Of a stretch of 64,000 nt of DNA, positions 1 to 64,000 are shown in pieces. Within the stretch, counting starts at the first letter, position 1; every line of letters starts with the position of its first letter. The translations under genes were made by a program, and so were the position numbers. A model generated the notes under the pieces. The model saw only the letters and a list, made by a program, of their open reading frames with translations. It did not search any database and was not told where the DNA came from. The DNA is from Sphingopyxis jiangsuensis. Lineage in GTDB: Bacteria; Pseudomonadota; Alphaproteobacteria; Sphingomonadales; Sphingomonadaceae. The DNA lies in contig NZ_JAERPO010000002.1 of NCBI RefSeq assembly GCF_016734905.1, forward strand, positions 1,011,524-1,075,523, in the 5' to 3' direction.

Positions 1-78
1 GCGGTCGGGCGGATGCGCGTCATCATCCGCGCGCGGCAGGCGGCGGCGATCCGCGTGGAGCCGGCGGCCGCGGCATGA
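1..78 (+). CDS. feoA: FeoA-family protein, C-terminal end only (partial)
   Basis: The first 25 codons of the window are open in frame 1 and end at a TGA that overlaps the feoB start codon (ATGA). The readable tail, GRMRVIIRARQAAAIRVEP, resembles the end of the small SH3-like FeoA domain, where a glycine-arginine turn leads into a last beta strand. FeoA is a cytosolic accessory protein of ferrous iron transport and normally lies directly before feoB. The gene begins outside the window, so its length and start cannot be judged. The overlap implies translational coupling with feoB. Confidence 0.7.
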   Translation, partial: AVGRMRVIIRARQAAAIRVEPAAAA

Positions 79-1946
79 CAGGCGCCATCCCCAGCATCGC
101 GCTCGTCGGCAATCCCAATGCCGGCAAATCGAGCCTGTTCAACGCGCTGACTGGCGCGCGGCAGAAGATCGCCAATTATCCGGGCGTCACAGTCGAGCGC
201 AAAGCAGGGCATGCGGCCTTCGCCGACGGACGACCGCTCGCGCTGATCGATCTGCCGGGAAGCTATAGTCTCGACCCGTCGAGCCCCGACGAGGCGGTGA
301 CGCGCGACGTCATCCTTGGCAAGCAGGCGGGCGAGCGGCGACCCGACGCGCTCGTCGTCGTCGTCGACGCGGCGAACCTCGACAATCATCTCTGCTTCGC
401 GCTCGAACTGATCGCGCTGGGGCTGCCGACGATCGTCGCGCTCAACATGGTCGACCTTGCGACGCGCGACGGGTTGACGCTCGACCCCGACCGGCTCGCG
501 CACGAGCTTGGCGTTCCCGTAATCTCGACCGTCGCGGTGCGGCGGCGCGGGCTGAGCGAACTGCTCGCGGCGGTCGATGGCGCAATCCTGTCGTATCAGA
601 CGCAGGCCGTCGCCCCCGCCGACGCGCCGCGCAGCGACCAATCGCTCCACCAGCGCGCGCGCGCGATCGCCCGCGCCGCTACGATTGCCGAAACGCCCGT
701 GCGGCGCTGGACGCAGCGCGCCGACGCAGTCTTCCTTCACCCCGTGGGCGGCTTCCTGATTCTGCTCGCGTTGATGTTCGTCATGTTCCAGGGCGTCTAC
801 GCCTGGTCGGAGGCGCCGATCGGCTGGATTGAGGGCGGCATCGCCGCGCTGCAGGAAGCGGCCATCGCGACCATGCCCGACGGCTTTTTGCGCGGGCTGA
901 TCGTCGAAGGGATATTGGGAGGCGTCGGATCGGTCGTCGTCTTCCTGCCGCAGATCCTCATCCTCTTCTTCTTTATCCTGCTCGTCGAGGCGTCGGGTTA
1001 CATGACCCGCGCCGCTTTCCTGATGGACGGCATCATGGCGAAGGTCGGCCTGTCGGGGCGCGGTTTCATTCCGCTGTTGTCGAGCTTTGCCTGCGCGGTG
1101 CCCGGCATCATGGCGACGCGCGCGATACCCGACGCCAAGGACAGGCTGACGACGATATTGATTGCGCCGCTGATGACCTGTTCGGCACGGCTGCCCGTTT
1201 ATACGCTGATCATCGGCGCCTTCATCCCGGCGCAGAGCGTCGGCAACACGCCGATCGGGCTGCAGGGTCTGGTGCTCTTTGGCCTCTACGTCTCGGGCAT
1301 CGTCGGCGCGCTGGTCGTCGCGCTTGTGCTGCGGCGAACGGTCGCCAAAGGAAACGCAGCGGGCTTCATGATGGAAATGCCGCGCTATCAATGGCCGCGG
1401 ATGCGCGACGTCGCGATCGCGCTCTGGCAGCGCGCGTGGATCTTCCTGCGCCGTGCGGGGACGATTATCTTCGTCACGACGATCGCATTGTGGCTGCTGC
1501 TGACCTACCCCCAGGTGCCGGAGGGGACTAGCGAAAGCCAGGTCGATTACAGCGTCGCCGGCCGCATCGCGAGCGGGCTGGAAGTCGTCGTTGCGCCGAT
1601 CGGTTTCAACCACGACATCGCGGTGGCGCTGATCCCGGCCATGGCGGCGCGCGAGGTCGCGGTGTCCGCGATGGCGACCGCCAATGCGATCGATGCTGGC
1701 GATGACGAGGAGGCGATGGCCGAGTCGCTTGCTGAACGGCTTCAGGGACGCTGGAGCCTTGCAACCGCGCTCGCCTTCCTCGCCTGGTTCGTCTTTGCGC
1801 CGCAGTGCATTTCGACGATCGCGATCACGCGGCGCGAGACCAATGGGTGGCGCTGGCCGTTGTTCATGGTTGGCTATTTGTTCGCGCTCGCCTATGCCGC
1901 TGCTGGTATCACTTACTGGACGGCCGTCGCTTTCGGGCTAGGCTGA
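75..1946 (+). CDS. feoB: Ferrous iron transport protein B (GTPase-coupled Fe2+ permease)
   Basis: FeoB imports Fe2+ across the inner membrane using an N-terminal G domain. The G1 loop GNPNAGKSS lies at residues 12-20, followed by the G3 motif DLPGSYSL and the G4 motif NMVD near residue 125. From about residue 220 the protein is a polytopic membrane domain. It carries the two gate motifs, one around FACAVPGIMATRAI and one around AAREVAVSAMATA, and a late conserved Cys in FAPQCIST. At 623 residues it is shorter than the roughly 770-residue E. coli protein but has all the core motifs. The start overlaps the feoA stop, and ssb follows 33 bp later. No Fur box was identified because the promoter lies outside the window. 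Confidence 0.95.
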   Translation: MTGAIPSIALVGNPNAGKSSLFNALTGARQKIANYPGVTVERKAGHAAFADGRPLALIDLPGSYSLDPSSPDEAVTRDVILGKQAGERRPDALVVVVDAANLDNHLCFALELIALGLPTIVALNMVDLATRDGLTLDPDRLAHELGVPVISTVAVRRRGLSELLAAVDGAILSYQTQAVAPADAPRSDQSLHQRARAIARAATIAETPVRRWTQRADAVFLHPVGGFLILLALMFVMFQGVYAWSEAPIGWIEGGIAALQEAAIATMPDGFLRGLIVEGILGGVGSVVVFLPQILILFFFILLVEASGYMTRAAFLMDGIMAKVGLSGRGFIPLLSSFACAVPGIMATRAIPDAKDRLTTILIAPLMTCSARLPVYTLIIGAFIPAQSVGNTPIGLQGLVLFGLYVSGIVGALVVALVLRRTVAKGNAAGFMMEMPRYQWPRMRDVAIALWQRAWIFLRRAGTIIFVTTIALWLLLTYPQVPEGTSESQVDYSVAGRIASGLEVVVAPIGFNHDIAVALIPAMAAREVAVSAMATANAIDAGDDEEAMAESLAERLQGRWSLATALAFLAWFVFAPQCISTIAITRRETNGWRWPLFMVGYLFALAYAAAGITYWTAVAFGLG

Positions 1947-1979
1947 TCCTTCCAACTTTCAAGCGGAGCGGAGCGGCGG

Positions 1980-2501
1980 ATGGCTGGCAGCGTCAACAAG
2001 GTAATTTTGATCGGCAATCTGGGCGCCGATCCCGAAATCAAGTCGTTCCAGAATGGCGGCAAGATCGCCAACATCCGCATCGCGACCTCCGAACAGTGGA
2101 AGGACCGGATGACCGGCGAGCGCAAGGAGCGCACCGAATGGCACAATGTCGTGATCAACGGCGAGGGTCTGGTAGGGGTCGTCGAACGCTATCTGAAAAA
2201 GGGCAGCAAGGTCTATATCGAAGGCAGCCTGCGCACGCGCAAGTGGCAGGACCGCGACGGCAATGACCGTTATACGACCGAGGTCGTGATCGCGGGCATG
2301 GGCGGCACGCTGACGATGCTCGACGGAGCGCCCGGCGGCGGCGGATCGCGCGGGGGCGGTGGCGGCGACGACTGGGGTTCGTCGGGCGGCGGATCGGGCG
2401 GCGGCTGGAACCAGGGCGGCGGCGGATCGCCGGGCGCCAGCAGCTCGGGCGGCGGACGTCCGCCGTTCGACGACGACCTCGACGACGACGTCCCATTCTG
2501 A
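1980..2501 (+). CDS. ssb: Single-stranded DNA-binding protein
   Basis: SSB coats single-stranded DNA during replication, recombination and repair. The N-terminal OB fold (about residues 1-112) begins [19 protein letters not shown] and includes the typical [10 protein letters not shown] and [13 protein letters not shown] strands. A Gly/Ser-rich linker of about 50 residues follows. The tail is acidic and ends DDDVPF, the hook that recruits partner proteins. The length of 173 residues is usual for alphaproteobacteria. The gene lies 33 bp after feoB and 11 bp before mmcB, so ssb and mmcB are probably co-transcribed. Confidence 0.97.
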
Positions 2502-2512
2502 GCGCAGCATAG

Positions 2513-2983
2513 GTGACGAGCGAACAGCTGACCGCCGCCGATGTTGCGCGCGGCGTGTGCCGGCTGTTCGCGCAAGCCGGGCTCGTCGCCATCCCCGAAG
2601 TGACATTGCCGAACGGACGCCGCACCGACCTGACCGCCATCGATGCCAAGGGCCGGATCACCATCGTCGAGATCAAGGTCAGCCGCGCCGACCTGCACGG
2701 CGACGGCAAATGGCCCGACTATTGCGACTGGTGCGACCATTTCTATTGGGCGCTCGCGGCGGGGCTCGACCCTGCGATCCTCGACACGCCCGACTATCGC
2801 CCCGAGACATCGGGGCTGATCGTCGCTGATCGCTATGGCGCCGCCGTGGTGCGTGAAGCGGCGAGTTGCAACCTGGCGCCTGCACGGCGCAAGGCCGAAC
2901 TGCTCCGCATCGGCCGCATCGCGATGCGGCGATCGATGATCGCGGCGGACCCGGAACTGGCGGCAGGGTGGGCCGAGGGCTGA
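2513..2983 (+). CDS. mmcB: MmcB-family DNA repair protein (putative endonuclease)
   Basis: This 156-residue protein matches the MmcB family (PF06319), restriction-endonuclease-like proteins first linked to mitomycin C resistance and SOS-regulated in Caulobacter. The nuclease-like signature is visible: LPNGRRTDLTAI, then IVEIKVSRADL, giving the D...ExK pattern of a PD-(D/E)xK fold, and later DYCDWCDHFYWAL. It starts at a GTG, 11 bp after the ssb stop, which supports joint expression. I see no GTTC-N7-GTTC LexA box directly before ssb or mmcB, so SOS control is not shown here. The next gene, ribE, is convergent. Confidence 0.88.
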   Translation: MTSEQLTAADVARGVCRLFAQAGLVAIPEVTLPNGRRTDLTAIDAKGRITIVEIKVSRADLHGDGKWPDYCDWCDHFYWALAAGLDPAILDTPDYRPETSGLIVADRYGAAVVREAASCNLAPARRKAELLRIGRIAMRRSMIAADPELAAGWAEG

Positions 2984-3006
2984 TTCGACTGGCGGCGGCG
3001 CGGGAA

Positions 3007-3206
3007 GATTATCTCACGCGAAGGCGCGAAGAGGAAAGCCAGAACAGTCGCCATTCGATTATCTAACACAAAGGCACAAAGAGGGCGGCTGGCCCAAACG
3101 ACGCAGCCGAGAGACTGGTGCGAAGCGCCATTGTCATGCTCGGCTGCGGCGACCAGAGACCGACGCGCAGCACCGCTCGCTCGTTGTGTCTTTGTGTGAG
3201 ATTCGT
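3007..3206. repeat. Two direct copies and one inverted copy of a 25-28 bp repeat
   Basis: Between the convergent mmcB and ribE genes, the segments 3007-3034 and 3057-3084 match at 23 of 28 positions; both begin GATTATCT and end GAAGAGG or AAAGAGG. The segment 3182-3206 carries a further copy on the opposite strand (reverse complement includes ATCTCACACAAAG). No coding frame is convincing in this 266-bp interval. The arrangement looks like a small non-coding mobile repeat or the remains of one. Confidence 0.55.
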
Positions 3207-3249
3207 TTTCTTTGCGCGAGCCAATCCGGTAACCTGCCTCGAAGGCCAG

Positions 3250-3867
3250 TTAACCCCGCACCTGCTGCATCCGCGCCAGATAGCGCGCAAGAATGTCGAT
3301 TTCGAGATTCACTGGCCGCCCCGCCTTCACCTCGTCGAGCGTCGTCATCTCCTGCGTGTGCGGGATGATGTTGAGCGTGAAATGCGCGCTGCCGCCGGGC
3401 TGATCGGCGACCTCGTTAACGGTCAGCGAGACGCCGTCGAGCGTGATCGATCCCTTGGGCGCGATATGCGGCGCGAGGCTTGGGGGCGCCTCGACGGTCA
3501 GTTTCACGCTGTCGCCGACCGGTTCGACCGCGACGATCCGGCCGACCGCGTCGACATGGCCGGTGACGATATGCCCGCCCAGTTCGTCGCCGACCTTGAG
3601 TGCGCGTTCGAGGTTGAGGCGGCGCCCGGCGTCCCACATGCCGGGTGCGGTGCGCGCGAGCGTTTCGGCGCTCGCGTCGATCGCGAACCAGTCGCCCTGG
3701 CCATCGCGCCCCTTGTCAACAACGGTCAGGCACGCGCCCGAACAGGCGATCGATGCGCCGAGGTCGATCGTGGCGGTGTCGTAGGTCGTGCCGATGACGA
3801 GACGCGTGTCGCCGCGATCCTCGCGTGCGCGGATGGTGCCGATGTCGGTGATGATGCCGGTGAACAT
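3250..3867 (-). CDS. ribE: Riboflavin synthase, alpha chain
   Basis: It catalyses dismutation of two 6,7-dimethyl-8-ribityllumazines to riboflavin. The chosen ATG gives the canonical start MFTGIITDIGTI; an upstream in-frame ATG would add 24 residues that overlap ribD and lack family character. The 205-residue protein contains two lumazine-binding repeats, the first with CLTVVDKG and GHIVTGHVDAVG, the second with SLTVNEVAD and FTLNIIPHT. It follows ribD by 7 bp in the same direction. The usual downstream partners ribBA and ribH are absent from this locus. Confidence 0.95.
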   Translation of the reverse strand: MFTGIITDIGTIRAREDRGDTRLVIGTTYDTATIDLGASIACSGACLTVVDKGRDGQGDWFAIDASAETLARTAPGMWDAGRRLNLERALKVGDELGGHIVTGHVDAVGRIVAVEPVGDSVKLTVEAPPSLAPHIAPKGSITLDGVSLTVNEVADQPGGSAHFTLNIIPHTQEMTTLDEVKAGRPVNLEIDILARYLARMQQVRG

Positions 3868-3874
3868 GAAGCGG

Positions 3875-4843
3875 TCATTCCTTCCTGACGCGCTCGTAAA
3901 CGTCGAGACGGTCGCTGCCAAGCATGCGGCTGTCGACAAGGCGCCAGCGGCCGTGCGCCGCTGCCAGATCGGCGAGTCCTATATCGCCGAGCGCTGACTT
4001 GCCATCGCCAATCAGGATTGGCGCACGATAGAGGAGAAGCCGGTCGACACGGTCGGCGGCAAGGAATGCCGATGCCGCGCCTGCGCCGCCCTCGACGAGC
4101 AGCGAGTCGACGCCGGGGTCGGCGTCGGGCGCCGATAGTGCGGTCCACCCGTCGGGCGCCATTCCCCGTGTAAGAAGGTAGCGGCGCGGCGCGCGCGCTT
4201 CGAGTCCCGCAAGGCGGACGTCGAGCCGCGGCGCATCGGCGTCGAGGGTGCCGCGTCCGGCGACGATTCCCTCGTGCCGCGCGCGTTCGAGATGCGCGTG
4301 CGCGCGCGCGCGGGCGCCGGTGATCCAGCGGCTCGTCCCGTCGGCGCGCGCGATGCAACCGTCAAGCGATGTCGCGAGCTTGAGCGTGACGAACGGCCGG
4401 CCGCGCGTAGCGCGTGACCACCACGGGGCCATCGCGGCGCGCGCAGCGTCGGCACCGACGCCGGTATCGACCTCGACGCCAGCCTCGCGCAGCCTTGCAA
4501 TGCCGCGTCCGTCGGTGCGCGGGTCGGGATCCTGCAGTGCGACAACGACGCGCGCGACGCCCGCGTCGATCAACGCGTCGGCGCAACAGGGACCACGCGG
4601 ACTCGCGTGCGCACAAGGTTCGAGCGTGACATAGGCGGTCGCACCGCGCGCGCGCGCACCGGCCGCGGCGAGCGCCATCGCTTCGGCGTGCGGACGGCCG
4701 GCGGGCTGCGTCCAGCCGCGGCCGACAGTTTTGCCTTCCGCGACAAGGATGCAGCCCACGTTGGGATTGGGGGCTGATAGCCCATAGGCGCGCTGCGACA
4801 GCGCGGTGGCGGTGGCCATCCAGTCAGCCCGGCTATGCGCCAT
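3875..4843 (-). CDS. ribD: Bifunctional riboflavin biosynthesis deaminase/reductase
   Basis: RibD deaminates and then reduces the pyrimidine intermediate of riboflavin synthesis. The N-terminal cytidine-deaminase-like domain shows the zinc ligands: His52 in the HAE motif, then Cys77 and Cys86 in the EPCAHASPRGPCC segment. The C-terminal RibD reductase domain begins near residue 155 with TLKLATSLDG and includes SRWITG. The length of 322 residues is slightly short for the family. It starts 5 bp after the preceding membrane-protein gene on the same strand and runs into ribE, so a three-gene unit is likely. No FMN riboswitch is possible immediately upstream because that space is coding. Confidence 0.94.
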   Translation of the reverse strand: MAHSRADWMATATALSQRAYGLSAPNPNVGCILVAEGKTVGRGWTQPAGRPHAEAMALAAAGARARGATAYVTLEPCAHASPRGPCCADALIDAGVARVVVALQDPDPRTDGRGIARLREAGVEVDTGVGADAARAAMAPWWSRATRGRPFVTLKLATSLDGCIARADGTSRWITGARARAHAHLERARHEGIVAGRGTLDADAPRLDVRLAGLEARAPRRYLLTRGMAPDGWTALSAPDADPGVDSLLVEGGAGAASAFLAADRVDRLLLYRAPILIGDGKSALGDIGLADLAAAHGRWRLVDSRMLGSDRLDVYERVRKE

Positions 4844-4848
4844 TCGCG

Positions 4849-5313
4849 TCAGCGGTCCTGCGATGGTGCCGCGCCGCGCGCCGCGCGCTCGGCGAGCGTT
4901 GAACGCTTCGGCGGCTCGGGGCGGCGTTTGGCGGCCTCGGCGGCCTCCTCGCCGATAGTGTCGCGCGTTACCTCGTCGGCTTCGGCCGAATCATATTCGA
5001 TCCCCAGGCTATCGGCGAAGCGCTGATATTCGGCGCGCTTTTTCGCGTTGCGCGCTGTCGTTTCCTTCGCGCGGTCAATCCAGTCAGCGCGCACTTCGGC
5101 GGCGCTGCGGTTCGTGGTCCAATTCTCGAAATAGATGATTTGCCGTTGCGGCGGGTCATAGGGGATCAAATGCTCCGAAAAGCCATAGAAGACGACGACC
5201 GGAAGGACGAGTGCGACACCCCACGCAGTCCAGCGGTGCGGCCGCGGTTCGCGGATATAATCCCAGAAATCGGACAGGCCGCCGCCGATGTCGACCTTGC
5301 TGAACATGCTCAT
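4849..5313 (-). CDS. Conserved hypothetical single-pass membrane protein
   Basis: The 154-residue product has one clear membrane segment at about residues 30-47 (ALVLPVVVFYGF), preceded by a short N-terminus with the basic stretch REPRPHR. The rest is a soluble, charged region with many Glu, Ala and Arg residues, including RDTIGEEAAEAAKRRPEPP. It resembles unnamed proteins found beside ribD in sphingomonads, but I recognise no functional domain. Two in-frame ATG codons lie two residues apart at the start. It is first in the direction of transcription and 5 bp before ribD. Confidence 0.7.
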   Translation of the reverse strand: MSMFSKVDIGGGLSDFWDYIREPRPHRWTAWGVALVLPVVVFYGFSEHLIPYDPPQRQIIYFENWTTNRSAAEVRADWIDRAKETTARNAKKRAEYQRFADSLGIEYDSAEADEVTRDTIGEEAAEAAKRRPEPPKRSTLAERAARGAAPSQDR

Positions 5314-5390
5314 GGGTCCGATTTAAGGCATCGCGCGGCATATTGCGAGCGGAAGCGGCGATTGCATCGGGCAACAGCAACCGTTTTCAC

Positions 5391-5409
5391 GATTGCAAAA
5401 ACTGCAATC
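5391..5409. promoter_or_regulatory. Perfect inverted repeat GATTGCA-N5-TGCAATC
   Basis: The 7-bp arms are exact, with an AAAAC spacer, in the non-coding space before the hypothetical membrane-protein gene (minus strand) and before an orphan terminator (plus strand). Nearby copies of TTGCA/TGCAA recur (GATTGCATCGG just upstream, GCACTGCAATAT downstream). The layout fits an operator for a dimeric regulator; no cognate regulator is identified. Confidence 0.4.
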
Positions 5410-5460
5410 GCGGATGCTTTTTTCGCAGTTGCGAAATTCATTGTGCACTGCAATATCACA

Positions 5461-5522
5461 CTTGCCTTTTAGGCATCCTCTCCCAAAACTTTTACGGGCC
5501 GCCTTCGGGCGGCCCTTTTTTT
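5461..5522 (+). ncRNA. Candidate small RNA ending in an orphan terminator
   Basis: A strong intrinsic terminator on the plus strand has no plus-strand gene before it for more than 2 kb; both neighbours are on the minus strand. The short stretch before the hairpin is unstructured and carries the pyrimidine-rich ATCCTCTCCC, which could pair with ribosome binding sites, as in the alphaproteobacterial sRNAs with CCTCC motifs. The 5' end is a guess, because no convincing -35/-10 pair was found. Confidence 0.4.
5496..5522 (+). terminator. Intrinsic terminator, plus strand
   Basis: Eight-bp perfect stem GGGCCGCC/GGCGGCCC with the stable loop TTCG, followed directly by seven T residues. Only the plus-strand orientation has a T run after the stem. 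Confidence 0.8.
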
Positions 5523-5559
5523 CGACTTTTTTTGGTTGAGTGACGATTCGCCCGGCGAA

Positions 5560-6024
5560 TCAGGCTTGAAGCGGCATGCGCCTTTCGAAACGGCGCACTT
5601 CAGCGATGAAGCTTCCCGGCAAAGCTGTCGCTTTCCCGGTGTCGAGATCGACATGGGCATAGACGATCTCGATGTCGGTCAGCCGTTCCTCGCCGCGAAA
5701 TATGGCGCAGTGAAGCGTGAAGCTGGTCCGGCCGAAATGGCTTATGCGCGCCGCAATGGTGATGAGCTCGTCGAGCCGTGCCGGGGCGTGATAATCAATT
5801 TCGCAGTGCGTCTCGCGGATATCTGTACCATATTGGTGAAAATAGGGTCCCGGCTGCCCCTCGCCGAGCGCACGGAAATATTCGGTCACACCGACATCGG
5901 CGTAAATCAAATAATTTCCGTTGAAGACGATATTCTGCCCGTCGATCTCGTTAAAGCGTACGCGCACCGTCTCGCGCACGCGAAAATCCTCGAGCGGGAC
6001 GGCCGACCGGTCGCTGCTGCCCAT
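5560..6024 (-). CDS. Acyl-CoA thioesterase, 4HBT hotdog fold
   Basis: The 154-residue product is a single hotdog domain of the 4-hydroxybenzoyl-CoA thioesterase type. The family signature appears as RFNEIDGQNIVFNGNYLIY, equivalent to the usual D-x4-V-x-N-x2-Y segment with the catalytic Asp, followed by GVTEYFRAL. The ATG used here places the start 8 bp after the aminopeptidase gene; an upstream in-frame ATG would add 39 Arg-rich residues that overlap that gene and look non-native. Such enzymes hydrolyse acyl-CoA thioesters in the cytosol; the exact substrate cannot be read from sequence. Confidence 0.85.
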   Translation of the reverse strand: MGSSDRSAVPLEDFRVRETVRVRFNEIDGQNIVFNGNYLIYADVGVTEYFRALGEGQPGPYFHQYGTDIRETHCEIDYHAPARLDELITIAARISHFGRTSFTLHCAIFRGEERLTDIEIVYAHVDLDTGKATALPGSFIAEVRRFERRMPLQA

Positions 6025-6031
6025 CGCCGCC

Positions 6032-7870
6032 TCAGGCCGCGAGCGCCGACGGCGCGCGCGCAATCGGTGCGCACGCGGCTTCGAGCCAGGCGCGATCGGC
6101 GCCGTCCATCGCCGGTCCGAGTTTCGCAAGCACCGATGCATGATAGTCGTCGAGCCAGTCGGCTTCGGCGGGTGACAACAGCGCAGGGTCGATCAGGTCG
6201 CGCGCGATCGGCGCAAAGGTGATCGTTTCGAACCCCAGCATCTCCTCTTCGGCGCCGTCGATCGCCTGCGGCACGACGACGACCAGATTCTCGATGCGAA
6301 TGCCGAAATGCCCCGCCTTGTAATAGCCTGGCTCGTTAGACAGGATCATCCCCGCGTGTAGTGGCTCCTCGGTCCCCGCCTGCCCGCCGGCGGGCTTGGC
6401 GATGCGCTGTGGCCCTTCGTGAACGGCAAGATAGGTTCCGACCCCATGGCCGGTGCCGTGCGCATAATCGACCCCGTCGGCCCACAGATATTGGCGCGCA
6501 AGGATGTCGAGCTGGCTGCCGCGCGTTCCCTTCGGGAAGCGCGCGGTCGCAAGCGCGATGTGGCCCTTCAGCACCTGGGTGAAGCGGCGGCGCATCTCGG
6601 CGGTCGGAGTCCCGATTGCGATCGTGCGCGTGATGTCGGTGGTGCCGTCGTCATACTGGCCGCCCGAATCGACAAGATAGAGCGTGCCTGTCTCGATCGC
6701 GCGATTGGTCGTTTCGTCGACCTTGTAGTGCGGCAGAGCGCCGTTGGGGCCGACAGCCGAGATGGTGTCGAACGACAGGTCGCGCAGAACGCCGCTCTCT
6801 TCGCGAAAGGCGCGGAGCTTTGCCGCGGCGCCGAGTTCGTCGAGCCCGCCCTGCGGCGCGATTTCCTGCATCCATTTGAGAAAGCGCGCGACCGCGGCGC
6901 CGTCGCGAACGTGCGCGGCGCGGGTGCCCGCGAGTTCGGTGTCGTTCTTGATCGCCTTCGGTAGCACGGCTGGATCGCGGTGCCGCTCGATTTTCGCGCC
7001 CGCACGTTCGAGCGCGGTGAAGATTGCGGCGACGGCGCGGTCGGGGTCGACCGCGACCTTCTGGCCGGCGAGGTCCGCAAGCGCTCCCTCGAACGCATCG
7101 CGATCGTGGATGCGCACGCTGTTCCCCAGATGCGCGCGCACCGCGTCGCTGACCTTTTCGGGCGCGATGAACAGGTCGGCGGTCGCATCGGCGTGGAGCA
7201 ATGCGAAGGCAAGACCGACCGGCGTATGGCTGACGTCCTCGCCCCGGATGTTGAAGGTCCATGCAACCGAATCGAGCGCGGTCATCACCGTCGTGTCGAG
7301 GTTGTTCGCCTTCAGCCAGTCGGCGATGATCGTGCGCTTGTCGGCCGCCGACTGGCCCGCGCGCTCGGCGTCGTACACCGATACCGGCGCGGCGCTCGGC
7401 GCGGGCTGATCGGTCCATGCGGCATCGACCGGATTGGTGTCGACGGCGACCAGTTCGGCTCCCTTCGCCGCGAGCGCACGCTCGAGCGAGCGAGCCCAGT
7501 CGATCGCATGGAGCCACGGGTCATAGCCGACCTTCTGCCCCGCCTTGACGTTCGTGCCGAGCCATTCCGCGACGCTCGATTGCGGCACGCCGACATAGTC
7601 GTAAAGCGCGCCGTCGACCTGATCGCGCACCTGCACCGTGTAGCGCCCGTCGACGAACACTGCGGCCTTTTCGGGCAGCACCGCTGCGGTTCCCGCCGAG
7701 CCGCCGAAGCCGGTCAGCCACGCCATGCGCTGGGCGTATGCGCCAACATATTCGCTCATATGTTCGTCGCTGATCGGCACGACGAAACCGGAGAGACCGC
7801 GCGCCGCGAGTTCGGCGCGCAGGCGGGCGAGACGGTCGGCATAATCGGGGCCGGTGACAGGGCTGGACAT
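6032..7870 (-). CDS. Aminopeptidase P family metallopeptidase (M24B)
   Basis: The enzyme removes N-terminal residues preceding proline. At 612 residues it has the three-part build of the large Xaa-Pro aminopeptidases: two creatinase-like N-terminal domains (from MSSPVTGPDYADRLARLR) and a C-terminal pita-bread catalytic domain. Metal ligands can be traced as the two Asp in DSGGQYDDGTTDITRT, His in GTGHGVGTYLAVHEGP, Glu in SNEPGYYKAGHFGIRIEN, and Glu in LGFETITFAP. The chosen ATG avoids a 55-residue low-complexity extension that would run into the divergent peptidase gene. It is divergent from the exported oligopeptidase B, with 67 bp between them, and upstream of the thioesterase. Confidence 0.93.
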   Translation of the reverse strand: MSSPVTGPDYADRLARLRAELAARGLSGFVVPISDEHMSEYVGAYAQRMAWLTGFGGSAGTAAVLPEKAAVFVDGRYTVQVRDQVDGALYDYVGVPQSSVAEWLGTNVKAGQKVGYDPWLHAIDWARSLERALAAKGAELVAVDTNPVDAAWTDQPAPSAAPVSVYDAERAGQSAADKRTIIADWLKANNLDTTVMTALDSVAWTFNIRGEDVSHTPVGLAFALLHADATADLFIAPEKVSDAVRAHLGNSVRIHDRDAFEGALADLAGQKVAVDPDRAVAAIFTALERAGAKIERHRDPAVLPKAIKNDTELAGTRAAHVRDGAAVARFLKWMQEIAPQGGLDELGAAAKLRAFREESGVLRDLSFDTISAVGPNGALPHYKVDETTNRAIETGTLYLVDSGGQYDDGTTDITRTIAIGTPTAEMRRRFTQVLKGHIALATARFPKGTRGSQLDILARQYLWADGVDYAHGTGHGVGTYLAVHEGPQRIAKPAGGQAGTEEPLHAGMILSNEPGYYKAGHFGIRIENLVVVVPQAIDGAEEEMLGFETITFAPIARDLIDPALLSPAEADWLDDYHASVLAKLGPAMDGADRAWLEAACAPIARAPSALAA

Positions 7871-7937
7871 CGGTGCTTCCTTGTTCCTACATCGCAGCCT
7901 TCCCGCCCAACCGGGCGGCGCCGCGGGAGTTTTGTCG

Positions 7938-10100
7938 ATGCGCGCTATTTGGATGTTTCTGGCAGCAATTGCCACCCCGCTCGTCGCGCCCGCCGATGCT
8001 TTTGCAGAACAGAAAGACGCCGCATTGACCCACAACGACCTGCCGCCTGCCCCGATTGCCGAACAACGCCCGCGCGAGGTGACATTGCACGGGAGGACGC
8101 TGTCGGACCCATGGCACTGGCTGCGCGACCAAAGCTATCCCACGATCGATGACGAGGACATCCTTGCCTATGTGAAGGCCGAGAATGCCTATTTCGATGC
8201 TGCAATGAAGCCGCATGCGGACCTTGTCGAAACCTTGTTCCAGGAAATGAAGGGCCGCATCAAGGAAGCCGATGCCAGCGTGCCGCAAAAGGACGGCGAC
8301 TGGCTCTATTGGGTCGAATATGAGGAAGGCGCCGAATATAAGAAATGGTATCGCAAGCCGGCAGCGGGGGGCGGCGAGGCGCAGCTGATCCTCGACGAAG
8401 TCGCGATGGCCGAAGGCAAGGAATATTTCCGCCTCGCCGAACTGTCGGTCAGCCCGAACGGCAAGCTGATGGCCTATTCGTTCGACGACAATGGCTCCGA
8501 ACGATTCGAGGCGCGCATCCGCGACCTCGAGACGGGCGAACTCCTGCCCGATACCATCCCCGGCACGCTCTCGTCGCTCGTCTGGACGGCGAACAACGAC
8601 GCGATCCTCTATGGCCTCGCGAACGAGAATTGGCGCACCGACAATGTCCGGCTTCACAAGCTCGGCACGCCGGTTGCCGAGGACAGGCTGCTCTACAAGG
8701 AGGCCGACATCGGTTTCGGCGTCGGCATCGGCAAGACCGCCGCCGACAATTATATCGTGATCGCGACGGGCGATAACGAGACGAGCGAGGTCTATCTGCT
8801 CCCCGCCGACAATCCGGAGGCCAAGCCGCTGCTCGTCGCGCCGCGCCAGAAGGGCCGCGAATACAGCGTCGATGAGCGCGAGGACATTCTTTATATCCAC
8901 ACCAACGACGAACATCCCAATTTCCGCGTCGCGACCGCGAGCATCGACAAGCCTGGCGAATGGAAAACGCTGATCCCCGGATCGGACCACAGCTACATCA
9001 CCGGCCTGTCGATCTTCCGCGACTATTTCGTGCTGGAGGCGCGCGAGGACGGGCTCGATCAGGTCGATGTCCGCAAATATGACGCGCCGTTGACTCCCGG
9101 CCGGATCAAGTTTCCCGAGGCGACCTATGTCGCCGGCCTCGGCGACAATCCCGAATATCATCAGGACAAGCTGCGCCTCGACTATGAATCGATGGTCACC
9201 CCCGACACCGTCTATGACTATGATCTGGCCAGCGGGACGCTCGAAACGCTGAAGGTGCAGGAAATCCCTTCCGGTTACGATTCGTCACAATATATTACCG
9301 AATGGGTGAATCTTCCGAGCCGTGACGGCAAGACGATGATTCCCGCCTCGCTCGTCTACAAGAAGGGTACGAAGCTCGACGGCAGCGCGCCGATGCACCT
9401 CTATGCCTATGGCTCCTACGGCTATCGCGTCCCGCCGGGCTTTTCGACGACGCGACTCAGCCTCGTCGATCGCGGTATGATCTATGCCATCGCGCATGTC
9501 CGCGGCGGCGACGACATGGGGCGCGCCTGGTATCTTGCGGGCAAGACAACCGAGCGCACGAACACGTTCAACGATTTCATCGACGTCGCAAAGGGCCTGA
9601 TCGCCAAGAAATATACGAGCGCGGGCAAGATTTCGATCGAGGGCCGCTCGGCGGGCGGACAGGTAATGGGCGTCGTCTATAACGAGGCACCCGAATTGTG
9701 GGGCGCGGTGCTCGCAGGCGTGCCCTTCGTCGACGTCATCAACACGATGATCGACGAGGATTTGCCGCTCACCCCCGGCGAATGGCCTGAATGGGGCAAT
9801 CCGATCACCGACAAGGCGGCGTTCGATTATATGCTGGGGTACAGCCCCTATGACAATGTGACGGCAAAGGCCTATCCGCCGATGTTGGTGTCGGCGGGGC
9901 TCAACGACCCGCGCGTCACCTATTGGGAGCCCGCCAAATGGGTCGCCAAGCTCCGCGCGACGCGCACTAATGACGCACTCCTTCTCCTGCGCACCAACAT
10001 GGGCGCGGGCCACGCTGGCAAATCGGGCCGCTGGGGCGCGCTCCACGAGGATGCCGAAGAATACGCCTTCGTGCTGACGCAGCTGGAGGTGGAGAAGTAA
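7938..10100 (+). CDS. Oligopeptidase B-like S9A serine peptidase with signal peptide
   Basis: It belongs to the prolyl oligopeptidase/oligopeptidase B group, which cuts short peptides after basic residues. An N-terminal beta-propeller (about residues 60-440) precedes the alpha/beta-hydrolase domain. The catalytic triad is visible as Ser571 (GRSAGG), Asp657 (NDPRVTYWEP) and His692 (GAGHAGKSGRW). The segment VPFVDVINTMIDEDLPLTPGEWPEWGNP is strongly oligopeptidase-B-like and is cited here only as two shorter pieces: PFVDVINTMID and EWPEWGNP. The start at MRAIWMFLAAIATPLVAP gives a credible signal peptide ending near ADAFA, so the enzyme is probably periplasmic, unlike cytosolic E. coli PtrB. Length is 720 residues. 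Confidence 0.92.
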   Translation: MRAIWMFLAAIATPLVAPADAFAEQKDAALTHNDLPPAPIAEQRPREVTLHGRTLSDPWHWLRDQSYPTIDDEDILAYVKAENAYFDAAMKPHADLVETLFQEMKGRIKEADASVPQKDGDWLYWVEYEEGAEYKKWYRKPAAGGGEAQLILDEVAMAEGKEYFRLAELSVSPNGKLMAYSFDDNGSERFEARIRDLETGELLPDTIPGTLSSLVWTANNDAILYGLANENWRTDNVRLHKLGTPVAEDRLLYKEADIGFGVGIGKTAADNYIVIATGDNETSEVYLLPADNPEAKPLLVAPRQKGREYSVDEREDILYIHTNDEHPNFRVATASIDKPGEWKTLIPGSDHSYITGLSIFRDYFVLEAREDGLDQVDVRKYDAPLTPGRIKFPEATYVAGLGDNPEYHQDKLRLDYESMVTPDTVYDYDLASGTLETLKVQEIPSGYDSSQYITEWVNLPSRDGKTMIPASLVYKKGTKLDGSAPMHLYAYGSYGYRVPPGFSTTRLSLVDRGMIYAIAHVRGGDDMGRAWYLAGKTTERTNTFNDFIDVAKGLIAKKYTSAGKISIEGRSAGGQVMGVVYNEAPELWGAVLAGVPFVDVINTMIDEDLPLTPGEWPEWGNPITDKAAFDYMLGYSPYDNVTAKAYPPMLVSAGLNDPRVTYWEPAKWVAKLRATRTNDALLLLRTNMGAGHAGKSGRWGALHEDAEEYAFVLTQLEVEK

Positions 10101-10113
10101 TCTGCTCTGGTGA

Positions 10114-10131
10114 TCCCGGCGAAAGCTGGGA
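10114..10131. repeat. GC-rich hairpin repeat (REP-like)
   Basis: TCCCGGC-GAAA-GCTGGGA, a 7-bp stem with one G-T pair, lies between the convergent peptidase and HAD genes. It resembles the other CCCGG-containing palindromes of this window and may also slow transcription, but it lacks a T run. Confidence 0.45.
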
Positions 10132-10139
10132 CGACATCG

Positions 10140-10751
10140 CTATCGAGAGAGACAGCCGCGCGCCACCAGTTCGCGCTCCAACGTCGTCGCATCGACGAAA
10201 ACATGTCCTGCGATGCCCACCGACTCGGCGCCCGCGACGTTCTTCGCCACATCGTCGACGAACAACGCGCCTGCGGGGTCGATGCCGAATCGGTCGATCG
10301 CGAGGCGAAAGATGGCGGGTTCGGGCTTCATCAGCCTTTCGGTGCCCGACACGATGATGTCCCGAAAGCGATCGAACACCGGCTGGGTCGGCCGGAAACC
10401 CTCCCAGAATTCATGGCCGAAGTTGGTGATGGCGAAGAGTGGCACGCCCGCGGCGTCGAGGCGCTCGACCAGTTCGAGACTGCCGGGCACCGGGCCCGGA
10501 ATCGTCTCGTTGAAGCGCGCCGCATAGGCATCGATGAGCGCGGCATGTTCGGGGAACTCCGCCTTGCGCTCGGGCAGCATCTCGGCGAGCGGGCGGCCGG
10601 CATCGTGCTGGAAATGCCATTCGGGCGTGACGACGTTGGTCACGAACCATTCGAGCTCGTCGCGGTCGTTGATCAGCTTCGCGAACAAATGGCGCAGGTC
10701 CCAGTCGAAAAGAACGCGGCCAACGTCAAAGATCACGCATCGGCGAATCAT
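10140..10751 (-). CDS. HAD-superfamily hydrolase (subfamily IA phosphatase)
   Basis: The 203-residue protein shows the HAD motif I as FDVGRVLFDWD near the N-terminus, with the usual second Asp replaced by Gly-Arg spacing as in several HAD-IA members. Motif II is the Thr-Asn in LFAITNFG, motif III the Lys in RLMKPEP, and motif IV is FVDDVAKN. A cap domain fills roughly residues 15-85. The ATG at 10751 is preferred because GGAG lies four bases upstream; a GTG two codons earlier is too close to it. The substrate is unknown; related proteins act on small phosphorylated metabolites or haloacids. Confidence 0.85.
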   Translation of the reverse strand: MIRRCVIFDVGRVLFDWDLRHLFAKLINDRDELEWFVTNVVTPEWHFQHDAGRPLAEMLPERKAEFPEHAALIDAYAARFNETIPGPVPGSLELVERLDAAGVPLFAITNFGHEFWEGFRPTQPVFDRFRDIIVSGTERLMKPEPAIFRLAIDRFGIDPAGALFVDDVAKNVAGAESVGIAGHVFVDATTLERELVARGCLSR

Positions 10752-10846
10752 GGGCACTCCACACGCGCGAAAGCGCCGCCGGAATCATCCGACGGCGTCA
10801 CGCTGGCTTGCAATAGCGCGCGGGACATAGGCCCCGGCAGGGCTGG

Positions 10847-10972
10847 TCAGCCCTGGCGCGCCTTGAAACGGCGGTTGGTCTTGTTGATCACATAGGTCCG
10901 GCCGCGGCGGCGGATCACGCGGTTGTCCCGGTGGCGGTCCTTCAGCGACTTCAGGCTGTTGCGAATCTTCAT
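10847..10972 (-). CDS. rpmJ: 50S ribosomal protein L36, zinc-independent form
   Basis: The 41-residue protein [19 protein letters not shown]... matches the longer L36 paralogue (YkgO-like). The zinc-ligand cysteines of classical L36 are missing, so it does not bind zinc. It is not in the spc operon of this window but stands alone between galE and a HAD gene, the common sphingomonad position. An in-frame upstream ATG would add 28 residues foreign to the family and is rejected. Confidence 0.95.
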
Positions 10973-11015
10973 TGCTCTTGTCCGTAAAAACTCTGGCGTT
11001 GCACGCGAAGCGGCG

Positions 11016-11044
11016 CACCTATGGCGAAGCGGGTCGAAAGTCAA
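11016..11044 (-). promoter_or_regulatory. Putative promoter of rpmJ
   Basis: On the minus strand a TTGACT -35 element is followed after 17 bp by TAGGTG, placed 44 bp before the rpmJ start codon. The -35 is good and the -10 weak. Confidence 0.35.
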
Positions 11045-11062
11045 CCGGGAACGCACGCAATT

Positions 11063-12094
11063 TCAGGCAGCGAGCCGCCTTTCGGCGAGCGCGCGTTCCC
11101 ACGCCAGCGCATGCGCAACGATCGTGTCGAGGTCGGCATAGAGCGGTGCCCAGCCGAGCGCCGCGCGAATCGCGCTGTTGTCGGCGACGAGCGCATCGGG
11201 GTCGCCCGGGCGGCGCCCGACGATGCGGCGCTCGACTGGGCGGCCCGTCGCGCGATCGACCGCGTCAAGCACTTCGCGCACCGAAAAGCCGCGCCCATAT
11301 CCCGCGTTGAGCCGGTGGCTCGTCGCCGGATCGGCGATCAGCGCGTCGAGCGCGAGCAGATGCGCGGCGGCGAGGTCGCTGACGTGGATATAGTCGCGCA
11401 CCCCCGTTCCGTCGGGCGTTGCGAAATCGGTCCCGAAAATGTCGACATGGCGGCGGCGGCCGAGCGCCGCTTCGACCGCTACCTTGATCAGATGCGTGGC
11501 ACCGACGGTCGACTGGCCGCTGCGCGCGTGCGGATCGGCACCCGCGACGTTGAAATAGCGCAGCGCGCAATAGTTGAAGTCGTGCGCCGCAGCAACGTCG
11601 ATGAGCATCCCCTCGGTCATCAGTTTCGACATGCCATAGGGGTTGATCGGACGTTGCGGCGCGTCCTCGCGCACCGGGATCGCGTCGGGAATACCGTAGG
11701 TCGCCGCGGTCGAGGAAAAGATGAAGTGGCGCACCCCGGCGAGCACTGCAGCCGCGATCAACGACCGGCTGCGCGCGCTGTTGTTGTCATAATATTTGAG
11801 CGGGTCGGCGACCGATTCGGGCACCACGACCGATCCCGCGAAATGCATGATCGCGCCGATCCGATGCTCGGCAAGCACCCGCGCGACAAGCCGTTCGTCG
11901 CCGACATCCCCCTCGACGAAGACGGCACCGGTGGGCACCGCCCAGCGGAAGCCCGTGACCAGATTGTCGAGCACGACGACGCGCCAGCCGGCATCGAGCA
12001 GAGCCAGAACGGCGTGGCTGCCGATATAGCCCGCACCGCCGGTGACGAGCACGGCAAAGGGACGCGGCGAATGGCGATGGGGCGCAGAGGGCAC
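11063..12094 (-). CDS. galE: UDP-glucose 4-epimerase
   Basis: GalE interconverts UDP-glucose and UDP-galactose, supplying galactosyl units for lipopolysaccharide and exopolysaccharide. It is a short-chain dehydrogenase-like extended SDR: the NAD-binding loop TGGAGYIGS lies at residues 18-26, catalytic Tyr153 and Lys157 in YGMSK, and Ser-Ser-Thr near residue 127-129. The conserved ALRYFNVAGAD motif follows. The start is a GTG, preceded by an AGGAG about 11 bases away. Length 343 fits. It lies downstream of rpoN on the same strand, with 73 bp between. Confidence 0.93.
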   Translation of the reverse strand: MPSAPHRHSPRPFAVLVTGGAGYIGSHAVLALLDAGWRVVVLDNLVTGFRWAVPTGAVFVEGDVGDERLVARVLAEHRIGAIMHFAGSVVVPESVADPLKYYDNNSARSRSLIAAAVLAGVRHFIFSSTAATYGIPDAIPVREDAPQRPINPYGMSKLMTEGMLIDVAAAHDFNYCALRYFNVAGADPHARSGQSTVGATHLIKVAVEAALGRRRHVDIFGTDFATPDGTGVRDYIHVSDLAAAHLLALDALIADPATSHRLNAGYGRGFSVREVLDAVDRATGRPVERRIVGRRPGDPDALVADNSAIRAALGWAPLYADLDTIVAHALAWERALAERRLAA

Positions 12095-12167
12095 GGCTTG
12101 TCGGCTCCTTTGGCCGAAAAGCTAGCCCGCAAGTGGTTAGAATAAGGTTAGCGGGAGGCGAGTGCGC

Positions 12168-13625
12168 CTATCCCGCCAGCGCTTTCTGCCGCCGTCGCTG
12201 GACCGACGAACCATAGCCCATCGATTCGCGATATTTGACCACGGTGCGCCGTGCGATGTCGTGCCCCTCTGCCGACAGTTTCTGCGCGATCGCCTCGTCG
12301 GAGAGGATCGCCTTCGGGTCCTCGGCGTCGATCAGCGCCTTGATCCGGCTCTTGACCGCCTCGGCCGACACCGCGCCGTCGCCGTCGGTCGCCGATATGC
12401 CCGAGGAGAAGAAATATTTGAGCTCGAACAGCCCGCGCGCGCACGACAGATATTTATTGCTCGTGACGCGGCTGACGGTCGATTCGTGCATCCCGATTTC
12501 CTCGGCGACCTGCCTCAGCGTGAGCGGGCGCATGTGCGCGACGCCGTGGAGGAAGAATCCCTCCTGCTGCTTGACGATCGCGCTCGCGACCTTGACGATC
12601 GTGCGCTGGCGCTGATCGAGCGCGCGCACGAGCCAGTTGGCACCCGCAAGCTGTTCGGACAGCCATGCCTTGCTCTTCGCCGCCGCGCCCTTCGCAAGTT
12701 CGGTATAATAGCGGCGGTTTACGAGCAGACGCGGCAGCGTCCCGCTGTTCACCTCGACCGCCCAGCCCTTTGCCGTCTGGCGCACGAACAGGTCGGGGAC
12801 GACCGCCTGCGCCGGGGTGCCGCCGAAACGCAGTCCCGGCTTGGGATCATAGCCGCGAAGTTCGCGGATCATGTCGACAATATCCTCGTCATCGACGCCG
12901 CAGATGCGCTTGAGCTGCGGGAAGGCGCCCTTGGCGACCAGGTCGAGGTGCGCGATCATGCACGCCATCGCCGGGTCGTAGCGGTCGGCCTCGCGCGCCT
13001 GGATCGCGATACATTCAGAGAGGTCGCGCGCGCCGACTCCCGACGGGTCAAAGGTCTGCACGCCGGCGAGCACCCCCTCGATGAGTGCAAGCGGAACGCC
13101 GAGCCGCTGCGCGAGCTCGGTCAGGTCGGCACGCAAATAGCCAGCCTCGTCTATCAGCGCGACGATCTGTTCGGCGACCATCGCCTCGATGCCGGAAAAA
13201 TGTTCGCCGACTTGCACGAGAAGATGTTCGTGGAGCGTTTCGTCGGCGCCCGCGAAACTGTCGAAGTCGATCCCCTCACCGTCGCCGCCCGAAAGGCCGA
13301 CGCTGTCGCTGACGCTGTCGTGATGGAATTGTTCGGCACCGAAATCGACATCAAGATCGTCGGCAGTCCCGGCGGCGGATTCGAGCGCCGCGTCGGTTTC
13401 GGGGGCTTCGATTACGGGAGGCAGGGCCTCTTCAACCGCTTCGTCGGGGGAGGCATCGTTGTCACCTGATGCCGCATCAAGCAGCGGATTGCCTTCGAGC
13501 GCTTCGGCGAGATAGGCTTCGAGTTCGAGGTTCGACAGCGCGAGCAGCTTGATCGCCTGCTGCAGCTGCGGCGTCATCACCAGCGATTGCGACTGGCGGA
13601 GATCGAGGCGCGGACCCAACGCCAT
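12168..13625 (-). CDS. rpoN: RNA polymerase sigma-54 factor
   Basis: Sigma-54 directs polymerase to -24/-12 promoters and needs AAA+ activators. The glutamine-rich region I is visible at the N-terminus (QSQSLVMTPQLQQAIKLLAL), an acidic region II follows (about residues 50-115), and the C-terminal DNA-binding part ends with the RpoN box ARRTVVKYRE. A helix-turn-helix is seen around EIGMHESTVSRVTSNKYL. At 485 residues it is full length. The gene follows lptB by 24 bp, a widely conserved lptB-rpoN pairing, so both are probably on one transcript. Confidence 0.97.
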   Translation of the reverse strand: MALGPRLDLRQSQSLVMTPQLQQAIKLLALSNLELEAYLAEALEGNPLLDAASGDNDASPDEAVEEALPPVIEAPETDAALESAAGTADDLDVDFGAEQFHHDSVSDSVGLSGGDGEGIDFDSFAGADETLHEHLLVQVGEHFSGIEAMVAEQIVALIDEAGYLRADLTELAQRLGVPLALIEGVLAGVQTFDPSGVGARDLSECIAIQAREADRYDPAMACMIAHLDLVAKGAFPQLKRICGVDDEDIVDMIRELRGYDPKPGLRFGGTPAQAVVPDLFVRQTAKGWAVEVNSGTLPRLLVNRRYYTELAKGAAAKSKAWLSEQLAGANWLVRALDQRQRTIVKVASAIVKQQEGFFLHGVAHMRPLTLRQVAEEIGMHESTVSRVTSNKYLSCARGLFELKYFFSSGISATDGDGAVSAEAVKSRIKALIDAEDPKAILSDEAIAQKLSAEGHDIARRTVVKYRESMGYGSSVQRRRQKALAG

Positions 13626-13649
13626 GAGAATTATGACCTCACAGCATGC

Positions 13650-14462
13650 TCAAAGCGAAAAGCCCTCGCCGAGATAGAGGCGGCGCACCTCGGGGTCGGC
13701 GACGAGCTCGGCGGGCGACCCGGCGAGCAGCACCTTGCCGTCATAGATGATGCATGCACGGTCGACGAGATCGAGCGTTTCGCGGACATTATGGTCGGTG
13801 ATGAGGACACCAATGCCGCGCGTCTTCAAATCGGCGACAAGGTCGCGGATGTCGCTGATCGAAAGTGGGTCGATACCGGCAAATGGTTCGTCGAGCAGGA
13901 TGATCGACGGGTTTGCGGCGAGCGCGCGCGCAATTTCTGCGCGGCGCCGTTCACCGCCCGACAGCGCCATCGCCGCAGCATCGCGCAGCCGCGTCAGCCC
14001 GAATTCGTTGAGCAGCTCCTCGAGCCGCCGTTCGCGCGCGACCTTGTCGGGCTCGGCGAGTTCGAGCACCGCCTCGATATTCTGCGCCACCGTCATACCG
14101 CGAAAGATTGAGGTTTCCTGGGGAAGATAGCCCAGGCCGAGGATCGCCCGGCGATACATCGGAAGCGCGGTAATGTCGGAACCATCGAGCATGATGCGTC
14201 CGGCGTCGGGCTTCACCAGCCCCATGATCGAATAAAAACAGGTCGTCTTGCCCGCACCGTTGGGGCCGAGCAGGCCGACGACCTCGCCCTTCGCAACCGA
14301 AAGCGACACGTCGGACAGGACGACGCGCTTGTCATAGCTTTTGGCAATCGAAATAACGGCAAGGCCGTTGCCCGACGCGGCATCCTGCTGCGCGTGCGCC
14401 GTATGTTCGGCAACGCCATGATCGTCGGCGACGAGCGTCGCGGGGGCAGTTTCGTCAGTCAT
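13650..14462 (-). CDS. lptB: Lipopolysaccharide export ABC transporter ATPase
   Basis: LptB powers extraction of lipopolysaccharide from the inner membrane by LptFG for transport across the envelope. The Walker A loop GPNGAGKTT is at residues 66-74, the Q-loop in LPQETSIFR, the signature LSGGERRR, and Walker B in SIILLDEPFAGID. The H-loop is TDHNVRE. About 33 extra N-terminal residues precede the ATPase domain, which is longer than E. coli LptB. It is immediately upstream of rpoN. Confidence 0.95.
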   Translation of the reverse strand: MTDETAPATLVADDHGVAEHTAHAQQDAASGNGLAVISIAKSYDKRVVLSDVSLSVAKGEVVGLLGPNGAGKTTCFYSIMGLVKPDAGRIMLDGSDITALPMYRRAILGLGYLPQETSIFRGMTVAQNIEAVLELAEPDKVARERRLEELLNEFGLTRLRDAAAMALSGGERRRAEIARALAANPSIILLDEPFAGIDPLSISDIRDLVADLKTRGIGVLITDHNVRETLDLVDRACIIYDGKVLLAGSPAELVADPEVRRLYLGEGFSL

Positions 14463-14557
14463 GACGCCGCGTTACCCGACGCGGGCCGTCAGCGTCAATC
14501 TGGCAGGATTTTTGCAGGCGGGCTTTTGGTCGCCCCGGTTGGCGATGGATGCGGGTG

Positions 14558-15940
14558 TCAGTGTGCCGCCTGCGGCCCGCGCACCACCCCCGACTGTGCG
14601 AGTTGCTCGTCGATTGCCGCAATCAGCCGCTCGAGCGCGGCTTCGTCCTGAGCCTCGGCGCGCGCGACGAGTACGTCCTGCGTGTTCGACGCGCGGAGCA
14701 ACCACCAGCCGTCGTCGGTCTTCACACGCGCGCCGTCGGTGCGGTCGACTTGCGCGCCCGAAGCCGCAAGGCGGTCGAGAACTTCGTCCACAATGGCAAA
14801 TTTGCGCGACTCGTCGACCTGAAAGCGCATTTCGGGTGTGTTGACCATCGGCGGCATCGCACCGCGCAACTCGGTCACGCTCTGCCCCAGTTTCGTCGCG
14901 GCCTCGATCAGCCGTACCGCGGCATAGGGCGCATCGTCGAAACCGAAATAGCGGTCGGCGAAGAAGATATGACCGCTCATCTCGCCCGCCAGCGGGCTGC
15001 CGGTCTCCTTCATCTTCGCCTTGATCAGGCTGTGCCCCGTCTTCCACATCAAGGGGACGCCGCCCAGTTCGGCGACGCGGTCGAACAGCGCCTGGCTGGC
15101 CTTCACATCGGCAATCACCGTCGCGCCGGGATGCTCATGCAGCAGCGCGGCGGCATAGACTTGCAGCAGCTGGTCGCCCCAGATCACGCGGCCCTGCCCG
15201 TCGATTGCGCCGATGCGGTCGCCGTCTCCATCGAATGCGACGCCGAAATCGAGGCTCTTCTCCGCGACCAGTTTCCGAAGATCCGCCAGATTCTTCTCTT
15301 CGGTGGGATCGGGATGGTGGTTCGGAAAATGCCCGTCAATGTCGGTAAAGAGCAGATGATGCTCGCCCGGAAGACGCGCGGTGAGCTTTTCGATGACTGT
15401 GCCCGCAGCGCCATTCCCTGCGTCCCAACCGATACGGAAGGCGCCGCCGGCGAAGCCTTCGACAAGCCGGTCGACATAGGCGTCGACGATGTCGATGCGC
15501 TCCGCCGCGCCTTCGCCGCTCTCCCAGTCGCCCGCCGCAGCAATCGTCCCGATCCGCTGGATGTCGGCGCCGAAAAAGGGCCGCCCCTGCAGCACCATCT
15601 TGAAACCATTATAGTCGGGGGGGTTGTGGCTGCCGGTTATCTGTATGCCGCCGTCAACATCCTGCGTTGACGCGGCATAATAGAGCATCGGCGTCGGTCC
15701 GAGCCCGACATTCAGCGCGTCGACGCCCGCATCGTTGATCCCGCGCACCAGCGCCTCGGCGAGCATCGGCGACGACAGCCGCCCATCATAGCCCACCGCG
15801 ATGCGCCGACCGCCCGCGCGCATGACCAACGTCGCGAAGCTGCGCCCGATTGCATAGGCGTCGGCATCCGACAAAGTATCGCCGACGACACCGCGAATGT
15901 CATATTCGCGCAGCATCGTCGGATCGAAAACATGGGTCAT
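14558..15940 (-). CDS. Phosphoglucomutase/phosphomannomutase (PgmG-like)
   Basis: The enzyme interconverts hexose 1- and 6-phosphates and feeds nucleotide-sugar synthesis for surface polysaccharides. The catalytic phosphoserine is Ser104 in TGSHNPP, the metal-binding loop is FDGDGDRIG, the sugar-recognition loop is GEMSGH, and the C-terminal phosphate-binding loop is RASNTQ. This matches the 460-residue bifunctional PgmG of Sphingomonas. The ATG at 15940 has GGGGAG five bases upstream, so it is preferred to a GTG two codons earlier. It runs in the same direction as mipZ, which starts upstream. Confidence 0.93.
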
Positions 15941-15963
15941 TGTCACTCCCCGGCAAATTCTGG

Positions 15964-16773
15964 TCAGGCCGCGGCGAATAGATCGCCGTCGGGATGGAAC
16001 CGTTCGCGCGCGGGAAGGTTCAATCCCCCCATCGCCTCGCGCAATTCCTGCCGCGCGACGACATGGCCGATGCCCATCCCGCCAAGATGCGCCTTGTCGA
16101 GCAGGGTCAGCCCCGCCGGGAACAGCTCGCGATAGATGACGCGCTCGCCGAGTCCCGGAATGACGCGAAAGCCGACGCGGCGCGACAGCTGCGTCAGCGC
16201 TTCGCCGACGCGCCGCATATTGTGCGCGTCGACGTGCTGGAGGCGGTTGCGCAATATGATCCAGTCGATCGTCCGCCCGTCGGTTTTCGCGCGCGCCTTG
16301 CGCGTGTCCCAGATGAGTTCCGAATAGAAGCTGGGTCTCGTGACCTGGAAATTTTCCGGATCGACCTGCCCGATGAGATCGAAGTCGATGAAGCTGTCGT
16401 TGATCGGGGTGATCAGCGTATCGGCGCTCGTCGCAAGGTGACGCGCGAAGACGTCGTCGCGTCCGGGCGTGTCGGCGATGAAATAGTCGGCGCCGTCGCT
16501 GAGGCGCGCGACCTGGGCGTCGAGTTCCTCGATCGTCGTCCCCTCGAACACCTCGAAGCGCGGCGTCGGCAGCATGATGTCGCGCCGCTTCGCCGTGTTT
16601 TCGCGATTCTCGAGATAGCGGTGAAACGTGCGCTGGCGCGGGTCGAGGTCGATGCCCGCGACACGCCAGCCCTGACTTGCGAGCGCAACCGCGAAATGCA
16701 CGGCGCAGGTCGACTTGCCCGTCCCGCCCTTTTCATTCGCAAAGATGATCCGGTGGGGGGCGGGCGTCGTCAT
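15964..16773 (-). CDS. mipZ: Cell-division positioning ATPase MipZ
   Basis: MipZ is a ParA/MinD-type ATPase of alphaproteobacteria that forms a gradient from the ParB-bound pole and blocks FtsZ assembly away from midcell. The deviant Walker A motif KGGTGKST is at residues 15-22, with the signature lysine at 15. The sequence [16 protein letters not shown] and the C-terminal ERFHPDGDL are typical of MipZ rather than of plasmid ParA. The chosen ATG yields 269 residues; an upstream frame extension would cross the panC promoter. It is divergent from panC with 85 bp between. Confidence 0.93.
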
Positions 16774-16858
16774 GACCGTTGCGAATTTCCTGCTGGCGCG
16801 GCATGGCGGCCGCACGGGTTGGCGTTTCAACGCCGCCAATATCGGAGGGCGGGCAAGC

Positions 16859-17698
16859 GTGCAAATCATCCGTGACATCGCCACGCTTCATCGCGCGGTC
16901 GCCGCGCTGGGGCAGGGCGGCAAGAGCGTCGCGCTCGTGCCCACGATGGGCGCGCTCCACGAGGGACATCTGTCGCTCGTGCGCATGGGCAAACGCGTCG
17001 CCGACCATGTCGTCGCCTCGATCTTCGTCAATCCAACGCAATTCGGTCCCAACGAGGATTATGCCGCCTATCCACGCGACGAAGCGCGCGATGCCGCGAT
17101 GCTGGTCGAAGCGGGGGTCAGCCTGCTGTGGGCACCCGATGTCGGCACCATGTACCCCGAAGGGCACAGCACCCATATCGAGGTCGCCGAACTCGGCAGT
17201 GACTATTGCGGTACTGCGCGTCCCGGCCATTTCGACGGGGTCGCAACGGTTGTCGCCAAACTGTTCAACCAGGTACGTCCCGACATCGCGATTTTCGGCG
17301 AGAAGGATTGGCAACAGCTTGCCATCATCCGCCGGATGGCGCGCGACCTCGACCTTGGTGTCGAGATCCTGGGTGCGCCGATTGCGCGCGACACCGACGG
17401 ACTCGCGCTGTCGTCGCGCAACGCCTATCTGACAGCGGAAGAGCGCAAGCTTGCGGCGGTCTTTCCCAAAACGCTCGCCGCGACGGCGGACGCGATCGCC
17501 GGCGGCGCGAGCGTCAGGGAAGCCCTCACCGAGGCCGAAGCGGCCATCGTTGCGGGCGGGTTCGACCGCGTCGATTATGTGGCGCTCGCCGATGCCGGCA
17601 GCCTTGAACGGCTGTTCGAATGGCGCCCGCCCGCCCGTCTGCTCGCCGCCGCGCGAATCGGAAAGACACGCCTGATCGACAATTATCCCGTCGGCTGA
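16859..17698 (+). CDS. panC: Pantoate--beta-alanine ligase
   Basis: PanC joins pantoate and beta-alanine with ATP to make pantothenate, the precursor of coenzyme A. The nucleotidyltransferase HIGH-like motif is seen as His34 and His37 in MGALHEGHLSL, with FVNPTQFGPNEDY and GEKDWQQLAIIRR later, and SSRNAYL near residue 185. The GTG start is supported by GGAGGG eight bases upstream and by the family start (VQIIRDIATL); the longer frame adds 48 unrelated residues. Length 279 is normal. Confidence 0.95.
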   Translation: MQIIRDIATLHRAVAALGQGGKSVALVPTMGALHEGHLSLVRMGKRVADHVVASIFVNPTQFGPNEDYAAYPRDEARDAAMLVEAGVSLLWAPDVGTMYPEGHSTHIEVAELGSDYCGTARPGHFDGVATVVAKLFNQVRPDIAIFGEKDWQQLAIIRRMARDLDLGVEILGAPIARDTDGLALSSRNAYLTAEERKLAAVFPKTLAATADAIAGGASVREALTEAEAAIVAGGFDRVDYVALADAGSLERLFEWRPPARLLAAARIGKTRLIDNYPVG

Positions 17699-17736
17699 TA
17701 CGCAATAAAATCACGGTTTTTCAATAGAATTGCCGT

Positions 17737-17778
17737 TTATCCACGAAAAACTGTGGTCGCTGTTAACGCTTTGTTGAC
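17737..17778 (+). promoter_or_regulatory. CtrA-like box with a nearby DnaA-like box
   Basis: In the AT-rich region before the Sel1 gene, TTAA-N7-TTGAC at 17763-17778 differs by one base from the CtrA consensus TTAA-N7-TTAAC. A DnaA-like nonamer TTATCCACG (one mismatch) lies at 17737-17745. Both are recognised by eye and need confirmation. Confidence 0.4.
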
Positions 17779-17837
17779 CATAAACCGCAAGGTTCGACCT
17801 CGAAGTTTCCTGTGGGGGGAAATGACAGGGGGTATTC

Positions 17838-18152
17838 ATGGCCAACAGTCTGAAGTCCGCTCAATATCTGATCGAAAGCCGACTGCTCGATGCGGCACGC
17901 GGCGATGCCAACGCTTATTTCGATCTCGGCATCGCCTTTTCGACAGGCACCGGCGGCGTCGACGTCGACCTAATCCAGGCGCATAAATGGTTCAACCTCG
18001 CCGCGCTCGGCGGCAACAAGGAAGGCCAGCGCTGCCGCGCCGACCTGTCTGACGAGATGAGCCGCGACGAGATCGCCGAGGCGCAGCGACAGGCGCGCGC
18101 ATGGCTCGACGAAACCGCGCGGCGTCCGGATAGCCGGCGTTTCGCGGCCTAA
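17838..18152 (+). CDS. Small Sel1-repeat protein
   Basis: The 104-residue product contains a Sel1/TPR-like pair of helices: ANAYFDLGIAFSTGTGGV followed by DLIQAHKWFNLAALGG. Sel1 repeats are protein-interaction modules. No signal peptide is seen, so the protein is probably cytosolic. Its last four bases overlap the 3' end of the convergent acetyltransferase gene. The upstream region carries a CtrA-like site, which would fit a cell-cycle-linked role, but this is inference. Confidence 0.8.
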   Translation: MANSLKSAQYLIESRLLDAARGDANAYFDLGIAFSTGTGGVDVDLIQAHKWFNLAALGGNKEGQRCRADLSDEMSRDEIAEAQRQARAWLDETARRPDSRRFAA

Positions 18153-19297
18153 TCCTTCCGCCTGAACGGCATCTGGCCTTCGAGCCAGTCCAATTCCTGC
18201 TCTTCGACCTGCTGCTCGCGCTCCAGAAAATCCGCGACGGCGCGGCGAAAGCCCGGATCGGCGATGAAATGCGCTGACCAGGTCGCAACGGGGCCATAGC
18301 CGCGCGCCAGCTTGTGCCCGCCTTGCGCACCCGCCTCGACCCGCGATAGCCCGCGCTCGATCGCAATATCGATCGCGCGATAATAGCAAAGCTCGAAGTG
18401 CAAATAGGGGACGTCGGCAATGCATCCCCAATAGCGCCCGTACAGCGTATCGCTGCCCACAAGATGCATCGCACCCGCGACCGGCCGGTCATCGTCATAA
18501 GCGATCAGCAGGATGACGCGGTCGGCCATGCGCGCTCCCATCAGGTCGAACGCCGCGCGCGTCAGATAGGGATGCCCCCATTTGCGCGCGCCCGTGTCCT
18601 GATAGAAAAGCCACATCGCGTCCCAATGCTCGGCGCGGATCGCATCGCCGGTCAGTTCCTCGATGCGTAGTCCTTCGACGGCGCGCGCGCGTTCCTTGCG
18701 GAGTTGCTTGCGCTTCGCCGATGTCAGCGTGCCGAGAAAGTCGTCGAACGATGTGTAACCGCGGTTGGCGAAATGAAATTGGATGTCGCGCCGAACGAGC
18801 CAACCCGCCTCCTCGAACAACTCCATCTGCTCGGGAGCGACAAAGGTCGCGTGCGCCGACGACAGCCCGTTCTGCCGCACCACCGCCTCTGCTGCGCGGA
18901 TCAACAGCATCGCGTCGCCGCGGTCGCATGCGAGCAGTCGCGGCCCCGGTACAGGGGTGAAGGGCACAGCGAGCTGAAGCTTCGGATAATAATCCCCGCC
19001 CGCGCGCGCCCAGGCGTCGGCCCAGCCATGATCGAACACATATTCGCCCTGGCTGTGCGACTTGAAGTAGGCGGGCGCAGCGGCAACGAGCGTGCCTCGG
19101 TCATCCTCGACAAGCAGCGGCGCAGGTTGCCAGCCGGTGCCTGCCCCGACGCTGCCCGATTCCTCGAGCAGCGTCAGAAAATCATGGCCGACGAAGGGAT
19201 TGCCGCCGTCGTGCAACGCGTCCCACGCCGCGCCTTCGACGGTTCCGATGCCCGTGCCGAGCGAGATCGTCCGGGCTGGCGGGTCGGCTTCGGCCAC
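18149..19297 (-). CDS. FemAB-like GNAT-fold protein (PF04339 family)
   Basis: The 382-residue protein matches the COG3146/PF04339 family, predicted acyltransferases with a double GNAT fold. Visible family landmarks are NPFVGHDFLTLLEESG near the N-terminus, FVAPEQMELFEEAGWLVR in the middle, and KRKQLRKERARA followed by GRYWGCIADVPYLHFELCY in the C-terminal half. The biochemical substrate is not established for the family. It starts 5 bp after the ridA-type gene on the same strand and overlaps the end of the Sel1 gene by 4 bp. Confidence 0.85.
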   Translation of the reverse strand: MAEADPPARTISLGTGIGTVEGAAWDALHDGGNPFVGHDFLTLLEESGSVGAGTGWQPAPLLVEDDRGTLVAAAPAYFKSHSQGEYVFDHGWADAWARAGGDYYPKLQLAVPFTPVPGPRLLACDRGDAMLLIRAAEAVVRQNGLSSAHATFVAPEQMELFEEAGWLVRRDIQFHFANRGYTSFDDFLGTLTSAKRKQLRKERARAVEGLRIEELTGDAIRAEHWDAMWLFYQDTGARKWGHPYLTRAAFDLMGARMADRVILLIAYDDDRPVAGAMHLVGSDTLYGRYWGCIADVPYLHFELCYYRAIDIAIERGLSRVEAGAQGGHKLARGYGPVATWSAHFIADPGFRRAVADFLEREQQVEEQELDWLEGQMPFRRKD

Positions 19298-19302
19298 CGG
19301 CG

Positions 19303-19767
19303 CTAGGCGGCTTTCACCGCAACGATGGCATCGACTTCGACCGCTGCGCCGAGCGGGAGCGCCGCGACGCCGACCGCGCTGCGCGCATGGCGCCCGGTAT
19401 CACCGAATAATTGTTCCATCAGTTCCGAAGCGCCGTTCGCAACCTTGGGCTGCTGGGTGAAGGCAGGGTCGCTGTTCACGAAGACTCCGAGCTTGACGAT
19501 CTTATCGACGCGCGACCAGTCGCCGCCGAGCGCCTGGCCGATCTGCGCGACAAGCATCAGAGCGCAGCGGCGTGCGGCGTCATAACCGGTCGCCTCGTCC
19601 ATGTCGGTGCCGAGCCGGCCGGTAACGACCTGCCCGTCACGGAACGGCAGTTGTCCGCTGATGTGCAGGAGCCCACCCGCCTCGACGGTGGGGACATAGG
19701 CCGCGACCGGGGCCGCAGGCTTGGGGAGTTCGAGGCCGAGTTCGGCGAGCTTGGCGGCAATATCCAT
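19303..19767 (-). CDS. RidA/YjgF-family protein
   Basis: RidA-family proteins hydrolyse reactive enamine/imine intermediates from amino acid metabolism. The 154-residue product has the family core: LHISGQLPFRDGQVV, then ALMLVAQIGQALGGDW, VKLGVFVNSDP, and the late GRHARSAVGVAALPLGAAVEV with the conserved Arg. It belongs to the longer Rid group with an N-terminal extension (MDIAAKLAELGLELPKP). It lies between a HAD gene and the PF04339 gene, all on the minus strand. Confidence 0.9.
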   Translation of the reverse strand: MDIAAKLAELGLELPKPAAPVAAYVPTVEAGGLLHISGQLPFRDGQVVTGRLGTDMDEATGYDAARRCALMLVAQIGQALGGDWSRVDKIVKLGVFVNSDPAFTQQPKVANGASELMEQLFGDTGRHARSAVGVAALPLGAAVEVDAIVAVKAA

Positions 19768-19785
19768 GGGGTCGATCCTTCTTGT

Positions 19786-20427
19786 TCAAGCCAGTGCGGG
19801 TTCGGGCGCGCGAACGCCCTCGGCGATCCGCGCCAATATCCAGTCGCGCGCCGCTGTCCAGTCGTCGATACGCGCATGCGCGTGCGATGCAGCGACAATC
19901 TTGTCCGCAATCGCCGGTTCGCCGACCATGTGCAGGCGCCACACGCCCGGCGCTTCGTCCGCAACCGAGCGGTGATGATTGGCAATGTCGTCGATGAAGA
20001 TCGCGACCGGCGGCTCGCGTTCGGCAATCAGCCGCGCAACGGGTTCGCCCTTGCCGCCGCGGCTGCCGATCACCGGCGCGTCAAGACCGAGCGCGGCGAG
20101 CTGGTCGGCGCGGCGCTGCTGATGATCGGGGCCGACATTGGTGAGCACGACGATATCGGCCTGCGCGCCGATCGCCGCCATCGCTTCGAGCGCGCCGGCA
20201 ATCGGATATTGGCGCCCCATTTCGGTGCGGAAAAAACCGTCGAGCAATGGCCAGACCTCGGCCGCCTCGAGCGGCGTTCCGCATTCCTTGCGCTTGAGCG
20301 CCCCCGCGAAGCTCGCATCTTCGATACGAAAGATTACGCCATGTTCGGCGTCGACCCATTCGGCAAAGGGGACGACCATGTGCATCAGCACCTCGTCGCA
20401 ATCGGTAATGACGAGCGGGCGGGTCAT
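19786..20427 (-). CDS. HAD-like hydrolase of unknown substrate
   Basis: The 213-residue protein opens with VITDCDEVLMH, a HAD motif I of the DxDEV type. VVLTNVGPDHQQRR supplies motif II, the Lys in GSRGGKGEPV can serve as motif III, and IFIDDIANHH is motif IV. A cap region separates motif I and II. It resembles unnamed HAD proteins of sphingomonads; a phosphatase role is inferred only from the fold. Its start overlaps the stop of the DUF3572 gene by 4 bp, so the two are translationally coupled. Confidence 0.8.
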   Translation of the reverse strand: MTRPLVITDCDEVLMHMVVPFAEWVDAEHGVIFRIEDASFAGALKRKECGTPLEAAEVWPLLDGFFRTEMGRQYPIAGALEAMAAIGAQADIVVLTNVGPDHQQRRADQLAALGLDAPVIGSRGGKGEPVARLIAEREPPVAIFIDDIANHHRSVADEAPGVWRLHMVGEPAIADKIVAASHAHARIDDWTAARDWILARIAEGVRAPEPALA

Positions 20428-20696
20428 GCATCCATCCTTTGGTTTCCTTCGAGCCGCTGCGCGGCGGCGGCAATTATCTGCGGTTCGAGGCCGAGTGCGT
20501 CGGCGCAGGCGACCAGATCGGGTTCGTGCGCGACCAGAAACCCCAGTATCGCGGCGAGTGTTGCGCGCTCGCCCAGCGTTGCGCGCAGCCCGTCTGGGGT
20601 CAATCCCGTCATGCCGAGCAATCGCTCAGCGCGCGGCTCGTCGGCCAATATCCACCCGAGCGCGCCCAGCGCTATCGCCGCATCTTCGTCGCGCAC
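20424..20696 (-). CDS. DUF3572 family protein
   Basis: The product reads VRDEDAAIALGALGWILADE and continues as a small all-alpha protein of 90 residues, matching DUF3572, an uncharacterised alphaproteobacterial family usually encoded next to divK. A GTG start is preferred because family members begin at this point and GAAGGGAA lies about 9 bases before it; a TTG nine codons upstream is the alternative. It is divergent from divK with 89 bp between and overlaps the HAD gene. Confidence 0.8.
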   Translation of the reverse strand: MRDEDAAIALGALGWILADEPRAERLLGMTGLTPDGLRATLGERATLAAILGFLVAHEPDLVACADALGLEPQIIAAAAQRLEGNQRMDA

Positions 20697-20785
20697 CCGA
20701 AATTTCCCTTCGCCGCGAGGCAATTGAGTCGCGCGGCCGATTCGCCTAGACCGGCCGCTTACGCAAGGTGGGAAACGGAAGCGGC

Positions 20786-21148
20786 ATGGGCAAGACCATA
20801 TTGGTCGTCGAGGATAATGAGCTGAACCTTCGGCTCTTCTGCGACCTGCTCGACGCCCATGGCTATCGCGCGCACCCGGTCCGCGATGGCCGCGATGCCG
20901 TCGCCCGCGCCCGCGAAGTTGCGCCCGACCTCATCATCATGGACATCCAGCTGCCGCACGTCAGCGGGCTCGACCTCATCAAGCAGATGAAGGCCGATGA
21001 TGCGCTTAAGGCCGTGCCGATCATGGCGGTGACCGCCTATGCGGGGAAAGGCGACGAGGAACAGATCCGCGCCGCGGGTGCCGAAGCCTACGTGTCCAAG
21101 CCCATTTCGGTGATCAAATTCATCGAAAGCGTGGGGGCGTTCGCGTAA
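20786..21148 (+). CDS. divK: Single-domain response regulator DivK
   Basis: DivK is a stand-alone receiver that, when phosphorylated, switches off the CckA-ChpT-CtrA pathway through DivL. The 120-residue product shows the acidic pocket Glu9-Asp10, the phosphoacceptor Asp53 in IIMDIQLP, Thr in MAVTAYAG and Lys in YVSKPIS. The start MGKTILVVEDNELN is supported by GGAAG five bases upstream; a GTG six codons earlier is less likely. Nothing is attached downstream on this strand: pleD, its partner in many alphaproteobacteria, is absent here. Confidence 0.94.
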   Translation: MGKTILVVEDNELNLRLFCDLLDAHGYRAHPVRDGRDAVARAREVAPDLIIMDIQLPHVSGLDLIKQMKADDALKAVPIMAVTAYAGKGDEEQIRAAGAEAYVSKPISVIKFIESVGAFA

Positions 21149-21178
21149 GTCGGGCTTCCGACCAATCGCGGCCATCAG

Positions 21179-21292
21179 ATCCTCCCTGTGCCGCAGGCAT
21201 GGGGTGGGGCAGCCCGAAGGGCTGACGGAGGGGCTAATGGCGCAACGTCGCGGCCCCTCCACCCCTCCCCATGGCTTCGCCACAGGGAGGAT
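21179..21292. repeat. Long imperfect inverted repeat after divK
   Basis: ATCCTCCCTGTG at 21179-21190 pairs perfectly with CACAGGGAGGAT at 21281-21292. The match continues inward imperfectly through CATGGGG/CCCCATG blocks, so about 32 bases on each side can form a long hairpin with a loop of some 50 bases. It has no convincing reading frame and is not followed by a T run. It looks like an interspersed palindromic element. Confidence 0.7.
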
Positions 21293-21333
21293 TTACGGCC
21301 GCTTCCTACCCCAAAGCCGCCATCCGCCACATA

Positions 21334-21361
21334 CGAAAAAGGGCGGCGCAAGGCCGCCCTT
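21334..21361 (-). terminator. Intrinsic terminator of rpmG
   Basis: On the minus strand AAGGGCGGC-CTTGC-GCCGCCCTT, a 9-bp perfect stem, leads into a run of T residues, 66 bp after the rpmG stop codon. Confidence 0.75.
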
Positions 21362-21427
21362 CTGGACCCCGCCTTCGCGGGGAGGATGCATCGCTAGCCG
21401 TTCAGCGATGCTGAACGGACCAATGCG

Positions 21428-21595
21428 TCACTTGATCTTGGCTTCCTTGAACTCGACATGCTTGCGTGCACGCGGATCATATTTGCGCACCGACATCTTC
21501 TCGGTCATCGTGCGCGGGTTCTTCTTGGTGACATAGAAAAAGCCCGTGTCGGCGGTGCTCACCAGCTTGATCTTGACGGTCGTCGGCTTGGCCAT
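21428..21595 (-). CDS. rpmG: 50S ribosomal protein L33, cysteine-free form
   Basis: The 55-residue protein [20 protein letters not shown]... is L33 of the C-minus type: the zinc-binding CxxC pairs are absent. The start is the family ATG; the longer frame adds 16 unrelated residues. It is monocistronic, with a terminator downstream. In several alphaproteobacteria rpmG follows divK-pleD; here it faces divK instead. Confidence 0.96.
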
Positions 21596-21727
21596 GGCCC
21601 TGTTCCTCGAAAAATCTGCACATCCGCCGGTTGCCTGGCGCATGCGGCGGGACTGTGGGCCCCGGCGGTTGGTTTGAAAAGCAAGAGGGCCGCGCGACTA
21701 CCGCGCCGCCCCCATTTATCCGCGCGC

Positions 21728-21755
21728 CATTGGCCGGATTCGGCGCTTGTGTCAA
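21728..21755 (-). promoter_or_regulatory. Putative promoter of rpmG
   Basis: A consensus TTGACA -35 element lies on the minus strand at 21750-21755, inside CTTGACAC as in many alphaproteobacterial housekeeping promoters. The -10 position (CAATGG after 17 bp) is poor. Confidence 0.35.
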
Positions 21756-21765
21756 GCGAAAGGAC

Positions 21766-21792
21766 GCGCGGGCGGCACGAAACCGCCCGCGC
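21766..21792 (-). terminator. Hairpin after the tonB-type gene
   Basis: A 10-bp perfect GC stem (GCGCGGGCGG/CCGCCCGCGC) with a 7-base loop lies 12 bp after the tonB-type stop codon. The T run behind it on the minus strand is short (CCTTTCG), so termination strength is uncertain. Confidence 0.5.
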
Positions 21793-21803
21793 TATCGAAG
21801 ACC

Positions 21804-22532
21804 TCAACCGCTCCGGATCTGGAAGCGCACGGTCATCACTTTCCAGCTTTCCTCGGCCACGCCGCCTCGCGTCGCAGGCTTGAAGCGCCATTTGGCGAGC
21901 GCGCGTCGCCGTGTCTCCTCGAAAAAGCCTGGGCTGTCGGTGCTGACAAGTTCGACCGCCTTGACGCGCCCGTCGGTCCCGATCAGCACGCGCACTTTGG
22001 CGACGCCCTCGATTCCGCGCCGCTGCTCGCTGGGCGGATATTCGGGCTGGAACGCCCCTGCATAGCGCCCATCGATTTCGGCGATCACGAGCCGCGGTTG
22101 CGGCGGCGCGGGCGGGTCCACAATCACCGGCCCGCTGCCCGTCCCCGACGGCAGAACATAGGGCTCGGGAGCCATGACGACCGGCGGGACCTGCGCGACC
22201 GGTGGCAATGGGGTGGGCACCGTCGTCACCGCCGGGGTGACCTGCCGGGGCGTCGTCGCCGGCTGGGGTTCCGGCTCCGGGGGAGGTTTGGGCAATTCGA
22301 TGAGCGTGCCAGTAATCGGCTTCGTCCGGGGTGCCGGCTCGACGACCATGGGCGACAGCGCCACCGCGACCACCAACCCCGCAGGCAAGCCGATCGCTAT
22401 CGCCGCCGCCAGCGGGCGGTGGCGCGCGCCGGGATCATAACCGCTTCGCTTGCGCGGCGCCGCAGGGCCGACCGGCGCGGTCATCGCCTCGGGCGTCGCG
22501 ACAATTGCCGAGATAAGGGGAATCAGGGTCAT
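21804..22532 (-). CDS. TonB-family energy transducer
   Basis: TonB proteins carry energy from ExbBD to outer-membrane receptors for iron complexes and vitamins. This 242-residue protein has a cytoplasmic N-terminus of about 39 residues, one membrane helix at about 40-63 (AAAIAIGLPAGLVVAVALSP), a Pro-rich periplasmic spacer (about 68-150) and a C-terminal TonB domain ending WKVMTVRFQIRSG, with EYPPSEQRRGIEG as the family landmark. The start has AAGGAGAGG upstream. No exbB or exbD lies nearby. A strong AT-rich promoter precedes it. Confidence 0.88.
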   Translation of the reverse strand: MTLIPLISAIVATPEAMTAPVGPAAPRKRSGYDPGARHRPLAAAIAIGLPAGLVVAVALSPMVVEPAPRTKPITGTLIELPKPPPEPEPQPATTPRQVTPAVTTVPTPLPPVAQVPPVVMAPEPYVLPSGTGSGPVIVDPPAPPQPRLVIAEIDGRYAGAFQPEYPPSEQRRGIEGVAKVRVLIGTDGRVKAVELVSTDSPGFFEETRRRALAKWRFKPATRGGVAEESWKVMTVRFQIRSG

Positions 22533-22600
22533 GGCACCTCTCCTTGCCAAAAGAACCCGCCGCCGCCGCGTCGACCGCAATCATCCGGCGAGATGGAGAA

Positions 22601-22630
22601 GTTATACTATAACATAACTAAACTGGTCAA
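22601..22630 (-). promoter_or_regulatory. Promoter of the tonB-type gene with palindromic operator
   Basis: On the minus strand TTGACC and TATAAC are separated by 18 bp, 69 bp before the start codon. The -10 overlaps the perfect palindrome GTTATA-C-TATAAC, which is followed by a further ATAAC half-site. This AT-rich patch stands out from its GC-rich surroundings and suggests a regulated promoter. Confidence 0.6.
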
Positions 22631-22665
22631 GTTTCTCGGCGCTGGCTCCAACTTTGGCGACGGCG

Positions 22666-23976
22666 CTATTGAGCAGAGAGCCGCGCGACCGCCGCATCCT
22701 TGGCGATCAGCGGGAGCAGTTCCGCCATGTCGGGGCCGTGATCGCGCCCGGTGAGCGCACGCCGCAACGGCAGGAACAACGCGCGGCCCTTGGCGCCAGT
22801 CGCCTCTTTCACCGCCGCGCCTAGTGCGTGCCACGGGTCGGCGCTCCAGTCGAGTTCGGTCGCCGCAGCGGCGGCAGCAGCGAGCACCGGCCGGTCGCCC
22901 GCGTCGGGAACCGGGGGCGTGAAGGGGCCGTCGAATACCGGAACCCATTCGGCAGCCTCGGCGAGTGTCATCAGATTGGGGCGAATCGCATGCCAGCGCA
23001 CTGCATCGATTCCTGCGGGCAGCCGGTTGGCAACCGTCTCATAGTCCAGATGGTGCAGGATCTTCTGGTTGAGCAGCGCAAGTTCGGCCTCGTTGAAACG
23101 CGCCGGGGCTCGGCCGAAGCGCGCAAAGTCGATGCTCTCGACCAGCGGCGCGGCATGTGTCACCGGCTCGACCGGATCGCTCGTCCCGAGCCGCGCGAGC
23201 AGCGCGACGAGCGCGATCGGCTCGATCCCCTGTTCGCGCAAATTGTCCATCCCGAGCGAGCCGAGCCGCTTCGACAATTTGCCCTCGGTACCCACCAGCA
23301 GCGCTTCGTGCGCGAAGGCGGGCGGCGCGGCGCCGAGCGCTTCGAACATCTGGATCTGCGCCGCGGTGTTCGACACATGATCCTCGCCGCGGACAACATG
23401 GGTGATGCCCATCGCAATGTCGTCGATCACGCTGGGGAGCAGGTAGAGCCAGCTGCCGTCGGCGCGGCGCACCACGGGATCGGACATGGTTTTCGGTTCG
23501 AAGTGCTGCGGTCCGCGAACAAGGTCGGTCCATTCGATCGCGGCGTCGTGGTCGAGGCGAAAGCGCCAGTGCGGCGCCACGCCTTCGGGGACCGGCGCAC
23601 CATCGGGCTTGCGCTCATAGACCGGCGGCAGCCCACGCGAAAGCAGCACCTTGCGCCGGATATCGAGCTCGTCGGGCGTTTCGTAGCAAGCATAGACGCG
23701 CCCCGCCGCCTTCAGCTTTTGAAATTCGGCTTCGTAGAGATCGAAGCGCGCCGACTGCCGCTCCTCGCCGTCGATATCGAGCCCGAGCCACGCAAGGTCG
23801 GCGCGGATGCCCTCGACATATTCCTCTTTCGAGCGTTCGAGGTCGGTGTCATCGATGCGCAGCAGAAAACGTCCGCCATGCCGGCGCGCCCACATCCAGT
23901 TATGAAGCGCGGTGCGAACATTGCCGACATGCAGGTTGCCGGTCGGCGAAGGGGCGAAGCGGGTCGTGACGGTCAT
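22666..23976 (-). CDS. gltX: Glutamyl-tRNA synthetase
   Basis: The enzyme charges tRNA-Glu, and in organisms using the amidotransferase route it may also misacylate tRNA-Gln. The class I signatures are HVGN at residues 16-19 (HIGH equivalent) and KLSKR (KMSKS equivalent), preceded by GTEG. The 436-residue length corresponds to the shorter of the two gltX genes many alphaproteobacteria carry; which specificity this copy has cannot be read. The small membrane-protein gene lies 33 bp upstream on the same strand. Confidence 0.95.
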   Translation of the reverse strand: MTVTTRFAPSPTGNLHVGNVRTALHNWMWARRHGGRFLLRIDDTDLERSKEEYVEGIRADLAWLGLDIDGEERQSARFDLYEAEFQKLKAAGRVYACYETPDELDIRRKVLLSRGLPPVYERKPDGAPVPEGVAPHWRFRLDHDAAIEWTDLVRGPQHFEPKTMSDPVVRRADGSWLYLLPSVIDDIAMGITHVVRGEDHVSNTAAQIQMFEALGAAPPAFAHEALLVGTEGKLSKRLGSLGMDNLREQGIEPIALVALLARLGTSDPVEPVTHAAPLVESIDFARFGRAPARFNEAELALLNQKILHHLDYETVANRLPAGIDAVRWHAIRPNLMTLAEAAEWVPVFDGPFTPPVPDAGDRPVLAAAAAAATELDWSADPWHALGAAVKEATGAKGRALFLPLRRALTGRDHGPDMAELLPLIAKDAAVARLSAQ

Positions 23977-24009
23977 AGCGCGCGCCTATAGCGAGCTTTT
24001 TCCCGTGCG

Positions 24010-24222
24010 TCAGTCGGCTTCCTCGACTTCGTCGATCTTGCGCTGCGTGATGACATGCGCGGCCCAGCGCATCGCCATCCCGACGACAGACAATAGCCCG
24101 CCGCCGATGATGACCAGCGCAATCGTTTGCGACTCGCCCGGCGCGGGCCAGGCGACCCAAGCAAGCAGTACAACGCTGACGATCGACAAGGCATAACCCA
24201 GTCCGGTGAGCCAGTTCGTCAT
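24010..24222 (-). CDS. Small two-helix membrane protein, unknown function
   Basis: The 70-residue product MTNWLTGLGYALSIVSVVLL... has two hydrophobic helices, at about residues 7-25 and 34-56, and a charged C-terminus ending KIDEVEEAD. The start follows the nadE stop by 7 bp, consistent with an operon nadE-this gene-gltX. I recognise no family. Confidence that it is a gene rests on start position, composition and spacing. Confidence 0.6.
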   Translation of the reverse strand: MTNWLTGLGYALSIVSVVLLAWVAWPAPGESQTIALVIIGGGLLSVVGMAMRWAAHVITQRKIDEVEEAD

Positions 24223-24229
24223 GACGCCG

Positions 24230-25903
24230 TCAGGCTGTCCGAAATCCGTGGGTGATCGGATAGCGCCGGTCGCGGCCGAAATTGCGCGTCGACAGCTTGA
24301 CCCCCGGCGGTGCCTGGCGCCGTTTATATTCGGCGATCGCGAGCAGCCGCTCGATCCGCGCAACCGCATCGCGGTCGAAGCCGTATCGCGCGACAACATC
24401 GTCGACGCTCGCCTCTTCCTCGACGAGCATGTGGAGCATGCGGTCAAGGTCCTCATAGGGCGGCAGGCTGTCCTCGTCCTTCTGATCGGGGCGCAGCTCG
24501 GCACTCGGTGGCTTGGTGATGATCCTCTCGGGCATCACGGGGGCGACCGGATTGCGCGACAGGCGCGGCGCGTGCGCATTGCGCCATTTGGCGAGTGCAA
24601 ACACCGTCGTCTTGTACGCATCCTTCAGCGGATTATAGCCGCCCGCCATATCGCCATAAATGGTCGCATAGCCGACGCTCATCTCGCTCTTGTTGCCGGT
24701 CGTCAGCAGCATCGGCCCGAATTTGTTGCTGAGCGCCATCAGCGTCACGCCGCGGATGCGCGACTGGACATTTTCCTCGGTGATGTCGACGTCCCTGTCG
24801 GCGAAACTGCCTTCCAGCATCGTGTCGAACGCCTCGACCGCGGGGACGATCGGGATAGTGTCGAGGCGGCAACCGATCATGTCAGCGCACCGGGCGGCAT
24901 CGTCGAGGCTTTCCTTGCTTGTGAAGCGGCTCGGCAGCATCACGCACCAGACCTTGTCGGGACCGAGCGCGTCGGCGGCGATGGCAGCGCAGATCGCCGA
25001 ATCGATGCCGCCCGACAGGCCGAGCACCACGCCGGGGAATCGATTGCGCGTCACATAGTCGCGCAGCGCAATCGTCATCGCATGATAGATGTCGGCGGGA
25101 TGATCGTCCCACGCCGCGACCACGCCCGGCGCGCATATCCAGCGGCCGTCGGCGTCCTTGGCCCAATGCGTCACCCGCTCTTCGGCTTCCCAATCGGCGA
25201 GGCGGTGCGCGGTACTGCCATCGGCATTGAGCACGAAGGAGCAGCCGTCGAACACCAGTTCGTCCTGCCCGCCGATCCGGTTGAGGAAAGCCAGCGGCAG
25301 GCGCGTTTCGGCCACTCTAATTCCGAAGACATGGCTGAGGCGCCGATCGTCCTTGTCGATCTCATAGGGGCTGCCGTTGACCGAGATGAGGAGCTCGGCG
25401 CCCTGCGCGGCGAGGTGGCGGCACACCGTCGGCAGCCAGCCGTCCTCGCAGATCGGAAGGCCGAGCTTCACCCCGCGCCATTCGACGACGTCAGGCAGCG
25501 GTCCGGGTGCAAAGACGCGCTTTTCGTCGAAGGTACCGTAATTGGGGAGTTCATGCTTGCGCCGCACCGCGACGATGCGCCCGCCGTCGAGGAGCGCGAC
25601 GACATTGTAGAGATGCGGTCCGTCGCGCTCGACCGAACCGACAAGCATCGCCGGTCCACCATCGGCGGTTTCCGCCGCAAGCTCGGCAAGCAGCGTTGCG
25701 GCGCGAGCGGCAAGCGCGGGCTTGAGCACCAGATCTTCGGGCGGATAACCGATGAGCTGAAGCTCGGGATAGACGATCAGGTCGGCGTCGCCGTGGCGCG
25801 CGCGAACGCTGCGCATCGCTTCGGCGTTGGCAGCGAGGTCGCCGACCGCCTGCGTCATCTGCGACAGGACGATGGTGAGCGTATCAGCGGGAGCGTCGGT
25901 CAT
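24230..25903 (-). CDS. nadE: Glutamine-dependent NAD+ synthetase
   Basis: The enzyme makes NAD+ from deamido-NAD with ammonia released from glutamine. The N-terminal nitrilase-like glutaminase domain (about 1-260) has the catalytic trio Glu in VYPELQL, Lys in RRKHELPNY and Cys in LPICEDGW. The C-terminal synthetase domain has the PP-loop [10 protein letters not shown] and later [14 protein letters not shown]. The chosen ATG gives 557 residues and leaves a 124-bp divergent region shared with prs; an earlier in-frame ATG adds 50 non-family residues. Confidence 0.95.
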
Positions 25904-26027
25904 GACCCTAGCCTCTATTCCGCCCGCCGCGCCGGGGCAATGGCTCGCAACTTCGCCCTTCCCCTTCGCGCCTTCGCTGGCTAAGGGGGCGCGCAATCCC
26001 ATCCGCCGCGAAAGGGCCTTGCACGCC

Positions 26028-26963
26028 ATGAAACTCATCTCCGGCAATAGCAATCTGCCGCTGGCGCGCGCGATCGCCGACTATCTCGAACTGCCGCTCA
26101 CCGACACCAGCGTTCGCCGCTTCGCCGACGAAGAGGTATTCGTCGAGATCCACGAAAATGTCCGCGGACAGGATGTGTTCGTCGTCCAGCCCACCAATTT
26201 CCCGGCGAACGACAATTTGATGGAGCTGCTGATCATCACCGACGCGCTGCGGCGCGCCTCGGCAAAGCGCATCACCGCGGTCATCCCCTATTTCGGCTAT
26301 GCGCGGCAGGACCGGAAACCCGGCCCGCGCACGCCGATTTCGGCGAAGCTCGTCGCGAACCTCATCACTACATCGGGCGCCGACCGCGTGCTGGCGATCG
26401 ATCTGCACGCGGGGCAGATCCAGGGCTTCTTCGACATCCCGACCGACAATCTTTACGCCGCGCCGGTGATGAGCGCCGACATCCAGGCGCGCTTCGGCGA
26501 CAAGAATCTGATGGTCGTTTCACCCGACGTCGGCGGCGTCGTGCGCGCACGCGCACTCGCCAAACGGCTCGATAACGCGCCACTCGCGATCGTCGACAAG
26601 CGCCGCGAGCGCGCAGGCGAATCCGAAGTCATGAACATCATCGGCGACGTCGAAGGCCGCTTCTGTGTGCTCATCGACGATATCGTCGATTCGGCGGGCA
26701 CCCTGTGCAACGCCGCCGCCGCGCTGAAAAACGCCGGCGCCGAGGGCGTCGTCGCTTATTGCACCCACGGCGTGCTGTCGGGCGGTGCGGTGGCGCGCGT
26801 CGATGCGAGCGAACTGACCGAGCTTGTCATCACCGATTCGATCCAGCCGACCGACGCGGTCAACGACAGCGCGAAGGTGCGTGCGCTGACCGTCGCGCCG
26901 CTGCTCGGCGAGGCGATCAAGCGCATCGCCGACGAATCGAGCGTGTCGAGCCTGTTCGACTAA
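26028..26963 (+). CDS. prs: Ribose-phosphate pyrophosphokinase
   Basis: Prs makes PRPP for nucleotide, histidine and NAD synthesis, so its pairing with nadE is functionally sensible. The product begins [20 protein letters not shown] and shows the flexible-loop KRRERAGE and the PRPP-binding motif [12 protein letters not shown]. The 311 residues match the family. The longer open frame upstream overlaps nadE and is not supported. A cupin gene follows 11 bp downstream. Confidence 0.96.
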
Positions 26964-26974
26964 GGAATAGTCCC

Positions 26975-27370
26975 ATGGACCCGACGAACATCTTCACCCA
27001 GCCGCTTCACCTCGGGCTGGGCGCGACGGCGATCGTCCAGCCGCCGATGACCGGAATGGAATGGTACGCAGCCTATGGCGAACGCGTAGCTGCCGACGGC
27101 AAGGAAGGCCGACTGGTGAGCGCCTATCGCTTCACCGAAAATTGGGACGCCTGGGAAATGCACCCTGCGGGCGACGAAGTCGTGATCTGCCTCGACGGGT
27201 CAATGACGCTGCATCAGCAATTCGCCGATGGAAGCGAAGCGGCGGTTACGCTGGCGGCGGGTGACTATGCAATCAACCCCCCGGGCTGCTGGCACACCGC
27301 CGATATCGACGGAGCGGCTACGGCGCTGTTCATCACCGCCGGCCTCGGCACCGAACACCGTTCGCGCTGA
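26975..27370 (+). CDS. Cupin-domain protein
   Basis: The 131-residue product is a single cupin barrel: the segment WEMHPAGDEVVICLDGSMTL corresponds to cupin motif 1 and LAAGDYAINPPGCWHTADI to motif 2. Metal-ligand candidates are His in MHPAGDE, the Glu of the same loop, and His in CWHTA. It follows prs by 11 bp in the same direction, so co-transcription is likely. The function, enzymatic or binding, cannot be inferred. Confidence 0.8.
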   Translation: MDPTNIFTQPLHLGLGATAIVQPPMTGMEWYAAYGERVAADGKEGRLVSAYRFTENWDAWEMHPAGDEVVICLDGSMTLHQQFADGSEAAVTLAAGDYAINPPGCWHTADIDGAATALFITAGLGTEHRSR

Positions 27371-27375
27371 CAGGC

Positions 27376-27918
27376 TCAGCGCGCGACGAGCGCGCCCAGG
27401 ATGTGATCGATCTGGCGGCGAAAGGTTGCATGATCGGGCACCGCGTGGACGAGCCCACGCGCGGTCCAGCACAATGCCTGCGCCATGCTGCCTGCCCGCG
27501 CGACGGCCGCACCAGGACCGCTCAATCGAATCGCGTCGGTCATCGCCGCGATCAGTCTGCGCTCGGCGGCGCGCGTCATTGCGTCGGACTCGCGCCGCAA
27601 CATCGGCACCGCATCGGCACCAGACGGCGAAAGGTTCAGCGCATCCATATGCCGCCCAACCCACTGGTCGAGTGCGTCGGCCAGGCGATCAGCGAGCGTC
27701 TTGCTGGGCTGCTCGACTGCGGCGAGCGCCGCGGACAATGACGCGTCGATAAGCGACGCCTGCGCCCAATCGGCGAGCGCCTGTTTGGACCCGAACCGAT
27801 TATAAAGCAGCTGGCGCGAGACGCCGAGCGCCGTAGCAACATCGCCCATCGCGGTCTTGCGATAGCCGTGCCGTGCGAACGTCGCCACGACCGGCTCGAA
27901 CGGAAGCTTGGAAGGCAT
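27376..27918 (-). CDS. TetR-family transcriptional regulator
   Basis: The N-terminal helix-turn-helix is visible as KTAMGDVATALGVSRQLLYNRFGSKQALADWA. Quoted more briefly, GDVATALGVSRQLLYNRF holds the recognition helix and the typical Tyr-Asn-x-Phe ending. The remaining residues form an alpha-helical ligand domain (total 180). It is divergent from the HisN-type gene; the space between carries an inverted repeat nine bases upstream of its start codon, pointing to autorepression. The ligand is unknown. Confidence 0.9.
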   Translation of the reverse strand: MPSKLPFEPVVATFARHGYRKTAMGDVATALGVSRQLLYNRFGSKQALADWAQASLIDASLSAALAAVEQPSKTLADRLADALDQWVGRHMDALNLSPSGADAVPMLRRESDAMTRAAERRLIAAMTDAIRLSGPGAAVARAGSMAQALCWTARGLVHAVPDHATFRRQIDHILGALVAR

Positions 27919-27926
27919 CAGTTTGA

Positions 27927-27954
27927 TTTTACAGATATTACATTAATTGTAAAA
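27927..27954. promoter_or_regulatory. Probable TetR operator
   Basis: Perfect inverted repeat TTTTACA-N14-TGTAAAA in an AT-rich block between the divergent regulator and phosphatase genes. A 28-bp site of this shape and location fits a TetR-family dimer controlling its own gene and perhaps the divergent one. Confidence 0.6.
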
Positions 27955-28052
27955 TCGATATTTGCCGCGATTCTGGAACATGTTTGCCGGGGTCAGCAAA
28001 TCGTCGGAAACCGGGGCTGGCGGGCGTAGCGCGAGTGCGCTAGCGCGGAGCC

Positions 28053-28835
28053 ATGTCGCTCGAATCCGATCTCGCGCTCGCCAATCGCCTCGCCGATGCT
28101 GCCGCCGCCGTCATCCGTCCGCTGTTTCGTAACGCTTTCACCCACGAGGCGAAGGGCGATGCGTCGCCCGTCACCGAAGCCGACCGCGCCGCCGAAGCCG
28201 CGATGCGCAAACTGCTCGACGCCGAGGCCGCGAGCGACGGGATCATCGGCGAGGAATATGGCGCCGAGCGTCCGGACGCGGCGCGCCAATGGGTGCTCGA
28301 CCCGATCGACGGCACCGTGAGCTTCATGGCGGGCCGCCCGATCTTCGGCACGCTGATCGCGTTGCTGCAGGACGGCTGGCCGGTGCTGGGGATTATCGAC
28401 CAGTCGGTCAGCGGCGAGCGCTGGGTCGGTGCGACCGGGCGGCCGACGCTGTTCAACGGGGTCGAGGCGCGCACGCGCCGCTGCCGCGAACTCGCCGACG
28501 CGACGCTTGCGACAACGGGGCCGCAATATTTCACCGACCATGACGGTGAGCATTTCATGGCGCTCGCGGCGAAGACGTCGCACAAGCGTATCGTCTTTGG
28601 CGGCGACTGTTACAATTACGGCCTGCTCGCGTCGGGTCATATCGATCTGGTCGTCGAGGCGGGGCTCAAGCTGCACGATTTCGCCGCACTTGTACCCGTG
28701 GTCGAGGGCGCGGGCGGGACAATGTGCGACTGGAACGGCGATCCGCTCCACGCCGAAAGCGGCGGCCATGTCATCGCGCTCGGCGACCCCGCGCGGCTCG
28801 AGGATGTGATCGAGGGGCTCGCCTGCGGCCATTGA
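28053..28835 (+). CDS. hisN: Inositol-monophosphatase-family phosphatase, probably histidinol-phosphatase
   Basis: The 260-residue product has the metal-binding motifs of the family: [19 protein letters not shown] and, near the C-terminus, [19 protein letters not shown]. The spacing and the [20 protein letters not shown] segment are close to the histidinol-phosphate phosphatase group (HisN) of actinobacteria and alphaproteobacteria. An inositol or other sugar phosphatase role remains possible. It has no histidine genes nearby. It is followed by rpmI. Confidence 0.78.
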
Positions 28836-28848
28836 CGCCGCGCGGCGC

Positions 28849-28877
28849 TTGCATTTCGACGCGAATCCGTCTAGGCG
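28849..28877 (+). promoter_or_regulatory. Putative promoter of rpmI-rplT
   Basis: TTGCAT and TAGGCG are separated by 17 bp, about 77 bp before rpmI. The -10 resembles the weak TAGG type seen before rpmJ. infC, which often precedes rpmI, is not here, so an own promoter is needed. Confidence 0.3.
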
Positions 28878-28953
28878 CGCGCCTTCCGATTGTGTCGGCT
28901 GGCTGAAAGGGCTGCCAGGCCGATACGCAAACGGACTTCCAAAGGAGACCAAA

Positions 28954-29157
28954 ATGCCCAAGCTGAAGACCAAGAGCGGTGTGAAGAAGCGCTTCAAATT
29001 CACCGCGTCGGGCAAGGTGAAGCACGGCGTCGCCGGCAAGCGCCACCGCCTGATTTCGCACAATTCGAAATATATCCGATCGAACCGCGGCACGACCGTG
29101 CTCAGCGACGCGGATACCGCCCATGTGCGCCTCTGGGCGCCCTACGGCCTGAAGTAA
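28954..29157 (+). CDS. rpmI: 50S ribosomal protein L35
   Basis: The 67-residue basic protein [20 protein letters not shown]... is L35. It has AAAGGAG about seven bases before the ATG. A longer frame would add 35 residues not seen in the family. It is followed by rplT after 13 bp, the normal pair, but without infC in front. Confidence 0.97.
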
Positions 29158-29170
29158 GGAGCGCTAGACC

Positions 29171-29536
29171 ATGTCACGCATCAAACGCGGCACGACGACG
29201 CGCGCCAAGCACAAGCGGATTCTGGATCAGGCGAAGGGCTATTATGGCCGTCGCAAGAACACGATCCGCATCGCGCGCCAGGCCGTCGAAAAGGCCGGCC
29301 AATACGCCTATCGCGACCGCAAGGTAAAAAAGCGGAGCTTCCGCGCGCTGTGGATCCAGCGAATCAACGCTGCGGTTCGCGCCGAAGGCCTCACCTATTC
29401 GCAGTTCATGCACGGTGTGAAGCTCGCCGGGATCGAACTCGACCGCAAGGTCATGGCCGACCTCGCGATGAATGAAGGCGGCGTCTTTACCGCCATCATC
29501 GCACAGGCGAAGGCGGCGCTGCCCAAGGCGGCGTAA
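29171..29536 (+). CDS. rplT: 50S ribosomal protein L20
   Basis: L20 is an early-assembly 23S rRNA-binding protein and, in several bacteria, represses its own operon. The 121-residue product [20 protein letters not shown]... is typical in length and sequence. It is co-directional with rpmI and ends before a strong terminator. Confidence 0.97.
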
Positions 29537-29560
29537 CGCACCGGCGGACAAGCCAGTGAC

Positions 29561-29594
29561 AAGGGGGCGGTTCCGCAAGGGACCGCCCCTTTTT
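29561..29594 (+). terminator. Intrinsic terminator after rplT
   Basis: GGGGCGGT/ACCGCCCC stem extended by three further pairs (one T-G), loop GCAA, then five T. It separates rpmI-rplT from pheST, whose start is 150 bp further on. Confidence 0.8.
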
Positions 29595-29744
29595 CATGGC
29601 GCTGCTCCGGGGTTGACCCGCTCGCCCCATCCGGTGCAAGCGGCGGCGGGCGAGGCGGACTTCCCGCCGCGGACAGCCCGACTAGCGGATTGGAACAATG
29701 CGGTGGCGCGCAATGCGCCCGTCACCGCCGCAGGACGAACGACG

Positions 29745-30842
29745 ATGAGCGATATCGCGGCGATGCAGGCCGGGCTGGTGGAAGAGATTGCGGCGGCGGA
29801 AAATCTCGAGGCGATCGAGGCGCTGCGCGTCGCGGCACTCGGCAAGGCGGGCAGCGTGACCGCGCTCCTCAAATCGCTCGGCGGCATGACCCCCGACGAA
29901 CGCCAGGCGCAGGGGCCGCTGATCCACGGGCTTCGCGAGGAGGTCACCGCCGCGATCGCCGCGCGCAAGGCAGCGCTCGAAAGCGCGGCGCTCGACGCCA
30001 AGCTGGCGGGCGAAACGCTCGACATGACGCTGCCCGCCGACGCGGCACCGAAGGGGAGTGTCCATCCGGTAAGCCAGGTGATGGACGAGCTTGCCGAAAT
30101 CTTTGCCGACATGGGGTTTGCGGTCGCAACAGGGCCGGAGATCGAGGACGACTGGCATAATTTCACCGCGCTCAACATTCCCGAGACGCATCCGGCGCGG
30201 GCGATGCATGATACTTTTTATTTTCCGGAAGTTGGCGAAGGTGCCGCGCAGCGGATGTTGCTGCGGACGCATACGTCGCCGGTGCAGATCCGGACGATGA
30301 TGGAAAAAGCGCCTCCGATCAGGATCATAGCGCCGGGGCGCGTCTATCGCAGCGATAGCGACGCGACGCATACGCCGATGTTTCACCAGGTCGAAGGTCT
30401 CGTCATCGACCGCGGCATCCACATGGGCCACCTCAAATACACGCTCGAGACCTTCCTCAAGGCCTATTTCGAGACCGACGACATCGTGCTGCGGCTGCGC
30501 CCGAGCTATTTCCCCTTCACCGAACCCTCGGCCGAGGTCGATGTCGGCTACGCCCAGGAAAAGGGCCGCCGCATCGTCGGCGGCAACGGCGACGACGAGG
30601 GCCATGCGTGGATGGAATTGCTCGGCAGCGGGATGGTCAATCGCCGCGTGATCGCCAATTGCGGACTCGACCCCGACGAATGGCAGGGCTTTGCCTTCGG
30701 GGTGGGGGTCGACCGGCTCGCGATGCTGAAATATGGGATGGACGATCTGCGCGCCTTCTTCGACGGCGACCTGCGCTGGCTGGCGCATTACGGGTTCGGC
30801 GCGCTGAATGTCCCGACGCTGAGCGGGGGGATTTCGGCATGA
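29745..30842 (+). CDS. pheS: Phenylalanyl-tRNA synthetase, alpha subunit
   Basis: PheS is the catalytic chain of the (alpha-beta)2 class II enzyme. A coiled-coil N-terminal arm (about residues 1-85) precedes the class II core; motif 1 runs through [19 protein letters not shown], motif 2 includes [12 protein letters not shown] and [18 protein letters not shown], and motif 3 is [17 protein letters not shown]. The start [11 protein letters not shown] gives 365 residues, near the family norm. Its stop overlaps the pheT start (ATGA). Confidence 0.97.
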
Positions 30843-33223
30843 AGATCACCCTCGACTGGCTTCGCGACCATCTGGACGGCGATTTCACCGTCGCGGACGT
30901 CGTCGCCACGCTCAACCGCATCGGCCATGAGGTCGAAGGCGTCGAGAATCCGGCCGAAAAGCTCGCCGGTTTTCGCGTCGCCAAGGTGCTGACCGCCGAA
31001 AGGCATCCGCAGGCCGACAAGCTGCAACTGCTCACCGTCGACAGCGGCGACGGCGTGCCGCTGACCGTCGTGTGCGGCGCGCCCAACGCGCGCGCGGGCC
31101 TTGTCGGCGTGCTCGGGCTGCCCGGCGCGGTGGTGCCCGCGAACGGCATGGAGCTGAAGGTCGCGGCGGTGCGCGGCGTCGAATCGAACGGCATGATGTG
31201 CTCGTCGCGCGAACTCGAACTCGGCGACGACCATGACGGGATCATCGAGCTGCCCGAGGATGCGCCGGTGGGCACGCCCTTCGCCGACTATCAGCAGGCC
31301 AACGACCCGGTGATCGACATAGCGATCACCCCGAACCGGCAGGATTGCATGGGCGTGCGCGGCATCGCGCGCGACCTGGCCGCCGCAGGGCTCGGCACGC
31401 TGAAGCCGCTGACCGTTCCGGTGATCGAGGGCCAGGGCGCCCCGGCGACCGAATTCGGTACCGATGAGCCCGATGCCTGCCCGGCCTTCTATGGCCGGAC
31501 CATCGCGGGCGTCGACAACAAGGTCGCGACGCCCGAATGGATGCGCCGCCGCCTCGAAGCGATCGGCCAGCGGTCGATCTCGGCGCTCGTCGACATCAGC
31601 AATTATGTGATGTTCGACCTCGGCCGCCCGAGCCACATCTATGACCGTGCCAAGCTTCACGGCGCGCTCGTCGCGCGCCGCGCGCGCGACGGCGAGACCG
31701 CCACGGCGCTCAACGGCAAGCAATATGCGCTGACCGATACGATGACGGTGATCGCCGACGAGCGCGAGGTCCACGACATCGCCGGAATCATGGGCGGCGA
31801 ACATTCGGGGTGCAGCGAGGACACGACCGACGTCCTTGTTGAAATCGCCTATTTCACTCCCGAGCGCATCGCGCTGACGGGGCAGGCGCTCGGCCTGACG
31901 AGCGACGCGCGGACGCGCTTCGAGCGCGGCGTCGATCCCGCCTTCCTCGACGACGGCACCGCGATCGTCACCCAATATGTCCTCGACATCTGCGGCGGCA
32001 CGCCGTCGGCGATGACCCGCTCCGGCGCGCCGCCGGTCGAAGCCAAGACGGTCGCCTATGACCCCGCGCTGTCGGCGACGCTCGGCGGTATCGCGATAGA
32101 TCCCGAACGGCAGAAGGCGATTCTCGAGGCGCTCGGCTTCGGCGTCACCGAAGGGAACCCTTGGAAGATTGCGGTGCCGAGCTGGCGCCGCGACGTCGAC
32201 GGTGCGCCCGACATCGTCGAAGAGGTCACGCGCATCACCGGCTTCGACGCGGTCGAATCGGTCGCACTCCCGCGCGACGAGGGCGTCGCAAAGCCGACCG
32301 CGACCCCCGACCAGCTGCTCGAACGCCGCCTGCGCCGCGCCGCGGCGGCGGCGGGCTTTCACGAGGCGGTGACGTGGAGCTTCGTGTCCGAACGCGAAGC
32401 CGCGCCCTTCGGCGGCGGCGCGTGGAGCCTTGCCAACCCGATCAGCGAAGAGCTGAAGGTCATGCGCCCCTCGCTGCTGCCCGGACTGTTGTCGGCGGCG
32501 GCGCGCAACCAGAATCGCGGCGCGGAGAGCATCCGCCTGTTCGAAATCGGGCGGCGCTATCTGGCCGATGCCGAGCATCCGACGCTCGCGCTGCTGATGG
32601 CGGGCGACAAGCGCGCACGCGGATGGCAGGCGGGCAAGGCGGCGCCCTTCGACGCCTTCGACGCCAAGGCCGCGGCGCTCGCATTGCTCGACGCGGCGGG
32701 CGCGCCCGCCGACCGATTGCAGGTGATGGAGGCCGTCGCCGAAGCGGGCATCTGGCACCCCGGCCAGTCGGCGACGCTGCGCCTCGGCCCCAAGGCGGTG
32801 CTCGCCGAGTTCGGCGCGCTCCACCCCGCGCTGACGCGCCATTTCGACGTCGACGGGCCGGTGATCGCGCTGCAGATCTTCCTCGATGCGATCCCGGCGA
32901 AGCGCGCGAGCGGCCCCGCGCGCGCGGCCTTTACCCCGCCCGCGCTGCAATCGGTGCGCCGCGACTTCGCCTTCCTTGCGCCCGCGACGCTGAGCGCCGC
33001 CGACCTGGTGCGCGCGGTGCGCGGCGCCGACAAGGCGGCAATCACCGACGCGCGGCTGTTCGATCGCTTCGCCGGACAGGGCGTGCCCGAGGGGCAGGTG
33101 AGCCTGGCGGTCGAGGTCGAACTGCAACCGCTGGACAAGAGCTTTACCGACGCCGAGCTGAAGGCGATTGCCGACAAGGTCGTCGCGGGGGCGGCAAAGG
33201 TTGGGGCGATTTTGCGCGGTTAG
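30839..33223 (+). CDS. pheT: Phenylalanyl-tRNA synthetase, beta subunit
   Basis: The 794-residue chain starts [14 protein letters not shown] at an ATG overlapping the pheS stop. It contains the EMAP-like tRNA-binding domain (about 39-150), the B3/B4 editing region, B5 domains with [19 protein letters not shown], and a C-terminal ferredoxin-fold anticodon-binding domain (last about 90 residues, [16 protein letters not shown] onward). The last eight codons use GTT, TTG and GGT, which are rare in neighbouring genes. A partial copy of its 3' end lies 413 bp downstream. Confidence 0.97.
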
Positions 33224-33235
33224 GGTCAGGGCCGC
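33221..33235. repeat. Half copy of the TAGGGTC palindromic repeat
   Basis: TAGGGTCAGGGCC begins at the pheT stop codon (TAG) and matches the left part of the repeat seen intact at 42270 and 46460. The right arm is degenerate. Confidence 0.4.
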
Positions 33236-33327
33236 TGGAAGCCCCGTTGTTTGTCGAAGGCGACTGGACAAAGGCGGCGTGACAGGCAACGCGAGGTTTC
33301 CCGAATGCGCTTTGTCAGGGAGGAAAA

Positions 33328-33639
33328 ATGGCGCTCGAGCTTCGCCCGAATTGCGAGTTTTGTGATCGCGACTTGCCGATCGATGCTTTGGACGCGCGTA
33401 TTTGCACCTATGAGTGCACATTCTGCGCCGATTGCGTCGATAATATCTTGCTCAATGTCTGCCCGAATTGCGGGGGCGGATTCGTGCCGCGGCCGATTCG
33501 CCCCGCGAACGAATGGCGCCCCGGCGTGTCGCGCGTCCACCAGCCTCCGTCGACGCAGCGTCGCAAGGTGAGTTATGACGCCGAGAATATACGGGCGCAT
33601 TCGCTCCGCTTGCGCGACATTCCGCCCGAGCAGCGATGA
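33328..33639 (+). CDS. DUF1272 domain protein (small zinc-ribbon-like)
   Basis: The N-terminal 57 residues match DUF1272 (PF06906): LRPNCEFCDRDLP, then ICTYECTFCADCVDN and CPNCGGGFVPRPIRP, giving seven cysteines arranged in CxxC-like pairs, probably holding zinc. The C-terminal half is a polar tail with VHQPPSTQRRK. GGGAGG precedes the ATG by about six bases. The function is unknown. The gene sits between pheT and a fragment of the pheT 3' end, which suggests it was inserted here. Confidence 0.85.
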   Translation: MALELRPNCEFCDRDLPIDALDARICTYECTFCADCVDNILLNVCPNCGGGFVPRPIRPANEWRPGVSRVHQPPSTQRRKVSYDAENIRAHSLRLRDIPPEQR

Positions 33640-33743
33640 GCGCCGCCGACCTGATGCGCGCGGTGCGCGGCGCCGACAAGGCGGCGATTGCCGACAAGGT
33701 CGTCGGCGCGGCTGGCAAGGTCGGCGCCGTGCTGCGCGGCTAG
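33636..33743 (+). pseudogene. Duplicated, internally deleted fragment of the pheT 3' end
   Basis: The 35-codon frame translates to [16 protein letters not shown] joined to IADKVVGAAGKVGAVLRG, with an initial Met. Both parts match the anticodon-binding end of PheT, but about 41 residues between them are missing. The first 47 bases after the ATG differ from pheT at one position; the last third is diverged at wobble positions. Its ATG overlaps the DUF1272 stop (ATGA). It is a remnant, although a short coupled peptide could in principle be made. Confidence 0.8.
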
Positions 33744-33758
33744 GCCGACAATCCGACC

Positions 33759-34313
33759 TTGACCGAGATCCTGATCCTCGCCGTCGGGCTCGCGATGGAC
33801 GCGGTCGCGGTCGCGCTGGTGCGCGGCTCGGTCGGCGAGCATCGCCCGTGGCGCGCGATCGAGGTCGGCCTTTTCTTTGGCATCGCGCAGGGTGTCATGC
33901 CGCTCGCCGGATGGGCGCTCGGCACCGCCTTTGCCGACCAGATCGCCGCAATCGGCCATTGGGTTGCCTTTTTGCTGCTCGCCCTCCTCGGCGGGCGGAT
34001 GATCCATGAGGCCCTGGGGGCGCACGACGATGCCGCCGGATCGAAGGCGCGGTCGCATTATGCGGGCCTCGCTATCGCGGCCGTGGCGACAAGCATCGAT
34101 GCGGCGGCCGCCGGCATCGCGCTGCCCCTGCTCGATGCGCCGGTTGCGCTGTCGTGCCTGATGATCGGCGGCGTAACCGCGCTGCTCTGTGCCTTTGCCT
34201 ATGTCGGCGGCATGCGGGCATCGGAACGGCTGGGGAAATGGGCCGAGCTGGCGGGGGGCGTCATTCTGATCGGGCTGGGCACAAAGATTCTGATCGAGCA
34301 TCTGGCACGATAG
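33759..34313 (+). CDS. mntP: Manganese efflux pump MntP
   Basis: MntP exports Mn2+ across the inner membrane. The 184-residue product has six predicted helices in two homologous halves, with the conserved acidic pairs in LAMDAVAVALVRG near residue 13 and ATSIDAAAAGIAL near residue 110. The start is a TTG (TTG-ACC-GAG-ATC), 16 bp after the pheT fragment. No yybP-ykoY manganese riboswitch fits in the short leader. The gene ends 21 bp before the convergent kinase gene. Confidence 0.9.
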   Translation: MTEILILAVGLAMDAVAVALVRGSVGEHRPWRAIEVGLFFGIAQGVMPLAGWALGTAFADQIAAIGHWVAFLLLALLGGRMIHEALGAHDDAAGSKARSHYAGLAIAAVATSIDAAAAGIALPLLDAPVALSCLMIGGVTALLCAFAYVGGMRASERLGKWAELAGGVILIGLGTKILIEHLAR

Positions 34314-34334
34314 CGGGAAGGTCCGGCTGCCCCG

Positions 34335-36590
34335 TCACTCCGCAGGGGCGAGCATCGCTTCGAGTTCCTTCACCAGCATTGCCGGTCGCAACGGCTTGTC
34401 GAGATGCGGCGAATTGGCAAATACCGGCGAGCGATCGTTCACCCCGTAACTCGATAGCGTCAGAAACGGGGTCCCGTTGCGCCCGAGCCATTCGGCAATC
34501 GGTTCCGACGTCTCTCCGCCCAGATTGATATCGAGCACACCGACATCGCAGGCCTCGGTGTCGAGCAGTTCGATGGCCTGCTTGACCGAACCGACCGGAC
34601 CCAAAATCTCGAACCCCGCATCCTTCAGAAATTCGGCGACCTCGACAGCGATAAGCACCTCGTCTTCGACGACAAGAACGCGTCGTCCGCGCAGGCCCGG
34701 CGCCGCGTCATTCGCCGCTTTCCCCTTCTGGAGACCGGTGCCCGATTCATGCTTTTCGAGCACTTTGCGCGCGGGACATCGTGCACGGCACACGAGGCCG
34801 GTCGGCGCGTAGTCGAGGTCGACTTCACCGTCGATACTGAGTTTCAGGATCCGCTCGATCACCGTCGATCCAAAACCCCGTCGGTCGGGCGCGGCGACCG
34901 GCGGGCCGCCGCATTCGGTCCACGCCAGTTCGAAAACAGGGTCCGCGGTATCGTCGCCGACGATCTGCCAGCTGATGTCGACGGCCCCATCGTCGTTCGA
35001 CAGCGCGCCATATTTCGCCGCATTGGTCGCCAGTTCGTGAAGCGCCATTCCGAATGCCTGCGCCGCAGCCGCGCGAAGGCGCAGATCCGGACCCGAAAGG
35101 CGAATGCGCTGGCCGAAATCCGCGCCGAAATATGCGAGCTGCGACCGGACCAGTTCGTGAATCGGAACATCCTGCCACCCGCTCTGCAACAACACGTCGT
35201 GACTGGCCGCCAGCGCCTGGATACGCTCGTCAAACCGCTCCAGGAATGTCGTCGGATCGCTCGCGACGGTCTGCCGTGCAATGACCTGAACGAGCGCCAG
35301 CATATTCTTGGCGCGATGATTGACCTCGCCCATCAACAGGCGCTCGCGCGCTTCGGCGCGTTTCCGCTCGCCAACGTCGTGCGCTATTTTCGATGCGCCG
35401 ACAATTTCGCCCGACGTGTTGTATATGGGGGACACATTGACGGAAACGTCGACGTGCCGTCCGTCCCGGCAGACGCGAACCGTTTCGTAATTGCTGACCA
35501 TCTCACCCTTGCTGATGCGGGCAAGAATCCTGTCCTCTTCGTCTTTCCGGTCGGCCGGGATCAGGCATGTCACCGAGCGACCCATCATTTCGTCGGCGGC
35601 ATAGCCGTAGATTTTTTCGGCGCCCTTGTTCCAGCTGCGCACGGTGCCGTCCAGCGCGGTCGAAATAATGGCTTCGTTCGACGACGCGACGATGGCCGCA
35701 AGATGCGCGCGCGCCTGTTCGGCGCGACGCCGGTCGGTGATGTCGGTGATCGATGCGTAGAAGAGATTTTCGACGCCGGCAAAATATTGGAGCTGCACGG
35801 CCACGTCATAGAGCGACCCGTCCTTGCGACGATGGGCGGTCTCGAACAGCAGGTTCGGCACCTCTCCCCGGCGCAGGGGGGCAACGAAAGCCAGGAATTC
35901 GTCGCGGGTGAAATCGGGCTTGATATCCCATGGCGTCAGCAATCGCAGCTCGTCCATCGAATAGCCGAGATTTTCGCGCGCGCCGCGGTTGACCAGTTCG
36001 AAGCGACAGGTATCGCCATTGAAAATAAAAACTTCGCTGACCGAATCTTCAACGATCCGCCCCAATCGTTCGTTGATCGATGACGTCATCAGCCGCTCCA
36101 GCTCGGCGGCGGCGCGCCCCGAGAAAAGCTCCAATATCTCCGCAGCCCGATCGCCATGGAGGATCGGCTTTTCGTCGAGCGCCGCCAGCAACCCCAGAAT
36201 CTGCCCCGACGACGAGCGAAGCGGGGTGCCGACATAACTTGTCGCCCCCATTTCCTTGAGCAGATCGTCGCGGGGGAACAGGCTGGTGATATTGTCCGGG
36301 AAGCAACAGGCGCCCTGGGTCACAATATCGGCGCACGGCGAATGCCGGAGATCATATTCGAAATTGTCGATCGGCCCATTGTCCCACGCCGCAAGCGTTG
36401 CGGCGCGGTCGGGGTCGCCCGGCGTCAGGACGCACATAAAGACCCAGCGAACCGACAGCGAATGGGCAAGCGCCTCGACCATCATGGGGAAAAAGGCTTC
36501 GCCGACGACCTTGGAGCAGCCGGCGAGCATTTGGTACACCAGCCCGAAGTGCGATTCCTTGCCCTGCGGCGTCAGCGACATCTGCCCCAT
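34335..36590 (-). CDS. Hybrid histidine kinase of the HWE type (GAF-PAS-PAS-HK-receiver)
   Basis: Domains in order: a GAF-like N-terminal domain (about 15-165), two PAS domains (about 170-290 and 293-415), an HWE/HisKA_2 dimerisation part with phosphoacceptor His425 in EVNHRAKNM, an ATP-binding domain with LHELATNAAKYGALS, and a C-terminal receiver (about 635-751) with Asp687 in GVLDINLGG. HWE kinases of alphaproteobacteria often feed the general stress response through PhyR, or act in light or redox sensing; there is no LOV cysteine motif here. It is convergent with mntP. The ligand and output are unknown. Confidence 0.88.
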   Translation of the reverse strand: MGQMSLTPQGKESHFGLVYQMLAGCSKVVGEAFFPMMVEALAHSLSVRWVFMCVLTPGDPDRAATLAAWDNGPIDNFEYDLRHSPCADIVTQGACCFPDNITSLFPRDDLLKEMGATSYVGTPLRSSSGQILGLLAALDEKPILHGDRAAEILELFSGRAAAELERLMTSSINERLGRIVEDSVSEVFIFNGDTCRFELVNRGARENLGYSMDELRLLTPWDIKPDFTRDEFLAFVAPLRRGEVPNLLFETAHRRKDGSLYDVAVQLQYFAGVENLFYASITDITDRRRAEQARAHLAAIVASSNEAIISTALDGTVRSWNKGAEKIYGYAADEMMGRSVTCLIPADRKDEEDRILARISKGEMVSNYETVRVCRDGRHVDVSVNVSPIYNTSGEIVGASKIAHDVGERKRAEARERLLMGEVNHRAKNMLALVQVIARQTVASDPTTFLERFDERIQALAASHDVLLQSGWQDVPIHELVRSQLAYFGADFGQRIRLSGPDLRLRAAAAQAFGMALHELATNAAKYGALSNDDGAVDISWQIVGDDTADPVFELAWTECGGPPVAAPDRRGFGSTVIERILKLSIDGEVDLDYAPTGLVCRARCPARKVLEKHESGTGLQKGKAANDAAPGLRGRRVLVVEDEVLIAVEVAEFLKDAGFEILGPVGSVKQAIELLDTEACDVGVLDINLGGETSEPIAEWLGRNGTPFLTLSSYGVNDRSPVFANSPHLDKPLRPAMLVKELEAMLAPAE

Positions 36591-36695
36591 AGTTCGCGCC
36601 CTCCCGAACGCAGCGCGTCAGTCCGTGCGGTCCGACGAGCCCTCCCCGCCTTCAAAGGGCGGAAACAAAGGGAACGACGAGCGGACGAAAAGGTT

Positions 36696-39452
36696 TCAGG
36701 CCACCTCGACTTCTTCGTCGGCCCCCGCGGCATCGAGCAGGCGCTTCTCCAGGGACTTCACGCGCGCCGCGCTGTCGATTTTCCCGCCGAGCAGGTCGGT
36801 GACATAGAAGGTGTCGACCGCGCGCTCGCCATAGGTCGCGACATGCGCGCTGTGGACGGTGACCTTCGACTGGAAGAGCGCATGCGCGAGCTGGTTGAGC
36901 AGCGCGGGGCGGTCCTGCGCGTTGACCTCGATCACCGTGAACCGGTTCGACGCCTTGTTGTCGACGAACACGTTCGGCGCGACGCGAAAGGCTTCGGCGC
37001 GGGCGCGGGGCAATGCGCGCGCTTCGAGTTTCGGCAGCAGTTTCTGGCGGTTGGCGAGCGCATCCTCGATCGCGCGGGTGAGCCGGGCGATCTGGTCGGC
37101 CTCGTCAAAGGGGCGGCCGAGCGGGTCCTGGACAAGGAAATTGTCGAGCGCGAGCCCGTCGCGCGTCGTGTGGATGCGCGCATCGATGATGTTGCCGCCG
37201 GCGAGATGGATGCCCCCCGCGATGCGATAGAAAAGCCCCGGATGGTCGGCGGCGAGCACCATCACGAGCGTCGCGCCGCGGTCGTCGTCGGGCACCGCCG
37301 CGATATGGAGCGGCGCGCTGCCCGCCTTCTGGATGTGGACGAGGTTCGCGGCGATGACCTCGACCGGCTCGGCGATCCAATAGCTTTCGGGAAGGCGTTT
37401 CGCGAGCTTCGCGAAATCCTTGTCGCCCATGCCGAGCAGCGCCTGCGCATCCTCCTTCTTGTTCGCGATGCGCGCCTCGCGCCCGCGCTGCTTGTGGCCG
37501 AGGCGCAGCACCTCTTCGGCGGCGTCGTAAAGCTCGGTGAGCAGCTGGCGCTTCCAGCTGTTCCAAACGCCGGGCCCGACCGCGCGGATGTCGACGACGG
37601 TGAGGACGAGGAGCAGGCGGAGGCGCTCGGGGCTTTGCACGACCTGCGCGAAGTCGAGGATCGTCTTGAAATCGGCAAGGTCGCGCTTGAACGCGGTCGC
37701 CGACATCAGCAGGTGGTAGCGCACGAGCCACGACACCGTCTCGGTCTCGGCCGCGGTCAGTCCGAGGCGCGGGCAGACGCGCAGCGCAAGCTCGGCCCCC
37801 AAGATGCTGTGATCGCCGCCGCGCCCCTTCGCAATGTCGTGGAGCAGCACCGCCATATAGATGACGCGCCGCGAATGAATCTGCTGCATGATCGCGGTCG
37901 ACAGCGGGTGATCGCCCTTGAGCCGGTTCTGCTCGATATCGGCGAGCAGGCCGATCGCGCGGATCGTATGTTCGTCGACCGTATAATGATGATACATGTC
38001 GAACTGCATCTGCGCGACGACGCGGCCGAAGTCGGGCACGAAGCGGCCGAAGATTCCCGCCTCGTTCATCCAGCGCAGCACCGTTTCGGGGTCGCGCGGG
38101 CTGGTGAGCACGTCGAGGAAGAGCGCATTGGCGCGCGCGTCGCGGCGCACCCCCTGCGTCTCGATGAGCTTTGCATCGTGGCGCGCCTGGCGCATCGCCT
38201 GCGGGTGGATTTCGAGCCCATATTTGTCGGCGAGCGCGAAAATCTCGATCAGCCGCACCGGGTCGGCCTCGAAAAAATCGTCGGACGGGAGCGCGAGCCG
38301 CCCGCGGTCGAGCACGAAGCCGTTGAGCTTGCCGGGGCGGCGGCGGATCGACGGCAGGAACCGCCGCCCGCGCGCCGCGAGCTGGTCGTCGAGGTGCGCG
38401 AGAAAGGTGCCCGTCAGGTCGCCGACGCTTTTGGCGTGGAGGAAATAGAGCTGCATGAAGCGCTCGACCGCGCTTTTCCCCGGCCGCTCGGCAAACTGCA
38501 TCCGCGCGGCAATCTCGCGCTGGAAGTCGAAGGTCAGCCGGTCCTCGGCGCGCCCGGCGAGGGTGTGGAGATGGCAGCGCACCGCGAGCAGGAAATTTTC
38601 GGCGCGCGCGAACTGGCGCAGCTCGCGCGCGGTGAGCAGCCCCGCGTCGACAAGCTCGGGAACGGTGCGGACGCGGTGGATGAACTTGCCGATCCAGAAG
38701 AGCGTGTGAAGGTCGCGCAGCCCCCCCTTCCCTTCCTTCACATTGGGTTCGACGACATAGCGCGAATCGCCCATTTTCTTGTGCCGCTCGTCGCGCTCGG
38801 CGAGCTTGTCGGCAACGAAGGCGCGCGCATTGCCGGCGACGACCTCGGCATCGAAGCGCGCCGCAGCCTGATCGTAAAGGTCGCGGTCGCCCCAGACGAA
38901 ACGCCCTTCGAGCAGTGCGGTGCGGACCGTCAGATCCTCCTTCGCCGCGCGAATCATCTCCTCGAGCGAGCGCGACGAATGGCCGACCTTCAGCCCGAGG
39001 TCCCACAGCGTATAAAGCTGCGCCTCGATCACCTGTTCGGTCCAGCTCGTCTGCTTGAACGGCGTGAGGAAGCCGATGTCGACGTCGCTGTGCGGCGCCA
39101 TTTCGCCGCGGCCATAGCCGCCGACCGCGATCACCGTGATCCGCTCGCCCGCCGAACGGTTGCCCGAGGGATAAAGATGGTCGACGGTGAAATCATGGCT
39201 GAGGCGCACGATCTGGTCGATCAGGAAGGCCGTGGCCTGCGCAGCCAGCCGCCCGTGCGACGGCGCCTCGAGCAGGCGATGCGCGATTTCGCTGTGCCCG
39301 GCGTCGAGCGCTTCCTTGAGCAGCGCGACCATCGCGCGGCGGCGCTGGCCCGTGTCGTTCGTCTCGGCCGCAATCGCAGCGAGCTGTTCGCCCAGCTTGC
39401 GCCGGTCGATTATCGCGCGCCGCTGCGGCAGCTTGTCGAACAGGTCGCTCAT
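36696..39452 (-). CDS. glnD: Bifunctional PII uridylyl-transferase/uridylyl-removing enzyme
   Basis: GlnD senses glutamine and adds or removes UMP on PII proteins to set nitrogen assimilation. The nucleotidyltransferase motif is seen as VGGYGRGEMAPHSDVDIGFL (G-G-x-G-R...DxD), an HD phosphohydrolase domain includes LLHDIAKGRGGDHS, and two ACT domains occupy the C-terminal 200 residues (ATLVMVLAADHPGLFYRIAG and FTVIEVNAQDRPALLNQLAH). The ATG overlaps the mutS stop (ATGA). The length of 918 residues is typical of alphaproteobacteria. Confidence 0.96.
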   Translation of the reverse strand: MSDLFDKLPQRRAIIDRRKLGEQLAAIAAETNDTGQRRRAMVALLKEALDAGHSEIAHRLLEAPSHGRLAAQATAFLIDQIVRLSHDFTVDHLYPSGNRSAGERITVIAVGGYGRGEMAPHSDVDIGFLTPFKQTSWTEQVIEAQLYTLWDLGLKVGHSSRSLEEMIRAAKEDLTVRTALLEGRFVWGDRDLYDQAAARFDAEVVAGNARAFVADKLAERDERHKKMGDSRYVVEPNVKEGKGGLRDLHTLFWIGKFIHRVRTVPELVDAGLLTARELRQFARAENFLLAVRCHLHTLAGRAEDRLTFDFQREIAARMQFAERPGKSAVERFMQLYFLHAKSVGDLTGTFLAHLDDQLAARGRRFLPSIRRRPGKLNGFVLDRGRLALPSDDFFEADPVRLIEIFALADKYGLEIHPQAMRQARHDAKLIETQGVRRDARANALFLDVLTSPRDPETVLRWMNEAGIFGRFVPDFGRVVAQMQFDMYHHYTVDEHTIRAIGLLADIEQNRLKGDHPLSTAIMQQIHSRRVIYMAVLLHDIAKGRGGDHSILGAELALRVCPRLGLTAAETETVSWLVRYHLLMSATAFKRDLADFKTILDFAQVVQSPERLRLLLVLTVVDIRAVGPGVWNSWKRQLLTELYDAAEEVLRLGHKQRGREARIANKKEDAQALLGMGDKDFAKLAKRLPESYWIAEPVEVIAANLVHIQKAGSAPLHIAAVPDDDRGATLVMVLAADHPGLFYRIAGGIHLAGGNIIDARIHTTRDGLALDNFLVQDPLGRPFDEADQIARLTRAIEDALANRQKLLPKLEARALPRARAEAFRVAPNVFVDNKASNRFTVIEVNAQDRPALLNQLAHALFQSKVTVHSAHVATYGERAVDTFYVTDLLGGKIDSAARVKSLEKRLLDAAGADEEVEVA

Positions 39453-42124
39453 ATCTCGTCCGCCGCAATCTGCTTGAGCCGGTAGAGCGCCTCCAATGCC
39501 TCGCGCGGCGCGAGCGCGTCGGGGTCGATTCCGGCGAGCGCGTCGCGCAGCGCATCGCGCACGGCCTCTGGCGCCTCGGCGAGCGTCGCGGCGAACAGCG
39601 GCAAATCGTCGAGTCCCGCGGCGAGCCCGCCGGTCCTTTCGCGCCCCGCCTCGAGCTTGGCGAGCACCGTCTCGGCGCGCCTGACCACCGTGGGGGGCAC
39701 CCCCGCAAGCCGCGCGACGGCAAGGCCATAGCTGCGGTCGGCCGGCCCCTCGGCAAGTTCGTGGAGCAGCACGAGATCGCCCTTCCACTCGCGCGCGCGG
39801 ACATGGTGGAGCGACAGCGCGCCGAGACTCTCGGCGAGCCGCGTCAGCTCGTGATAATGGGTCGCGAAGAGGCAGCGGCAGCGGTTGACCTCGTGCACCG
39901 CCTCGACCACCGACCAGGCGAGCGCGAGCCCGTCGTAGGTCGAGGTGCCGCGCCCGACCTCGTCGAGGATGACAAAGCTTTGCGGCGTCGCCTGCGCGAG
40001 GATCGCCGCGGTTTCGACCATTTCGACCATGAAGGTCGAACGCCCGCGCGCGAGATTGTCGCTCGCGCCGACGCGGCTGAACAGCCGGTCGACGAGTCCG
40101 AGCCTGGCCGAAGCCGCAGGCACGAAGGCGCCCGCCTGCGCGAGCAGGACGATCAGCGCATTCTGGCGCAGGAAGGTCGATTTGCCGCCCATGTTCGGCC
40201 CGGTGACGAGCCACAGCCGGTCGCCCTCCGACAGCGACACATCGTTGGGGACGAACCGTTCGCCCGCCTTCGCCAACGCCGCCTCGACCACCGGGTGACG
40301 CCCGCCGGTCACATCGAGGCACGGCTCGTCGGCGAGGTCGGGGCGGCACCAATTGTGGCTCATCGCATGGTCGGCGAGCGCCGCGGCGACGTCGATACGC
40401 GCGAGCACGTCGCAGCTGGCGGCGATCGCTTCGCGGCGGCGGGTGGCGGCTTCGGTGAGCGCCTCGAGATGCGCGGCCTCGGCGGCGAGCGCGTGGACGC
40501 CCGCCTGCGTCACGCGGCTCGCGGCTTCGTGCAGGTCGGCCGAGTTGAAGCGCACCGCGCCCGCGAGCGTCTGGCGATGGGTGAAGCCCGATTCGGGCGC
40601 CATCAGCGCGTCGGCGTGCTTCGCGGGCACCTCGACATGATAGCCGAGCACGCCATTGTGGCGGATCTTGAGCGCGGCGATGCCCGTGCGCTCGCGATAC
40701 TGCGCCTCGAGCGCGGCGATCGCCTTGCGCCCGTCGCGCGCGGTTTCGCGCAGCGCGTCGAGCGCGGCGTCATAGCCCTCGGCGATATAGCCGCCCTGCG
40801 CGGCATCGACGGGCGGCGTTTCAACGAGCGCGCGGCCGAGTTCGTCGACGAGCGCGCCATGGCCGTCGAGCCCCGGCAGCAGCCGCGCGAGCAACGGCGG
40901 CAGGTCGGCGCGCTGCGCCAGCCGCTCGCGCAGCAGCCGCGCGCCGCCCAGCGCATCGCGCAGCTGCGCAAGATCGCGCGGGCCGCCGCGTCCCGCGACG
41001 AGCCGCCCGAGCGCGCGCCCGGCATCGGGAAGCGCGCGCAGCGCGGCGCGCAGCTCGCCGCGCCACAGCGCATCGCGCGCGAGCGCGTCGACGAGGTCGA
41101 GCCGGTCGAGGATCGCCGCGCGGTTGGTGAGCGGGCTCGCGAGATCGTCGGCGAGCAGCCGCGCGCCCGCCGCGGTGACGGTGCGGTCGATCGTCCCGAG
41201 CAGGCTGCCCTCGCGCGTTCCCGCCATCGTGCGGACGATTTCGAGGCTTTCGCGCGTCGCCGCGTCGATCGCCATCCGGTCCGACGCCGCGACGCGCAGC
41301 GGCGGCTGGAGGAAGGTCGCGCCGCCGGTCCCGACATGGTCGAGATAGGCGGCGATCGCGCCCATCGCGGCGAGTTCGCTGCGGCCGAACTGGCCGAACC
41401 CGTCGAGCGTCTGGACGCCGAACAGCGCTTCGAGCCGTTTCTGCCCCGCGCCGCTCGAAAAATCGGCGGCCGGACGGCGCACGATCTGGCGCACGCCCGC
41501 TGCGGGCGCTTCGTCGGCCGCCTCGCTGAGCAACAGTTCGGACGGCGCGAGGCGCGCGAGTTCGGCGTCGACCTGCGCGCGCGCCACCGCGACAACCTCG
41601 AACCGCCCGGTCGAAATATCGGCGGCGGCGATCGCCACCTCCTCCTCGCTCCCGACGGCGGCAATCGCGGCAAGGCGGTTCGCGCTGCGCCCTTCGAGCA
41701 GCGCCTCTTCGGTCAGCGTGCCCGCGGTGACGAAGCGCACGATGTCGCGCGCGACGAGCGCCTTCGACCCGCCGCGCGCCTTCGCCTCTGCCGGGGTTTC
41801 GACCTGTTCGGCAATCGCGACGCGGTGCCCCGCCTTGATCAGCCGCGCGAGATAGGATTCGGCCGAATGCACGGGAACGCCGCACATCGGCACCGGCTGT
41901 CCGTCATGTTCGCCGCGCGACGTCAGCGCGATGTCGAGCGTCGCCGCGGCCGCCTTGGCATCGTCGAAGAACAGCTCGAAAAAATCGCCCATCCGATAAA
42001 AGAGCAGGCAATCGCCCGCGCGCGCCTTGAGCGCCCAATATTGCGCCATCATCGGCGTCGCTGCGGCGGGGGGAGCGGCAGGGGCGGCGTTGCTGTCGGC
42101 GGCTTTGCGGGCGGTGGCGGGCAT
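39449..42124 (-). CDS. mutS: DNA mismatch repair protein MutS
   Basis: MutS recognises mismatches and recruits MutL. The mismatch-binding Phe-x-Glu lies in YRMGDFFELFFDDA near residue 48. The ATPase domain carries Walker A TGPNMGGKST, the helix-turn segment ARGRSTFMVEM, Walker B VILDEVGRGTSTYDG, and the dimer-interface THYHELTRL. A Pro/Ala-rich extension of about 25 residues precedes the connector-ready core. It is 891 residues and upstream of glnD with overlapping codons, so the two are translationally coupled. Confidence 0.97.
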   Translation of the reverse strand: MPATARKAADSNAAPAAPPAAATPMMAQYWALKARAGDCLLFYRMGDFFELFFDDAKAAAATLDIALTSRGEHDGQPVPMCGVPVHSAESYLARLIKAGHRVAIAEQVETPAEAKARGGSKALVARDIVRFVTAGTLTEEALLEGRSANRLAAIAAVGSEEEVAIAAADISTGRFEVVAVARAQVDAELARLAPSELLLSEAADEAPAAGVRQIVRRPAADFSSGAGQKRLEALFGVQTLDGFGQFGRSELAAMGAIAAYLDHVGTGGATFLQPPLRVAASDRMAIDAATRESLEIVRTMAGTREGSLLGTIDRTVTAAGARLLADDLASPLTNRAAILDRLDLVDALARDALWRGELRAALRALPDAGRALGRLVAGRGGPRDLAQLRDALGGARLLRERLAQRADLPPLLARLLPGLDGHGALVDELGRALVETPPVDAAQGGYIAEGYDAALDALRETARDGRKAIAALEAQYRERTGIAALKIRHNGVLGYHVEVPAKHADALMAPESGFTHRQTLAGAVRFNSADLHEAASRVTQAGVHALAAEAAHLEALTEAATRRREAIAASCDVLARIDVAAALADHAMSHNWCRPDLADEPCLDVTGGRHPVVEAALAKAGERFVPNDVSLSEGDRLWLVTGPNMGGKSTFLRQNALIVLLAQAGAFVPAASARLGLVDRLFSRVGASDNLARGRSTFMVEMVETAAILAQATPQSFVILDEVGRGTSTYDGLALAWSVVEAVHEVNRCRCLFATHYHELTRLAESLGALSLHHVRAREWKGDLVLLHELAEGPADRSYGLAVARLAGVPPTVVRRAETVLAKLEAGRERTGGLAAGLDDLPLFAATLAEAPEAVRDALRDALAGIDPDALAPREALEALYRLKQIAADEI

Positions 42125-42221
42125 GCGCCCTGCTTAGTGACTGGGCGCGGCATGGCAAGGTCGGAGGGGAAATGCGGGCGGAATGGCCGGTATGGAGCGG
42201 GGAGCGGACCTTTCCTGTTCC

Positions 42222-42249
42222 GTCATCCCGGACTCGAGTCCGGGATGAC
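42222..42249. repeat. Perfect 28-bp palindrome between mutS and maeB
   Basis: The arms GTCATCCCGGACTC and GAGTCCGGGATGAC are exact reverse complements with no loop. It belongs with the other CCCGG hairpins of the window and lies in a 291-bp intergenic region between divergent genes. Confidence 0.75.
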
Positions 42250-42269
42250 CGATGAAAGGAAGGTGGCCT

Positions 42270-42285
42270 TAGGGTCAGGACCCTA
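42270..42285. repeat. TAGGGTC palindromic repeat (intact copy)
   Basis: TAGGGTCAGGACCCTA, 7-bp arms around AG, identical to the copy at 46460. Here it is free of coding sequence. The remainder of the mutS-maeB interval shows only the longer palindrome and a purine-rich leader before maeB. Confidence 0.7.
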
Positions 42286-42415
42286 GGCCGCAAGCCGCCT
42301 CGCCGTCCAATCCCCCTCCTCGACCAGCGCGCAACATTGCCGGTTACATTTTCGCATGGCGGCGCTAGGGGAAAGGACGGACGCGCATCTTGTGACTTTA
42401 TTGAGAGGACGACGA

Positions 42416-44680
42416 ATGGATAGCGGCAACAAGGTGCAATTTTCCGACCGCGAGGCGCTGCTCTATCACAGCTATGGGCGCCCCGGGAAAATCGAGATCG
42501 TCGCGTCGAAGCCGATGGCGACGCAGCGCGACCTTTCCCTCGCCTATTCGCCCGGCGTCGCGGTGCCGGTGAAGGCGATCGCCGACGATCCCGCCGCCGC
42601 CTATCAATATACCGCCAAGGGCAACCTCGTCGCCGTCATTTCGAACGGCACCGCGATCCTCGGGCTCGGCAACCTCGGCGCGCTCGCGTCGAAGCCGGTG
42701 ATGGAAGGCAAGGCGGTGCTGTTCAAGCGCTTTGCCGACGTCGATTCGATCGACCTCGAGGTCAAGACCGAAGACCCGCAGGCGTTCATCGACGCGGTCG
42801 AGCTGCTCGAGCCGAGCTTTGGCGGCATCAACCTTGAAGATATTGCCGCGCCGAACTGCTTCATCATCGAAGCCGCGCTCAAGGAAAAGATGAACATCCC
42901 GGTGTTCCATGACGACCAGCATGGCACCGCGATCATCACCGCCGCGGGGCTGATCAACGCGTGCCACCTGACCGGGCGCGACCTGGCCACCGTCAAGGTC
43001 GTCGTCAACGGCGCCGGCGCCGCGGCGATCGCCTGCACCGCGCTGATCAAGGCGATGGGCGTGCGGCACGAAAATGTCATCATGTGCGACCGCAAGGGCA
43101 CCATCTATCAGGGCCGCACCGAGGGGATGGACCAGTGGAAGTCGGCGCATGCGGTGCCGACCGAGGCGCGCGACCTGACCGCGGCGCTGAAGGGCGCCGA
43201 CGTCTTCCTCGGCCTGTCGGCCGCTGGCGCGCTCAAGCCCGAGATGGTCAAGGACATGGCGCCCGCGCCGATCATCTTTGCGATGGCGAACCCCGACCCC
43301 GAAATCTCGCCCCCCGATGCGCGCGCGGCGCGGCCCGACGCGATCATCGCGACGGGGCGGTCGGACTATCCGAACCAGGTCAACAATGTCCTGTGCTTCC
43401 CCTTCATCTTCCGCGGCGCGCTCGACGTCCATGCGACCGCGATCAACGAGGAGATGAAGATCGCCGCCGCCTATGCGATCGCCGACCTCGCGCGCCAGCA
43501 GGTGCCCGAAGAGGTTGCCGCGGCCTATGGCGGGCGCGCGTCGAGCTTTGGCCCCGAATATATCATCCCCTCGCCCTTTGACCCGCGCCTCATGGAAATC
43601 GTCCCCGCGGCGGTCGCGAAGGCGGCGATGGAGAGCGGCGTCGCGCAGGCGCCGATCGACGATCTCGACGCCTATCGCACGCAGCTGCGCGGGCGGCTCA
43701 ACCCGACGACCTCGGTGCTCACGCTCGCCTATGAAGCGGCGCGCGCCAATCCGAAGCGCGTCGTCTTTGCCGAAGGCGAAGAGGAGGTGGTGCTGCGCGC
43801 CGCGATCCAGTTCCGCGACGGCGGCTATGGCATCCCCGTGCTCGTCGGACGCGAAGGCCTGCACGACAAGCTGCGCGCGATGGGGGTGGCCGACCCCGAC
43901 AGCTATGAGGTCCACAACAGCGTCAACTCGCCGCACGTCCCCGAAATGGTCGACCTGCTGTATAAAAGGCTCCAGCGCCGCGGCTATCTGCGCCGCGACT
44001 GCGAGCGCATGGTCAACCGCGACCGCAACATCTTCGGCTCGCTGATGCTCAAGCTCGGCCTCGGCGATGCAATGATCACCGGGACGACGCGTCCCTATTC
44101 GCAGACAATGCGCGAAGTGCGGCGCGTGATCGACCATGCCGAGGGCAAGACGCCGTTCGGCATCCATCTGCTCGTCGGTCAGCATCACACGATCTTCATG
44201 GCCGACACGACGGTCAACGAGCGCCCCTCGTCCGAGATGCTCGCCGACATCGCCGAGCGCACCGCGCAGGTCGCGCGGCGCATGGGGCACGAACCGCGCG
44301 TCGCCTTTCTCTCCTATTCGACCTTCGGCAACCCGCCGGGATCGTGGCTCGACAACATCCGCGACGCGGTGAGCATCCTCGACGCGCGCCAGCCGTCGTT
44401 CGAATATGAGGGCGAAATGGCGCCCGACGTCGCGCTCAATCCGCGCGCGATGGCCAATTATCCCTTCTGCCGCCTTTCAGGCCCGGCGAATGTCCTTGTC
44501 ATGCCGGGGCTGCAGTCGGCGAACCTGTCGGCAAAGCTGCTCCGCGAACTCGGCGGCGGCGCGGTGATCGGGCCGATGCTGATCGGGATGGAAAAGCCGG
44601 TGCAGGTCGCGACGATGGCGTCGCCGGCGTCGGACCTCGTCACGCTCGCCGTGCTCGCCGCGGGCGGGATCGCGCAATAA
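42416..44680 (+). CDS. maeB: NADP-dependent malic enzyme with phosphotransacetylase-like domain
   Basis: It decarboxylates malate to pyruvate, producing NADPH. The N-terminal malic domain (about 1-430) contains SLAYSPGVAVP, FHDDQHGTAII and the NAD(P)-binding VVNGAGAAAIA. The C-terminal part (about 430-754), with VVFAEGEEEVVLRAAI, resembles phosphate acetyltransferase and regulates rather than catalyses in known MaeB proteins. GAGAGGAC lies just before the chosen ATG; the longer frame adds 20 residues. Length 754 fits MaeB. A bidirectional-looking hairpin follows. Confidence 0.96.
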   Translation: MDSGNKVQFSDREALLYHSYGRPGKIEIVASKPMATQRDLSLAYSPGVAVPVKAIADDPAAAYQYTAKGNLVAVISNGTAILGLGNLGALASKPVMEGKAVLFKRFADVDSIDLEVKTEDPQAFIDAVELLEPSFGGINLEDIAAPNCFIIEAALKEKMNIPVFHDDQHGTAIITAAGLINACHLTGRDLATVKVVVNGAGAAAIACTALIKAMGVRHENVIMCDRKGTIYQGRTEGMDQWKSAHAVPTEARDLTAALKGADVFLGLSAAGALKPEMVKDMAPAPIIFAMANPDPEISPPDARAARPDAIIATGRSDYPNQVNNVLCFPFIFRGALDVHATAINEEMKIAAAYAIADLARQQVPEEVAAAYGGRASSFGPEYIIPSPFDPRLMEIVPAAVAKAAMESGVAQAPIDDLDAYRTQLRGRLNPTTSVLTLAYEAARANPKRVVFAEGEEEVVLRAAIQFRDGGYGIPVLVGREGLHDKLRAMGVADPDSYEVHNSVNSPHVPEMVDLLYKRLQRRGYLRRDCERMVNRDRNIFGSLMLKLGLGDAMITGTTRPYSQTMREVRRVIDHAEGKTPFGIHLLVGQHHTIFMADTTVNERPSSEMLADIAERTAQVARRMGHEPRVAFLSYSTFGNPPGSWLDNIRDAVSILDARQPSFEYEGEMAPDVALNPRAMANYPFCRLSGPANVLVMPGLQSANLSAKLLRELGGGAVIGPMLIGMEKPVQVATMASPASDLVTLAVLAAGGIAQ

Positions 44681-44712
44681 AAAGCGGCGGCCGCCCATCG
44701 GGCGCCGCCGCG
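44680..44712 (-). terminator. Intrinsic terminator of bamE
   Basis: A long GC stem (GCGGCGGC paired with GCCGCCGC, extended by GCCC/GGGC with one bulged C) lies between the convergent maeB and bamE genes. On the minus strand it is followed by TTTTTATT, so it terminates bamE. Confidence 0.7.
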
Positions 44713-44738
44713 CGATCATCCTTTGCAGCGGGACCGGC

Positions 44739-45221
44739 TTATTGCGGCGGTCCCCCCGTGCCCGGCGCGCCCACCGCGCCGATATTGCCGAAGATATCCT
44801 CGAAGAAGCTGCGCTCGCGGCCCAGCGTCGGCGTCTTGTCGCCTTCGGGGCTGATCTTGCTCACCTGATCGAGCCCGGTGCGGTCGACCGCCACGACATT
44901 GCCCGCGGGGTCGAAACGGATGCGCAGCGCCATCTGCGCGACGGGGCGCGGATTGGCAAAGGCGAGCTGGCGCGTTTCGCGCGCAAGATAGAAATATTCA
45001 TTGTCGCTGAACTGCCCGACGAAGGTCGGGCGGCCGAGCGTGCGTTCGACCGATTCGCGATTGTCGACGCCGGGCGTGATCGCGTCGGTGAGCACCGTGT
45101 CCACGACATAGCCCTGCCGTCCGCGCACCTGCGAACAGCCGCCGACGGTCATCGCCACGATCAACCCGGCCAACACCAGGCGCGCACGCGGACCGGAAAG
45201 CGAAGCGGCAATCTTGGGCAT
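44739..45221 (-). CDS. bamE: Outer membrane assembly lipoprotein BamE/SmpA family
   Basis: BamE is an accessory lipoprotein of the beta-barrel assembly machine. The 160-residue product starts MPKIAASLSGPRARLVLAG, has a hydrophobic signal segment and the lipobox VGGC with the lipidated Cys near residue 30. The SmpA/OmlA fold follows, with PGVDNRESVERTLGRPTF and NEYFYLARE. The family core is followed by a Gly/Pro-rich tail. The chosen ATG is the second possible start; the first adds 11 residues before the signal. It is divergent from the bc1 chaperone gene, a common alphaproteobacterial pairing. Confidence 0.92.
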   Translation of the reverse strand: MPKIAASLSGPRARLVLAGLIVAMTVGGCSQVRGRQGYVVDTVLTDAITPGVDNRESVERTLGRPTFVGQFSDNEYFYLARETRQLAFANPRPVAQMALRIRFDPAGNVVAVDRTGLDQVSKISPEGDKTPTLGRERSFFEDIFGNIGAVGAPGTGGPPQ

Positions 45222-45402
45222 CAAAAATCTCCATTGCGTCCGCGCACTCCGCAACCGGTTGCCGGTGAAGCGACGACGCCTGTTTCGCGCCTCTTAACCG
45301 CAAGCAGCCGAGGGGCACAAGCGGCTTATGCCGCGGCAAAGCTTGCGCCAAGCTGACCGACGCCCCTTTTCGGGCGAGCCGAATGCGCCTAAGCGATGCG
45401 CC

Positions 45403-45924
45403 ATGTTTTCGATTTCACGCATTTTCGGGTCGCGCGCCGACCCGCGCGAGGCGCGCCGTCCGTTGTGGAACGCCGTCGTCGCGGCGGCGCGCGCACCGCA
45501 CTGGTACGTCGAGGGCGGGGTTCCCGACACGCTCGACGGACGTTTCGACATGATCAGCCTGATCCTCGCGCTGGTGCTGCACCGGATCGACGACGCCCCC
45601 GACCAGGCGCTCGCCGGGGTCGAGCTCACCGAATTGTTCGTCAACGACATGGACGGCCAGATGCGCCAGGTCGGCTTTGGTGACATGGTCGTCGGCAAGC
45701 AGGTCGGACGGATGGTCGGCGCGCTCGGCGGGCGGCTCGGCGCCTACCGCGCGCCCGACGGGTCCGACGCGCTCAAGGCCGCGCTGGTGCGCAACCTGTG
45801 GCGCGGCGTCGAGCCGGACGCCGAAGCGCTGGCGCATGTGATGGCCGCGACCGCGAAGCTGCGGGCGGCGTTGCAGGCGATGCCGGTCGAGGCGCTGGTC
45901 GTCGCCGACAGGCTCCCCGAATGA
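45403..45924 (+). CDS. Ubiquinol-cytochrome c chaperone family protein (CBP3-like)
   Basis: The 173-residue product matches PF03981, related to mitochondrial Cbp3, which helps assemble cytochrome bc1. Landmarks are HWYVEGGVPDTLDGRFDMIS and LVLHRIDD, then ELFVNDMDGQMRQVGFGD. The chosen start MFSISRIFGSR is family-like; the longer frame adds 25 residues. It overlaps the next gene by four bases (ATGA). Confidence 0.88.
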   Translation: MFSISRIFGSRADPREARRPLWNAVVAAARAPHWYVEGGVPDTLDGRFDMISLILALVLHRIDDAPDQALAGVELTELFVNDMDGQMRQVGFGDMVVGKQVGRMVGALGGRLGAYRAPDGSDALKAALVRNLWRGVEPDAEALAHVMAATAKLRAALQAMPVEALVVADRLPE

Positions 45925-46448
45925 CCGCGACCGAATTCTCGCACATCGTCACCGTCGCCGAGGCGGGGCCGGGGCGCAGCGTCGCGATCGAGGCCGACGC
46001 CGACGCGCGCGCCGCCATCGCGCGGCGGCTGGGGCTCGTCGAGCTTGGCCATTTCGCGCTGTCGGCCGAGGTGCGCGCGGTGGCGGGCGGGATCGCCGCC
46101 CGCGGCGAGGTCGTTGCCAAACTCGTCCAACGCTGCGCCGCGACCGACCTGCCCCTTCCCGCGACGATCCGCGAGCCCTTTGACCTGCGCTATTTGCGCG
46201 ATGTGGCGGCGGGGGCCGGCGAAGATGACGAGGTCGAGATCAGCAGCGACGACTGCGATATCCTCCCGCTCGAAGCCGAACGCATCGATTTGGGCGAAGC
46301 GGCGGTGCAGACGCTGTCGCTCGCGCTCGACCCCTTTCCGCGGCATGCGGACGCCGACCGCATCCTCGCCGAAAAGGGCGTGCTGAGCGAAGAACAGGCG
46401 GGGCCGTTCGCCGCGCTGGCCAAGCTGCGCGGCCAGGCGGACGGCTAG
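45921..46448 (+). CDS. DUF177/YceD family protein
   Basis: The 175-residue product belongs to YceD/DUF177, a family linked to large-subunit rRNA and usually encoded near rpmF-plsX. Visible landmarks are the acidic centre GEDDEVEISSDDCDILPLEAERIDLGEAAVQ, shown here by its parts ISSDDCDILPLE and DLGEAAVQTLSLALDPFPR. Here neither rpmF nor plsX follows. The start overlaps the preceding stop, and its own TAG stop is the first bases of a palindromic repeat. Confidence 0.85.
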   Translation: MTATEFSHIVTVAEAGPGRSVAIEADADARAAIARRLGLVELGHFALSAEVRAVAGGIAARGEVVAKLVQRCAATDLPLPATIREPFDLRYLRDVAAGAGEDDEVEISSDDCDILPLEAERIDLGEAAVQTLSLALDPFPRHADADRILAEKGVLSEEQAGPFAALAKLRGQADG

Positions 46449-46475
46449 GGTCGGGACCGTAGGGTCAGGACCCTA
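46446..46475. repeat. Two TAGGGTC palindromes joined between convergent genes
   Basis: TAGGGTCGGGACCGTA at 46446-46461 overlaps TAGGGTCAGGACCCTA at 46460-46475. The first TAG is the stop codon of the DUF177 gene (plus strand); the last CTA is the TAG stop codon of the START-like gene (minus strand). The whole 24-bp gap between the two genes is filled by the repeat. Confidence 0.75.
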
Positions 46476-47171
46476 GAGGCGCTCGTCGGGCTTCGGCTTC
46501 GCGTCTTGCTCGATCAGATCGGCGACCGCGGCGTCGAGGCCCGATTCCGCCGCGGCCTCCTCTTTGGCCGGCGGCGTTTCGGCGTCAGGCGCGCCGGCCT
46601 CTTCCGCCGCCTTTTCGGCGCGCGTCGGGGGCAGCGCCCCGCCGAGCGCAGCGGCCAGTCCCGCGAGCTGTTCGCCAATCACCGTATCGACCGCCGGCGC
46701 GATCTGCGCGACCTTGAAGCGCATATAGCCGCCGACGACATAATCGAAGCGCAGCGCGCTGCCCGTCGGGGTTTCCTTGATCTGGATCGTCAGCGTGCCG
46801 GTCACCGCCTCGCTTTGCAGCGGACCGAGCGCGCCCGAGAGGCGCAGCAGCTCGTTCGGCCGCGCATGGATGATGCGCGCGTGCTGGACGCTGCCGAGGC
46901 CGTCGCCGCTGCCGGGGATTTTCTCGCAGAAACAGCCGCCGGCCTGCGAATCGAGCCAGAAGTTGGCGGCGTCGCCGGTCCAGCTATGCTCTTTCGACCA
47001 CCATTTTTGCGGCATGCGGAGCATTTTCCACACATCGGCGGGGGTCGCGGCGACCTGCGCCGTATGCGCGACGGTGAAGCCCGCCTCGCTTTCGTCGATG
47101 ACCTTTGCCGACGCGGGCGCCGCGAGCAGCGCCGTGGCGGCGAGAATTGTCGGACAGATGTAAGTGCGCAT
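46473..47171 (-). CDS. Secreted SRPBCC/START-like protein
   Basis: The 232-residue product starts MRTYICPTILAATALLAAP with a signal peptide probably cut after ASA. An SRPBCC (START-like) lipid-binding domain follows: TVAHTAQVAATPADVWKML and LRFDYVVGGYMRF are typical. The C-terminal 60 residues are a charged Ala/Glu/Pro-rich tail. An in-frame start nine codons upstream would spoil the signal. The ligand is unknown. It is placed where rpsM would usually follow adk. Confidence 0.82.
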   Translation of the reverse strand: MRTYICPTILAATALLAAPASAKVIDESEAGFTVAHTAQVAATPADVWKMLRMPQKWWSKEHSWTGDAANFWLDSQAGGCFCEKIPGSGDGLGSVQHARIIHARPNELLRLSGALGPLQSEAVTGTLTIQIKETPTGSALRFDYVVGGYMRFKVAQIAPAVDTVIGEQLAGLAAALGGALPPTRAEKAAEEAGAPDAETPPAKEEAAAESGLDAAVADLIEQDAKPKPDERL

Positions 47172-47227
47172 AGCCAAATCCCCCAATGGCCCGACCATAA
47201 CGGGCCGCTGGGGGGCTGGCTAGCAGC

Positions 47228-47887
47228 CTATCCGGCGGGCGCGAAAATCGCTTCGATCGCGTCGTTGACGCTCGCGATCGCCGCCATGCCGTCGACGCGC
47301 GCGACGATGCCGCGCGCTTCGTAGATCGGGAGGATCGGCGCGGTCTTGGCGCGATATTCGGCCATGCGCGTTCGTACCGTTTCCTCATTATCGTCGGGGC
47401 GGCGCTTGAATTCCTGATTGCCGCAGACGTCGCACGTGCCGGCGACCTTGGGCAGCTTGTAGCGGTCGTGATAGCCTTCGCCGCAGTTGGCGCAGGAAAA
47501 GCGTCCGGTGATCCGGTCGACCAGGGCATCCTCGTCGACGAGCAGCTCGATCACATGGTCGAGCTTGCGGCCGCGTTCGGCGAGGATCGCGTCGAGCGCC
47601 TCGGCCTGGGCGGCGGTACGCGGATAGCCGTCGAAGATGACCGATGTTTCGCCGCCGAGTTCGTCGAGCCGTTCGCCGATCAGCCCCGACACGATCTCGT
47701 CGGAGACGAGCTCGCCTGCGTCCATCACGGCTTTCGCCTGCATGCCGATCGGGGTGCCGGCCTTGACCGCCGCGCGCAGCATGTCGCCGGTCGACAGCTG
47801 GACCATGCCATGCTCGTCCTCGAGGCGCGACGCCTGTGTCCCCTTGCCCGCCCCCGGCGGTCCAAGCAAAATGATGTTCAGCGTCAT
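47228..47887 (-). CDS. adk: Adenylate kinase with zinc-type lid
   Basis: Adk interconverts AMP, ADP and ATP. The P-loop GPPGAGKGT is at residues 9-17. The lid carries four cysteines in CANCGEGYHDR and TCDVCGNQEF, the long form with a structural zinc. The 219-residue length fits the long type. It follows secY by 48 bp, a standard linkage. Downstream the usual rpsM is missing. Confidence 0.96.
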   Translation of the reverse strand: MTLNIILLGPPGAGKGTQASRLEDEHGMVQLSTGDMLRAAVKAGTPIGMQAKAVMDAGELVSDEIVSGLIGERLDELGGETSVIFDGYPRTAAQAEALDAILAERGRKLDHVIELLVDEDALVDRITGRFSCANCGEGYHDRYKLPKVAGTCDVCGNQEFKRRPDDNEETVRTRMAEYRAKTAPILPIYEARGIVARVDGMAAIASVNDAIEAIFAPAG

Positions 47888-47935
47888 CGGAGCCCCTGTT
47901 GCCTTTGTCCTGGTCGCTTTGCCGTAGCGAGGCGG

Positions 47936-49309
47936 TCAGCGCCGTGCAACGCCGCCCTTCAATTTCGCCTTTTTGATCAGGTCGCCATATTGGTGCGCGA
48001 GCATGTGGCTCTGGATCTGGCTGATCGTGTCGATCGTCACGTTCACGATGATGAGCAGGCTGGTGCCGCCGAGATAGAAGGGCAGCCCCGACTGCGCGAT
48101 GAAATATTCGGGAACGAGACAGATGAGCGCCAGATAGGCCGCGCCGATCACCGTGATGCGCGTCAGCACATGATCGAGATAGGCGGCGGTGTTCTTGCCC
48201 GGACGGATGCCGGGGATGAAGCCATTCTGGCGCTTCAGATTGTCGGCGGTTTCCTCGGGATTGAAGACGACGGCGACGTAGAAGAAGCAGAAGAAGATGA
48301 TCCCCGCAGCATAGAGCAGCATATAGAGCGGCTGGCCGTGCGCGAGATACTGGTTGAGCGTGATCAGGAAGTCGCCGGTCGCGGTGTCGCCCTGGACATT
48401 ATTGCCCATCATCTGCGTGACGGTCAGCGGCATCAGCAGCAGCGACGAGGCGAAGATCGGCGGGATCACGCCGGCGGTGTTGACCTTGAGCGGCAGGTGG
48501 CTGCGGTCGGCCTGCATCCCGCCGCGCTGTGTCGCGCGCTTCGGATATTGGACGAGGACGCGGCGCTGCGAGCGTTCCATGAAGCTGATGAAAGCGATGA
48601 TGGCGATACCGCCCGCGATCACCGCGATCACGGTGCCGCCGCCCATCGATCCTTCGCGCACCTGCTGGAACATCTGCGCAAAGCTGCGCGGCAGCTGCGC
48701 GAGGATGCCCGCCATGATGATGAGCGAGACGCCGTTGCCGATGCCGCGGCTGGTAATCTGTTCGCCGAGCCACATCAGGAAGAGCGTGCCGCCGACGATG
48801 CTGATGACCGCGCCGATGCGGAACATCATCCCCGGATCGACGACCGCGCCGATGCCCTGGCTCGCGCCGAGCGTTTCGAGCCCGACGGCGACGAAATAGC
48901 CCTGGATCGCGGTCAGCGCGACGGTGCCGTAGCGCGTATATTGGTTGAGCTTCTTGCGCCCGCTCTCGCCCTCTTTCTTGAGCGCGGCGAGGCTCGGCGA
49001 CAGCGCCGAGGCGAGCTGGACGACGATCGACGCCGTAATATAGGGCATGACGCCGAGCGCGATGATGCTCATGCGCTCGAGGCTGCCGCCCGAGAAGGTG
49101 TTGAAGATGTCGAGGACGCCGCCCGACGCCGCCTGGTCGTAAAGGCGCGACAGCGCGACCGGGTCGACCCCCGGCAGCGGCACGAACGACAGGAAGCGGA
49201 AAACGATGAGCGCGCCGATGGTGAACCAGATGCGGTTCTTGAGCTCGGTCGCCTGGCCGAATTTCGAGAAATTCAGGTTGGAAGCAAATTGGTCGGCGCG
49301 AGAGGCCAT
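47936..49309 (-). CDS. secY: Preprotein translocase subunit SecY
   Basis: SecY is the channel of the Sec translocon. The 457-residue product contains ten predicted helices; recognisable are the first segment IWFTIGALIVFRFLSFVPLPGVD, the ALGVMPYITASIVVQL helix 2, GGTLFLMWLGEQITSRGIGNG and the C-terminal PFYLGGTSLLIIVNVTIDT. Quoted parts are partial. It lies 272 bp after rplO rather than adjoining it, which suggests an additional promoter. Confidence 0.97.
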   Translation of the reverse strand: MASRADQFASNLNFSKFGQATELKNRIWFTIGALIVFRFLSFVPLPGVDPVALSRLYDQAASGGVLDIFNTFSGGSLERMSIIALGVMPYITASIVVQLASALSPSLAALKKEGESGRKKLNQYTRYGTVALTAIQGYFVAVGLETLGASQGIGAVVDPGMMFRIGAVISIVGGTLFLMWLGEQITSRGIGNGVSLIIMAGILAQLPRSFAQMFQQVREGSMGGGTVIAVIAGGIAIIAFISFMERSQRRVLVQYPKRATQRGGMQADRSHLPLKVNTAGVIPPIFASSLLLMPLTVTQMMGNNVQGDTATGDFLITLNQYLAHGQPLYMLLYAAGIIFFCFFYVAVVFNPEETADNLKRQNGFIPGIRPGKNTAAYLDHVLTRITVIGAAYLALICLVPEYFIAQSGLPFYLGGTSLLIIVNVTIDTISQIQSHMLAHQYGDLIKKAKLKGGVARR

Positions 49310-49581
49310 GATCTTCTTTCCTCGAGTGCGGACCGCGCCCCCCGCGACCCGGCGCCTATGTGCGTTCGCATGGAACGAAGCGCAAGGGGAAAGGCCCTAT
49401 TTTACGCGGCGGGCCGAGGGCGTGGACCGCTGTCATTGTCCGTTCGCATCGAGCGACGTCGCGATGCCCCTGAATCCTGGGTTGTCCCGAGGGGCATCAA
49501 CCTTCGATCGACCCGAACGGGAATGCGGGTCAATCGAATGACGAAGGGGCGACACGCATTGCGCGCCGCCCCTTCGCCTGA
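49310..49581. other. Intergenic region rplO-secY with direct repeats
   Basis: No gene is evident. GTTCGCAT occurs at 49364-49371 and again at 49442-49449, each in a similar context. A hairpin GAAGGGGCG/CGCCCCTTC at 49543-49575 follows the rplO stop, without a T run on the minus strand. It may be an attenuator or processing site, and the region probably holds an extra secY promoter. Confidence 0.4.
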
Positions 49582-50106
49582 TTATTTTGCCTTGGCGTCG
49601 GCGCGGCGCTGGGCCTTCTTGCCCTCGGGCGCTGCTTCCTTGACTTCGGGCAGTTCGACCTTGCCGCCGGCCTTTTCGACCGCCTCGATCGCGCCCTTCG
49701 ACGCGCCGGCGACCGCAAAGGTCAGCTTGGCAGTGAATTCGCCCTTGGCGAGGAGGCGGACGCCGTCCTTGCCGCCGCGCGCCACGCCCGCGGCCTTGAG
49801 CGCCGCGTGATCGACGGGCTTCTTCGCGTCGAGCTTTTTCGCGTCGACGAGCTTCTGCACCTGGCCAAGGTTCACGATCGCGAAATCCTTGCCGAAGATG
49901 TTGTTGAAGCCGCGCTTCGGCAGACGCATGTGGAGCGGCATCTGGCCGCCCTCGAAGCCGTTGATCGAAACGCCGCTGCGGCTCTTCTGACCCTTTTGGC
50001 CGCGACCGCCGGTCTTGCCCTTGCCCGAGCCGATCCCGCGCCCGACGCGCATGCGGCCCTTGCGGGCACCGTTGTTGTCACGAAGGTCGTTGAGTTTGAT
50101 AGTCAT
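49582..50106 (-). CDS. rplO: 50S ribosomal protein L15
   Basis: L15 binds 23S rRNA in the late assembly phase. The 174-residue protein opens [20 protein letters not shown] with the Gly-rich [20 protein letters not shown] loop typical of L15. The C-terminal tail is extended and Lys/Ala-rich, longer than the 144 residues of E. coli. A DUF1737 gene lies between it and rpmD, with 51 bp separation. Confidence 0.97.
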
Positions 50107-50157
50107 GTTGCACTCGCTTTCGCTGTGTTCGCGCTATGGGCTGACCGCCGCGGCGGA

Positions 50158-50364
50158 TCAGTCCGGTTCGATTTCGCTCGATGGCTGAAAGCCGGGATAG
50201 GGTCCGGCCTTTTCCATCACGATGGCCTGGGCGACATAGCCGCGGCCATCGACGCTGGTAATCGACGGGCTTCCGTGAAGTTGCCATCCCCGGTTGAGCA
50301 GCCCCTCGACCCGCGCACAAAAGGCGCTGTCATCGGGACCGGTCAACAGGCGATAGAGCTTCAT
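50158..50364 (-). CDS. DUF1737 domain protein inside the spc operon
   Basis: The 68-residue product MKLYRLLTGPDDSAFCARVEGLLNRGW... matches DUF1737, a small uncharacterised domain; the pattern VEGLLNRGWQLHGSPSI is diagnostic. It starts in the base directly after the rpmD stop codon (TGA-ATG) and is read in the same direction, so it must be co-translated with ribosomal proteins. No function is known. Confidence 0.8.
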   Translation of the reverse strand: MKLYRLLTGPDDSAFCARVEGLLNRGWQLHGSPSITSVDGRGYVAQAIVMEKAGPYPGFQPSSEIEPD

Positions 50365-50550
50365 TCAGCCCTCGACGACTTCCACCATGTGCGGAAGCTT
50401 GCGGATCATGCCGCGCACTTCGGGCGTGTCGACCAGCTCGACCTCGCGGTGCATCTTGCCCAGGCCGAGGCCGGTCAGGATAGCGCGCTGTTCCTTCGGA
50501 CGACGGATCGGCGAACCGATCTGGCGGATCTTGATTGTCTTGTCGGCCAT
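50365..50550 (-). CDS. rpmD: 50S ribosomal protein L30
   Basis: The 61-residue product [20 protein letters not shown]... is L30, typical length. It begins 4 bp after the rpsE stop codon. The DUF1737 gene begins directly at its stop codon. Confidence 0.96.
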
Positions 50551-50554
50551 GTTC

Positions 50555-51283
50555 TTACTCCGTCACCGCGGCGGCTTCGGCCTCGGCGGCGCGATCGGAC
50601 GAGCCGCCGCGCTTGATGAGGTCCGACACCTTCTTGCCGCGACGCTGCGCGACCGACTTGGGGCTCGTCTGTTCGCCGAGCGCCTCAAAGGTTGCGCGGA
50701 TCATGTTATAGGGGTTCGAGGTGCCGACCGACTTGGTCACCACATCGGCAACGCCGAGCGATTCGAACACCGCGCGCATCGGGCCGCCGGCGATGATGCC
50801 GGTCCCCGCGGGCGCCGAGCGCAGCGTGACATTGCCGGCGCCGAAATGGCCGCGGCCGTCATGATGCAGCGTGCGGCCATCGCGCAGCGGAACGCGGATC
50901 ATCGCCTTCTTTGCCGCGGCGGTCGCCTTCGAAATGGCTTCGGGCACTTCGCGCGCCTTGCCGTGACCGAACCCGGCGCGGCCCTTGCCGTCGCCGACGA
51001 CGACGAGCGCGGCGAAGCCGAAGCGCTTACCACCCTTCACCGTCTTCGACACGCGGTTGATGTGGACGAGCTTTTCGATCAGCTCTTCGCCACCATCGTC
51101 GTCGCGCGGACGGCGATCGTCGCGGCGGCCACGGCCACCGTCACGTCCGCCGCGACCACCGTCGCGACCGCCACCACGACCGCGGCGCGGGGCCTGGTTC
51201 GTGACTTCGGCGTTGGTGGTTTCGGGCGCCAGGATCGCCTCGGGCTGGTTGCCCTGACCCGTGGTGTTTTCGTCTGCCATCAT
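50555..51283 (-). CDS. rpsE: 30S ribosomal protein S5 with RGG-rich extension
   Basis: S5 takes part in decoding accuracy and mRNA helicase action of the ribosome. The core begins near residue 68 ([20 protein letters not shown]) and is conventional. Before it is an extension of about 65 residues with repeated RGG/DGGRG units, which makes the protein 242 residues against 166 in E. coli. Two consecutive ATG codons are possible; GGAG lies five bases before the first. The stop of rplR overlaps the start (TAATG). Confidence 0.96.
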
Positions 51284-51636
51284 TAAAACTCCAATCCGCC
51301 TTCGCGTGCCGCGTCGGCCAGCGCCTTGATGCGCCCGTGGAACAGGAAGCCGCCACGGTCGAACACGACCTGCGTCACGCCCGCCTTCTTGGCGGCAGCG
51401 GCGAGGCGCTTGCCGACATCGGCAGCCGCAGCAGCCGTCGCGCCGGCCTTGCCGCGGACATCCTTGTCGAGCGTCGAGGCAGCAGCGAGCGTGCGGCCAG
51501 CGGCGTCATCGATGAGCTGCGCATAGATGTGACGGCCCGAACGGTGCACCGAAAGGCGCGGACGCCCGGCGGCGCGCTGACGGAGCGCAGTGCGGACGCG
51601 CTGGCGGCGTTTTTGGAAAGGGGTAAGATGTGCCAT
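51283..51636 (-). CDS. rplR: 50S ribosomal protein L18
   Basis: L18 binds 5S rRNA. The 117-residue product [20 protein letters not shown]... ends AREGGLEF, both typical. It overlaps the rpsE start by one base and follows rplF by 3 bp. Confidence 0.97.
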
Positions 51637-51639
51637 GGC

Positions 51640-52173
51640 TTACTTCTTCTTGCCTTCTTTGCGGAAGATGTACTCGCCGCGATATTTGATGCCCTTGCCC
51701 TTATAGGGTTCGGGCTTGCGCCAACGGCGGATTTCCGCCGCGACCTGGCCGACCATCTGCTTGTCGATGCCGCTGATCTCGATCGTCGTATTGTCCGGCG
51801 TCTTGATCTCGATACCCTCGGGTACCGCAAAGTCGACATCGTGGCTGTAGCCGAGCTGCAGCTTGAGCGTCTTGCCCTGCGAGTTGGCACGATAGCCGAC
51901 GCCCGAGATTTCGAGCGTCTTGGTGAAGCCCTCGGTCACGCCCGTGACGAGGTTCTGCACCAGCGTGCGCTGCATGCCCCAGAAGGCGCGTGCTTCGCGC
52001 GTGTCGTTCGCGGGCTGGACCGAGATGCTGCCTTCGCCGACTTCATATTTGATGTTGTCGGAAAGCGGCATCGCGAGCGTGCCCTTGGGACCCTTGACCG
52101 ACAGCTCGCCGCCGTCGATCGCGGCGGTGACGCCGCTGGGGATCTCCACTGCCTTTTTACCAATGCGCGACAT
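51640..52173 (-). CDS. rplF: 50S ribosomal protein L6
   Basis: L6 sits near the factor-binding site. The 177-residue product starts [20 protein letters not shown] and contains the second-domain motif [14 protein letters not shown]. Its start shares one base with the rpsH stop. Confidence 0.97.
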
Positions 52174-52577
52174 CAGAACACCTCCGCCAGCACTTCGCCG
52201 CCGACATTATGCTCGCGGGCTTCGGCGTCCGAGAGGACGCCCCGCGGGGTCGACACGATGGTGATGCCCAGGCCGTTGCGCACGATCGGCAGCTCTTTCG
52301 AACCCGAATAGACGCGGCGACCCGGCTTCGAGACGCGGGCCACGTGGCGGATCGCCGGCTGGCCTTCGAAATATTTGAGCTCGATGCGGATGCCCTTGTG
52401 CTGGCCCCGCACGCCCAGCGCTTCTTCGCTGTAGCCGCGGATATAGCCTTCGCGCTGGAGAACATCGAGAACGCGGACGCGCAGCGTCGAAGCCGGCGTC
52501 AGGACGCTGTCCTTCTTCGCCTGCTGGCCGTTGCGGATGCGGGTGAGCATATCACCCAGAGGATCGGTCATTGCCAT
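52173..52577 (-). CDS. rpsH: 30S ribosomal protein S8
   Basis: S8 binds the central domain of 16S rRNA and in E. coli represses the spc operon. The 134-residue product reads [20 protein letters not shown] and ends [16 protein letters not shown] lies seven bases before the first ATG, which supports it over the ATG two codons later. Confidence 0.97.
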
Positions 52578-52589
52578 CTTGCGTCTTCC

Positions 52590-52895
52590 TTACCAGCTCG
52601 ACTTCACAACACCGGGGATCAGGCCCTTGTTGGCCAGATCGCGGAGCTGCACGCGGCAAAGCCGGAACTTGCGATAATAGGCGCGCGGACGCCCCGTGAG
52701 CTCGCACCGGTTGCGGATGCGGGTCGGGTTTCCGTTGCGCGGGATTTCCGCCATCTTGAGGCGCGCGATCAGACGCTCGCCATCGTCGAGCGACGTGTCC
52801 GCCGCAATCGCCTTCAGCTTCGCATAACGGCCGGCATATTTCTTCACCAGCTTCTTGCGACGCTCATTCTTGTTCATCGAACTCAGTTTCGCCAT
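52590..52895 (-). CDS. rpsN: 30S ribosomal protein S14, zinc-independent form
   Basis: The 101-residue product [20 protein letters not shown]... is the long S14 lacking the CxxC...CxxC zinc site. The conserved end [11 protein letters not shown] is present. It lies between rplE and rpsH, the standard location. Confidence 0.97.
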
Positions 52896-52948
52896 GACTT
52901 AAGTTCTCTTTCCTTCTTGAAAGAGCCGGCCTGGTCCCCTCGCGGGGC

Positions 52949-53527
52949 TCAGGCGGCTTCCTTTTCCTGCGCTTCGATCGGGAAGGGGAAGCCGAACAGC
53001 TTGAGCAGTTCGCGGGCTTCATCGTCCGTGCGAGCGGTGGTGGTCACGATCACGTCCATGCCGCGCACCTGATCGATGCGGTCATAGTTGATTTCGGGGA
53101 AGATGATCTGTTCCTTGAGGCCCATGGCATAGTTGCCACGGCCGTCGAAGCTCTTCGCCGACACGCCGCGAAAGTCGCGGATGCGCGGCATCGCGATCGT
53201 GATCAGACGATCGAGGAACTCGTACATGCGTTCGCGGCGCAGGGTGACCTTGCAACCGATCGGCATGCCTTCGCGCAGCTTGAACTGGGCGATCGACTTC
53301 TTGGCCTTGGTCACGACGGGCTTCTGCCCGGCGATCAGCTCCATTTCGGCTGCCGCGGCTTCGACCTTCTTCTTGTCCTGCGTGGCTTCGCCGACGCCCA
53401 TGTTGAGCACGATCTTTTCGATCTTCGGCACTTCCATCGCATTCTTGTAACCGAATTTCTCGGTCATCGCCTTGACGATCTTGTCGTCATAGAGCTTGCG
53501 CATGCGCGGGGTGTAGTTGTCAGCCAT
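52949..53527 (-). CDS. rplE: 50S ribosomal protein L5
   Basis: L5 binds 5S rRNA and bridges to the small subunit. The 192-residue product has a slightly long N-terminus and the typical segments VLNMGVGEA and [17 protein letters not shown]. It overlaps rplX by eight bases. Confidence 0.97.
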
Positions 53528-53840
53528 TGAGAGTCTCCCCGGACTTCACGGCCACGCGGACCTTCTTGCCGTCCTTGGTTTCAAAGCGGACGCGCGTCGG
53601 TTTGCCGGTCTTGGGATCGGCAATCGCGACCTTGCTGGCGTGCAGCGGCGCTTCCTTGCGTTCGAGGCCGCCCTGCGGGTCCTGCTGGCTCGGCTTCTTG
53701 TGACGCGTGATGATGTTGACGCCCGCGACGACGACCTTGCCGTCCTTCGGCAGGCTCTGCGTCACTTCGCCGGTCTTGCCCTTGTCCTTGCCGGACAGGA
53801 CGACGACCGTGTCGCCCTTCTTGATCTTGGCCATACCCAT
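53520..53840 (-). CDS. rplX: 50S ribosomal protein L24
   Basis: L24 is an assembly initiator with a KOW motif, seen here as [18 protein letters not shown]. Two ATG codons two residues apart are possible; GGAGG lies ten bases before the first, which is used (106 residues). It starts 2 bp after the rplN stop codon. Confidence 0.96.
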
Positions 53841-53842
53841 GG

Positions 53843-54211
53843 TCAGAGCACCTCCGGCGCCAGGCTGATGATCTTCATATAGCCCTTGCCGCGCAGTTCG
53901 CGGACGACGGGGCCGAAGATACGCGTGCCGATCGGCTCTTCATTCTTGTTGACGAGCACGGCGGCGTTGGTGTCGAAACGAATGACCGAGCCATCGGCGC
54001 GGCGCACATCCTTCGCGGTGCGGACGATGACGGCGCGATGGACATCGCCCTTCTTCACCTTGCCGCGCGGCTGCGCTTCCTTGATCGACACGACGATGAC
54101 ATCGCCGACGCCGGCCACGCGACGCTTCGACCCGCCCAGCACCTTGATGCACTGGACGCGCTTCGCGCCGCTGTTGTCGGCGACTTCCAATTGTGACTGC
54201 ATCTGAATCAT
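53843..54211 (-). CDS. rplN: 50S ribosomal protein L14
   Basis: L14 lies at the subunit interface. The 122-residue product [20 protein letters not shown] is highly typical, with [11 protein letters not shown] and the end [10 protein letters not shown]. It is 58 bp after rpsQ. Confidence 0.98.
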
Positions 54212-54269
54212 CGATGCATTTCCTTCTTCCTTGGCCTACCGGGCCGTCCCGGCGGTTCCGTGAAAATCC

Positions 54270-54551
54270 TTAGCCTTCGGCCGCGGCGGGGGCAGCCGTT
54301 GCCGGCTTGCTGTGAGTGTCGACCTTGTCGAGCACCTTCCACGTCTTGAGCTTCGAAATCGGCTTCGTTTCCTCGATGCGGACGGTTTCGCCAGCCTTGA
54401 CGCTGTTGTCCTCATCGTGGGCGTGATACTTTTTCGAACGCCGGATGATCTTCCCGTAGAGCGGGTGCTTCACCTTCCGCTCCACCTTCACCACGACGGT
54501 CTTGTCGCCCTTGTCGGACACCACCGTGCCGGTCAGAATGCGCTTCGGCAT
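54270..54551 (-). CDS. rpsQ: 30S ribosomal protein S17
   Basis: S17 binds 16S rRNA early in assembly. The 93-residue product [20 protein letters not shown] has the usual OB fold with [19 protein letters not shown]; a short Ala/Pro tail ends it. It follows rpmC by 10 bp. Confidence 0.97.
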
Positions 54552-54561
54552 GACAGTCTCC

Positions 54562-54765
54562 TTACTTGGCCGCGGCGCGAACGCGCGCGGTCTGTTCGGT
54601 CTTGATGCGCGCGATCGAACGGCGCACTTCCTTGACCCGCGAAGCCTTTTCGAGCTGGCCGGTGGCGGCCTGGAAACGCAGGTTGAACGCCTCGCGCTTC
54701 AGCTCGCCCAGCGATTCGGACAGCTGGTCGTCGGTCTTCTTGGTCACATCGTCGGTCTTGGCCAT
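54562..54765 (-). CDS. rpmC: 50S ribosomal protein L29
   Basis: L29 sits by the exit tunnel. The 67-residue helical product [20 protein letters not shown] contains [20 protein letters not shown] and RSIARIKT, diagnostic of L29. A longer frame overlapping rplP is rejected. It starts 5 bp after the rplP stop codon. Confidence 0.96.
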
Positions 54766-54770
54766 GGCCC

Positions 54771-55202
54771 TCAACCCTCCAGGTGCGAGGTGTCGCCGAG
54801 GCGGGCGACGACCTTCGTCTTGATCGGCAGCTTCATCGCCGCGCGTTCGAACGCCAGCGCGGCCACCGGGCCGGGGACGCCGTCGAGTTCGAACAGGATG
54901 CGGCCGGGCTTGACGCGGGCGGCCCAATATTCGGGCGAACCCTTGCCCTTACCCATGCGGACTTCGGCGGGCTTCGACGACACGGGGACGTCGGGGAACA
55001 CGCGGATCCACAGGCGGCCCTGACGCTTGATCGCACGGCTGATCGCGCGGCGGGCCGCTTCGATCTGGCGCGCGGTGATGCGCTCGGGTTCCATCGCCTT
55101 CAGGCCATAGGAGCCGAAGTTCAGGCTGGTGCCGCCCTTGGCATTGCCGTGGATGCGGCCCTTGAATGCCTTGCGGAACTTGGTTTTTTTCGGTTGCAGC
55201 AT
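54771..55202 (-). CDS. rplP: 50S ribosomal protein L16
   Basis: L16 organises the A-site region of the large subunit. The 143-residue product [20 protein letters not shown] has the family motifs [20 protein letters not shown] and [12 protein letters not shown]. It follows rpsC by 11 bp. Confidence 0.98.
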
Positions 55203-55213
55203 GTCAGCAGTCC

Positions 55214-55921
55214 TTAACGGCGATCATCGCGCGCCGGGCGCACGCCCGACGTTTGCGCGTCGAGCATCAGCCGGTCGGTCGCCATCGGGTCGTGGCCAAG
55301 GATTTCGCCCTTGAAGATCCACACCTTGATGCCGCACACGCCATAGGCGGTGTGCGCTTCGGCTTCGGCATAGTCGACATTGGCGCGCAGCGTGTGCAGC
55401 GGCACGCGGCCCTCGCGGTACCATTCGGTGCGCGCGATTTCCGCGCCGCCCAGACGGCCGGCGCAGTTGATCCGGATGCCTTCGGCGCCCAGACGCATCG
55501 CCGACTGGACCGCGCGCTTCATCGCGCGGCGGAACGCGACGCGGCGTTCGAGCTGGTCGGCAATGCCCTGCGCGACGAGCTTCGCATCGACTTCGGGCTT
55601 GCGGATTTCGACGATGTTCAGCGACACGTCGCTGCCCGTCATCTCGCCGAGCGCCTTGCGCAGCTTTTCGATGTCGGCGCCCTTCTTGCCGATGATGACG
55701 CCCGGACGGGCGGCATAGATCGACACGCGGCACAGCTTTGCGGGACGTTCGATCACGACCTTCGAGATCGCCGCCTGCGGCAGGGCCTTGAACACATATT
55801 TGCGGATCTTCAGATCCTCGATCAACATGCGTCCATAGTCCTGGCCTTCCGCGAACCAGCGGCTGTCCCAGGTGCGGTTGACCTGCAGGCGCAGGCCGAT
55901 CGGATTGCTCTTCTGGCCCAT
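55214..55921 (-). CDS. rpsC: 30S ribosomal protein S3
   Basis: S3 lines the mRNA entry channel. The 235-residue product starts [20 protein letters not shown] and contains the KH domain ([20 protein letters not shown]) and the C-terminal domain with [20 protein letters not shown]. It begins 1 bp after the rplV stop codon. Confidence 0.98.
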
Positions 55922-55922
55922 C

Positions 55923-56303
55923 TTACGCCTCTTCTTCCTGTTCGCGCACGACGATGCGGATACGGCTGAACGGCTTGACGATCCGGGTCGACTTGCCGCG
56001 GCCGCGTGCGTGCCAGCGCTTCATCGAGATCGACTTGCCGACGCTCGCTTCCTTGATGACCAACGCATCGACATCGAGGTTGTGGTTGTTTTCCGCGTTG
56101 GCGACGGCGCTGGCGAGAACCTTGCGCACGTCGACCGCCATCGCCTTCTTCGAGAAAGCGAGGACGTTCATCGCGTCTTCGACCTTGCGGCCGCGGATCA
56201 GCGCGGCGACGAGGTTCAGCTTCTGCGCCGAACCGCGAATCTGCGTGCCGACCGACAGCGCCTCATTGTCCGCAACGCGGCGGGGGGATTTTGCCTTGCC
56301 CAT
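55923..56303 (-). CDS. rplV: 50S ribosomal protein L22
   Basis: L22 lines the exit tunnel. The 126-residue product has [20 protein letters not shown] near the hairpin and [11 protein letters not shown] at the end. It shares one base with rpsS. Confidence 0.97.
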
Positions 56304-56578
56304 TAGCGTTTGCCCTTCTTGTCGGCCGCGTGACCGGGGAAGAAGCGCGTCGGCGCAAATTCACCCAGCTTCATGCCGACCATGTCTTCATTGACCGACA
56401 CCGGCACGAACTTGCGACCGTTGTAGACGTTGAAGGTCAGCCCGACGAACTGCGGCAGGATGGTGGACCGACGCGACCAGGTCTTGATCGGGGCAGAGCT
56501 GCCGCCGTCCTGGGCCGATTCGGCTTTCTTGAGGAGATGAAGGTCGACGAACGGACCCTTCCAGACCGAGCGAGCCAT
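56303..56578 (-). CDS. rpsS: 30S ribosomal protein S19
   Basis: S19 is in the small-subunit head. The 91-residue product [20 protein letters not shown] contains [20 protein letters not shown] and [12 protein letters not shown]. It begins 3 bp after rplB. Confidence 0.98.
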
Positions 56579-56581
56579 GAC

Positions 56582-57418
56582 TTACCTCTTCTTCTTCGCG
56601 TGACGCGACCGGATGATCATCTTGTCGGTCGACTTGTTGTGACGCGTGCGTGCGCCCTTGGTCGGCTTGCCCCACGGAGTGACCGGGTGACGGCCGCCCG
56701 AGGTCCGGCCTTCACCACCGCCGTGCGGGTGATCGACCGGGTTCTTGGCGACGCCGCGAGTCAGCGGACGCTTGCCGAGCCAGCGATTGCGGCCGGCCTT
56801 GCCGAGGTTGGTGTTCTGGTTGTCGGGGTTCGACACCGCACCGACCGTGCCCATGCACTCGCCGCGGATATACCGCTGCTCGCCCGAACCGAGACGCACG
56901 ATGACGAGGCCGCGGTCACGACCGACGACCTGGGCATAGGTGCCTGCCGAACGGGCGATCTGGCCGCCCTTGCCCGGCTTCATCTCGATATTGTGGACGA
57001 TCGTGCCGACGGGCATCTGCGACAGTTGCATCGCATTGCCCGGCTTCACGTCGGTCTTCTTGCCCGCGATCACCGTGTCGCCGACGCCGAGGCGCTGCGG
57101 CGCGAGGATATAGGCGAGTTCGCCGTCCTCATATTTCACCAGCGCGATGAACGCCGTGCGGTTCGGGTCATATTCGAGCCGCTCGACGGTGGCCGGCATG
57201 TCCCACTTGCGACGCTTGAAGTCGATGAAGCGGTACTTCTGCTTGTGGCCGCCAGCGATGCCGCGCGAGGTCACATGACCCTTGTTGTTGCGGCCACCGG
57301 TCTTGCGCTTGCCTTCGGTCAGCGCCTTGACGGGCTTGCCCTTCCACAGCGCCGACTTGTCGACGAGGATCAGGCCGCGCTGCGCGGGGCTGGTCGGATT
57401 ATAGGATTTGAGTGCCAT
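56582..57418 (-). CDS. rplB: 50S ribosomal protein L2
   Basis: L2 is essential for peptidyl transferase assembly. The 278-residue product starts [20 protein letters not shown] and has the conserved [20 protein letters not shown] and the late [13 protein letters not shown] with the functionally important His. It is 22 bp after rplW. Confidence 0.98.
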
Positions 57419-57440
57419 TTTCTCTGCCTTCCCCTATCCG

Positions 57441-57749
57441 TCAGACGCCCGTGGTGACGTCGATCGACTGGCCTTCGGCCAGACGAACGATCGCCTTCTT
57501 CACGTCGCTGCGGGTGTAGGGCTTGCCCTTCCAGCGCTTGGTCTTGCCCTTGGTGACGAGCGTGTTCACGCCGAGCACCTTGACATCGAACAGCGCCTCG
57601 ACGGCCGCCTTGATTGCGGGCTTGGTCGCATCGTTGGCGACGCGGAAGACCACGGCGTTGTTTTCGCTGAGCAGCGTCGACTTTTCGGTGATCACCGGAG
57701 CGAGGATCACGTCATAATGACGCGCATCGACTGTTTTTGCCTTAGCCAT
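57441..57749 (-). CDS. rplW: 50S ribosomal protein L23
   Basis: L23 is the docking site for trigger factor and SRP at the tunnel exit. The 102-residue product includes [20 protein letters not shown] and [19 protein letters not shown]. It overlaps rplD by eight bases. Confidence 0.97.
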
Positions 57750-58368
57750 TGAAGCGTGCCTCCAGCTTTTCGACGGCCGCGCGGGTCAGGACCAGCGTGT
57801 CGGCGCGCATGATGTCATAGACATTGGCACCGATCGCCGGCATCGCGTCGATGCCGATCAGGTTGGCCGATGCCATCGCGAAGCTTTCGTGGACCGCATC
57901 GCCGTCGATGAAGAGCGCGCGATTGCCGAGTTCGAGCTTGCCGAGCTTGCCGGCGAGCGCCTTGGTCTTCGCGTCCTTGAGCTCGAGCGTGTCGAGGACG
58001 ACGAGCTTGCCGCCCTTCGCCTTGTCGCTGAGCGCCATCTTGAGGCCGAGCGTGCGGATCTTCTTGTTCAGCGAGTGGCCGAAGGTGCGGGCACGAGGGC
58101 CATGCGCCTTGCCGCCGCCGATGAAGATCGGCGCCTTGCGGTCGCCGTGACGCGCCGTACCGCCGCCCTTCTGGCGACCGAACTTCTTGCCGGTGCGCGA
58201 CACGTCGCTGCGTTCGCGCGCGGCACGCGCCGGCGCGCGGCGCTTTTCGAGCTGCCACGCGACAACGCGGTGCAGGATGTCGGCACGCGCATCGACGCCG
58301 AAGACGTCATCGTTAAGGTCGATGTCGGCGCCAGCCTTGCCATCGAGGGTCTGAACCTTGACCTTCAT
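57742..58368 (-). CDS. rplD: 50S ribosomal protein L4
   Basis: L4 reaches into the tunnel and in E. coli represses the S10 operon. The 208-residue product contains [20 protein letters not shown] and [20 protein letters not shown], typical of L4. It follows rplC by 2 bp. Confidence 0.97.
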
Positions 58369-58370
58369 GA

Positions 58371-59144
58371 TCAGGACTCCTGTGCGCCGTCGGTCGCCGC
58401 GGTGTCGACGACGGTGTCTTCCACCGGCGTTTCGACCGGCGCGTCAGCCGGGGCTTCGTTGCTGTTGGCCGCGCTCTTGATGCCCGCCGGATAGGGGGCC
58501 TCGGGGTGGCGCGGCAGCTTCACCGCATCGCGAACGAGCAGCCAGCCGCCCTTCGAGCCAGGGACCGAACCCTTGACGAAGAGAAGACCGCGCTCGACGT
58601 CGGTGCGGACGATTTCGAGATTCTGCTGAGTGCGATTGCGCGCGCCCATGTGGCCGGCCATCTTCTTGTTCTTGAAGACGCGGCCCGGATCCTGGCGGTT
58701 ACCCGTCGAACCATGCGCACGGTGGCTGATCGAAACGCCGTGGGTCGCGCGCATACCGCCGAAACCCCAGCGCTTCATCGCACCGGCAAAGCCCTTGCCC
58801 TGCGTCACGCCCTGGATGTCGACGATCTGGCCGGCGACGAAATGGTCGGCCGACAGTTCGGCGCCGACGTCGAGCGTCGCGTCGTCGGCGACGCGGAATT
58901 CGACGAGCTTCGCCTTCGGCTCGACTTCGGCCTTGCCATAGGCGCCACGCTGCGGCTTGGCGACATTCTTCGCCTTGGCCGAGCCGGCACCCAGTTGAAC
59001 GGCCACATAGCCGTCGCGTTCCTTATCGCGGACGGAAACGACCTGACAGCCTTCGAGGCTCAGGATGGTGACGGGCACGTGGCGGCCGTCGTCCTGAAAC
59101 AGGCGGGTCATCCCCATTTTCTTCGCGATCACGCCAGTGCGCAT
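58371..59144 (-). CDS. rplC: 50S ribosomal protein L3
   Basis: L3 helps start large-subunit assembly. The ATG giving [20 protein letters not shown] is preferred: GAGGAG lies eight bases upstream, whereas a GTG three codons earlier is too close to it. The 257-residue product has [16 protein letters not shown] and [21 protein letters not shown] Pro/Ala/acidic C-terminal extension of about 40 residues is beyond the E. coli length. A 308-bp non-coding stretch separates it from rpsJ. Confidence 0.97.
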
Positions 59145-59452
59145 GATCTTCACTCCTCAACAGAGGCCGGGCGGACCATTCCGCACGGCTTGCGGGACCC
59201 ACGAAGGCATTGCCTTCACGGAACCCTCCCAGCCCGAATTTTGTGCATCGCCCCGTCCGGGCTGAGGTGCCGCATGTCCCGAAGGACCGTTGCGGCGAGA
59301 CGGGGGACGCGGCCCGGACCATGATGCTTCAGCGAAGCGGTCCGGCGGTATCCACCCTATCGTCGGTCCGGATCGCTCCGGACTTGTGCCATCGCCGAAG
59401 CGGCTGGCCGATAGAGACCCCGGATCAAGTCCGGGGCTAAAGGTAAATTGGC
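59145..59452. other. Non-coding interval between rpsJ and rplC
   Basis: No gene or RNA is recognised in these 308 bp. There are three hairpins: GTCCGGA-TCGC-TCCGGAC at 59366-59383, CCCCGGA-TCAAG-TCCGGGG at 59418-59436, and one around the rpsJ stop codon at 59445-59464. The middle part holds many GC-rich short inverted repeats. A promoter or leader for rplC onward may lie here, but none is obvious. Confidence 0.6.
59418..59436. repeat. REP-like hairpin CCCCGGA-TCAAG-TCCGGGG
   Basis: A perfect 7-bp stem with a five-base loop. It is similar in core sequence to the palindrome at 42222-42249 and the hairpin at 10114-10131. Confidence 0.55.
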
Positions 59453-59464
59453 TTAGGCCAATTT
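59445..59464 (-). promoter_or_regulatory. Hairpin holding the rpsJ stop codon in its loop
   Basis: AAATTGGC and GCCAATTT form a perfect 8-bp stem around TTAG; the minus-strand stop codon TAA lies across the loop. There is no T run behind it. It may protect the message 3' end or mark a processing point. Confidence 0.45.
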
Positions 59465-59764
59465 AATCTCGACATTCACGCCCGCGGCGAGGTCGAGCTT
59501 CATCAGCGCGTCGACCGTCTGCGGGGTGGGCTGCACGATGTCGAGCAGCCGCTTGTGGGTGCGCACCTCGAACTGCTCGCGCGACTTCTTGTCGATGTGC
59601 GGGCCGCGGTTCACGGTGAATTTTTCAATGCGCGTCGGCAGCGGGATCGGGCCGCGAATAAGCGCTCCGGTACGACGCGCCGTGTCGGCGATGTCGGTGG
59701 TGGCCTGATCGAGCACGCGGTGATCAAAGGCCTTCAGGCGAATGCGAATATTCTGCGTTTCCAT
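59453..59764 (-). CDS. rpsJ: 30S ribosomal protein S10
   Basis: S10 is part of the small-subunit head and also serves in transcription antitermination with NusB. The 103-residue product [20 protein letters not shown] is typical, with the conserved [20 protein letters not shown]. It lies 147 bp after tuf. Confidence 0.98.
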
Positions 59765-59911
59765 GACTGTTCCAGTCGAATCCCGTCTGACGATGCGAAA
59801 GAGCCGAAATGGCCACTGCCCGCCCCCGCAGGGAGGCCGGCGCGGCCATCAAAAACCTTTAAGCTACGAGCCGCGCGAATCGATCCGAATCGCGCGGCTC
59901 GCGGCCCTATA

Positions 59912-61102
<1,191 letters not shown>

Positions 61103-61220
61103 GTTGTTGAACCTTCTTGTTCATTGGGTTGGGTTGATCAGTCCTGGCCGACGCCCGCTGAATCAGGCGCCGCCCTTAGTAGGTCTTGCCGCGCGGTGCA
61201 AGCCCGCGCGGCCTCGACCA

Positions 61221-63314
61221 TCAGGCCATCTTGGCCTTCACTTCTTCGGCGACGTTGGTCGGCACTTCTTCGTAATGCGAGAATTGCATCGAATATTGCG
61301 CACGGCCCTGCGTGAAAGAGCGCAGCTGGTTCACATAGCCGAACATGTTCGCCAGCGGCACCATGGCCTCGACAACCTGCGCGTTACCGCGGCTGTCGGT
61401 GCCCTGGATCTGGCCGCGACGGCTGTTGAGGTCGCCGATCACGTCGCCCATGAATTCCTCGGGCGTGACAACTTCGACCTTCATCACCGGCTCGAGCAGC
61501 TTGATGCCTGCCTTTGCCGCGACTTCGCGCATGGCTGCGCGGCCCGCGATTTCGAACGCCAGCGCCGACGAGTCGACGTCGTGGTAGGCACCGTCGACGA
61601 GCTTGATCTCGAAGTCGATGATCGGGAAGCCGATCATGTGCCCGTTCTCGGCCGATTCGCGCATGCCCTTCTCGACCGACGGGATATATTCGCGCGGAAT
61701 GTTGCCGCCCTTGATCTCGTCGATGAAGGTGATGCCGCTGCCGCGTTCGCCGGGCGCAACCTCGATCTTCACGCGGCCGAACTGACCCGAACCACCCGAC
61801 TGCTTCTTGTGGGTGTAATCGACGGCCACCGGCTTCGCGAGGCTTTCGCGATACGCCACCTGCGGCGCGCCGACATTCGCCTCGACCTTGAACTCGCGCT
61901 TCATGCGATCGACGAGGATGTCGAGGTGAAGCTCGCCCATGCCCTTGATGATCGTCTGACCCGATTCATGGTCGGTCGAAACGCGGAAGCTGGGGTCCTC
62001 GGCGGCCAGACGATTGAGCGCGACGCCCATCTTTTCCTGGTCGGCCTTGGTCTTGGGCTCGACCGACAGCTCGATGACCGGCTCGGGGAATTCCATACGC
62101 TCGAGGATGATCGGCGCGCTCGTGGCGCAGATCGTATCGCCCGTCGTGGTTTCCTTGAGGCCGGCGAGCGCAACGATGTCGCCCGCATAGGCTTCTTCGA
62201 TGTCCTCACGGCTGTTCGCATGCATCAGAAGCATACGGCCGATCTTTTCCTTCTTGTCCTTCACCGAGTTCAGATAGGTGCCTTTCGACAGCGTACCCGA
62301 ATAGATGCGCGCGAAGGTGAGCGAGCCGACGAACGGGTCGTTCATGATCTTGAACGCGAGCATCGAGAGCGGCGCCGAGTCCGACGTCGCGCGCGAATCG
62401 GCTTCTTCCGAATCGGGGTTGATGCCCTGAACGTCGGGGATGTCGAGCGGCGAAGGCAGATAGTCGACAACGGCGTCGAGCAGCGGCTGAACGCCCTTGT
62501 TCTTGAATGCCGAGCCGCAGAGCACGGGCACGAACGACTGGTTCAGCGTGCCCTTGCGGATCAGCGCCTTCAGCGTCGCGACGTCGGGCTCTTCGCCTTC
62601 GAGATAGGCCATCATCGCATCGTCGTCCTGTTCGACGGCGAGCTCGATCAGCTTCTGGCGATATTCGGCCGCCTTGTCGGCGAGGTCCGCGGGGACGTCG
62701 ACATATTCGAACTCGGCCCCGAGGCTTTCATCCTTCCAGATGATGCCGCGGTTGTTGACGAGATCGACGAGGCCCTTGAAATCGCCTTCGGCGCCGATGG
62801 GAAGGTACAGAACAGCCGGCGTCGCGCCGAGGCGATCGATGATCGTCTGGACGCAATAATAGAAATCGGCGCCGGTGCGGTCGAGCTTGTTGATGAAGCA
62901 CATCCGCGGAACCTTGTACTTGTCCGCCTGACGCCACACGGTTTCCGACTGCGGCTCGACGCCAGCCACGCCGTCAAACGCCGCGACCGCGCCGTCGAGG
63001 ACGCGCAAGCTGCGCTCGACTTCAATCGTGAAGTCGACGTGTCCGGGGGTGTCGATGATGTTCAGGCGATGCTCGGGGCCATTGCCCTCTTCGGCTTTCC
63101 ACAAGCAAGTGGTGGCCGCGGACGTGATGGTGATGCCGCGCTCCTGCTCCTGTTCCATCCAGTCCATCGTCGCGGCGCCGTCATGGACTTCGCCGATCTT
63201 GTAGGACTTGCCGGTGTAGTAAAGGATACGCTCGGTCGTCGTGGTCTTGCCGGCGTCGATGTGCGCCATGATACCGAAATTGCGATAGCGTTCGAGCGGA
63301 TGGCTGCGTGCCAT
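61221..63314 (-). CDS. fusA: Elongation factor G
   Basis: EF-G drives translocation. The 697-residue product starts [21 protein letters not shown] motifs are [23 protein letters not shown] and NKLDRTGAD. Five domains of ordinary lengths can be traced, ending [16 protein letters not shown]. It is 122 bp after rpsG. Confidence 0.98.
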
Positions 63315-63436
63315 GGTCTTTTCCTTGGACTTGGGGGGAGGCTTTGGAGGCCGCCCCCGATATAGGAAGAATGATTACATTTGCGAGACGCCGAAGCGCC
63401 CGCGCAAATTACCAGCGGAGTCTAACCTGCCCGCTG

Positions 63437-63907
63437 TTACCAGCGGTAGTGGCTGAAAGCGCGGTTGGCTTCCGCCATGCGGTGCGTGTCTTCGCGCTTC
63501 TTCACCGCGTTGCCGCGGTTGTTCGACGCATCAAGCAGCTCGCCCGAGAGGCGCGCGGCCATCGTCGTTTCGCTGCGGTTACGCGCGGCCGTGATCAGCC
63601 AGCGGATCGCGAGCGCCTGCGCGCGGTCCGGACGGACTTCGACGGGAACCTGATAGGTCGCACCGCCGACGCGGCGGCTGCGCACTTCGATGTTCGGGCG
63701 GATGTTCGCCAGCGCTTCGTGGAACACGCCGAGCGGTTCCTTCTTGGCGCGAGCTTCGACCGATTCGAGCGCACCGTAAACGATGCTTTCGGCGACGGAC
63801 TTTTTCCCGTCGAGCATGACGCTGTTCATGAATTTCGACAGCACGACATCCCCGAAACGGGGATCGGGCAGGATTTCGCGGCGTTCGGGACGACGACGAC
63901 GAGCCAT
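63437..63907 (-). CDS. rpsG: 30S ribosomal protein S7
   Basis: S7 nucleates assembly of the small-subunit head. The 156-residue product starts [20 protein letters not shown] and includes [20 protein letters not shown] and the end [13 protein letters not shown]. It is the last gene of the window; rpsL, which normally precedes it, must lie beyond the end. Confidence 0.98.
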
Positions 63908-63928
63908 AGGTAATTCCTTTTACAACAG

Positions 63929-63957
63929 CATCCCGGCGCAAGAGCGACCTCGGGATG
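63929..63957. repeat. Inverted repeat between rpsL and rpsG
   Basis: CATCCCG and CGGGATG, 7-bp arms with a 15-base loop, in the leader before rpsG. The rest of the last 93 bases holds no gene that I can see; the arms resemble the half-site of the 42222-42249 palindrome. Confidence 0.4.
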
Positions 63958-64000
63958 ATCAAATAGCCGAGGAGTGAATGGATCCCGGACGAAATCGCCT

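Follow-up and report, generated by a model that had tools for sequence, protein, structure and literature searches.

How does the 3' end of a housekeeping gene come to be encoded twice, once at the end of the complete gene and once more behind its neighbor? We address this question for the pheT locus of genome G000 (3.13 Mb, six contigs), which lies approximately one million bases into its own contig. The window is the whole stretch of DNA that was analysed, 64,000 nucleotides in length. A preliminary description of this DNA had read the locus as an insertion scar at the end of pheT, in which a foreign DUF1272 gene arrived together with a replacement 3' end and the displaced end was shortened by deletion. 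The scar with its deleted second tail holds up in our analysis; the part that makes DUF1272 a foreign insert with a replacement 3' end is not supported.

Genomic context and genome sample

The gene order is pheT, 104 nt of spacer, DUF1272, a frame of 108 nt, 15 nt, mntP, a kinase gene on the opposite strand, and glnD. The relevant features, with positions in the window, are as follows.

30839..33223, + strand: complete resident pheT (Pfam B3_4, tRNA_synthFbeta, tRNA_bind, FDX-ACB, B5); the repeated sequence stems from its final approximately 230 nt
32991..33037, + strand: resident pheT counterpart of the left half of the scar (46/47 identical)
33167..33223, + strand: resident pheT counterpart of the right half of the scar (44/57 identical)
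33224..33327, + strand: spacer between pheT and DUF1272, which aligns with the corresponding spacer of G010 and G019
33328..33639, + strand: DUF1272 gene, long form of 103 amino acids (Pfam PF06906, E=5e-29), whose orthologues follow pheT in 2 of the 77 downstream regions from other genomes
33636..33683, + strand: left half of the scar (pheT'), almost the same as resident pheT, with its joint at the DUF1272 stop codon
33684..33743, + strand: right half of the scar, a pheT end probably of different history, joined to the left half through a 126-nt in-frame deletion
33759..34313, + strand: mntP, probable newcomer to the right of the scar (Pfam PF02659, E=4e-42), in 1 of 80 genus genomes
34335..36590, - strand: HWE-type histidine kinase, lying between mntP and glnD and containing GAF, PAS and receiver-like parts (Pfam HWE_HK, E=1.6e-23; PAS_9; GAF)
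36696..40352, - strand: glnD-bearing frame, right flank of the variable interval (Pfam GlnD_UR_UTase, E=5.8e-48; HD; ACT)

The DUF1272 protein belongs to PF06906 (100.6 bits, curated cut-off 25.3) and the MntP protein to PF02659 (144 bits, cut-off 24.4); the Response_reg match of the histidine kinase, at 29.2 bits, falls slightly below its cut-off of 30.2. No DNA match to this kinase gene was found in the pheT downstream regions of other genomes, and a promoter and terminator scan returned nothing usable.

The comparison set comprised 79 other genomes of the genus, and the place of pheT was located in 79 of the 80. Downstream regions were compared in 78 genomes including G000 (77 others), with G067 (no match) and G021 (pheT at a contig edge) excluded. 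The C-terminal part of glnD was reached in 62 of these 78 regions; in the remaining 16 the interval could be followed only part of the way. A tree of pheS and pheT was built from 39 genomes (40 were fetched, and one was dropped for a partial pheT match).

Structure of the second pheT end

Comparison of the window with itself (blastn, word 11, E<1e-4) returned two direct repeats, both of them copies of the pheT end, as the sole direct repeats in the window. The first pairs 33634-33695 with pheT 32988-33049 (92% identity, spacing 646), and the second pairs 33683-33744 with pheT 33163-33224 (79% identity, spacing 520). The one remaining match is a near-perfect 34-nt palindrome (94%) at 42219-42252. 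Since the two spacings differ by 126 nt, the scar at 33636-33743 contains an in-frame internal deletion: it is a second copy of the pheT 3' end, internally deleted, which starts at the DUF1272 stop and ends 15 nt before mntP. The bracketing of DUF1272 by pheT and a second pheT 3' end, which the preliminary description had pointed out, is thus real, and so is its reading of the 108-bp frame as two separate pieces of that end, as the spacings of 646 and 520 confirm. A profile of pheT ends from the genus detected both halves, each with E of approximately 1e-7, in 463 kb of downstream sequence.

The two halves differ markedly in their similarity to the resident gene. The left half (33637-33683) is the same as resident pheT at 46 of 47 positions, as had been stated for the first 47 bases, and the right half (33687-33743) at 44 of 57. 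The differences in the right half had been described as lying mainly at wobble positions, which is partly the case (8 of 13 are third positions, counted by eye). The contrast in identity is significant (Fisher p=0.0027), and a comparable combination of a close left and a distant right part occurs in only 2 of 2775 species pairs from 75 genomes; both observations suggest that the two halves of the scar probably have different histories. A search of 397 family genomes for a donor of the right half gave no evident candidate, 88% identity being the best among the matches listed.

The resident pheT end

If the resident end had replaced a native one, it might be expected to look foreign. Over the 57 comparable nucleotides, the mean identity to other genomes is 0.769 for the resident end and 0.756 for the right half of the fragment, so the resident tail is as near to the genus as the fragment is, contrary to the proposed replacement. 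No foreignness of the resident end can be measured in this way, and judging from identity neither tail can be called native. An apparent closeness of the resident tail to relatives (approximately 0.8 against approximately 0.7) came from a comparison that took in 9 nt of the junction, and it disappeared on the 57 nt. The terminal codons GTT, TTG and GGT, which had been considered unusual, occur in the last stretch of pheT in 16, 17 and 7 of 75 genomes, respectively, and the GC3 of the last 19 resident codons is 0.74, compared with a genus median of 0.84 and a 5th percentile of 0.72; the ending is mildly unusual only.

When similarity was followed along pheT of G000, another clade outscored its own in 17 of 31 windows, the last four among them. 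Outside these four, the gene leans slightly to another clade in 13 of 27 windows. Because the lean toward another clade extends over 17 of the 31 windows, a possible switch in the terminal part of the gene does not stand out. The resident pheT tails of G010 and G019, the other two genomes with the same DUF1272 neighbor, follow their own clade or tie.

DUF1272 and mntP as neighbors of pheT

A short DUF1272 match is present elsewhere in the genome in 80 of 80 genomes, and the long form in 3 of 80. In all three carriers (G000, G010 and G019) the long form lies directly after pheT, and the spacer plus gene are approximately 86-88% identical among them. G000 also has a second, shorter DUF1272 gene at C1:216038-216247. 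The three carriers are not sisters in the pheS and pheT tree, in which G000 groups with seven other genomes (support 0.997). Third-position identity among the carriers is 0.80, 0.80 and 0.86 for DUF1272, compared with 0.67-0.77 for pheT and 0.67-0.74 for pheS. We judged this divergence against 109 equal-length windows along pheS and pheT: for the three pairs, 13, 0 and 1 of these windows reach or exceed DUF1272 at third positions, and 30, 24 and 1 at fourfold sites. DUF1272 is somewhat less diverged than pheS and pheT, a pattern that points to an old presence with many losses and perhaps to exchange between lineages. On these comparisons DUF1272 is probably an older resident neighbor of pheT and no recent insertion in G000 alone; the suggestion that it is foreign loses ground, as G010 and G019 share the arrangement including the spacer.

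Within the family, the long form is scattered. Seven full-length genes outside the genus, at 53-76% identity, were found among the matches listed for 397 genomes. pheT is absent from these seven loci, and neither they nor one locus of the short form showed a duplicated end of the left neighbor above the level of shuffled sequences.

The opposite pattern is seen for mntP: none of the other 79 genomes of the genus (some are incomplete) gave a match, and the gene is thus present in 1 of 80 genomes, or 1 of 70 nearly complete ones. It is found in 45 of 298 sampled family genomes, G000 included, with at most 61% identity outside G000, and its best match in a named genome collection is 64% identical. 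Among the 44 other family genomes that carry mntP, none has it adjacent to pheT, the nearest pair on one contig lying approximately 20 kb apart; adjacency was judged from coordinates, and breaks in fragmented genomes could hide a case. The preliminary description had expected strains without DUF1272 to have pheT directly followed by mntP, and no relative has this arrangement. This distribution suggests that mntP is probably the newcomer at the locus.

Gene turnover between pheT and glnD

Where glnD was seen, in 62 genomes, pheT and glnD lie between 3 nt and 9.6 kb apart. The first gene after pheT is an Abhydrolase_3 gene in 32 of 78 genomes, a DUF1905 gene in 6 and DUF1272 in 3; the remaining 37 have none of the three in this position. 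These three genes are alternatives and never stand together in first place after pheT. A clean swap is visible between G019 and the pair G002/G056: they have in common the segment from a short-chain dehydrogenase gene to glnD (86.8% identity), but G019 has DUF1272 where the other two have DUF1905. We conclude that the interval between pheT and glnD is a place where genes turn over in this genus. A Pfam search of eleven interval proteins (eight cargo proteins, the kinase, an EAL protein and an RES protein) found no match to a recombinase family, and no recombinase was evident by eye among the open reading frames of seven intervals.

Parallel scars in related genomes

Clear scars are rare, being strong in 2 of 78 genomes and moderate in 1. 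In G055, pheT is followed by a DUF1905/OmdA gene, then by an internally deleted pheT end, in frame and open, and then directly by an araC-EAL block. The left part of this remnant (profile E=7.6e-10) is the same as the genome's own pheT at 57 of 76 positions and as other pheT genes at up to 63 of 76; the right part matches several other pheT ends at 35 of 36 positions and its own at 30 of 36. Judging from these matches, the left half in G055 appears not to derive from its own pheT, unlike in G000 and G010. The genomes G002 and G056 are colinear with G055 in two stretches, a first that runs up to and includes the DUF1905 stop (92%) and a second that starts at the short-chain dehydrogenase and continues to glnD (89%). 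Between these points G055 carries approximately 3.4 kb of extra DNA, which begins just after the DUF1905 stop with the pheT remnant. As this segment is missing from G002 and G056, the comparison sets an occupied site beside an unoccupied one.

G033 has no cargo gene, and the araC-EAL block begins directly after its pheT stop. The block is 88.8% identical between G033 and G055 over 3066 nt, compared with 82.5% for pheT of the same pair, a sign of exchange between lineages. In G037, the sister of G055 in the tree, the block is approximately 77-78% identical although pheT is 91% identical. G033 could represent either the donor or the recipient type, and transfer could have run in either direction. 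An arrangement free of the insertion thus exists for this parallel case, in the block right after pheT of G033 as compared with G055, and is absent for the window itself.

G010 carries a decayed pheT remnant at the DUF1272 stop, at the same joint as in G000. With a collinear score of 56 it lies above every one of 1494 null windows, whose maximum is 53; the locus was one of eight tested. Its score against its own pheT was reached by 0 of 500 shuffles, and that against pheT of G000 by 6 of 500. The remnant was missed by the profile search with genus pheT ends, and in the pheT-end scan G010 ranks just under a match in G078 that we take for chance. That match (score 41, shuffle maximum 33) and a similar one in G057 (33 against 30) are probably alanine-rich coincidences; in both, the look-alike is the 3' end of the Abhydrolase_3 gene, which aligns weakly to the pheT end, stop on stop. 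No pheT remnant was seen in G019, G002 or G056. In G031 and G037, the score with their own pheT is not above background; the spacer of both genomes aligns with that of G055.

At 10 sites where pheT differs between G000 and G010, the G000 remnant has its own genome's base at 8 and the other's at 1, and the G010 remnant has its own base at 3 and the other's at 1, the rest being gaps or neither. This pattern suggests that, in each of the two genomes, the resident pheT was either the source of the left half or corrected it. The alignment of G000 and G010 runs contiguously through the joint of the scar, so the fragment could predate mntP; a shared origin of the two scars followed by conversion may likewise be compatible with this match. 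The bases shared at the DUF1272 stop are TGA in G000 and CTGA in G010, a very short match.

Behind the remnant, G010 has a MerR/DUF433 gene and a DUF5615 (PIN-like) gene, which together resemble a toxin-antitoxin pair, then a remnant of the glnD end, an RES-domain gene, and the real glnD. The glnD 3'-end remnant lies approximately 1565-1638 nt past the pheT stop (E=1.6e-10), ahead of the real gene, and the toxin-antitoxin-like pair is thus flanked by remnants of both core genes. A second, partial glnD end is also found in G025, approximately 3377-3514 nt past the pheT stop (E=2.4e-11). These two are the only genomes with more than one match among the 65 with a glnD-end match, and no second glnD end was found in G000.

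Origin of the scar

In our view the scar probably arose by additive insertion within the variable pheT-glnD interval, with homology in the pheT 3' end as the anchor; for the scars as a group, the anchors would be the ends of both flanking core genes. A genome that already had pheT and DUF1272 would have gained a further block, most likely mntP. The homologous arm would have been a pheT 3' end, of the genome's own type in the left half and derived from a different pheT in the right. The second joint would have been made illegitimately at the DUF1272 stop, perhaps through a few shared bases (TGA, or CTGA in G010). The pheT copy would then have lost 126 nt internally and become a remnant. Two routes could lead to this product. 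In one step, it would arise by homology-facilitated illegitimate recombination. In two steps, a local tandem duplication of the pheT end and its cargo would come first, and a block linked to a pheT end would next replace the second copy through homologous recombination; this gives the same product and accounts well for the own-type left half. One junction within extended homology is seen in the pheT-like left edge of the block in both G000 and G055. A block missing from relatives with an intact site is seen for G055 compared with G002/G056; for the window, mntP is present in 1 of 80 genomes and there is no matching unoccupied site. The repeat, its mosaic make-up, the sharing of DUF1272 with other lineages, the single occurrence of mntP in the genus sample and the parallel scars are direct observations; import from outside, the order of events and the number of steps are what we infer. 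Several results speak against this origin: no donor for the right half was evident, mntP is not adjacent to pheT in any of the 44 other family genomes (several of them fragmented), the left half in G055 departs from its own pheT, G000 has no second glnD end, and clear scars are rare.

The model of the preliminary description is less supported than the homology-anchored additive insertion, and we consider it rather doubtful. Here DUF1272 and a replacement pheT end would have been inserted together, for example as a circle by a single crossover, leaving the fragment as the displaced native tail and mntP as the old neighbor. The geometry fits exactly, and G033, with its block right after pheT, relates to G055, with the same block behind cargo and fragment, as this model would have it. 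The patchy occurrence of long DUF1272 in the family and in three non-sister lineages of the genus, its somewhat lower divergence between lineages than that of pheS and pheT, and the lean of the last four pheT windows of G000 to another clade also agree with it. However, the resident tail is no more foreign than the fragment, another clade is ahead in 17 of 31 windows and not only in the last ones, the tails in G010 and G019 are of their own clade or tied, mntP is unmatched in 79 relatives, and the left half of the supposedly displaced tail is near-identical to the resident copy.

A purely local event, which we regard as improbable, would consist of a tandem duplication of the pheT end and DUF1272, loss of the second DUF1272, decay of the copy, and independent arrival of mntP. 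The left half does follow the own pheT in both G000 and G010, and the joint lies at the shared TGA or CTGA. However, with 44/57 matches the right half is no closer to the resident gene than the pheT end of another species would be, and a single recent local copy does not explain it together with a left half at 46/47; additionally, G010 has a second end of glnD, the other flanking gene, beside its block.

It is very improbable that a mobile element integrated site-specifically into the end of pheT and was later reduced to DUF1272: a gene end duplicated around cargo is the classical picture of such an event (as for e14 in icd), but no recombinase was found among the eleven proteins searched or by eye in seven intervals, the left joints differ between G000/G010 and G055, and the two pheT-end copies are not identical over a core.

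A broader idea extends the homology-anchored insertion. The 3' ends of pheT and glnD might act in this genus as portable docking arms that need no integrase, with remnants carried on cargo blocks allowing cassette-like stacking and swapping of genes in the pheT-glnD interval between lineages. We regard this as speculative and, on present comparisons, unlikely. If core-gene-end remnants do work as recombination arms, genes could be swapped in a simple manner at fixed spots and with no enzymes of mobile elements.

The 35-codon frame

The 108-nt scar forms a frame of 35 codons whose ATG overlaps the DUF1272 stop (ATGA). The Arg codon before this stop is CGA in G000 and CGC in both relatives that bear the gene, and the ATG exists because of this difference. 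The frame is probably accidental and inherited from pheT. That it is a functional small gene, translationally coupled to DUF1272, seems to us highly unlikely. The frame is intact, the deletion is in frame, the ATGA overlap is of a suitable kind, and the pheT copy of G055 is also open; against this, the ATG hangs on a third-position difference, the copy in G010 is decayed, a Pfam search with the 35-codon product gave no match, and the open frame comes from pheT in any case.

Relation to known systems

The locus offers a small example of gene accumulation beside housekeeping genes, whose consequences for pheT, DUF1272 or mntP biology are not large. The parallel case in G055 adds that relatives display the site both with and without the insertion, together with a plausible donor arrangement. 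Our literature search found no paper that joins pheT, glnD and a hotspot, and DUF1272 turned up in one paper, where it is mentioned once.

Homology-facilitated illegitimate recombination is described in a passage of PMC3240628 for Streptococcus, Acinetobacter and Pseudomonas stutzeri, and for E. coli conjugation. It is discussed for variable segments in part of PMC2884548 and invoked for shifted effector ends in Vibrio in part of PMC5361080. As in our case, one end of the incoming DNA is homologous and the other is not, and new genes come to lie beside conserved sequence (PMC3240628, in the same passage); unlike in that work, the pheT' event is read from scars alone. In the type VI clusters of Vibrio cholerae, as presented in part of PMC5361080, a module with an upstream homologous anchor similarly pushes the 3' end of the old gene and its neighbors downstream. 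In those clusters the anchor is part of the region of the module itself; at the pheT locus, an unrelated housekeeping gene provides the anchor with its end, and the cargo genes are mixed. The e14 element in icd of E. coli, with its displaced icdC end, likewise places a housekeeping gene end twice around inserted DNA, but e14 undergoes site-specific excision between 11-bp repeats (a passage of PMC4759930), whereas the pheT' joints vary and a recombinase was not found among the proteins searched. Merodiploids formed during transformation of pneumococcus are also partial duplications born of genetic exchange, according to a part of PMC3784515; in contrast to these, what is found here is a remnant of 108 nt. 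Set beside these systems, the pheT' scar adds a new case to a kind of event that is already known.
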